39,151 bases of DNA, taken from the NCBI GenBank assembly GCA_015521205.1, contig WAOQ01000039.1:1-39151 (forward strand). Direction: 5' to 3'. The DNA comes from Desulfurococcales archaeon (GTDB lineage Archaea > Thermoproteota > Thermoprotei_A > Sulfolobales > Acidilobaceae). Of this stretch, positions 1-39,151 are shown in pieces. The notes beneath the pieces are model-generated. The model saw only the letters and a list, made by a program, of their open reading frames with translations. It did not search any database and had not been told where the DNA came from. Each line of letters begins with the position of its first letter. Position 1 is the stretch's first letter. The position numbers were made by a program, and so were the translations under genes.

Positions 1-249
1 GAGATACACCTCTGGCTAAAGTCGAACCCCCCATTATAATACATACTCCCCCTCCAGCACTATTAAATCTGAGATAATATAACATGTTAATGCATTGGCG
101 GGCGCAGGCCTACCCGTCGAACCCCGAAGCCCCTTGCCCCGCCTGACGCCGCCGACTAGGCGGATTCATGGTATGGGATGAGGCGGGGACCGTCTCGGGG
201 GATCCAATATAATCTGTCAGCCGTGAACTTGGAGGGTGGACGTGTAGAA

Positions 250-495
250 ATGAACATTGAAGCTGTGGGTTTTGTTGGCATGCTACTGGTGGTAGCGGCT
301 TGGGCGACTGGGCTCTCGGGGGATCCTCCTCCAGCCAGGCTGGCCGCTATATACTCCCTGGGAAGCCTCCTATTAACAATATATGCACTAAGCATAGATG
401 ACATTGTCTTCACGCTACTCAATGGTACAGCGCTAGCCTTCTCAACAATCTCTCTAGCCAGGTCCTTAAGCCATAGGAGGAAGGCGAGGAGTTAA
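250..495 (+). CDS. small predicted membrane protein (about 81 aa)
   Basis: ORF 178..495; internal ATG at 250 follows GGAGGGTGGACGTG and gives MNIEAVGFVGMLLVVAAWATGLSG..., with 2-3 hydrophobic segments. No family recognised. Confidence 0.55.
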   Translation: MNIEAVGFVGMLLVVAAWATGLSGDPPPARLAAIYSLGSLLLTIYALSIDDIVFTLLNGTALAFSTISLARSLSHRRKARS

Positions 496-551
496 CGGTC
501 TAGGATAGATATGTGGTTAGAGGAAAAATGAGGATGGTTGAGAGGGGGCTC

Positions 552-2570
552 TTACTGTCCCTTGAACTTGGGCTTCCTCTTCTCTAGGAAGGCTGTTACT
601 CCTTCGACTACGTCGTCGGTGCTGAAGAGGAGTCCGAAGTAGGTGGACTCTAGTGCTAGTCCAGCCCATATGTTGCTCTCCAAGCCGAAGTTGACCGAGT
701 ATTTCGCTGCCATCAACGCGAGCGGCGGTTTCTCGGCTATCTTTATTGCTAGGCTTCTGGCTTCTTGTTCGAGCCTCTCTGGAGGGACGACGCGGTCTAC
801 CAGTCCTAGTTTTACTGCTTCTGATACTGGGATCATGTCGCCGGTGAAGATGAGTTCTAATGCGCGGCCGCGTGGTATGAGTCTCGGTAGTCTCTGGGTT
901 CCGCCGGCTCCGGGTATGAAGCCTAGGTTTATCTCTGGTTGTCCGAGCATGGCTCCTTCGGCTGCTATGCGTATGTCTCCGCTCATCGCTATTTCTAGGC
1001 CGCCTCCCAGGGCATAGCCGTTGATTGCTACTATTATTGGTTTGGAGTATAGTTGCATCTTGAGTGTTAGTTCTTGGAAGCGCTTGCTGAATATTGCTGC
1101 TTTGAAGGGTGTGACTCCCATGAAGGCTGTAACGTCTGCGCCCGCGCTGAACGCTCGTCCTTTGCCTGTGAGTATGACTGCCCTGACGCGGTCGTCCTCT
1201 TCTAGTTCGTCGAGGGCTATTGCTAGTTCTTTGAGTAGCTTGGGGCTCAGGGCGTTGAGTTTTTTGGGCCTGTTGAGTATGATCCATGCTATGGGTTCTT
1301 CTATTCTTATTATGAGGGTTTCCATTTGCTTCTCTTCGGCTGTTCCGTACTCGTAGAATCCTTTGCCTGTTTTCCTGCCTAGTAGTCCTTCTTCTTTCAT
1401 TTTTAGTAATAGTGGCTGGGGCTTGTATTCGTCGAAACCTGTCTCCTTGTAGAGTTCTTCGAGCGCGGCTACTATGGTGTCTATACCGTACTCGTCCGCG
1501 AATTCGAATACTCCTTTTGGCCAGCCGAGTCCTAGCTTGACGGCCTTGTCTATGTCCTCTTTTGTTGCTACATCGTTCTCCAATAGCCAAGCCGCTTCGT
1601 TGACGGCGGGTGCTATGAGCTTGGCAGGGTTGACCTTACCCGCCTTGTCCTTGGGTATGTCAGGCCTGGCATACTTGCCGGGTGCTGGGTAGGTGTAGAA
1701 GCCTTTGCCGCTCTTCATACCGTACTCTTTAGCATCGAATTTCTCCTTGAACAACGGGCAGGGGTTTACCTTGAAGCCCCTCTCTGATACTGCTGTGAAG
1801 ACATAGTAGAACACGTCTATCCCGCTATAGTCTGCCAGCTCGAAGGCGCCCATGGGGAAGCCCATAGTGTATCGTACTGTGGCGTCTACCTCTTCGACGG
1901 TAGCTCCTCCTCTTACGACTGTCCAGCAGGCTTCGTTTAGGAACCTGGCGAGGATCCTGTTTACTATGAAGCCGGGAACGTCTTTCTTAACTATAACTGC
2001 CTGTTTACCCATTTTCTTGGCGAGGGCTACTATGAGATCGACCGTTTCGTCGCTAGTCTTCTCGCCTTTGATGACCTCGACCAAGGGCATTAAGGGCGGC
2101 GGATTGAAGAAGTGCATGCCAACAACCTTCTCGGGCCTTCCGGTAGCGGATGCTATCTCGGTTATCGGAAGGCTACTAGTGTTGGTGGCTAGGATCGCGT
2201 GGCTCGGGGTGTGCTTGTCAGCGTAGGCGAACAACATCTTCTTTATGTCTATCCTTTCGATTATGGCTTCTATCATAACATCCGTTTCGGACAGGGCTTG
2301 GGCGAACGCCTCGGTGTAATTCTTGTCTGGCCCCAGGTTAACCACTGGGGTTATCCTGGACATGACGGTATCGACGCTGTCCCGCAACATACCTTTCTGG
2401 TAGAGTTTTTGGAGGCTCCACTTGATTTTCTCCAATGCTTTGTCCAGAATCTCCTGGGCGATGTCGGCCAAGTATACTTTGTAGCCGGCCATAGCCGCTA
2501 GTTCGGCTATACCATGGCCCATGGTGCCTGCTCCTACAACGGTTATCGTCTTAACATCTTCTATCTTCAT
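552..2570 (-). CDS. bifunctional 3-hydroxyacyl-CoA dehydrogenase / enoyl-CoA hydratase (crotonase)
   Basis: N-terminal Rossmann motif ITVVGAGTMGHGIAELAAMAGYKV, HAD core MHFFNPPPLMPLVEVI, C-terminal crotonase motifs AFSAGADVTAF and INGYALGGGLEIAMSGDIRIA. The track start is 2594, but an SD (GGGGGAGGTG) lies inside that extension, so ATG at 2570 (MKIEDVKTITVVGAG) is preferred. Confidence 0.93.
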   Translation of the reverse strand: MKIEDVKTITVVGAGTMGHGIAELAAMAGYKVYLADIAQEILDKALEKIKWSLQKLYQKGMLRDSVDTVMSRITPVVNLGPDKNYTEAFAQALSETDVMIEAIIERIDIKKMLFAYADKHTPSHAILATNTSSLPITEIASATGRPEKVVGMHFFNPPPLMPLVEVIKGEKTSDETVDLIVALAKKMGKQAVIVKKDVPGFIVNRILARFLNEACWTVVRGGATVEEVDATVRYTMGFPMGAFELADYSGIDVFYYVFTAVSERGFKVNPCPLFKEKFDAKEYGMKSGKGFYTYPAPGKYARPDIPKDKAGKVNPAKLIAPAVNEAAWLLENDVATKEDIDKAVKLGLGWPKGVFEFADEYGIDTIVAALEELYKETGFDEYKPQPLLLKMKEEGLLGRKTGKGFYEYGTAEEKQMETLIIRIEEPIAWIILNRPKKLNALSPKLLKELAIALDELEEDDRVRAVILTGKGRAFSAGADVTAFMGVTPFKAAIFSKRFQELTLKMQLYSKPIIVAINGYALGGGLEIAMSGDIRIAAEGAMLGQPEINLGFIPGAGGTQRLPRLIPRGRALELIFTGDMIPVSEAVKLGLVDRVVPPERLEQEARSLAIKIAEKPPLALMAAKYSVNFGLESNIWAGLALESTYFGLLFSTDDVVEGVTAFLEKRKPKFKGQ

Positions 2571-2595
2571 GCCTATGAACACCTCCCCCAACATT

Positions 2596-2668
2596 CTCCG
2601 GCACGCCGCCCGAACGAGGGCTCCCGTGGGGTCAGGAGACGATGTTCCCGGGAGGGGTTGTGCCGGAG
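2596..2668 (-). promoter_or_regulatory. nested stem-loop leader of the HBD-crotonase gene
   Basis: Outer arms CTCCGGCAC (2596-2604) / GTGCCGGAG (2660-2668), inner arms CTCCCG (2621-2626) / CGGGAG (2649-2654), about 25 nt upstream of the preferred ATG. Confidence 0.5.
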
Positions 2669-2828
2669 GTTTGTCGGAGTGTATGGCTCGTATATGGTTT
2701 CCTCGGATAAAATCTAGTATTTGGTATAGGTATTAAAAACTAGATACACCTTTCCATTATGATTACAGGTAGTTCCACTGGGATGCGGCATATTTATTAA
2801 GAGGAGTCTAGGGCACGCACACCAGAGC

Positions 2829-3116
2829 ATGTATAATGTGCGAGGTGCATACCTGTTGAGTAGTGCAGAATATATAGCCGAGGTAAAGGATAAGATCCGT
2901 CCCCTGCTCCAGGAGCTAGGGCTCAAAATACTGCCTAAAGGAGCTTCGAGCTTCAGTATCGTCAAGGGAACCCAGATCGTGATGACCATCAGGGACACGG
3001 GAGACTATGTCGAGCTATCCTATCAGGGGAAGAAGTACCAGTACGACAAGTGGTACACGAAACCACAGCATTTGGCTAAGGTAGTGGAAAACGTCCTTAA
3101 AGCACCTAGCGCCTAA
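2829..3116 (+). CDS. small conserved-looking protein of unknown function (95 aa)
   Basis: ORF with ATG at 2829; TATA-like CATATTTATTAAG about 35 nt upstream; T-rich sequence after the stop. Confidence 0.6.
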   Translation: MYNVRGAYLLSSAEYIAEVKDKIRPLLQELGLKILPKGASSFSIVKGTQIVMTIRDTGDYVELSYQGKKYQYDKWYTKPQHLAKVVENVLKAPSA

Positions 3117-3329
3117 AACACCCTTCCCCCACGATAAGAGTTTTTAGATAAGCCACCTAAAACCTTCATAACCCATTTTTAAATCCATCCCGCTAATCCG
3201 ACATACATATCTCTGACAACTTTAGAAACATCAATAACCTTGGCGGGGGTCATGTGGTAACCGCCAGTGCCAGAGCTCTGCAGCCGATGACGGACTCTTT
3301 CAGCGGGCCGAACCCCCGCCATACACGAA

Positions 3330-4751
3330 TTAGCAGGTCATCCCCCACTGTTTTCTGGGCGGGTAACCCTCGGTTCGCCGGTATGCTGCCTTCGTCAGAA
3401 ATGGTATGCGAGGCTTTACACCCAGATCGGATAGTGTCCTAAGGGCTACGTTTAGCCCTGGAACCCCGTTTAGTTCCCCGCCAGGATAGCTACTCGCGCT
3501 CCCATGGTATAGGCATGGTATACTGGTTCTATACGCACCCCAGCCGGGTAGAGGCCTCTGGTCGAACATGATGGGATCCTTCATCGGTATATGATCCGGA
3601 TGCCCGGTAAGGTTAAGACAACATTCTTCCTGGTGGAAAGGTCCCCGAGACTCATACCATACAACATGTCTCGGCTCTACACCGGGGGCCACGGGGTCGT
3701 CGGGTCTTACCTTGGAGCCTCCCACTTGAACTAGGTGTAGCCCTTCTATAGTGCCCGAGATGAGCGTTGGGTAGCTATATTCTCCTCCCCCGCTCTTCGT
3801 CCAGTAGACGAGGATCGGGTATCCGTGCCACGAATCTTCTATGGGAGGGTTGGGCTTCTTGTCTAGTATAATGTCGGTTCTGAAGACATAGTATTTCTTG
3901 GATGACAGTTTTTCAAGCGTTGAGGACTCGTATTCGGGTAGATCGATGAGGTATCTGAGGTATGGTATGCTACCGGCATAGACAATTGTACGGGAGTGGA
4001 TCCTTCTTCCATCTTCGAGGAGTACTCCCGAGGCTTTCCCCCTCTCTACCTGTATACCTGTAACGCGCTTTCCTAAAAGGACCTTGGCTCCCGCTTTTCT
4101 AGTCCTGTTATAGAGTCTCCATGCAAACCGGGACATTCCCCCTATGGGTAGGTTCCACCGGTTCATGTTTTGGTGATAGTACGCGAGGGCAAATCCGTTC
4201 GAGTCTAGCATTGAAGGATAGAGAAAGAGATCCTCCCGGCCACCCAGGTATACGTTAATAAGGGTTCTACTCTTCTTCTCGACGATTTCCGCGACACCGC
4301 ATCCATCTAGTACTGACGCCGCCTCTCCTTGCGAAGGAGGCGTCCCTGTATAATATAGTCCCCGTTGTTTCATACAACCCCAAAACCGCTCTATCAAACT
4401 ATAAAACTCATTTATCCCTTCGATACCGTTCTCCATTAACTCGCGTGCTAACAATCGGAGGTTTCGCCACCACCGTATAATTGGACGTTGATCCTCATCG
4501 AGCTCGACCCAACTTGGATCCGGCTTATGGACTATTCCCTCCGTTAAACCTAACCACTCATCAAGCTCGGACGGTATCAGTCCTATTGCATATGCAAAGA
4601 CGCTTCCACCCGGCCACCCGCCAGCTAACCCGCCGGGCCGAGGGTTTTTGTCTAGGACGGCAACTCTTAGCCCGTGCATCGACAATATTGTGGCGGTTAT
4701 GAGGCCGTTGTGTCCCGCCCCGATCACAATAACATCATAATCGTTAGCCAT
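3330..4751 (-). CDS. phytoene-desaturase-like NAD(P)/FAD-dependent oxidoreductase
   Basis: N-terminal FAD motif DYDVIVIGAGHNGLITATILSMHGLRVAVLDKNPRPGG; C-terminal SYPGGELNGVPGLNVALRTL typical of the COG1233-like family. Confidence 0.85.
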   Translation of the reverse strand: MANDYDVIVIGAGHNGLITATILSMHGLRVAVLDKNPRPGGLAGGWPGGSVFAYAIGLIPSELDEWLGLTEGIVHKPDPSWVELDEDQRPIIRWWRNLRLLARELMENGIEGINEFYSLIERFWGCMKQRGLYYTGTPPSQGEAASVLDGCGVAEIVEKKSRTLINVYLGGREDLFLYPSMLDSNGFALAYYHQNMNRWNLPIGGMSRFAWRLYNRTRKAGAKVLLGKRVTGIQVERGKASGVLLEDGRRIHSRTIVYAGSIPYLRYLIDLPEYESSTLEKLSSKKYYVFRTDIILDKKPNPPIEDSWHGYPILVYWTKSGGGEYSYPTLISGTIEGLHLVQVGGSKVRPDDPVAPGVEPRHVVWYESRGPFHQEECCLNLTGHPDHIPMKDPIMFDQRPLPGWGAYRTSIPCLYHGSASSYPGGELNGVPGLNVALRTLSDLGVKPRIPFLTKAAYRRTEGYPPRKQWGMTC

Positions 4752-4894
4752 GGTGTCCTACCTCTCTACTGAGACGTATACTGGGTAGAGAAACAAAATA
4801 TGTGCTAGGGGAATGAGGACTACCATTGATTAGAAAGATAAAATAAAGAAAATGGGTTGTGGTTGTTCTGGTTACCAGGTATTTGGAATTAAGG

Positions 4895-5989
4895 TTAGCT
4901 GCTAGGTGGGAGTAGGGACTGAGGTACTGTTAATCCCTTGTCCTGGTAGAACTGCACTGCACCAGGGTGCAGAGGTATTGAGACTCCCTCGAGGGCTGTC
5001 TGTAGGCTTATGTCCGCTGCTCTTGCGTGTGCCTGTCTTATTTCGTCTAGGTGGCTGAACATTGCATCGAGGAACGTGTATACGACGTTGTTGGGCACGT
5101 TAGCGCTGGCTACTAGTAGAGCCTTCACGGTCAGGGTCTTCACATCGTTGGGCTGGAAGTCGTAGCTGTTGGCTGGTATGACTAGCTGGACGTATACGTT
5201 GCCTAGACCTGCACTGACGAGTTGTTGGTATGCATCGTCGGGTACCTCGACTAAGACTAGGTCTACCTGGGCTGCCATCTGCTGTACAGTAGGTGTTGGT
5301 ACACCAGCCACGTTAAAGAACACCTGCACGTTGCCGGCTTTGATATCATCTCCAGCGTCCTTGTATCCCTTCTCGACTTTTGTTATCTGATCCCATAGTG
5401 GCTGCCCGTTGACAGTTAGAGCGCTGAGTATTGTTTCTGCTGTAGCGTATAATCCGCTACCAACGTTTCCTACGGCAACGCTCTTGCCGGGTAGATCCCA
5501 GATGGTCTGGACGCCAGCGTCAGCTCTGGCTATGATCTGTATGGGCTCTGGGTAGAGGGCTGCTAGTGCTCTCAGGTTGGTTACGGGAGAACCGCCCTGG
5601 TTGGGGTCGAAGTCCTCAAGTTTCAATCCATTGTAAGCGAAATAGGCTACGTCGCTCTGCATTATGGCGAAGTCGGTGTCTCCGGATTTGATAGCGTTTG
5701 CGTTGGCCACGCTTGCACCGCTCTCCTGCGAGTTTACTGTCAAGTTGGTGTAAGCTGTGACTACTTGTGCGATCTTAGTTCCTACTGGGTAGTAGACACC
5801 GCCGGAGCTGCCGGTGTACATTGTGAATGTACCGGTCGGTCCGCCGCCACCGGCTCCACCGCCGGCTCCGCCGCCTGTCTGGTTAGTGGTCTCACCGCCT
5901 CCACCCATCATTAGGGCGGCTGCGACGATGACTATTATGATGACAATCGCTATGCCAATCCAAGCTGTTTGGCTTAAACCTTTCTTCAT
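4895..5989 (-). CDS. TAXI-family TRAP transporter solute-binding protein
   Basis: MYTGSSGGVYYPVGTKIAQVV, SGASVANANAIKSGDTDFAIMQSDVAYFAYNG, LYPEPIQIIARADAGVQTIWDLPGKSVAVGNVGSG; N-terminal hydrophobic anchor plus Gly-rich linker. Confidence 0.9.
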   Translation of the reverse strand: MKKGLSQTAWIGIAIVIIIVIVAAALMMGGGGETTNQTGGGAGGGAGGGGPTGTFTMYTGSSGGVYYPVGTKIAQVVTAYTNLTVNSQESGASVANANAIKSGDTDFAIMQSDVAYFAYNGLKLEDFDPNQGGSPVTNLRALAALYPEPIQIIARADAGVQTIWDLPGKSVAVGNVGSGLYATAETILSALTVNGQPLWDQITKVEKGYKDAGDDIKAGNVQVFFNVAGVPTPTVQQMAAQVDLVLVEVPDDAYQQLVSAGLGNVYVQLVIPANSYDFQPNDVKTLTVKALLVASANVPNNVVYTFLDAMFSHLDEIRQAHARAADISLQTALEGVSIPLHPGAVQFYQDKGLTVPQSLLPPSS

Positions 5990-6005
5990 GTGGAATACGC
6001 ACCTC

Positions 6006-6021
6006 CCCCAAATATTTGGGG
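6006..6021. repeat. perfect 16-bp palindrome CCCCAAATATTTGGGG in the SBP leader
   Basis: Read directly; on the minus strand it adjoins the SD (GGGGGAGGTG) of the gene at 5989..4895. Confidence 0.8.
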
Positions 6022-6248
6022 AGATTTTACTGCTAGTTGTATTAGAGTATGGATTTTGGAAGTATTAAAAGGTTTTAGAGACGTCTGGTTGTCATTACTC
6101 CTTACTAATGGTACTGGATGAGTTAAAGGATCGTGTTGTTCGGTATTACTTTATCTTCCCTTATTGTAATCTGAGCTTTAGTTGTAGTGATAGACAGGTT
6201 GATATTGGATGTTTCCACAAAGGAGTTTATGAAATAAAATATGTGGGA

Positions 6249-8567
6249 TCAGGAGGGCTCGACACCAGAAAGTGATTCTTTAAGCCCTGTAAGCCCCTTT
6301 CTAGCCTTGATTATTTGTGATATTTGGGCATAGATAAACAGTACTGCCGTCAACGCTATCAGATAGTCATTCATTGATACTGCGGCGATCGATACGACGA
6401 TCAAGGTGTACCTTAGTATCCGTGATTTTATGTGCCCGAATAGCCATCCGGTGAACCCGCTCGAAGCCGCGTGAATTATCATCACTGCAGCCAACGTGAC
6501 TTTTAGCAATTGAATATAATCAGCAGTTCTCCAAACTACTATCGATGTTACCAGTAGTTGTGGGCTTGCCACGAAGATGAATGGTAGGATATACTTTGCG
6601 AAGCCGTACTTTGTCGCGTTTATAGCTGTCTTCCAGAAGTCCGCTCCCGCCAAGACGGCGCCCACGAAGGCTGCCAATGCGACTGGAGGCGTTATGTCGG
6701 CAAGGATTCCATAGTAGAATACAAACATGTGACTTGCGAATTCCGCTGTGCTAGTTCTAGCGTTTAATGATAAACCTAGAGCTTCCGCATACGTATTCAA
6801 CTGGTAACCGTTGGGATAGTGGAGCCATAGGGTTGCGGCCGTGACTATTGCTGGGGCTAGTACGGTGCTTGTGATGATATAGTTTGCGGTTGTTGGAACT
6901 CCCATACCTAGTATTATTGAGAATATTGCAGTGAGTAATAGTAGCAGGTAGATGTATCCGCCGCTTATGTCGATGAGTACTCCTGCTAGTTTCTGTGGCA
7001 GCTGTGTGAATATGATCATGGATTGAACAATGCTTGCCGATGCTGCGGCCAGGAATACGGGTACGCTGTTCCTCAGAGTTAGTTCAATGCTATTTATGGT
7101 GGCTTTGGCTAGCTGTTTGGCTCCACGTATTCTTAGTCCTGGATAGACTGTATAGAGGAACATAACTACGCCCATCACTAGCAAAGATGACCCGAATGTA
7201 AGTCCTATGGCCATGAAGAGAGCCGTCGAGCCCAATACGATGAGCGTCACTATTATCTTGTGTATCCTGGGTACAGCGTCTGCTGCCAGCCAAGCAACAT
7301 ATATGGCGCTTCCAAGAGATGCTATCACGGCATGTTGCGGGCTTAGCTTTAGAAGTGCTACAATAATTATGAATATGGGGAGTGTCAGATAGAGTTTCTT
7401 GAGGAGCCTTGCCCTATCCGGTAGCTCCTCTTTTGTAAGAGGCCTCATGTGAAGTCTTTTCGCTTCCTTATCGACGAAGACGTAGATGCTGTAGAAGTAG
7501 AGTACTGCTGGTAGGGCGGCTGCTATCATTATGTCCCTATAGGGTCTGCCGAGGAATTCTGCCATTATGAAAGCTGCGGCTCCCATTATGGGGGGCATGA
7601 GCTGTCCTCCCGTGCTTGCTACTGGTTCTACTGCGCCGGCTATCTCTGGTGGGAAGCCTGCCCTCTTCATTGTGGGTATGGAGAAAGTTCCTGTGGTTAA
7701 GACGTTAGCTACACTGCTACCTGATATCATTCCCATGAGCATGCTTGATACTACTGCTACTTTTGCCGGCCCTCCGGGTCTTGTTCCGAAGAGTGACAGT
7801 ATGAGTTCTGTTATGTAGCGTCCTATGCCCATTTGTTCTAGGATGGAGCTGAAGAAGAGGAATGCGAAGACGTAGATTATCATTACTTCGAGTGGTACTC
7901 CTAGTACTCCCGTGTTTTGCCCTATCATCTGGTTGAAAATGAAGCGGAGGCCTTCTTCGAGGCCTTTCCCTCTTGCATAGGCTACGTCTATGGCGTATCG
8001 GAATCCATAGCCGAGGAATACTACTACGATTAGGGGTAGGATTATCCCGAAGGCTCTTCTCGTGGCTTCTAGTACAGCTATCAGTATGCCGGGTATGAAT
8101 ATTAGTTCGATTATTGTTAGCTGGGTTATACTGCCTTCTACAGTATGTGTTTTCAAATAAAGGTAGACTATGTATAGGGGCATCGCGGCTAGAACGCTTG
8201 CAATTATCCAGTCATACCATGGTATCTCTTCGGTGGGTTTACCCCTACGCATAGGATAGAGTATTATTGCTGAGAATATTATTAGCGAAAGGATTATACC
8301 TTTCCTGGGAAGCGTCTGGAAAAATATATCCGGTCTGGTCAAAATGTAAGCTGTCTCTCTGGGAACACCTAGGTGTGTTAACGCATTGATTATAGCTAGG
8401 TTGAGTCCTAGGACATAGAATAATTCGAGTATCATGAATAGAAGGGCGACTACGAATATAACTTTCCTTGCTTTACCCGTCTTGGCGCGTTCAACCATAA
8501 TCTTCTTTAGCATCTCAAGTTTTTCTTTTTCTATAGGCATTTCTTCTAGGGATACCGACTCTGACAT
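6249..8567 (-). CDS. TRAP transporter fused small/large permease (DctQM-type)
   Basis: Very hydrophobic 772-aa protein with TRAP large-subunit motifs AKVAVVSSMLMGMISGSSVANVLTTGTFSIPTMKRAGFPPEIAGAVEPVASTGGQLMPPIMGAAAFIMAEFLG and LGMGVPTTANYIITS. Confidence 0.93.
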   Translation of the reverse strand: MSESVSLEEMPIEKEKLEMLKKIMVERAKTGKARKVIFVVALLFMILELFYVLGLNLAIINALTHLGVPRETAYILTRPDIFFQTLPRKGIILSLIIFSAIILYPMRRGKPTEEIPWYDWIIASVLAAMPLYIVYLYLKTHTVEGSITQLTIIELIFIPGILIAVLEATRRAFGIILPLIVVVFLGYGFRYAIDVAYARGKGLEEGLRFIFNQMIGQNTGVLGVPLEVMIIYVFAFLFFSSILEQMGIGRYITELILSLFGTRPGGPAKVAVVSSMLMGMISGSSVANVLTTGTFSIPTMKRAGFPPEIAGAVEPVASTGGQLMPPIMGAAAFIMAEFLGRPYRDIMIAAALPAVLYFYSIYVFVDKEAKRLHMRPLTKEELPDRARLLKKLYLTLPIFIIIVALLKLSPQHAVIASLGSAIYVAWLAADAVPRIHKIIVTLIVLGSTALFMAIGLTFGSSLLVMGVVMFLYTVYPGLRIRGAKQLAKATINSIELTLRNSVPVFLAAASASIVQSMIIFTQLPQKLAGVLIDISGGYIYLLLLLTAIFSIILGMGVPTTANYIITSTVLAPAIVTAATLWLHYPNGYQLNTYAEALGLSLNARTSTAEFASHMFVFYYGILADITPPVALAAFVGAVLAGADFWKTAINATKYGFAKYILPFIFVASPQLLVTSIVVWRTADYIQLLKVTLAAVMIIHAASSGFTGWLFGHIKSRILRYTLIVVSIAAVSMNDYLIALTAVLFIYAQISQIIKARKGLTGLKESLSGVEPS

Positions 8568-8569
8568 CC

Positions 8570-8607
8570 CAGCATCACCCTTCTCGGACTTCTCGAACGC
8601 GATGCTG
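8570..8607 (-). promoter_or_regulatory. SD-proximal hairpin in the TRAP permease leader
   Basis: CAGCATC (8570-8576) is complementary to GATGCTG (8601-8607); one arm overlaps GGTGAT, just upstream of the ATG at 8567. Confidence 0.5.
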
Positions 8608-8640
8608 ACAGGCGTATTATCGCGGAGGGAAGCCCTTGCC

Positions 8641-8690
8641 GGGCTAGGAGCCCGTATCGCACGTGTGGATGCATATCGGGCTCCTAGCCC
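8641..8690 (-). promoter_or_regulatory. long stem-loop in the TRAP permease leader
   Basis: GGGCTAGGAGCCCG (8641-8654) and CGGGCTCCTAGCCC (8677-8690) form a perfect 14-bp stem with a 22-nt loop. Confidence 0.65.
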
Positions 8691-8726
8691 TGAACTGGTT
8701 TTACATTGAATATCATCTTGCTGGCT

Positions 8727-8740
8727 TATTATAAAAAGTA
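8727..8740 (-). promoter_or_regulatory. predicted TATA box for the TRAP permease transcript
   Basis: Minus-strand TACTTTTTATAATA about 35 nt upstream of the long leader stem. Confidence 0.45.
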
Positions 8741-8818
8741 TATTGTAAAGAAAATAATGTGTCCGAGGGGTGGGTGGGGATACCTTTGTTTTAACCTTCT
8801 AGACGTTATATTGGGATA

Positions 8819-8832
8819 GGAAATTTTATATA
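8819..8832 (+). promoter_or_regulatory. predicted BRE/TATA promoter for the KamA-like gene
   Basis: GGAAATTTTATATA; roughly 95 nt upstream of the ATG at 8925. Confidence 0.5.
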
Positions 8833-8924
8833 CAAATATTGAAAAGTGGTTGATTCACTCGTACAATACCGTCTATAACATAATATAAGGGGCGGATACC
8901 CCCCTATCAGAGGGTGACCCCAAG

Positions 8925-10841
8925 ATGTCTAAACTAGTGGATGTACCCCCAACACCCTTTAAAGAGCTATCGGAAAGACTTTTCAAGCTCAAAGTTCCAG
9001 TCCAAGTCCTTAAGCCCGCTGTCGATGTGGACCTTGACGAGGTTCTCTGGAGCGAAGACAGGAACGTCTATGAGATTTTACGGACTAGTGCAACATTAGA
9101 GGAGGCTAGGAGAAGGCTTTTCCAGTATCTGGCAGAAGTGGAATGGGAATACATGACTGGTGTACGCGTTGTACACCCGCTCATCGAGGCACAGGCCAGA
9201 GAGGCCTTAAAGGTATTCAGGAACGTTATTAGTCCCCGGAACGAGGAGTTCACCGGTTTTAGCGCCCTAAGCTATCTCTGGAGGATGGCTCGGGGGGATG
9301 ATAAAGCAAAAGAAGAGGTAGACGAGGGTTTCATACTAGAGTTCAAACACTTGTTAAAGGCCATTAATGGTAGACCAGACATTTACCCGGCCAAATACGC
9401 TGAGGGTCTTCCATATGTAGATTTTAGGAGGATCCACGGCAGACAGGCCGGTATAGCCAGGTCAAACTACCTTGACATGTTAGCTCAGAGGATGTGGGAG
9501 TATCTTAACAAGTATCCTACTGGTCTAGATCCAGAGGTTATCGAGCTGAGGAAGAAAAATAGGGAGCGGATTCTCGAATATTTCGGAGGTAGCGAGGACG
9601 ATTGGTGGGATTATAAATGGCATTTCAAGCATGTTCTGAAGGGTCGTAAGGGACTGTTAGCCCTTAAGGACCTAACCGATCTTCCCGAGGAGTATGAGAG
9701 GAGTATAGAGCTAGCCATACAGTATAAGGTACCCTTCGGTATCACCCCATATTATTTGCACCTCTTCGATCTAGACTCGTCTTGGAGTCCTGTGGACGCG
9801 CAACCCAGAAGCCAGGTGTTGCCGCCGCTGCATACTGTTACAGAGATCATCGCGCATAGGGATGAGAGGGAATACTACTTTGACTTTATGGGCGAGCACG
9901 ACACTAGTCCCCACCCACTTATAACCCGCAGATACCCCATGGTTGCCATCATCAAGGCCTCCAACACTTGTCCACAAATCTGTGTATACTGCCAGAGGAA
10001 CTGGGAGATAGAGACGGCACTCGACCCGAGGGGTGTGCCTTCCAAGAAGAACATAGATGATGCCATCGACTGGTTCGCCAATCACCCTGAGATTAAAGAC
10101 GTCCTTATCACCGGTGGCGACCCGTTCATCCTGAACGATGACTTCCTGGAGCACATTGTTAGGAGACTCGCAGAGCTTGACCATGTGATGCATATAAGGA
10201 TAGGTACTCGAGTACCGGTAACGGTGCCTATGAGGATCACAGATGAGATAGCTGAAGCTCTAGGAAGCTATGTTGAGCCTGGTAAGAGGAATGTTACTAT
10301 CGTGACACATGTAGAGTCTGCCAGCGAAGTCACGCCCGAGATGGGGAAGGCAGTAGAGAGGATTAAGAAGAATAAGATGTACGTCTATAACCAGCAGGTC
10401 TTCACCTTCTGGGTTAGTAGGAGGTTCGAAACCGTTAAGCTTAGGATCGCTCTCAAGAAGGTGGGCATTGACCCGTACTATAGCTTCTACACTAAGGGCA
10501 AGTGGGAGACTAAGGACTACGTTATACCTGTAGCACGTATACTTCAAGAGAGGAAAGAGGAAGCAAGGCTTCTACCTGGAACCTTCAGAACAGACGAGCC
10601 CGTGTTCAACGTGCCCAGACTTGGAAAGAACCATGTCAGGGCTTGGCAAGACCACGAGCTCATAATGATACGGCCCGATGGTAGGAGAGTTTATCTCTGG
10701 CACCCGTGGGAGAAGAACATACAGATCGTTGATCCCTATGTCTATACTGACATCGTCTCGATAAGGATGTACCTGGATAAGCTGAAAGAAGTCTACGGCG
10801 AGGATCCCGAGGACTACAAGAGCATCTGGTACTACTACTAA
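8925..10841 (+). CDS. KamA (lysine 2,3-aminomutase)-family radical SAM protein with long N-terminal extension
   Basis: Radical SAM motif CPQICVYC (CxxxCxxC), ITGGDPFILNDDFLEHIVRRLAEL, RIGTRVPVTVPMRIT, VTHVESASEVTPE, VYNQQVFTF; SD GAGGGTGACC before ATG 8925. Confidence 0.88.
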   Translation: MSKLVDVPPTPFKELSERLFKLKVPVQVLKPAVDVDLDEVLWSEDRNVYEILRTSATLEEARRRLFQYLAEVEWEYMTGVRVVHPLIEAQAREALKVFRNVISPRNEEFTGFSALSYLWRMARGDDKAKEEVDEGFILEFKHLLKAINGRPDIYPAKYAEGLPYVDFRRIHGRQAGIARSNYLDMLAQRMWEYLNKYPTGLDPEVIELRKKNRERILEYFGGSEDDWWDYKWHFKHVLKGRKGLLALKDLTDLPEEYERSIELAIQYKVPFGITPYYLHLFDLDSSWSPVDAQPRSQVLPPLHTVTEIIAHRDEREYYFDFMGEHDTSPHPLITRRYPMVAIIKASNTCPQICVYCQRNWEIETALDPRGVPSKKNIDDAIDWFANHPEIKDVLITGGDPFILNDDFLEHIVRRLAELDHVMHIRIGTRVPVTVPMRITDEIAEALGSYVEPGKRNVTIVTHVESASEVTPEMGKAVERIKKNKMYVYNQQVFTFWVSRRFETVKLRIALKKVGIDPYYSFYTKGKWETKDYVIPVARILQERKEEARLLPGTFRTDEPVFNVPRLGKNHVRAWQDHELIMIRPDGRRVYLWHPWEKNIQIVDPYVYTDIVSIRMYLDKLKEVYGEDPEDYKSIWYYY

Positions 10842-11007
10842 ACCAAACCCTTAATCTTTTTGTTCCTATTCTGTGAACTATTTTTATCTACACCAAACAT
10901 TTTTCTATTCATACACGGCTGACCCTCCCTAATATCCCGGCATTAAGGTTCAGCTTGACCTGCCTGTTACCCGTCTTCCTGCCGGGAACGTATGGGGTGC
11001 TGCATAG

Positions 11008-13653
11008 TTGAGGTTAACACGTAAAGTGAGGATCGCTATTGGAGCGCTGTTTCTCTTAATTTCACTAATAGCAGTTGCCGCCCCCTTGACAATGCAACCG
11101 GCATACCAATATACCCTAGATACATTCCATGGTTTATGGTATGAACCTGTTAGATCTCATCTCCGAGCCGCCGATATCGATATAGAAGGGCTCCAAGGCG
11201 ATGTCCAGGTATATTACGACTCCCATGGCATACCACACATTTTCGCAGAACACGAGTACGATGCGTTCATGGTTTACGGTTGGATACAAGCAAGCCAACG
11301 GTTCTTCGAGATGGACCTGGAACGCCGGCTGGTCTATGGTAGGCTGTCAGAGCTGGTGGGGGAAGACGCTCTAAAGACAGATATGTTCATGAGAAACCTA
11401 CAACTCTACGTGTCAGTAAATGAAAGTTATAATTTGCTAAGACAAATGGCGGCAACAGACCCCGTGGTTGCTAAGACACTTGAAGCATTGAAGGCGTTTA
11501 CACGTGGTGTCAACGAGTATCTAAGAACCCACGATCCGTCCATAGAATATCAACTCCTCGGTGTTAAGCCGGAACCATGGAGTGTAAGGGACTCTATAGC
11601 GGTCGCTAAACTCATAACGTACCAGTTGGCATTCGATACCAGCGACGTTGATCGTCTCTTCCTAACATACACGGTGGGACTCGATATAATAGCGCGCCTA
11701 AAACTCGACACGCAACCCTACAACGAGCCTATCATTAAGGGAGACAGCTACAAGGACTATATCGATGATTTCATGGGATATTCCTTCGCATACCCAGGCT
11801 ACAGGTATATAGACCCCTTCCAGGTGCCGATTAATACCACTGAAAAATCCTTCACGGGTGCTCCTACAGGCGGTCCCCTCGGCGTTAGAGGAGCCAACAT
11901 GGATTGGGCACCTCCCTACCGCCAGTTCATGGGAGCATCTAATAACTGGATGGTCTCCGGGACAGTATCCGAGACAGGGAAACCCGTGCTTCTTAACGAC
12001 CCCCACCTAACACTGACAGCTCCCCCCGTATGGTTCGAAGCACATCTAGTAGCGCAAGATACGGGGCTAAACGTTTACGGAGTGTCATTTCCAGGTATAC
12101 CCTTCATAGTTATAGGGCGTACAGAACATGCGGCCTGGGGGGACACCGACTCCTTTATCGATACTATAGACTGGTACTACTATGTGTGGGATAATGATGG
12201 ACGATATTATTACAATGGCTCTTGGATCGAGCCTCAAAAGGTTGTTGAGAAGATCCGGGTCAGGCACGGAGACCACTTTGAAATCGTAAACTTCACGGTA
12301 TACAAGACCGTGCATGGACCCATCTTCACCCGCCAATACGGAAACGTGAACATGAGCTTCGCGATGAGGTGGACTGGGCTCGAGCCCAGTCTGGTTGCAG
12401 TGTGGGCTTACGCTATAAACCATGCAGAAAGTATATTTGATTATGCTAGGGCTCAACAGTATTTTGATGCACCAATACAAAACATGATCGTCGCCGATGA
12501 CCAGGGGAATATACTATATTCTCCCACAGGGCTTATACCAGTGCGAAACCCCATACCCGTTCTGGTTAAGGGTGGAGTACGGGTTGTTAACTATGGATTG
12601 CTACCGTTTAATGGTAGTGCCGGTGAGGGTGAGTGGGTTGGTTATGTGGATTATCCATATATCCCGAGGCTTCTTAACCCGCCTGAGGGTTATGTGATAA
12701 CCGCTAATAACAGGATATTATCCTACGGAGAGTATCCCTTCGAACTGCAGAGCTATTATTGTGACTCTTATAGGTATGAAAGAATAGCGGAGATGATGAA
12801 TTCGTCTCTCGGCGATGGAGTGGTATCTATTGACGAGTTGAAGACTATGCAACTCGACGTAACAAGTGTTGCGATGAGGGAGATAGTTCCTAAATTGATC
12901 TCGCTGGTCTCTACGATTACGAATTTCCCTCCTGAGGCGAGACAGGCTCTTGCACTATTAAGTAATTGGGATTATAAGATGGATGCCGATAGGCCTGAAC
13001 CTGCTATAGCGTTTCTCTGGGTTTTACTTGTACATTATGACATGTGGTATCCCTTGCTTAACGCGTCTAGTGTCCCGATGGACTACTGTTTAGCCAAAGC
13101 CGAGGTTACTAGCTATATTCTTGACCGCCTAGCGGCTGGGGATCCATATATGATCAACGTGTTCACAGGTGAGGATCCAGACAAGTTCGTGGCGAGAAGA
13201 TTAGTTGAGGCAATACAAATGTTATCAGCATTCTATAACAACAAGCCGATACAAGAATGGAGATGGGGACAACTACACTACTACAAGTTTACCAATCCTA
13301 TCTTCGGGCAAGTACTCCCGTGGTTTGCCTACCCGGAGAAACCGGCTAACGGAGGCCCCTACACCATCAACGTAGCTCCCCAGAGACCAGATGATCCTAG
13401 AAAGTCGCTTCCACCGGTGGCCCATGGGCCAAGCATACGTTTTGTAGCACCTCTCGGAACAGAAGAAGCGGGCTGGCTTATGACTCCTGGCGGGGAGAAT
13501 GGCAACCCGCTAAGTGATCATTTCGAGGACCTATACTTGGAGTGGGTTAACTGGCAATATCATACTATAGCAATGCCCTCCGAGCCTGATGGTTTGCCGG
13601 GAACTCCCGAGAGCGATTACATTATACAGGTATTCCATCCGTCTGGGGGGTGA
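11008..13653 (+). CDS. penicillin acylase (Ntn-hydrolase) family protein, secreted or membrane-anchored
   Basis: TTG start; N-terminal hydrophobic signal; VQVYYDSHGIPHIFAEHEYDAFMVYGWIQASQRFFEMDLERR; candidate Ntn nucleophile Ser in FMGASNNWMVSGTVSETGKPVLLNDPHL. Confidence 0.92.
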   Translation: MRLTRKVRIAIGALFLLISLIAVAAPLTMQPAYQYTLDTFHGLWYEPVRSHLRAADIDIEGLQGDVQVYYDSHGIPHIFAEHEYDAFMVYGWIQASQRFFEMDLERRLVYGRLSELVGEDALKTDMFMRNLQLYVSVNESYNLLRQMAATDPVVAKTLEALKAFTRGVNEYLRTHDPSIEYQLLGVKPEPWSVRDSIAVAKLITYQLAFDTSDVDRLFLTYTVGLDIIARLKLDTQPYNEPIIKGDSYKDYIDDFMGYSFAYPGYRYIDPFQVPINTTEKSFTGAPTGGPLGVRGANMDWAPPYRQFMGASNNWMVSGTVSETGKPVLLNDPHLTLTAPPVWFEAHLVAQDTGLNVYGVSFPGIPFIVIGRTEHAAWGDTDSFIDTIDWYYYVWDNDGRYYYNGSWIEPQKVVEKIRVRHGDHFEIVNFTVYKTVHGPIFTRQYGNVNMSFAMRWTGLEPSLVAVWAYAINHAESIFDYARAQQYFDAPIQNMIVADDQGNILYSPTGLIPVRNPIPVLVKGGVRVVNYGLLPFNGSAGEGEWVGYVDYPYIPRLLNPPEGYVITANNRILSYGEYPFELQSYYCDSYRYERIAEMMNSSLGDGVVSIDELKTMQLDVTSVAMREIVPKLISLVSTITNFPPEARQALALLSNWDYKMDADRPEPAIAFLWVLLVHYDMWYPLLNASSVPMDYCLAKAEVTSYILDRLAAGDPYMINVFTGEDPDKFVARRLVEAIQMLSAFYNNKPIQEWRWGQLHYYKFTNPIFGQVLPWFAYPEKPANGGPYTINVAPQRPDDPRKSLPPVAHGPSIRFVAPLGTEEAGWLMTPGGENGNPLSDHFEDLYLEWVNWQYHTIAMPSEPDGLPGTPESDYIIQVFHPSGG

Positions 13654-13659
13654 CCCGCG

Positions 13660-14055
13660 GTGGAGAGAAGAAACGCATGGGATATCTATCAAAGCCTAGG
13701 CCTGGGATCCTATGTCATGGCAGGACTGGCAGGCTATTATATCGGCGGCCTCACCATAGAAACACATATGGCAAACAGTATAGCTTCACTGCTGGCAGGC
13801 ATCTTCATCGGACTCTCGACATGGAAGTTGAAAAGAGTCACTATAGCAGCCATCCTCACAGGACTGCTCGGACCCGGACTACTCTTCTTGGCAAGAATGC
13901 TAGACGCGCCAAACATGCTCCGCCTATCCATAACTGGTGCAATGTTCATACTACCATGGCTATACTCGTTCCTGGTGATATTATTATCATCAATAGGCAT
14001 GAGTATACTGTGGTGGAGCCTCCTAGAGGATAAGCTAAGCAAATATTATCACTAA
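13660..14055 (+). CDS. predicted membrane protein, 131 aa
   Basis: GTG start 6 bp after the acylase stop; at least 3 hydrophobic segments (SYVMAGLAGYYIGGL, SIASLLAGIFIGLS, LYSFLVILLSSIGMSILWW). Confidence 0.7.
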   Translation: MERRNAWDIYQSLGLGSYVMAGLAGYYIGGLTIETHMANSIASLLAGIFIGLSTWKLKRVTIAAILTGLLGPGLLFLARMLDAPNMLRLSITGAMFILPWLYSFLVILLSSIGMSILWWSLLEDKLSKYYH

Positions 14056-14133
14056 ACCCCACGTTTTCTCTATCCCCATCTTTTTCAACTCCCCGCCCCA
14101 ACGTCTTCCCGTGGAAGAGGAGAGGATGAGTAT

Positions 14134-15795
14134 ATGGAGTACATCAGGAAAATCCTGAAGAGAATCGATGGAAGAGGCTATAAAGCATACAAGGAATTAG
14201 AAGGTGAAAAATATCATTCAGGGAATGTAGAGATCAGGATAGCAAAGATTCAAGGAGATCCCTTCGCCACGCCCAGCATCATAGAGGCGAAAACAGGTAT
14301 TTCAGACATTCTTAGACCCGTCGATGAGGGATGGTCTCGAGCCCTCTCTGACTTGGCGTCTCGAATCCTCCACCGTGTTACACGTAGATACACGCGGAAA
14401 TGCGGTACTGCAAGTAGCTGCGAGATATCTACTCCTAGGCCAGGACCTTGGATACTCGTAAGGAGCCAAGCAGAGGTGGTTGACAAAAATCTTTTACTAC
14501 GTGTTTATGCAGGCCTGCCAGCCGATGGTAGACGTGTTAAGGGACGGGAAGCGGAGCGACTCCTCCTCGAAGCATTGCCAAGGGTTTTTGGCGAGGTTTC
14601 AGAATGGTTTGAGTCTCATACGGATGAGGCTCTTAGGCATGTGCACATAAGCCTAGACCAGGATGCATTAAGGAGTTGGCTCTATGATAACGGTTATGTA
14701 GCATTCATACGTGATGGTGCTATCCTGCCGAGAGAGAGTAGTTTGAGCCAGAGACCTCTGGAGAATGCTATTAGATTTGAGAGTCCATCCGAGTTAAGGG
14801 TTTCCGTCGACCTACCATATGCTGGCACAGTCCACGGTCTTGCACTTGGCGGTGGCGTCAACGTTGTAACAGGTGGCGGGTTCCACGGTAAAACAACGCT
14901 GATTGAGGCGATACAAGATGGTATCTATAACCACGTTGAGGGGGATGGAAGAGAGTATGTTGTAGCGTTGAGAGAGACGTTCCTAGTTAGAGCTGAAGAT
15001 GGTAGGATTGTGACAAGTGTAGATATTTCCCCGATGATCGAGAGGTTGCCGTGGGGTAGGGATACGCGTGGTTTCTCAACACTTGATGCCAGTGGCTCGA
15101 CTAGCATGGCGGCTAGCATTGTTGAGGCGATACAACTCGGTGCCAAGCTATTGTTGATAGATGAGGATACTAGTGCTACGAATCTCTTGTACAAAGATGC
15201 TTTTATGAGTAAACTTATACCGGATGACCCTTTGATTCCCCTTACATTAACGGCTAGGTCGTTGGCTAGAAGACTCGGTGTCTCTCTTATTATAGTGGCG
15301 GGGGCTTCTTCAGCGTTTATACCGTTGTCTGACCAGATCGTTTTAATGAGAAAGTATAAACCGTACATACCAGATGTCAACGGTAATAATGGTCTCCCAG
15401 CAAGTCCTCCCGAAAAACCTTTCAGGAAACCTGCAGATAGAGTCATTACTCGTGTTCCTGAGTATGATAAGGTCAAGGTTATCGTTGGCAAAGCGGTTTT
15501 CAAATCACGCGGTCGTATTCAGGAGATCGACCTACGCCTTAACCCTAGGTTCGTAGAAGCGGGACAAGCCAGAATGGCTGTTGGAATGTTGAAGTACTTG
15601 GCACGTAAACGTCGCAAGGGCTTAGCTTATGATTTGGTAGGAGAACTAGAGAATATATGGATGAAAGATCGGTTTAGAGGTTTCTTCCGAGTTATCTCCC
15701 CAGACCTTACATTCGTTTATCCTGAGGATGCCTTGTGGATGGCTAATAGGCTTTTAGGATTAGAGGCTGAGGTATTGCTTCCCAGTATTCTATAG
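14134..15795 (+). CDS. predicted ATPase of the ABC class (COG3044-like)
   Basis: LALGGGVNVVTGGGFHGKTTLIEAIQDGIYNHVEGDGREYVV (Walker A), KLLLIDEDTSATNLLYKD (Walker B), PLTLTARSLARRLGVSLIIVAGASSAFIPLSDQIVLM. Confidence 0.88.
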   Translation: MEYIRKILKRIDGRGYKAYKELEGEKYHSGNVEIRIAKIQGDPFATPSIIEAKTGISDILRPVDEGWSRALSDLASRILHRVTRRYTRKCGTASSCEISTPRPGPWILVRSQAEVVDKNLLLRVYAGLPADGRRVKGREAERLLLEALPRVFGEVSEWFESHTDEALRHVHISLDQDALRSWLYDNGYVAFIRDGAILPRESSLSQRPLENAIRFESPSELRVSVDLPYAGTVHGLALGGGVNVVTGGGFHGKTTLIEAIQDGIYNHVEGDGREYVVALRETFLVRAEDGRIVTSVDISPMIERLPWGRDTRGFSTLDASGSTSMAASIVEAIQLGAKLLLIDEDTSATNLLYKDAFMSKLIPDDPLIPLTLTARSLARRLGVSLIIVAGASSAFIPLSDQIVLMRKYKPYIPDVNGNNGLPASPPEKPFRKPADRVITRVPEYDKVKVIVGKAVFKSRGRIQEIDLRLNPRFVEAGQARMAVGMLKYLARKRRKGLAYDLVGELENIWMKDRFRGFFRVISPDLTFVYPEDALWMANRLLGLEAEVLLPSIL

Positions 15796-15831
15796 AAGTA
15801 GATAAAAATCCTGTTTTCGCTATTATGCTAT

Positions 15832-16254
15832 GTGCCGGAGGGGTTAACCTTGTGTGAAAACCTTCGTGAAACAACTGTTGGCGAGCTTGTCAATAAAGCG
15901 AAGGATATCATTAAGGCCGATCCCGGGATGACCGTGCTTGAAGCTGCTAAGCTTATGGCTGCTAAAAACGTCGGGATTCTCCCCGTGATCGGTGAGGATG
16001 GCAAACTCCTTGGGATGCTCTCCGAGAGAGATATTGTGCATAGGGTCGTTGCCTTGGAAAAAGAGCCTTCTGAAAGCGTAGTTGTGGATGCAATGACACC
16101 GGATCCTGTATCAGTCAAGCCTAGCACAACGTTGGAAGATGCTCTATGCCTTATGTCCCAGCTACGTGTGAGGCATCTCTTAGTGGTCGACGATGCCGGG
16201 AAACCCCTAGGAATTGTCAGTATTAGAGACATAATGAAATGCAAGACCTATTAG
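15832..16254 (+). CDS. CBS-domain pair protein
   Basis: Two CBS repeats: TVLEAAKLMAAKNVGILPVIGEDGKLLGMLSERDIV and TLEDALCLMSQLRVRHLLVVDDAGKPLGIVSIRDIM. Confidence 0.9.
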   Translation: MPEGLTLCENLRETTVGELVNKAKDIIKADPGMTVLEAAKLMAAKNVGILPVIGEDGKLLGMLSERDIVHRVVALEKEPSESVVVDAMTPDPVSVKPSTTLEDALCLMSQLRVRHLLVVDDAGKPLGIVSIRDIMKCKTY

Positions 16255-16345
16255 GCACGCTTGGATCTAGATATTAATAGTTTTAATCTCTCAGGTTTAA
16301 CCAACCAAAAACACTGGGAACTCCAGGTCAAGGGAGAACGAGACC

Positions 16346-16852
16346 TTGAGCGGGACACAGATTTTCGAAGGTGAGATCTGGAGAGAGGTTTTTGAGAAGG
16401 CCACGGAGATTTACAAGAGGCTCCTCAAAAATCCTCATGGATGGGAGCGTGTCAAACTCGCGTTGGCCGAGGCAATCGCCGAAACTATCCTTAAGTATTT
16501 CAAAACAATTGAGAGGATAGCGTTTACTAATCTCTCGGGCGGCGAATGTGCTAGTGACATGAGACCTAGCCTTGATATCGATTTGCTTGTACTTGTGGAG
16601 AGTCCTGCAGAAGAATATGCGCTCAAAAGCCTTGAGAACGTTCTCGATAACGCGCTTAAGGAGGCCTTCATCTATACTACTGGTTACAAGGTGTACAGGG
16701 AGCTCTCCAAGATCTATAGGAGAGGCCTCCACCATGATCTTCTAGAACTACATGTAAACGATGAGTACGCCAAGATGGGAGCGGGTAGTTGTCCACCCAT
16801 AGTAATCTATTCTAGGGATCGCGAAAAAAGGAAGTCGAAAGAGGATTGGTAG
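16346..16852 (+). CDS. nucleotidyltransferase-like protein
   Basis: TTG start; SGGECASDMRPSLDIDLLVLVES followed by HHDLLELHVND resembles the DxD and third Asp of minimal Pol-beta-type NTases; signature is atypical. Confidence 0.5.
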   Translation: MSGTQIFEGEIWREVFEKATEIYKRLLKNPHGWERVKLALAEAIAETILKYFKTIERIAFTNLSGGECASDMRPSLDIDLLVLVESPAEEYALKSLENVLDNALKEAFIYTTGYKVYRELSKIYRRGLHHDLLELHVNDEYAKMGAGSCPPIVIYSRDREKRKSKEDW

Positions 16853-16891
16853 CCCCCTTCTCCTGGGAGGTTTTTACGGTTGCCTGAGACT

Positions 16892-18025
16892 TTAAAACAT
16901 ATCTTTAACCATTTTTGCGAGTCTCTTATTTACCTCTAGATCACCATGGGTGGCTATCATTACCCCTGAAACCCAGGGTTTGGAAAGAATTTCTTCGACT
17001 TGTTTGACGGTGTATTGCATAGAATATTCTATTCCCTTTCTTTGAAGACCCTCTATAAGGCTAGATGGTATTTTGATCCTAGCTTTTTCATGTAGCATTA
17101 ATGCCTCGCTCGGAGTTCGCACCACCATCACCGTGGGGATGAAATATAGCATGCCAGCCTTTCCAAGCACTATGCTTCTTGCCTCCTTCACCTTTTCAAG
17201 GTCGCTGGGATGTAATACTGGTTGAGTAAAAACGATCTCGGCCCCCGCTCTCTTCTTTGCCACAAGTCTGGCTATCTCGTGCGAGATCGGTGTTGCATGG
17301 GAGTTAAACGCAACGGCCACAGAGAATGTCGGTACCTCCTTTATCTTTCCCCCCATATAGTCCAGGCCGTGGTCTCGTAGTAAGCGTAGCATGTATACCA
17401 GTCTAACCGAGTCTAGGTCAAATACGGGTTTCGTCTTTCCAGCCATGAAGCCCGGCCAGTCGCCCGTTAGAGCCAGGAAGCCGTCTACTCTTAGCCATAG
17501 GGATCCTATAGCTAGGCTCGTCAGGGCAGCCCTGTTCCTATCTTTGGATGAGATGTGTGTGACTATGATTTCTTCGAAATTGTTCATACGTAGGAGTGCA
17601 AGCGCCGCGAGAGGATCTGCCTGGACACGTCCTAGCGGGTTATCTGTTATCGTGTACCCGTCTACTATCCTCTTGAAGTAACCAGCCTGTTCTAGTAGTC
17701 TTCTCCCGGTCCCCCTTCTACTGGGTTCGAGTTCTAGGAAAAGCAGTTTGTTACCGTCCTCTAGTTGACGGAGTATACGGGGTTTCTCCGCCGGGTTCGG
17801 GGGGAGCCCCTTTTTGATCATTCCCGGCCCGATAATCGGGTTTTCTATGTGTTTTGTATCGGCCTGTATGTATGGGCATTGTCTCCCGTCGACTTCGCAT
17901 AACCCATCGCGTACACCGCCGCACGGCCCGTTTACCATCCTTTTTGGGCATCCGGTTTGCAATTCTTTCCCAGTCAATTCTGTCCAGCACCCCACGGTCT
18001 GGAATGATTCACTATTCTCTAGCAT
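16892..18025 (-). CDS. MTHFR C-terminal (MetV-like, Cys-rich) domain fused upstream of a MetF-like TIM barrel
   Basis: N-terminal TGCPKRMVNGPCGGVRDGLCEVDGRQCPYIQ, then LLFLELEPSRRGTGRRLLEQAGYFKRIVDGYTITDNPLGRVQADPLAALALLR and WLRVDGFLALTGDWPG. Confidence 0.82.
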   Translation of the reverse strand: MLENSESFQTVGCWTELTGKELQTGCPKRMVNGPCGGVRDGLCEVDGRQCPYIQADTKHIENPIIGPGMIKKGLPPNPAEKPRILRQLEDGNKLLFLELEPSRRGTGRRLLEQAGYFKRIVDGYTITDNPLGRVQADPLAALALLRMNNFEEIIVTHISSKDRNRAALTSLAIGSLWLRVDGFLALTGDWPGFMAGKTKPVFDLDSVRLVYMLRLLRDHGLDYMGGKIKEVPTFSVAVAFNSHATPISHEIARLVAKKRAGAEIVFTQPVLHPSDLEKVKEARSIVLGKAGMLYFIPTVMVVRTPSEALMLHEKARIKIPSSLIEGLQRKGIEYSMQYTVKQVEEILSKPWVSGVMIATHGDLEVNKRLAKMVKDMF

Positions 18026-18774
18026 ACTTTATAGGAGTCTCCATCTCGAGCTGGTAGAATGTGGGTCAGGTTAGCGGTCTTCTCCTCAGCTTCTCGTGCC
18101 GAGGAGCCTGTTAGGTGGTAGAGTATTCCTAGCCGAGCTGGCTGTACCTGCTGTATGGCTGAGACTACTGTAGAGTGTCCCGTGAATTCTTCGTATTGTG
18201 AATATCTGGTCTCGAGTGTTGCTTCGTGTATGGCGAGTTCGGCTTTTTCAGCGTGTTCTCGGAAAACAGTTGTTGGCGAGGTGTCGCCGCTCACGAGGAT
18301 TGTGGCGTCGTCGTAGGTTATCGCTATAGAGTGTGCGGGGACAGTGTGTTTTGCTGGGAGGAATGTTATTTTTAGTCGAGGTGTGATCCCGATTGTTTCT
18401 CCGGGAGCCGGGTATTTTTCAACCTTTATTTCTGGGGGTAGAGGAGAGCCTGTTATCACTGCTATCTTTCTTAGGCTTATAAGCGTGTCCAAAACATCTT
18501 GACCAGCTATTACGCGGAATGGTCGGGGCCCCTTCTTAAATCCTTGGTAGAACAATGCTAGCCCCGCGGATAACGTGTGATCTGCATGTCTATGGGTGAA
18601 AAGATGGAGCGGCTCATCGAGGCTTACACCGAGCGATGCCAGGGCTTTTATTGTACAAGTACCATAGTCTAGGACAATATACTCGTCGGGCGTGAGAATT
18701 ATTAGGCTACTTGTGCATCTTCCAGGGCTGTACGCCGATCCGGAGCCCACCATTAAGACTTCTGTACAGGACAA
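18019..18774 (-). CDS. MBL-fold metallo-hydrolase (RNase Z-like)
   Basis: LFTHRHADHTLSAGLALF (HxHxDH), TFLPAKHTVPAHSIAITYDDATILVSGDTSP, EEFTGHSTV; overlaps the downstream gene by 7 bp. Confidence 0.85.
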   Translation of the reverse strand: MSCTEVLMVGSGSAYSPGRCTSSLIILTPDEYIVLDYGTCTIKALASLGVSLDEPLHLFTHRHADHTLSAGLALFYQGFKKGPRPFRVIAGQDVLDTLISLRKIAVITGSPLPPEIKVEKYPAPGETIGITPRLKITFLPAKHTVPAHSIAITYDDATILVSGDTSPTTVFREHAEKAELAIHEATLETRYSQYEEFTGHSTVVSAIQQVQPARLGILYHLTGSSAREAEEKTANLTHILPARDGDSYKVC

Positions 18775-18925
18775 ACATTGTACACCTCTGTCTCCCCGCT
18801 AATTTATTGTATATCAACATTTTATAGGTGGTATGTATAGGAATAGCTTGAACTGTGGAGTTCCAAGCCTTCACTTAACTCGGTTGTAGTGTATCATTTC
18901 TAGGGTTGAGGGAGATGGTGGTATA

Positions 18926-19837
18926 GTGTTAGAGATCACTAGTCCCCAAAAGGAGGACTTGATAAAGTTATATGATGAGTTAGCCGGGGTTCTCGAGGGA
19001 CCACGATGGTATGGAACACTTTCATCTAGGAAAGTAGTATTTGTAGGAGATACACATGGAGCTCCAGAAGTATCGCTTTACGCCCTACGCTTGTGGGGAA
19101 AAAATGGCGGGATCATAGTGTTCCTGGGCGATTATGTCGACCGTGGATCCAGAGGGTTAGAGAACCTATATCTAATCCTACGCGCTAAGCTTGAATGGCC
19201 TAAAGAAGTATATGTTCTGAGGGGAAACCACGAATCCAAAATGATGAACTCTTGGTATGGGTTCCTGGAAGAACTGGACTCCAAAGGTAAAACCGGACTC
19301 TACGACGTGATCCTCGATCTATACGGGTTGATGCCTTACATGCTGAAGGTCAACAAATGGTTCACAGTTCACGGGGGTATCGTTTGTAGAAAGTGTATCC
19401 AAGACTATGATCCACCCCTAACCATCCAGGAGATCCAAGAAAGTATTCCGGGTAACCCATTGGATCACAGGGAGGACCCGCCTACTCCTGAGGCTCTGCA
19501 ACTTTTGTGGAACGACCCAAGACCTAATGACTATTGGTTTTCCCCTAGCATTCGAGGGGCAGGGATTTTTTACTATGGACTTCCCGCCGTCAAACGTTTC
19601 CTCGAGGATAACGGGTTAGACATTATTATACGTGCCCATGAGAGATGCAACGCCCTCCGCATAATATATCCAGATGGTAGGGTTGACGAGGGCCCCCCCG
19701 ACGGTTCTACTTGGGAGGAGAAGGATCTCCAAGGTTCCGTCCTCACAGTTTTCTCCAGTAGGTATCACGGCGCTGGGACAGGTTTATTGATCTACAGTGA
19801 CGGGCTTTTCACGCTTCGAAGGGTGAATATAGATTAG
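18926..19837 (+). CDS. PPP-family serine/threonine protein phosphatase
   Basis: FVGDTHGAPEVSL, IVFLGDYVDRGSRGLENLYLIL, VYVLRGNHESKMMN, WFTVHGGIV, IIRAHE: complete PPP metal-site motifs. Confidence 0.95.
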   Translation: MLEITSPQKEDLIKLYDELAGVLEGPRWYGTLSSRKVVFVGDTHGAPEVSLYALRLWGKNGGIIVFLGDYVDRGSRGLENLYLILRAKLEWPKEVYVLRGNHESKMMNSWYGFLEELDSKGKTGLYDVILDLYGLMPYMLKVNKWFTVHGGIVCRKCIQDYDPPLTIQEIQESIPGNPLDHREDPPTPEALQLLWNDPRPNDYWFSPSIRGAGIFYYGLPAVKRFLEDNGLDIIIRAHERCNALRIIYPDGRVDEGPPDGSTWEEKDLQGSVLTVFSSRYHGAGTGLLIYSDGLFTLRRVNID

Positions 19838-20520
19838 AGCTCGATTACGGAGCCTGTAAAGGCTTCACAGAATTTTTCTGGATAGTGTCTACGCAAGTAA
19901 TCTCTCGACTCGTCGCCAGAACAATGAGTTGGACATATGGTTTCCGCCACGCTTGCTAGGTTTTGTAGGACTTCGGGGGGAGGAGAGTGGAAACCGCCTA
20001 TTACGAGGGTAGCTTTCTTTCTCCCTGTTAGCCTCAGGGCCTCGGATACGATCCTATCCACTCCCGGATGACTACATCCCACTATAACCGCTATTTTCCC
20101 GTTGTAGGTTAGGGCCAAGGATATCTCATACATCTGGACGCTAGTGGCATATAAGGGTCCCACTATGAGTAGGTTTCTGTCTATCCAGATAGGCTTTTTT
20201 ACCATTACCACGTTGAAGCCGAGCCTCTTATACCTACCTATACGTCCAGGCGGTACATATAGGGTTATGCCGGGCGAAGCGTCGGCCACTGCCTTTAGTC
20301 CCCCATAATGATCCCTATGATGATGACTTAGTATAACCATGTCAAGGCTACGTAGATCCACGCCTAGCATCGAAGCGTTTTCTTCTAATAGTCCTGGATC
20401 CCCGCCAGCATCGAAAAGGATACTCTTCCCGTTAAACTGAATGTTGATACTCCAAGCCCAGGCTCCCTTTAACCTATGGCCAGCCCGGTTATCCGCCAGA
20501 ACGACTAGTTTTAAGGACAA
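19834..20520 (-). CDS. MBL-fold metallo-hydrolase (dihydropteroate-synthase-related group)
   Basis: NGKSILFDAGGDPGLLEENASMLGVDLRSLDMVILSHHHRDHYGGL, IAVIVGCSHPGVDRIV, ICPTHCSGDE. Confidence 0.88.
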   Translation of the reverse strand: MSLKLVVLADNRAGHRLKGAWAWSINIQFNGKSILFDAGGDPGLLEENASMLGVDLRSLDMVILSHHHRDHYGGLKAVADASPGITLYVPPGRIGRYKRLGFNVVMVKKPIWIDRNLLIVGPLYATSVQMYEISLALTYNGKIAVIVGCSHPGVDRIVSEALRLTGRKKATLVIGGFHSPPPEVLQNLASVAETICPTHCSGDESRDYLRRHYPEKFCEAFTGSVIEL

Positions 20521-20677
20521 TCTGGAAGCACCTTCTAAAGTGTAGATGCTGTATCCTCCTAGTGGGTATCCCGTTTGTATATTACATATAGTATCGCATG
20601 GATAAGAGCTTATATTAAATAAGTCTTAATCACCTGTATGCTGTGACCCGGGGCTCTTAGATACATGGCGGTGGTAG

Positions 20678-21613
20678 TTGTTGGGATTCACCGTGTCAAA
20701 CCCTGAAAACAATAGAAGGCGCATATTCTGGTACTTGCGCGTACTCGTCTCCCTCGCGACGGGAGCATCGATATACGCGTTCCTATCTCATGGCTTCCTA
20801 ATGTTCCCAGGCTTAAACTGGTATGCGGCCCTAGCCATCGCCGTGTGGGTGTCTCTCACAGTCTATAGTCCCCGAGCTATGGCACTAGTCCTACTCACAC
20901 CGTTACTCATATACCGTGTTGTCAAGGCTTTACGTAAGATGGAGGGTAGCATGGAGACGTGGACCGGTGAGATGACCTCTGTAATGGACGATCTTGTTCT
21001 GATGGAAGAGGAGTTAGACGAAAAGAGTTTCGTTGTAGCCCAGGCAGTGAGGACTGTTGTTAAGAACGCCACTGGAAAAGAGCCAAAGGTTGTAGCCATA
21101 GTTACGGTTTCTAAAGATGTTCCACCTTCAGTATACATAAGCTCTCCAGACGATGCACTTATCGGTGAGGATATAGAGGATATACTAGAGGAGGCCGTGG
21201 AAACCTTTATCGAGCAAGAAAAGAAGCTTTTTCTCAAACTGTATGAACTCGAAAGCAATGACACACTTGCAGTCCTAGTAGTCCCACATGAAAACTATGA
21301 CGAACTGGCTCGGAGAGTCCTAGAGGCTGATTATGAGGGTAGAATAGAGGTTCAAGGGGATAGCAGGATTCTGGAACTCCTCTACAACCTAGTAAGGGAA
21401 GCGGTAGTCCAGAGCAGTCCAGAGGAGGTAGGTCGGAACAAGCCGCTCATAGCGTATCTCACAGTTAAACAGCTCGACAAGCTCGAGCGGAAAGGTGTGA
21501 TAAAGCTTTCGAGTAAAGCAAAGAATATGCTACCCCTCGAGGATGGTAAGACTCGGTCTATAGTTAGGCAGCAACTTAAGGAGGAGGCGTCTGAAAGGAG
21601 GAGAAAGCGGTAA
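20678..21613 (+). CDS. predicted membrane protein with large cytosolic domain, unknown function
   Basis: Two N-terminal TM segments, then a charged 200-aa domain; start ambiguous (TTG 20678/20681 or GTG 20693). Confidence 0.65.
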   Translation: MLGFTVSNPENNRRRIFWYLRVLVSLATGASIYAFLSHGFLMFPGLNWYAALAIAVWVSLTVYSPRAMALVLLTPLLIYRVVKALRKMEGSMETWTGEMTSVMDDLVLMEEELDEKSFVVAQAVRTVVKNATGKEPKVVAIVTVSKDVPPSVYISSPDDALIGEDIEDILEEAVETFIEQEKKLFLKLYELESNDTLAVLVVPHENYDELARRVLEADYEGRIEVQGDSRILELLYNLVREAVVQSSPEEVGRNKPLIAYLTVKQLDKLERKGVIKLSSKAKNMLPLEDGKTRSIVRQQLKEEASERRRKR

Positions 21614-21681
21614 CCGTTAAATAACCAGCCATCCCCTATCCCTTCTACAACGGAGGGCCACGGGTATAGGCCGTGGCTGAA

Positions 21682-21758
21682 GGGCCCGTAGCTCAGCTTG
21701 GTGGAGCACCCGGCTGATAACCGGGGGGTCGGGGGTTCAAATCCCCCCGGGCCCACCA
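21682..21758 (+). tRNA. tRNA-Ile (anticodon GAT), CCA encoded
   Basis: Cloverleaf: acceptor GGGCCCG/CGGGCCC, D stem GCTC/GAGC, anticodon stem CCCGG-CTGATAA-CCGGG, T arm GGGGG-TTCAAAT-CCCCC, then ACCA. Anticodon 21716-21718. Confidence 0.97.
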
Positions 21759-21828
21759 CGCCGGGGGTGGCTACAATATATTTCTTCTAAAGGCAATACT
21801 TCTTAGCGGAGAGTAGAGGTGTAGATTT

Positions 21829-22749
21829 ATGAAGATAAGAGAGCCTGTTGCCGGTTTCTGGGGGTTCTACCCTGTCGATCGCGATCAGCTTATTCGGGAA
21901 CTTGAATGGTGTTTTGACAATACGCCTTACGGGCCAGGGCGAAGGCCTGTCCTCGGTGAGCCACAGAGTCAAAGATGGGTTGTTGGAGGGATCGTCCCTC
22001 ACGCAGGTTATAGGTATAGTGGCCCATGTGCGGCTTGGTTTTACCATGCACTTGCTGAGAGCGGCTATAGGTTCGATACTGTGATTATCCTAGGAACTAA
22101 TCATACGGGATACGGTGGTGCTCTCACCACTACTTCTTTGTATGATGAATGGGAGACTCCTCTGGGCAAGGTTCCGGTTGCTGTTGATGTCGTTGAGGAG
22201 TTGAAACAGGGCGGGGTGGCTATGGATGAACCTCGTGCTCTTAAGGAGGAGCATAGTGTGGAGGTGCAGTTGCCGTTTCTACAGTATATTAGTGACTGGG
22301 AGTGGCAGCTGGTCCCACTGACGGCTAAGCCCATCGACGTTTCGAATGCTAGACATCTTGGTAAGAGGCTACTGGAGATCATTAAAGAGAAGTCTGAGAG
22401 GCCCCTTTTTATTGTTTCTAGTGATTTTACACATCACGGTTACATATATGGCTACGTGCTTTTTGACAAGGATATAGTGGAGAACGTTGCATCGCTAGAC
22501 AATATGTTTATTCAACGCATACTAGAACTGGACTTGGACGGGTTCTTCATGTTGATGAGAAAGTACATGGCAACAGTCTGCGGCTGGCCGGCTATTATGC
22601 TCCTAATTCATCAGGCAGAACTGGAGGGATGGGAGCCTAGATTATTGAAATACTATAATAGTGGGCATATATCGGGGCGTGATGATATAGTAGTGGGATA
22701 TGCTTCAATAGCATTCTATTCTTCTCCAAAGCTAGATGAACCTCAATGA
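21829..22749 (+). CDS. Memo-like protein (AmmeMemoRadiSam system protein B)
   Basis: AGFWGFYPVD, VGGIVPHAGYRYSGPCAAWFYHAL, VIILGTNHTGYGG, LKEEHSVEVQLPFLQYI, FIVSSDFTHHG. Confidence 0.92.
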   Translation: MKIREPVAGFWGFYPVDRDQLIRELEWCFDNTPYGPGRRPVLGEPQSQRWVVGGIVPHAGYRYSGPCAAWFYHALAESGYRFDTVIILGTNHTGYGGALTTTSLYDEWETPLGKVPVAVDVVEELKQGGVAMDEPRALKEEHSVEVQLPFLQYISDWEWQLVPLTAKPIDVSNARHLGKRLLEIIKEKSERPLFIVSSDFTHHGYIYGYVLFDKDIVENVASLDNMFIQRILELDLDGFFMLMRKYMATVCGWPAIMLLIHQAELEGWEPRLLKYYNSGHISGRDDIVVGYASIAFYSSPKLDEPQ

Positions 22750-22895
22750 TAACCAAGCGGGATTAGAGTTTTCACAAGGGAGTTTCCATGGTTTTGAATC
22801 AGCTCTGAGTCTGGAAATAGCGTGTTTATTTGACAAAGAGGCTGGCTGTGAGATCGGGGTTTGCTTCGTGGTTAGGGGTTGGGTAGAATTTTGGG

Positions 22896-23252
22896 TTACT
22901 CTGTGATACTCTCATTTATGGCCTCGACTACTGTTGCATAATCAACGGCGCCTATCCAAGCACCCTTGATTTCTCCGTTTTTGAAGACCACTGTGGTTGG
23001 CGTTCCCATTATTCCGAGCTGGTAGGCTATGTCTGGACAGCCTGCTAGGTTGAACCATACGAATACTACGTTGTCGACCATTTCGGCCGCTGCTTCGTAT
23101 TCTGGTCTGTACATCATACAGGCTGCGCATGTGGGACTTGAGAAAGCCACTACCACTGGCTTGTTGGTGTTGAGTACCTTTTCGAATTCTTTACAGTTCG
23201 ACATTTCGAGCACGTTGCCATTGTTGCCTCCCATTTTTCCATAGTAGTACAT
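22896..23252 (-). CDS. thioredoxin-family protein
   Basis: VVVAFSSPTCAACMMYRPEYEAAAEMV (CxxC) and YQLGIMGTPTTVVFKNGEIKGAWIGA (cis-Pro). ATG at 23252 after SD AGAGGTGAC preferred over the track GTG at 23264. Confidence 0.9.
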   Translation of the reverse strand: MYYYGKMGGNNGNVLEMSNCKEFEKVLNTNKPVVVAFSSPTCAACMMYRPEYEAAAEMVDNVVFVWFNLAGCPDIAYQLGIMGTPTTVVFKNGEIKGAWIGAVDYATVVEAINESITE

Positions 23253-23371
23253 CGTGTTTGTCACCTCTCTTTTGCGGTGCTTCCGCTATTCACGGGTGTT
23301 AAATAGTAGTGGTAATATGGTGTTGTATATATTTGCATATAACAACTGCTAAGTAGATTTATCTTATAGTA

Positions 23372-25411
23372 ATGCCACTAAATACCAGTAGAGTGGGCTA
23401 TAATTGGGTCCTAGACCCACTCTGTTTCCAGGAAGAGGTGTTTATTTTGGAGGACAAATTATGGTATCCACCAAAAGAACTGGTAGACAATGCGAACGTT
23501 ACACAGCTCATGGAAAAACTGGGAATATCCACGTATAAGGATCTCGTCAAGGAAAGCCTTCATAGATATGAGTGGTTCTGGGGCGAACTCCCCCAATGGT
23601 TGGGCATCGAATGGTTCAAGGAGCCTAGACAAGTTTTAGACGCGTCTAAGGGGCCCGAATGGACTCGTTGGTATCTCGGCTCCAAGCTTAACCTCACGTG
23701 GCTCGCCGTTGACAGACATGTAAAGGAGGGTAGAGGATGGAAAACAGCTTTCATTTGGGAAGGGGAGGACGGGTCCAGAGAGGAGTACACTTACCAGAGG
23801 CTTCGGGACGAGGTAGATCGCCTGGCATATAGGCTCCTCGAAGAAGGTATCGGTCGTGGTGATGTGGTACTATTGTACTCCACGATGCATCCATCGACTA
23901 TAGTAGCCTTTTACGCCACACTGAAAATTGGAGCCTCGGTTGCACCGGTTTTCTCGGGTTTCGCCGCTTCGGCGGTAGCGGAAAGAATAGCTAGCGCCAA
24001 GCCCAAGGCGATCATAACACTTGACGGGTACTTGCGGAAGGGTCGAAGGATCAGACTTAAAGATAAACTTGATGAAGCACTCCTCCTCTCGGGGCACAGT
24101 CCCCAACTGACCATTATAGCTAGACGCTTGAACTTAGACCTAGAACTTGGCGAGAACGAGGAATTCCTGGAGGAGGCAGTCAGCGGTAAGAGGTCGGGAT
24201 TAGAGCCCGTCGAGGTCGATAGTGAGGATATAGCTTTGATAATGTATACGAGCGGTACTACGGGTAAACCCAAGGGTATACAGATAAGACAACACGGAGC
24301 GGCCCTCATGCCTGCCAAAGACATATTGTATAACATGGATCTTAAGGAAGGGGATAATCTACTCTGGGTTAGCGATATCGGGTGGATGATGGGTCCATGG
24401 CAGATTCTTGGCGTTAACATTCTAGGCGAAACGCACACTATCATAGAGGGTGCCGTAGATTATCCAGGACCAGAGAGGCTTTGGCGTATAATAGAGAAGG
24501 ATAGAATAACCCAGTTCGGCTTTGCGGCTACCCTTGCCAGACTGCTTAAGAGGTACGGTAAAACATTTGAAAAATTCAATTTAGAATCTCTCCGAGCATT
24601 TGGGAACACAGGGGAACCCATTGATAGGGATACATGGTTCTGGGTAATGTACGAGCTGGGCGATGGAAAGAGACCATTGATCAATCTTAGCGGTGGAACG
24701 GACATGTTTGGACCAATCGTCCTACCCTCACCTGTCGTCCCATTAAAACCATCAACCCTGTGGGGTCCGGGACTTGGATGTGATGTCGACGTTTTCGACG
24801 ATGAAGGAAACCCGGTACGAGGGAACGTCGGTTATTTGGTAGTTAAGAAGCCCCTTCCCAGCATGACATGGGGTTTCTTCGGCGAGGGGCCCGAAAGATA
24901 TCTAGAAGCATACTGGTCTCGGTTCCCCGGCGTATGGTATCATGGAGACTGGGCATTGATAGACGAGGACGGATACTGGTTCATACTTGGACGGGCTGAT
25001 GACGTCATTAAGGTTGCAGGAAAGCGTATCGGTTCTGCCGAGATAGAGGATGCTCTAAACACACACCCGGCCGTCGCTGAATCGGCCTGTATAGGAGTAC
25101 CAGACCCGCTTAAAGGAGAGGTTATAGCTTGTTTCGCGGTACCTAAGGTTGGCGTTAAACCAGAGGAGCTTGACCCGGAGGAGCTTGCTGGACATGTGGC
25201 GGCAAAGCTGGGTAAGGCGTTTAAACCGAAGTATGTGGTACCGGTACAGGATCTGCCCCGTACTAGAAGTGGGAAGATAATGAGACGCGTTATCCGGGCA
25301 CTCGTACGTGGAACCAGGCTAGGCGAGCTCAGTGTTCTCGAAAACCCATCAAGCATCAACGAGGTCAAGAAAGCCCTTGCATTGATAGGTCTAGGAGAAG
25401 GGGAAGGTTAA
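23372..25411 (+). CDS. AMP-forming acyl-CoA synthetase (acetyl-/hydroxyacyl-CoA synthetase-like)
   Basis: IALIMYTSGTTGKPKGI, WYHGDWALIDEDGYWFILGRADDVIKVAGKRIGSAEIEDAL, LPRTRSGKIMRRVIRAL. Substrate not inferable. Confidence 0.92.
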   Translation: MPLNTSRVGYNWVLDPLCFQEEVFILEDKLWYPPKELVDNANVTQLMEKLGISTYKDLVKESLHRYEWFWGELPQWLGIEWFKEPRQVLDASKGPEWTRWYLGSKLNLTWLAVDRHVKEGRGWKTAFIWEGEDGSREEYTYQRLRDEVDRLAYRLLEEGIGRGDVVLLYSTMHPSTIVAFYATLKIGASVAPVFSGFAASAVAERIASAKPKAIITLDGYLRKGRRIRLKDKLDEALLLSGHSPQLTIIARRLNLDLELGENEEFLEEAVSGKRSGLEPVEVDSEDIALIMYTSGTTGKPKGIQIRQHGAALMPAKDILYNMDLKEGDNLLWVSDIGWMMGPWQILGVNILGETHTIIEGAVDYPGPERLWRIIEKDRITQFGFAATLARLLKRYGKTFEKFNLESLRAFGNTGEPIDRDTWFWVMYELGDGKRPLINLSGGTDMFGPIVLPSPVVPLKPSTLWGPGLGCDVDVFDDEGNPVRGNVGYLVVKKPLPSMTWGFFGEGPERYLEAYWSRFPGVWYHGDWALIDEDGYWFILGRADDVIKVAGKRIGSAEIEDALNTHPAVAESACIGVPDPLKGEVIACFAVPKVGVKPEELDPEELAGHVAAKLGKAFKPKYVVPVQDLPRTRSGKIMRRVIRALVRGTRLGELSVLENPSSINEVKKALALIGLGEGEG

Positions 25412-26161
25412 CAATACCACTATAAGACCAATCGCCACTAAGAAGACGTCGAAGCGTAACCTTGAGGCTAAACCTTCCATCAATGCTATGCCCGCCAAAC
25501 CAGCGACGAACGCTATGGTTAATGCTGCCATGGATTCGGCTAAACCTGCACTTGAACCCGTTTTTTCTAGGAAAAGTTCGTATGCGCCTGCTGTAAGGGT
25601 GGCTGGTATAGATGCAATGAAGCTTAGCTGCACGGCTTGCCGTGGATTATAGCCCCTAGCGAGGAGTGTTGCTATTGTTACGGCACTCCGCGAGAGGCCT
25701 GGTATAATGGCGAAGCCCTGAGCTATACCCATTAGCATGGCATCTTTTGCCGTTGGCTCCTTTATTTCTGGGATTTTAACATGTTTTTTCTGCGTAGCGT
25801 ATAGGATCAACCCTGTTATGATAAACGCTACTCCTATCGCTAGCGTAAGTATATCCTGTGAGGCAAGGTTCTTCGAGATATTGTATAGGGGGAAAGCGAC
25901 TGCTAGAGAGACTAGGTATGAGAGAAGTATGAAAATTGTAAGGGGGTCTTTAGGCTTGAGTATGGCTTTGATGAGTTCGCGTCTATACCAGACGATCGCT
26001 GAGAGAGCTGTAGCCCCATGCAACATTAAGCTATACATGTAAGCTTTCTCGGGTTCGACGCCGAAGAGGCTTATCAGGGTTAACGTTGCCTGCCCGCTGC
26101 TGCTTACGGGAAGCCATTCGAGGAATCCCTGTACTAGCCCTGCTATTATAGCTTCAAGCAA
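25391..26161 (-). CDS. uppP: undecaprenyl-diphosphate phosphatase (BacA/UppP family)
   Basis: IIAGLVQGFLEWLPVSSSGQATL and LMGIAQGFAIIPGLSRSAVTIATLLARGY signature motifs. Confidence 0.93.
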   Translation of the reverse strand: MLEAIIAGLVQGFLEWLPVSSSGQATLTLISLFGVEPEKAYMYSLMLHGATALSAIVWYRRELIKAILKPKDPLTIFILLSYLVSLAVAFPLYNISKNLASQDILTLAIGVAFIITGLILYATQKKHVKIPEIKEPTAKDAMLMGIAQGFAIIPGLSRSAVTIATLLARGYNPRQAVQLSFIASIPATLTAGAYELFLEKTGSSAGLAESMAALTIAFVAGLAGIALMEGLASRLRFDVFLVAIGLIVVLLTFPFS

Positions 26162-26224
26162 TCCATGCTACGCCTCCAGGTTGTTCTGATTCGTCGCTTT
26201 ATTTTCGGTTAATAATCTGATTCT

Positions 26225-28198
26225 CTATTTTAACCTGTAGGCGTTTAACATTCTCTCTAGTGTTTCCTCGGTCAGGCGTGACGCACCTATCTCAAGTCTT
26301 CTCCGACGTATTTTTTCAAGTATGCTAGATTCGAGCAATACATTATACCTGCTCTTTAACACCTCGAATCCTCGAGCCTCAATGACTGGTACTCCCCTTG
26401 ACTCTAGGGCTGTGACCAAACGTTTGTTTACTATTTTGTCAACCACGACGGCTTCGACGTCTTTTTCTACTAGTAATCGGATTGCACGTTCATCGTACAC
26501 ACTCTGGTTTTCTAAGTATATTATATCTTGCCCGGAGAGGGGACGCTCGCTGAGAGCCTCACGTAGCCCGTCCCTGGTAAACCTGTTTACGCGGCGGGCA
26601 GCGACGACTCGGCCTGCTCTGAGATCCTCGATGGCCTCCTCTAGGCGGGCTGCGTTTTCCCGTATATTATTCAGGCTTCGTCTGGCCTCTTCGAGGCTCG
26701 ATTCTAGTTTCTTGATCCTCTCATATAGCCCGGCTTCGGCTATCCGTTTCTTCACCTCTATGTTAATACCGTGTAGACGTGCTCTGTAATCGTTTTCTAT
26801 TCGTTCTATCTCCTCTTCTAGATCCTTGATCTTCCTGCGTAGTTGTCTATTGATGTATTCCAGAAGTTCTATCTTCTCCTTATACTCCGCTATAACCTGG
26901 AGATCAGGAGTCTCTGGTCTCTGCGGACTTAGTGTCTGAAGTGGCGCTGGCCTTGAAGGTCTAACACCTATTATCCTATCTATCTCTTTCTCGACGGCCT
27001 CCGCTATCGCATGCCCCTTCGCTATTGCTTCCTTAACGCGGTCAAGGTCAACGGTTATCTTGACCTTTTCCAGGTATAGCTCCGCTTGTTTAAACTTCTC
27101 TCGCAACTCTTTGTACGCTTTGTAAGCAGCTGCTAAGGCGTCTCTCTGATGAGTGTCAAGTTTAGCATCGGGGGCCACCGTGGACGCTATTAGCCTTTTC
27201 TCGTCCGAGGAAAGATTGTCTGGTGGCACGTAAAGCTGTGCGTTGAAGAACGCAGCTATCTTTCTGACAGCTTCTGGTGCTGGTTTAACATCAGTTGCCA
27301 CAATGACTGGTGTTCCATAGCTCCTTATCAGGCTAGCTATAGCAGCTCTATCCATGGATCTATGGCTTTCAACTGCTAGCACGTTACCGTCTATATCAAG
27401 TATGGCGATGCCCGTGCTTATCCCAGGGTCTATACCGATGATCAAAGGCTTCTCGGAGACTAGGTTCTTTGTACCTATTGTAATGTGTGCCTTGTATACG
27501 GGCTTAAGTTTGATCTGGTAGTCTCTACCCCTATAGGGCCTTATGACTCGTGAGACAGTTCCTATGTCCGAGTAGACTGTAAACACGGCGGATTCTAATC
27601 CGCCTGAGCTACTCCTGTATGTTTCGTCGAATTCTAGTCCCTCTCGTTCAAGAGTTTCTTTTATGGTTCGAGCAACGTTCTGGATTACAGTGTTCACTCG
27701 GCGCCGGTATCGTGCTTGACTCCAACCACCGCTTCTCGGTGATCTCCGACGTGCTATAATGATCCTAGTTCTAGACCCTACTAGTCCTACGGGAGTACCT
27801 ATTCCCTTGGATGAAAGTAGTGCTGCTAGATACGCTGTTTTTCCTGGAGGTAGCTTTCCGTGCCCTATGCGGATACCCGTTTTTTCTGCTAGCTCGCGGA
27901 GTGTGTAGAGACGTCCATCTACGAGTGTGACTTGTACTAGTTTAGTGTGTGGAGGAAGTAGTGATATTATTCTAGCTATGTCCCTCTCAGTGGCCCCTAG
28001 CTCGAATATGTTGTCTACGGCTATGCTTGTCACCCTGTTTTCCCATGCTAGCCTTATTATTCTAGAGAGTGTTGCTTCGGTATTCTTGTATACTACCTGC
28101 CCTTCCTCGTTGATAATTACAAGTGTGTAGGTGGGTTTCATCGTGCTGGAAGGGCTTGACCCCGGGTTTATGTCGATACCCATGTAGAGGTTGCTCAT
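26225..28198 (-). CDS. DUF460 / COG2433 protein with RNase H-like domains and coiled coil
   Basis: MGIDINPGSSPSSTMKPTYTLVIIN, second LIIGIDPGISTGIAILDIDGNVLAVES...DTHQRDALAAAYKAY, long coiled coil, C-terminal domain. Confidence 0.88.
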   Translation of the reverse strand: MSNLYMGIDINPGSSPSSTMKPTYTLVIINEEGQVVYKNTEATLSRIIRLAWENRVTSIAVDNIFELGATERDIARIISLLPPHTKLVQVTLVDGRLYTLRELAEKTGIRIGHGKLPPGKTAYLAALLSSKGIGTPVGLVGSRTRIIIARRRSPRSGGWSQARYRRRVNTVIQNVARTIKETLEREGLEFDETYRSSSGGLESAVFTVYSDIGTVSRVIRPYRGRDYQIKLKPVYKAHITIGTKNLVSEKPLIIGIDPGISTGIAILDIDGNVLAVESHRSMDRAAIASLIRSYGTPVIVATDVKPAPEAVRKIAAFFNAQLYVPPDNLSSDEKRLIASTVAPDAKLDTHQRDALAAAYKAYKELREKFKQAELYLEKVKITVDLDRVKEAIAKGHAIAEAVEKEIDRIIGVRPSRPAPLQTLSPQRPETPDLQVIAEYKEKIELLEYINRQLRRKIKDLEEEIERIENDYRARLHGINIEVKKRIAEAGLYERIKKLESSLEEARRSLNNIRENAARLEEAIEDLRAGRVVAARRVNRFTRDGLREALSERPLSGQDIIYLENQSVYDERAIRLLVEKDVEAVVVDKIVNKRLVTALESRGVPVIEARGFEVLKSRYNVLLESSILEKIRRRRLEIGASRLTEETLERMLNAYRLK

Positions 28199-29085
28199 TC
28201 GCCTGTTACCCTCCTAAGCGCCTGGTCGAGGGGGATCTCCACTCTAAATCTTTTCTTGAAGAACCGTATTATATACCACACATCACGGCGTAGGAGATCT
28301 GGTGCTGTGGGGTCATCCTTATAGACGTACTGTGGCCAATCTATGATGTAAGGAGTGCCATCTTCTATCGTTACAACAATATTGTATTCACTTAGATCAC
28401 CATGTACAATGCCGGCTTTCTGATAGGCTATTGCCAGCGTATCCAGGATCATTTCAAGAGTCTCCAGGGGGTTGGGTAGTCCATCACGATCTATTACATG
28501 TAATTCTACCCCCTCAACATATTCTTGGACAACGGCGTGTCTATTATAGTCGATTGGCATGGGAACCCTGGCTCCGAGCCTGTAAAGCTCGTCGAGGGCC
28601 TTGTATTCACGTTGTCCTATTAGCTTAGCTTTTTGCAACCATTTCTTTCTAGGCATGTCGGTAGCGAAGCTTCTGTGCCTCTTCAGCGTCCGGAACGCCC
28701 GCGCTCCCTCTCTGTGGAACTTTACCACGACTCTTTTTCCTGCGGAGGTAACCGCGTCGTATACTTCGCTCTCCTTTCCCACGCCCAGCTTTGGTCCTAG
28801 CTCAGATATGGTTCCTCTCATTACAAAGGTGTGTAATGCGAGAATGTCTAGTGCCTGGAATGTTAGAGTATACCCCATCAGCTGGTGCTTGCTACGTCTT
28901 AGCAGTCCTAGCTCGTTTAGCAGGCTGAGAGCTTTCCTAAATCGTCCTGGCGGTAGTTTGCTCTTCTTTTCCACTAGCTCGAGCGGGGGATATTCATATT
29001 TTTGTAGGAGAGACTCTATTGTTTGAAGAACTCTTATAGAATCCCTTGTCAGGTTATTGTAGAGTTTTGCTAGCGTCGATGTCAT
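28195..29085 (-). CDS. rio2: RIO2-type atypical serine/threonine kinase with N-terminal winged helix
   Basis: LGPKLGVGKESEVYDAVTSAGKRVVVKFHREGARAFR, YVEGVELHVI, VHGDLSEYNIVV, YIIDWPQYV. Confidence 0.95.
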   Translation of the reverse strand: MTSTLAKLYNNLTRDSIRVLQTIESLLQKYEYPPLELVEKKSKLPPGRFRKALSLLNELGLLRRSKHQLMGYTLTFQALDILALHTFVMRGTISELGPKLGVGKESEVYDAVTSAGKRVVVKFHREGARAFRTLKRHRSFATDMPRKKWLQKAKLIGQREYKALDELYRLGARVPMPIDYNRHAVVQEYVEGVELHVIDRDGLPNPLETLEMILDTLAIAYQKAGIVHGDLSEYNIVVTIEDGTPYIIDWPQYVYKDDPTAPDLLRRDVWYIIRFFKKRFRVEIPLDQALRRVTGE

Positions 29086-29122
29086 CCTTTCACACCTACC
29101 TTGTAGCGCGGAGCGATGTGCA

Positions 29123-29134
29123 CCAAATATTTGG
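29123..29134. repeat. palindrome CCAAATATTTGG upstream of RIO2
   Basis: Read directly; same 12-bp core as the palindrome at 6008-6019. Confidence 0.7.
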
Positions 29135-29388
29135 GAACATAGGATGGTTTTAGGATTGTATGTATATCCAATTTTTCAGTGTTTTAGATTACACGAGTAT
29201 TGTTGACATTGGAGTAGGTTCTTTTCTACTAGAACACATTTCCTAGAGTTCCCCCGATATCACGTTCCAGTTATCATATATACTATAGCATACATACTTC
29301 CAATGTTTGGACAAAGCCTTGTTTTTAGGTTCAATACTAAACATTAATAAGACTCGACTAACAACATTATGGGATAGGTGAACCAATT

Positions 29389-29736
29389 ATGAACGAGAAG
29401 AAAGAGACCACAGAGTGGACACCGGGTAAGGAGGGTATCTATGTTAAGGACGGCGTGTTACACGTAGCTGGCTTCGAGTTTATACAGCGAGTAGCACAGG
29501 CTCTATCCGGCGAGACGAGGCTACGGATATTAAAAATGATTGGAGAGACGGAAATGGATGTCGGACAGCTCTCAGATAAGCTGAAGCACAGCAAGGCCAA
29601 CATAAGCTCACAGATTAGAAAACTGGAGGAGGCCAAACTCGTCGAGTCTACCTATAGGCCTGGCAAGAAGGGCATCAAGAAAGTGATACGGAGAAATGTG
29701 AAAGAGATCAGGATCTACCTAGACCTTGAAAGCTAA
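29389..29736 (+). CDS. ArsR-like winged-helix transcriptional regulator
   Basis: FIQRVAQALSGETRLRILKMIGETEMDVGQLSDKLKHSKANISSQIRKLEEAKLVESTYRPGKKGIKKVIR. Confidence 0.9.
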   Translation: MNEKKETTEWTPGKEGIYVKDGVLHVAGFEFIQRVAQALSGETRLRILKMIGETEMDVGQLSDKLKHSKANISSQIRKLEEAKLVESTYRPGKKGIKKVIRRNVKEIRIYLDLES

Positions 29737-29737
29737 C

Positions 29738-31354
29738 CTATACACTTACCCCCAATGCAGCAGCCACTATACCACGGAAAGCAGGGCTAGGACGCAAAGG
29801 TCTGCTCTTGAACTCCGGGTGTGGCTGGTAAGCTATGAAGAATTTATGGACTTTTTTATCATATTCTATGGCTTCTACCCTTAATTCATCCTCCAGGCTC
29901 ACGGCCGAGACTTTTAGTCCCACCGATTCCAGCCTATCAATGTAATCTGGATTGACCTCGTATCTATGACGATGCCTCTCTACTATCACATCTCTACCAT
30001 AGAGCTTGTGTACCGTTGTACCGGGGAGGATCCTTATTGGCTTGGCGCCGAGACGCATGGTCCCCCCGAGCTGTTTTAATCTCTTCTGTTCTTCTTGTAA
30101 TACCACAACAGGATGGGGCGTGTTTGGATCAAATTCTGTTGTATTGGCGTCTCTGAGTCCGAGAAGGTTGCGGGCTGCTTCTACAACGCTCAACTGCATA
30201 CCAAGACAGATCCCCATAAATGGCGTCTCGGATTCCCTGGCGACTCGGATAGCTTCAATTTTACCTAGGAACCCCCTTTTGCCGAATCCCGGAAGAACTA
30301 TTACGGCATCCGTGTCTTCTATGACTTTTTCAACGTCTATTTTGCCTCTCTCTATGTCTGTGGCTTCAAACCATTTTAGACGAGGTTTGACACCGAAACT
30401 TGCGCCGGCGTGTTTGAGTGCTTCAATTATGCTTAGATAACTATCTTTTAGCTTGACGTATTTCCCGACCATCGATATCCTGACTTCCTTCTGGGCATTT
30501 GATAGTGTATCCACGTATTCCTTCCAGTATGCAAGGTCGGGTTTTGGTATGCCGTTTAGATCCAGTTTATCCAGAATTAGTTCGGGCAAATCTTGTTCTT
30601 CTAGGATTAATGGAACTCTGTAGATGGTGTCTACGTCATAATTGCTTATTACCGCCTTTTTAGGTATGCTTGCGTAGAGCGAGATCTTCCTCCTCGCCTC
30701 TTCCTCTAGGGGGGCTATGCTTCTAGCAACCACTATTTGGGGCTGTATGCCTATCCTCCGGAGCTCTGTGACACTGTGTTGTATAGGCTTAGTTTTTTGC
30801 TCCCCGGTAGTTGAGAGGGTTGGCGCTAGTGCTACATGAATGTAGATACTATTCTTGGGGCCTTCCTCCAGCCCCATTTGCCTGATAGCTTCTAGGAAAG
30901 GTAGTCCCTCAATGTCACCAACCGTTCCTCCCAGTTCCACTATGGAGATGTCGGCATGTGATTCTTTAGATGCGCTTCTGATCATGTCCTTAATCTCGTT
31001 TGTTATGTGAGGTATTACTTGAACTGTCTGGCCTAGGTATTCACCTTTCCGTTCCTTGGTTATAACTGAGAGGTACACTTTGCCTGTTGTTATATTGTGG
31101 TTCTTGGTTAAGTTAATGTCTAGAAACCTCTCGTAATGCCCTAGATCTAGATCTGTTTCACCGCCGTCCTCAGTAACAAAGACTTCTCCGTGCATGTAAG
31201 GATTCATTGTTCCTGCGTCTACGTTTATGTACGGGTCTATCTTTATCATGGTGACGCTAAAACCTCGTTGTTTGAGTAGGAAACCTATGGAAGCGGCGGT
31301 TATCCCTTTCCCGACGCTTGAGAGGACGCCTCCTGTGACGAATATGTATTTCAC
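29738..31354 (-). CDS. pyrG: CTP synthase
   Basis: [77 protein letters not shown]; GATase motif [17 protein letters not shown]. The canonical MKYIFVTGG start is GTG 31354 rather than 31366. Confidence 0.97.
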
Positions 31355-31363
31355 CGTTATCTG

Positions 31364-31404
31364 CACCCGTGAGAGCTGGCGAACCCCCTAACGCTCCACG
31401 GGTG
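31364..31404 (-). promoter_or_regulatory. hairpin covering the CTP synthase SD, or terminator of the upstream MATE gene
   Basis: CACCCGTG (31364-31371) + GAGC (31373-31376) pairs with GCTC (31393-31396) + CACGGGTG (31397-31404), one bulged A. Confidence 0.45.
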
Positions 31405-31432
31405 GCTTATAGCTGGTTGGGTAAAGGGGGTT

Positions 31433-32860
31433 TTAACGATTCTGGGTTTGCCCTGCATATATCGGCTCTTCCGTTAGTCCTTTGAGCCAACTACGCCGTA
31501 TCACCCAAGCTACCGCGGCTAGACCTGAGAGTATGTTGCTAAGGGTCATAGCCCACCATACTCCCTTTGGACCCAGCCCGACGGTGAAAGCAAGATAGTA
31601 GGCAAGGGGTATGCGGAAAACCCAGAGCCTAGCCGCGCCTATTAGGGCGACTATTCTTGTGTGACCGCTTCCCCTAGCTATTCCATTTGAGGCGAACATG
31701 ACTCCTAGGAAGGGAGTTCCCACCGCTATAATGTTGATCATAATTATGCTTTCCCTTATCACGTCTCCTGAGGTGGTAAAAACTTCGACTATAGGCCTGT
31801 TTCCGAGGTAGATGAGGAGGCTACCTATGCCCATTAAACCAAATAGCAATAGGAGTCCTTTCTTTGCGGACTCCCATGCTCTGCTTGTATGCCCGGCTCC
31901 GATATTTTGGCCTACAACGACTCCAAGAGCCTGACTGAAACCGAAGGCGAAGGCTTGTATCAACCCTAGTATCCTAACAGCGACATTATACGAGGCGAGC
32001 ACTGCCGTTCCCAGGAGCGCCACAATTTTGATCATAACAAGGAATCCTATGCTTGTTAGTGACATCTGGAAGCTTACTGGTAATCCGACTTTGAGAGCGA
32101 CCCGGGTGACCGGTAGAGTGGGGATTCTGGGTGTTACGCGGAAGCCTATCCTCCCGCTTGATAGGTGATAAAGTGCGTAAATGCCCGCTACGATCCTTGC
32201 TATGCTCGTAGCTACGGCTGCACCCATTACACCCCATCGTGGGAAGCCTAAAAGTCCGAAAATAAGTAGAGGGTCTAATACTATGTTTATGGTGACCGAG
32301 ACTGTGTTGAGTATGAAAGGTGTCCTGGTATCTCCGAGGGAGTTGAGTAGGTTCGTATAATAGATGACGGCGAAGAATGTTGGTACGCCTATGGCTAGAT
32401 ACAATGTGTAAATTAGTGCAAGCTTGTATACCTCTGGAGAGAGGCTTTGGGCACTATAGATTACTGGTGAGATCCCCGCATAGAGGAATGCAGACAACAC
32501 GCCGACCAATAATGTTAGTCCAAGCAACTGTGATGATACATCCGAGGCCTTTTCATAGTCTCGGGCACCTACTAGTTGGGAAACCATTGATACGGAGCTA
32601 GAGGAGATTCCTATAGCTATGCTCATAAAGAGCATAAGAAGTGGCCAAGCAGCGGTTGGCGCGGCTAGCTCCGCTTCGCCTAGATGACCCAAGAATATCG
32701 TGTCGATGAGCTCGTAGGCTACGTTTAGTAGACGCGAAGCAACGGCGGGGCCGGCTAGTATTATTATAGCACGGAGGATGCTACCCTCTACTATCCTTGT
32801 CCTAAGCTTGTCCACCCGTTCGTGTAGTTGTGAGTGCTCGTTGCCCGGCATTCCCATCAC
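31433..32860 (-). CDS. MATE-family efflux transporter
   Basis: 12-TM-like hydrophobic protein; LAGPAVASRLLNVAYELIDTIFLGHLGEAELAAPTAAWPL and SFQMSLTSIGFLVMIKIVALLGTAVLASYNVAVRI. Confidence 0.92.
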   Translation of the reverse strand: MMGMPGNEHSQLHERVDKLRTRIVEGSILRAIIILAGPAVASRLLNVAYELIDTIFLGHLGEAELAAPTAAWPLLMLFMSIAIGISSSSVSMVSQLVGARDYEKASDVSSQLLGLTLLVGVLSAFLYAGISPVIYSAQSLSPEVYKLALIYTLYLAIGVPTFFAVIYYTNLLNSLGDTRTPFILNTVSVTINIVLDPLLIFGLLGFPRWGVMGAAVATSIARIVAGIYALYHLSSGRIGFRVTPRIPTLPVTRVALKVGLPVSFQMSLTSIGFLVMIKIVALLGTAVLASYNVAVRILGLIQAFAFGFSQALGVVVGQNIGAGHTSRAWESAKKGLLLLFGLMGIGSLLIYLGNRPIVEVFTTSGDVIRESIIMINIIAVGTPFLGVMFASNGIARGSGHTRIVALIGAARLWVFRIPLAYYLAFTVGLGPKGVWWAMTLSNILSGLAAVAWVIRRSWLKGLTEEPIYAGQTQNR

Positions 32861-32951
32861 TTGATTCTAACATTTCCTGCCTCTGCGGTGAACGTTTGAG
32901 ACGCTCACAATTTAAAGTCGAATTATACCCTATTCCCCGAAGAAGTTTATA

Positions 32952-33275
32952 CTAGGAGGGCATGGTTAGTTTTGCGAGGATCTCGGCAATATATTCTAAT
33001 GCTCGTGTATATGCTTCTCTCCCGATTTTTGTGGGTTTATAGTACCCACCCTCCTTCTCGAGCAACCCTTCTCTCTCCATCCTATAGAGGACGGTGTATA
33101 AGGTGACAGGGGATACCTTGAATCCGAAGCGTGTCGCTATCCTTTTCTTAATGTCATAGCCATACGTGGGACCTTCTTCTACGAGCACCGCTATCACATA
33201 TATCCATAGGTTCTCAATAGTTAGTTTTCTCTTTAGTCTCTGCAAGGCTTTAGTGTCTGTTCCATCCACTTCCAT
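32952..33275 (-). CDS. PadR-family transcriptional regulator
   Basis: LWIYVIAVLVEEGPTYGYDIKKRIATRFGFKVSPVTLYTVLYRMEREGLLEKEGGYYKPTKIGREAYTRALEYI. Confidence 0.88.
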   Translation of the reverse strand: MEVDGTDTKALQRLKRKLTIENLWIYVIAVLVEEGPTYGYDIKKRIATRFGFKVSPVTLYTVLYRMEREGLLEKEGGYYKPTKIGREAYTRALEYIAEILAKLTMPS

Positions 33276-33370
33276 ACACCCGCCAATTCCTTATTGCACA
33301 TGTTTTCTAACGCTACGTTTTAATATATGTCGCCGTGAATATTTAGCATAACAAAATGAGGGGATAAAGC

Positions 33371-34480
33371 ATGAGCCGAAAGATTAGAGCCGCTATCGCA
33401 GGTGTAGGAAACTGTGCAGCCGCGCTCGTACAGGGCACATTTTATTACAGGAACGCCGAAGAGGACCAGTTTATCCCTGGCATAACTAGAGTCCGAATAG
33501 GTGGCTACCACATAGGTGACATAGAATGGGTGGCTGCCTTCGATGTCTCTAAGAAGAAGGTCGGGAAAGATCTCGCCGAAGCAATTTTCGAGTCACCCAA
33601 TATAACGCCAAAATTCACGGATATACCGCCTAAACTAGGTGTCCCCGTCTCGCCGGGACCAGTTTTAGACGGTGTTGCACCTCACATGAAAGAGAAGTTC
33701 GATCCCCTGGACAGAGAGGTAGACCTAGGCGAGGTAGTTGACGTACTAAAAGAGTCGAAGGCTGATATACTCATAAACTTCCTACCAGTCGGTAGCGAGG
33801 AAGCTACGAGGTTCTATGCCAGAGCCGCGGCAGAGGCAGGGGTAGCATTCATAAATGGGATCCCCGTATTCATTGCTAGTGACGAGACTGGTTACTGGGA
33901 TAAATTTTACCGTGAGAAAGGGGTTCCGCTTGTAGGAGATGACATTAAGGGCCAGTTAGGTGCAACGGTACTTCACAGGACGCTTGTACGTTTGATGTAT
34001 ATGAGAGGTGTTAAGGTAGAGGAGACTTACCAGTTGAACATTGGCGGGAACACGGATTTTGAGAACATGCTAATGGAAGAGAGGCTTCAGAGTAAGAGAA
34101 AGAGCAAGACCGAAGCTGTAACCAGCATACTCCCCTACGGCGAAGATTTGAGGAAGGCTGGCAAGGTGAGGATAGGTCCTAGCGATTTTGTACCCTTCCT
34201 GGGCAATACGAAGATTGCCTATATCTATTTGAAGGGCACAAGTTTCGCAGGATTCCCCGTGACCATCGAGGCTAAGCTTAGCGTTGACGATAAAAGCATG
34301 TTTGCAGGCGCTATGATCGATGCCATACGAGGCACAAAGATAGCGCTGGACAGGGGGATATCAGGCATACTGCCCAGTGTTTCAGCTCCCTTCTTCAAAC
34401 ACCCTCCGATACAAGCTCCCAGCGATGAAATAGCTATGAGATGGTTTGAGGACTTCATAACTGGAAATCGAGAAAGGTAA
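33371..34480 (+). CDS. myo-inositol-1-phosphate synthase
   Basis: [89 protein letters not shown]. Confidence 0.93.
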
Positions 34481-34510
34481 GCATCCCTGGCCCCTCTGCC
34501 TTTAATTCCA

Positions 34511-34960
34511 TTATTTTCTAGGCAACCCACCCCATCTATGGGAAAGCATTTCTTCAAGTTCACCAGTTTCTCCTATTAGTTCCTCTATAAATACCTCCAA
34601 GAAGGGATTCACTCGGGCATCCACCAGGTGTCCAGCATAGACTTCGCTCTGCTGTCGAGCAAGTGTGACGTGTAGGTGCGTATATGCTCTCCCGTCGGGA
34701 CCCATGATCGTGTTTCCTAGTAGAGATATAACCTCGATAACCTTTCCGGGAAGGGCTTCCACGTCCATTGTATAGTATTTGCCTTCTGATGGTGAAAATA
34801 CTCCTATCCTAGCCCATTCCATACCACCTATTCCCACTATCTTCGCTGCTTTCACACCAAGGTTTGCTACAATATCCTCTATAGCTTTGAACGGGTTCTC
34901 GCCCTCCTGGATTTTGAGGAAGAAGGTTCTACCCCTTGTTAGTAGTGTCTTGGCTGTCAT
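34511..34960 (-). CDS. PPC/DUF296-domain protein
   Basis: GRTFFLKIQEGENPFKAIEDIVANLGVKAAKIVGIGGMEWARIGVF and AYTHLHVTLARQQSEVYAGHLVDARVNPFLEVFIEEL. Confidence 0.85.
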   Translation of the reverse strand: MTAKTLLTRGRTFFLKIQEGENPFKAIEDIVANLGVKAAKIVGIGGMEWARIGVFSPSEGKYYTMDVEALPGKVIEVISLLGNTIMGPDGRAYTHLHVTLARQQSEVYAGHLVDARVNPFLEVFIEELIGETGELEEMLSHRWGGLPRK

Positions 34961-35038
34961 CTTTAATCGCCTCCAGGGTATGGTTATAGCTTAGCAGGGG
35001 TTTTCAAGGTATGGGCCGAGACGAAGGCGGTGGAGGGT

Positions 35039-35959
35039 TTACATTTTTCTGGTTGGTGATAGTCCAGAGATCAATTTGAGTATGTCGGTTCTTGTTATAA
35101 TGCCGAAAGGTCGATCGTTCTCGTCGACAACAAGTAGTCTGCCAACATCATGGCGTTCCATTATCTGTATAGCCTGGAAAATCGTATCCCTAGTCCTGAC
35201 CTTATAGAGCCGACCCTTTATCACGCATCTGGAGACCGGCTCGTCGGGGTTTGCCCCCCTGGCCACCGCACGTGCCAGGTCTGTCGTGGTGAAGAAACCG
35301 ATTATTCCTTCTTCGCCGCGGACAGGGCACCCTCTAATCCTTTTTTCGTTTAGTATCGTAGCAGCGTCGCGGAGTGTCATGTTTTCGTCGAGATAGATTA
35401 TTGGTCTACTAGCTATTTCCCCGACTGTGACGTCGGGAACGCTTGTCAATCTAGTTATGATTATGAGGAGTTGCCGTATATTATAGGCCACATGATCTAT
35501 GGTTCCCTCTATCGTTATCTTGGGTACAGGAATACTCTCTATACGTGCTTTGTATCCTTTTTTAATGTTGGTCAGGTCGCCTATAACTTTGACTACAGCT
35601 TTGCTCTCCGCTCGTGCGAACAAGTCCATTATTTCGAGGGAAAGTATACCGTAGCGGTGTTCGTTTCCCTTATCGTCAACCACGTATAGTATACCGTATA
35701 TAATGGGTTCCGCCGTTGGTTTCGTTAGTATGATTCTGCCTTTGAGGGTTGGATAATAGCCACCAAGCGGACCTGTCCGACTCTCAACTAATCCTAGGTT
35801 TTTAAGCGAGACTATTATGTTTCTAACGGTGCCTTCTTCCTTGCCTAGGTATAGGGCTACCTCCCTGCTTTTGACCATGCCTTTCTTTTTCTCGTACAGT
35901 TCTATGAGGGCTTGTAGTACCTGTCTCTGCGTCTCCGTTAACTCCGCCACTAAGACCAC
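35039..35959 (-). CDS. winged-helix plus CBS-pair transcriptional regulator
   Basis: N-terminal wHTH (SREVALYLGKEEGTVRNIIVSLKNLGLVESRTGPLGGYYPT) and C-terminal CBS repeats (TLRDAATILNEKRIRGCPV..., TIFQAIQIMERHDVGRLLVVDENDRPFGIITRTDIL). Confidence 0.88.
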   Translation of the reverse strand: MVLVAELTETQRQVLQALIELYEKKKGMVKSREVALYLGKEEGTVRNIIVSLKNLGLVESRTGPLGGYYPTLKGRIILTKPTAEPIIYGILYVVDDKGNEHRYGILSLEIMDLFARAESKAVVKVIGDLTNIKKGYKARIESIPVPKITIEGTIDHVAYNIRQLLIIITRLTSVPDVTVGEIASRPIIYLDENMTLRDAATILNEKRIRGCPVRGEEGIIGFFTTTDLARAVARGANPDEPVSRCVIKGRLYKVRTRDTIFQAIQIMERHDVGRLLVVDENDRPFGIITRTDILKLISGLSPTRKM

Positions 35960-36085
35960 ACCCCTTTTTAACCTCCTTCTTAAATGATGCCCCCATCCAT
36001 TCTCAGGGGGATGTGAAGGGCAACTATTCGGTCAATTGTTATGGATAAAATATAACTTTATATAAAAATCCCGCTGACCGACGTC

Positions 36086-36838
36086 TCAACCTTGCTTCTT
36101 TAATCGCAGAAGCTTGGCTAGAACTCTTCTAGGGACCTTGAATACTTCCCTGGCAATATGGGCTATGTAGGCATCATCCGGTATTACACTCTTGTCGTAT
36201 CCTAGTCTTAGGGCTAGCGCCTGTTTCCACACTTCTTTAGTTATTCTATCGCGTATTTCCCCCCGTGAAATGGCATCGGCAACTTTTATAGCTATATAGA
36301 AGCGAAGGTATTTCTTTATTCCTTCCTCGTGCTCTGGGAAGGCCTTTACGGTGGACGATATGAGTGTGGCAAACTTTTCTTCACCATTAAACCCGAAGAG
36401 TTCTCGTACAACCATTACACGGAATATCTTTGCTAGTAAGTTCATTGTTACCTCACCAAACATCATTTCTATAAGTTGCCTGGCCTTTTGGGGATCCCCG
36501 GACAGGAGGTATGAAACCGCTTCATCGTACTTCATCTCATTATAGAATAGTCTGTCAAATATCTCTGGGAAATCCTCGTATAGCTGCATCCCATATCGTC
36601 CGACGACGTACAGCGATATAAGCTCTTTCTCGAAAATATCGGGTGGCGTGGCTTTACCTTTAATCGGTGAGAGGCCTTCCATATTGTACGTGTCCTCGAG
36701 TAGTTTTATCAAGTCATCCCTATCAAATCCTAGCTCGGCATCTACCCGGTCGAGAAGTTTGACCCATATATCTGTAAGAACTGCTATTCTACGTCGAGTT
36801 ATCCTACTTCTTTCTTCATGCTTCTCCATCTCTAGCAC
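36086..36838 (-). CDS. alpha-helical protein of unknown function, 250 aa (possibly DUF2192-like)
   Basis: Long charged ORF with protein-like composition; family recollection is weak. Confidence 0.6.
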   Translation of the reverse strand: MLEMEKHEERSRITRRRIAVLTDIWVKLLDRVDAELGFDRDDLIKLLEDTYNMEGLSPIKGKATPPDIFEKELISLYVVGRYGMQLYEDFPEIFDRLFYNEMKYDEAVSYLLSGDPQKARQLIEMMFGEVTMNLLAKIFRVMVVRELFGFNGEEKFATLISSTVKAFPEHEEGIKKYLRFYIAIKVADAISRGEIRDRITKEVWKQALALRLGYDKSVIPDDAYIAHIAREVFKVPRRVLAKLLRLKKQG

Positions 36839-36979
36839 CTTCTACGCCTGATCTCCATGCTTTTCTATGTCCTCACCGACTGGTTTATTTATACTACATT
36901 GAAACTCATTCTATATGAGTGTCCTAGAATGGTATCGGTTTCACTACAGTAAACGTGTCATTAGGTAAAGGTGGATGTG

Positions 36980-37150
36980 ATGAAATACCTAAAAGAGAAT
37001 GTCCGGCTACTAGAATTTAACGGTTGTACCGGCAGAGTCGAGTTATGTATAGAAGAGATAACTCTAGATAAGCTGGAATCCATTCTGGAATATTTGCCTA
37101 CCCCTGTCCGGGAAAGATTTTTCCGGGTTCTCTGGGGTAAGGACGGGTGA
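36980..37150 (+). CDS. 56-aa ORF not in the supplied track
   Basis: ATG at 36980 after SD AAAGGTGGA; MKYLKENVRLLEFNGCTGRVELCIEEITLDKLESILEYLPTPVRERFFRVLWGKDG*; ends 6 bp before the next gene. Confidence 0.6.
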   Translation: MKYLKENVRLLEFNGCTGRVELCIEEITLDKLESILEYLPTPVRERFFRVLWGKDG

Positions 37151-37156
37151 TTAGGG

Positions 37157-37738
37157 GTGGAACGTGTTTTCTTCGAAGTAGTCTCTAATGACAAGTTAGC
37201 AAAGTGGGTGTTAGTCGGCATCCTTCTATTCTCATTCTCGATACTGGTTTATCCTTCGTTGCCCCCCTTCTGGTTCATCGAACAGATTAAGGAAAATATG
37301 AAAGAGAACATTTCTTCGGGCGAGGGCTTCTTTGGGGTCATGACGATGTTGCCTCTTATAATCGCTATAAATAACATTGTAGCTTCATTTTTCACGTTAG
37401 CGGGAGGCTTCATAGTAGTCGGGTATCCGACAGTCATGATATTTAATGGGTTGATAGTAGGTAGTGTAGCGCTCGATGCAGTATCCCAAAATCCCCTTGT
37501 CCCGATCTATACTTCATTAGCGGTGCACGGGATTCTAGAAATCCCTATTATAGCATTGGCAGGTAGCCTAGGCTTGGCACGCATCTTAAAATTCGCGAAG
37601 GCCTCAATAGAAGAAACTGTTGGGTTCGTTGCATTTAGCATAATCGTATTAGCCTTTATCGAGTCTTCCTTAACAATAGTGTTTATGGCGCTTGACGCGG
37701 TTTGGAGAAGTTTGTTGTTCGGGGTGCCGCTTCCTTGA
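37157..37738 (+). CDS. SpoIIM (DUF95)-like integral membrane protein
   Basis: GTG start; IIAINNIVASFFTLAGGFIVVGYPTVMIFNGLIVGSVA...YTSLAVHGILEIPIIALAGSLGLARI is the typical SpoIIM-like core. Confidence 0.85.
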   Translation: MERVFFEVVSNDKLAKWVLVGILLFSFSILVYPSLPPFWFIEQIKENMKENISSGEGFFGVMTMLPLIIAINNIVASFFTLAGGFIVVGYPTVMIFNGLIVGSVALDAVSQNPLVPIYTSLAVHGILEIPIIALAGSLGLARILKFAKASIEETVGFVAFSIIVLAFIESSLTIVFMALDAVWRSLLFGVPLP

Positions 37739-38724
37739 GTGTTGAAAGTGGGTCAGAGAGACTCGTAAACACGATCCTAGGTGAACTGAGGAATAGGCTT
37801 CTAAGCATAACTGATTCCATTAGCGGGCTAGGCGTCATATTAGAAGGATTAGATGCTTTACTCGATAACATGTTGAAAGGTGCTATACCCTCATCTTACG
37901 AAGAGACAAAGGAAGTAATGGAAGTGTTCTTTCACGCAGTACGCGTTTTGGTACCGTTCCTAGGCTCTGTCTCTACTTTAGCGGATATCGTTGAAGAGGC
38001 CTATAGCAGGGTTGAGAGAAGCGGGGATTTTTCCAAATGGATCTATATCAGCCTAGCTAAGCAAGCATCGGCTCATCTACGAGAGTTGCACGAGATGATG
38101 TTCAGATCGCTGGGTAGCCGGTGCTCGGAGGTTATAGATGGATCAAACCTTGTAGTAACAGCTATAGGCTTCTCTGAGGAAAACATTGCTTGCCTTTCAT
38201 CTATAAGCGATAGGATTTACGAGGTTGTCGTACCTATAGATGAGGTTATGAGGACTGGTATAAGGTTAAGAGATCAGGTTAGGAGAGTTGCGCCCGAGCT
38301 TTCTAGGAAGATCAGGCTAACAGTCGACTCTACAACGCTTTACATGGTTCGTCATAGCCATTATCTTGTGAGTAGTACTATGCTTGTGAGACCTGACGGT
38401 GTTGCGGTTGTACCTGTTTTATCGTATCTTCCGTTGAGGGCGGCTGGCCGTTTTGGAGTAAACGTGGTAATTCCTACATATACTTGGAACTTAATTCCGG
38501 ATAACAGGGATTATAACCCCTTACCAAAGCGTCGTTATGTTATGGGACAAGAACTAAAAGATATGTTAGTACCCCTCCTCGAAGCTGTGAAACTAGATGA
38601 TAACATGGTTCTTATTACGGAGGAAGAAGCTTTCCGCTGGGGCTCATTGGATGTCAAAAAGATCGCTGAAGAGTTTCGGCGAAAAGCTGTAAATAACATT
38701 CTGAGGGTTGGCTATGAAACATAG
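37735..38724 (+). CDS. divergent aIF2B-alpha / ISOCOT-fold-like protein
   Basis: TTG start at 37735 overlaps the SpoIIM stop as TTGA (track start 37702). Pattern LVVTAIGFSEENIACL ... RDQVRRVAPELSRKIRLTVDSTTLYMVRHSHYLVSSTMLVRPDGVAVVPVLSYLPLRAAGRFGVNVVIPTYTWNLIPD resembles the eIF2B-family C-terminal Rossmann-like half. Confidence 0.5.
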   Translation: MSVESGSERLVNTILGELRNRLLSITDSISGLGVILEGLDALLDNMLKGAIPSSYEETKEVMEVFFHAVRVLVPFLGSVSTLADIVEEAYSRVERSGDFSKWIYISLAKQASAHLRELHEMMFRSLGSRCSEVIDGSNLVVTAIGFSEENIACLSSISDRIYEVVVPIDEVMRTGIRLRDQVRRVAPELSRKIRLTVDSTTLYMVRHSHYLVSSTMLVRPDGVAVVPVLSYLPLRAAGRFGVNVVIPTYTWNLIPDNRDYNPLPKRRYVMGQELKDMLVPLLEAVKLDDNMVLITEEEAFRWGSLDVKKIAEEFRRKAVNNILRVGYET

Positions 38725-39151
38725 CAGCTTTACAATTCTAATACTCATATTTCTCTCTCTCCCTTCAACATCCATCTTACCCATGGTTGAAGGAAGCACG
38801 ACACTATCGTTCTGCCCCGGAAATTATGTGGTCTCATACCAGAATACAACGCTTAACGTCTCTGATATCACCATTTTAAGAGTTCAGGATCCCACAGAGG
38901 TTGTGGTATCGCCGCCCGGACTTCCGCTACCCAAAGTTCCACCCGGCGAGTATATGGTTAAACTAGTGAATTCATCCATACTCATCGTGTATCCTTCCAC
39001 GGTAGATGGTTGCTCTCTAGAGCCTCCGCACATAAACGTTGGTAATGAGGCAGTGATGGTTTCATTAGAGTGTGTTACGGACATTCTGTATGTGGGGATC
39101 GGCCATATTGATACAAATTCCTCGCAAGCGTTACCATTATATAGATATATG
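38714..39151 (+). CDS. secreted protein with signal peptide, truncated by the window end
   Basis: ATG at 38714 (MKHSSFTILILIFLSLPSTSILPMVEGSTTLSFCPGNYVV...), open for 146 codons to the last base; overlaps the previous gene by 11 bp. Confidence 0.7.
   Translation, partial: MKHSSFTILILIFLSLPSTSILPMVEGSTTLSFCPGNYVVSYQNTTLNVSDITILRVQDPTEVVVSPPGLPLPKVPPGEYMVKLVNSSILIVYPSTVDGCSLEPPHINVGNEAVMVSLECVTDILYVGIGHIDTNSSQALPLYRYM

Follow-up and report, generated by a model that had tools for sequence, protein, structure and literature searches.

SpoIIM-family proteins are present in all major archaeal lineages and in many bacteria; to our knowledge, only the sporulation SpoIIM member has a known role. The archaeal families (arCOG01994 and its paralogs, COG1300, PF01944) consist of multi-span membrane proteins with conserved His and Glu residues, which are mostly encoded by stand-alone genes or together with arCOG02177 or Yip1-like genes and have been proposed to function in membrane remodelling, with no mention of a link to riboflavin (PMC5898192). 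SpoIID and SpoIIP, the partners of SpoIIM in the sporulation DMP complex, lack archaeal homologs (PMC5898192). With respect to riboflavin, the bacterial transporters RibU, RibM, RibN, RibXY, ImpX, RfnT and RibZ are encoded by membrane protein genes located within rib transcription units, and riboflavin transporters of bacteria were discovered via this clustering with rib genes (PMC4418817). The literature searched, with partial coverage, yielded no connection between SpoIIM and riboflavin. As for the IF-2B fold, which is shared by the aIF2B/eIF2B regulatory subunits and ribose-1,5-bisphosphate (R15P) isomerase, known relatives form hexameric cores, and the former active site of eIF2B alpha accommodates sugar phosphates (PMC8187479).

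The locus analysed here lies at the right edge of the window, that is, the whole stretch of 39,151 nucleotides, which is one contig (C39) of a Desulfurococcales archaeon of the family Acidilobaceae; the source assembly (G000) is a MAG of 49 contigs and 0.77 Mb, 55% complete. The locus consists of four forward-strand ORFs encoding a 56-aa microprotein, a SpoIIM-like protein, a 329-aa protein denoted X and a secreted protein denoted Sec, at the positions given by the first-pass annotation (Table 1); the 6-bp gap between the microprotein and SpoIIM ORFs, the 4-bp TTGA overlap between SpoIIM and X and the 11-bp overlap between X and Sec were likewise reproduced. X has a longer alternative in-frame TTG start at 37702. 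Upstream of the first three starts lie Shine-Dalgarno-like motifs of the GGTG type (GGTGG at 36970-36974, GGGTGA at 37145-37150 and GGGGTG at 37721-37726), with a weaker GAGGG at 38703-38707 upstream of the Sec start. The divergent intergenic region contains a TATA-like element, TTTATTTATAC, at approximately 36884-36894, a putative promoter, and an Rfam search detected neither an FMN riboswitch nor any other RNA element. The same annotation held that the cluster runs past the window edge: indeed, the last ORF is open and the edge coincides with the contig end, and the cluster cannot be extended within this assembly.

Table 1. Features of the cluster and its divergent flank (window coordinates)
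Feature	Position	Strand	Remarks
Microprotein, 56 aa	36980..37150	+	ATG start; first gene of the operon
SpoIIM/DUF95, 193 aa	37157..37738	+	GTG start; PF01944, COG1300
X, 329 aa	37735..38724	+	TTG start; IF-2B / ribose-1,5-bisphosphate isomerase fold by profile
Sec, 5' part, open	38714..39151	+	ATG start; signal segment; cut by contig end
Divergent intergenic region	36839..36979		Sequence
DUF2192 protein	36086..36838	-	PF09958 E 1.6e-76; divergent neighbour, not claimed as operon member

Several other genes of the window were noted. A 772-aa DctM (TRAP transporter) protein encoded at 6249-8567 on the reverse strand is far longer than the matched 413-position Pfam model; an inositol-3-phosphate synthase (33371-34480, forward strand) has the mycothiol-type INO1 model TIGR03450 as its nearest match, with a score below the cut-off; and a PCC/DUF296 protein is encoded at 34511-34960 on the reverse strand.

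The identity of the operon becomes apparent from the genomes of relatives, which include the named Acidilobaceae records Caldisphaera, Ca. Tiamatella, Ca. Hestiella and Aeropyrum, in addition to MAGs. When profiles for SpoIIM (A1) and RibC (A2) were run against all 48 genomes of the family, SpoIIM was found 1.3-2.4 kb upstream of the gene for the archaeal riboflavin synthase (RibC) in 28 genomes from 9 other genera, and was co-directional with it in 27 of these, the exception being a genome (G022) in which ribC alone is inverted. Three further high-scoring SpoIIMs are encoded on contigs other than that of RibC: in two of these genomes (G026 and G032) the contigs end inside the operon and in the third (G068) the contig ends at SpoIIM. 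Searches against Pfam identified the neighbors as DHBP synthase RibB (E 3e-42), lumazine synthase RibH (DMRL synthase; 3e-36) and GTP cyclohydrolase III (4e-39), whereas RibC of the archaeal type matched the DMRL family weakly, as expected. The ribB and ribC genes are adjacent in 9 other genera, and the conserved block of the Acidilobaceae takes the form of a divergent DUF2192 gene followed by microprotein - SpoIIM - [X] - Sec - ribB - ribC, with ribH and GTP cyclohydrolase III downstream in some genera. In G022, the inverted ribC (5944-7098 of contig C72, locus L166) overlaps the 3' end of ribB and the order microprotein-SpoIIM-X-Sec-ribB is kept, so that the rearrangement amounts to a one-gene inversion.

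Other archaeal riboflavin clusters contain the same enzymes in the same ribB-ribC order, followed by ribH and GTP cyclohydrolase III as in Ca. Tiamatella and some others; the Acidilobaceae cluster differs in that the microprotein, SpoIIM, X and Sec precede ribB, whereas the other families of the order have either ribB as the first gene or an unrelated single-span protein ahead of it. No SpoIIM-RibC operon was detected outside the Acidilobaceae among 108 genomes of the order, including ten other families, where the sole case of neighboring SpoIIM and RibC genes involves a convergent pair 3.4 kb apart (G039). Within the family, the linkage is missing from Aeropyrum and from one other genus (g9). 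Given its absence from these two genera and from the rest of the order, the SpoIIM unit is dispensable for riboflavin synthesis as such. Chance adjacency was rejected as an explanation in view of the presence of the linkage in 9-10 genera.

These observations give strong support to the conclusion that the cluster represents the 5' half of an Acidilobaceae riboflavin operon, with the gene order beside ribB and ribC seen directly in the relatives. In the source assembly itself, ribB and ribC are the predicted continuation after Sec; queries with RibB, RibC and Sec recovered no continuation of the operon there, which says little for an assembly that is 55% complete. The proposal of the first-pass annotation that the cluster is an operon, likely co-transcribed, holds. 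The condition that it set for refutation, an order confined to close strains, did not arise, the gene order being kept in relatives from 9 other genera. Its suggestion of an envelope system has to be revised: the rest of the operon in relatives is ribB and ribC, which ties the membrane genes to riboflavin synthesis instead. A membrane envelope or lipid operon was rejected because the relatives lack such genes at this position.

DUF2192 stays beside the operon in most genera and is often joined by a wHTH-CBS protein, both genes pointing away from the operon. The window encodes this divergent pair at 35039-36838 on the reverse strand, and many Acidilobaceae genera likewise keep such a pair next to their SpoIIM-rib operon; its proteins are possible regulators of the operon.

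The SpoIIM assignment was upheld. The window protein matches PF01944 with E = 1.7e-12 and 48 bits, compared to the curated cut-off of 26.9, and this is its sole family match. As in the family at large, hydropathy, the alignment and the structural model indicate approximately five membrane helices together with a conserved His-Gly...Glu signature; the residues N73, G98, H124, G125, E128, P130 and E169 are invariant in the family alignment. The AlphaFold2 model is all-helical, with a mean pLDDT of 78, and a Foldseek search with this model gave no match in the PDB at E <= 0.001. Neither SpoIID nor SpoIIP, both of which are present in the sporulation DMP complex, was seen in the Acidilobaceae operon. 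The SpoIIMs linked to riboflavin genes score 105-252 bits against the profile, whereas those without the linkage, from Aeropyrum and two further genera, reach at most 86. All linked SpoIIMs, including the window protein, fall on one side of a branch with an SH-aLRT support of 86, separate from the SpoIIMs that stand alone in other families. The SpoIIM of Ca. Tiamatella is the nearest to that of the window in the tree, where the window branch is long and its exact place unsure.

The microprotein family members are 50-84 aa long, are always encoded immediately before SpoIIM and mostly contain 2-4 Cys residues along with a C-terminal '[DE]-C-[VI]' strand. Against the profile of its relatives, the 56-aa ORF scores 12.3 bits, compared to at most 9.1 for 2000 shuffled versions of it, and takes the top rank in a set of 160 small ORFs from the window (E = 1e-4), which identifies it, at the level of sequence, as a member of a real family. 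In the relatives, the predicted topology of Sec comprises a signal peptide, a beta domain, a Ser/Thr-rich stalk, a C-terminal TM segment and a basic tail. The Sec subgroups are mutually related (hhalign probability up to 95%); the model of one of them (L094), in which the beta domain is mostly above 85 pLDDT, had no Foldseek match in the PDB at E <= 0.001. The window Sec fragment shows no detectable sequence homology to the Sec proteins of relatives and, for this reason, is assigned by its slot in the operon and its signal segment as the putative 5' portion of a secreted protein or a single-span surface protein. With no Foldseek match in the PDB for either model, an identification of SpoIIM or Sec as an ECF S-component, a RibU-like protein or a substrate-binding protein is unsupported. 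Other families likewise encode, 5' of ribB, a protein with a signal peptide and, in most cases, a C-terminal TM segment (L114, L136, L145, L148, L105 and L129). These proteins resemble the Acidilobaceae Sec in architecture alone, with no sequence homology detected, and ribB may therefore have acquired a surface protein on more than one occasion.

Protein X diverges so fast that the window sequence on its own had no significant match in Pfam, NCBIfam or the PDB, and a scan of genome contigs with X alone yielded nothing. The positional orthologs are 10-17% identical to one another. Once they are aligned, however, the family profile retrieves from the PDB the R15P isomerases 5yfs (E 1.9e-9) and 3a11 (8.9e-8) as well as human eIF2B alpha (1.7e-6), the similarity to the aIF2B/eIF2B regulatory subunits and R15P isomerase extending over most of the length of X; hhalign comparison with IF-2B-like profiles gives a probability of 99.2%, and X of genus g9 (L073) passes the Pfam IF-2B cut-off (PF01008, 2.7e-18). 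The window X also matches an IF-2B paralog encoded in the same assembly. On these profile matches, which bear out the aIF2B/ISOCOT-like assignment of the first reading, X is a member of the aIF2B/R15P isomerase superfamily. A second, diverged IF-2B-like paralog of G000 (5147-6103 of contig C14, locus L055) has RNase HII-like and phosphohexomutase-like genes as its neighbors, a context that recurs in two other genomes (L056 in G018 and L060 in G027).

X departs from R15P isomerase and aIF2B in its divergence rate, in its location in an operon with ribB and in its active site. The Cys of the THCHS motif and the Asp of the GADS motif, which we take to be the catalytic residues from the literature on TkR15Pi and from mutant chains among the PDB entries, are replaced in the window protein by Gly and Met, respectively. 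The Cys is absent in the aligned rows of the family and the Asp is replaced by Glu or other residues in most of them, whereas some relatives keep it (L073 'TLDAV' and L077 'QADSV'). The gene is optional, being missing from several genera that retain SpoIIM-Sec-ribB, and comes and goes while ribB stays; in deep-branching Aeropyrum-like loci it lies directly before ribB, in Aeropyrum without SpoIIM and Sec. Reading X as a sensor or adaptor, as the first-pass annotation did, is plausible given that the same former active site serves eIF2B alpha for sugar phosphate binding (PMC8187479), and with both catalytic residues gone this remains the best interpretation; that X is a ligand-binding regulator or adaptor is a possibility that falls somewhat short of even odds.

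We regard a real functional coupling between the membrane genes and riboflavin synthesis as very probable. By way of mechanism, SpoIIM and the anchored ectodomain of Sec would make up a unit in the membrane that deals with the product of the co-expressed enzymes and, given that genes of bacterial riboflavin transporters sit with rib genes (PMC4418817), would most likely carry riboflavin or another flavin across the membrane. The microprotein could be an accessory subunit of this unit, and X a cytosolic sensor or adaptor, as opposed to an enzyme, that would tie it to RibB, the substrate of which is ribulose 5-phosphate. We put the probability of this explanation as a whole, a membrane module tied to flavin synthesis, likely in transport, with X as sensor or adaptor, at roughly 0.4. 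Transport itself is proposed tentatively, as the foremost among the mechanisms considered: in contrast to the bacterial riboflavin transporters, the SpoIIM protein matches neither a transporter family nor a solved fold, and the operon lacks an FMN riboswitch.

Second to transport, and unlikely in our estimate, is a role in tethering, with SpoIIM, Sec and the microprotein serving as an anchor on which an oligomeric X scaffold docks RibB and RibC, so that flavin would be made beside membrane flavoenzymes and nothing would be transported. The overlap or abutment of Sec with the beginning of ribB at almost every Acidilobaceae locus, the position of X beside ribB also in loci that lack SpoIIM and Sec and the hexameric cores built by known relatives of the IF-2B fold (PMC8187479) are all consistent with such an arrangement. 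However, the large extracytoplasmic beta domain and the Ser/Thr stalk would be superfluous for a cytosolic tether, and several genera have lost the proposed scaffold, X, yet retain SpoIIM-Sec-ribB. It is similarly unlikely that SpoIIM functions in membrane remodelling or vesicle formation, without any role in flavin metabolism, and that the genes are under one promoter with ribB-ribC for purely historical reasons. Such a role has been proposed for archaeal SpoIIM families (PMC5898192), and the linkage is limited to one family; nevertheless, SpoIIM-Sec kept to ribB-ribC where ribH and GTP cyclohydrolase III moved or were inverted, the linkage is retained in 9-10 genera, and the linked and unlinked SpoIIMs form separate groups.

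Still less probable is outward use, whereby the module would secrete flavins or load surface proteins with them as extracellular electron carriers. A surface-anchored ectodomain does share an operon with flavin synthesis, but no flavin-binding fold was recognised in Sec and the ORF tables of the operon showed no flavin transferase. Finally, we consider it very improbable that X is an active sugar-phosphate isomerase feeding RibB: although R15P isomerases are its best PDB matches, the substrate of RibB is a pentulose phosphate and the Asp is retained in L073 and L077, the replacement of the catalytic residues and the repeated loss of X while ribB persists argue against this role.

Under the preferred reading, a membrane module tied to flavin synthesis, the conserved context in cultured genera (Acidilobus and Caldisphaera) connects one SpoIIM subfamily to a defined pathway and thereby yields a testable hypothesis. 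The most far-reaching version of this hypothesis, which we consider doubtful, is an undescribed archaeal system for flavin transport or surface flavin, encoded with ribB-ribC, in which a SpoIIM permease, a type I surface protein and a Cys-containing microprotein would be controlled by X, a dead sugar-phosphate isomerase that would sense the precursor pool. If such a flavin system exists, it would represent the first small-molecule function for SpoIIM/DUF95 proteins. X is, furthermore, an independent archaeal case of an IF-2B fold without catalytic residues next to an enzyme that uses a sugar phosphate, in parallel with eIF2B.
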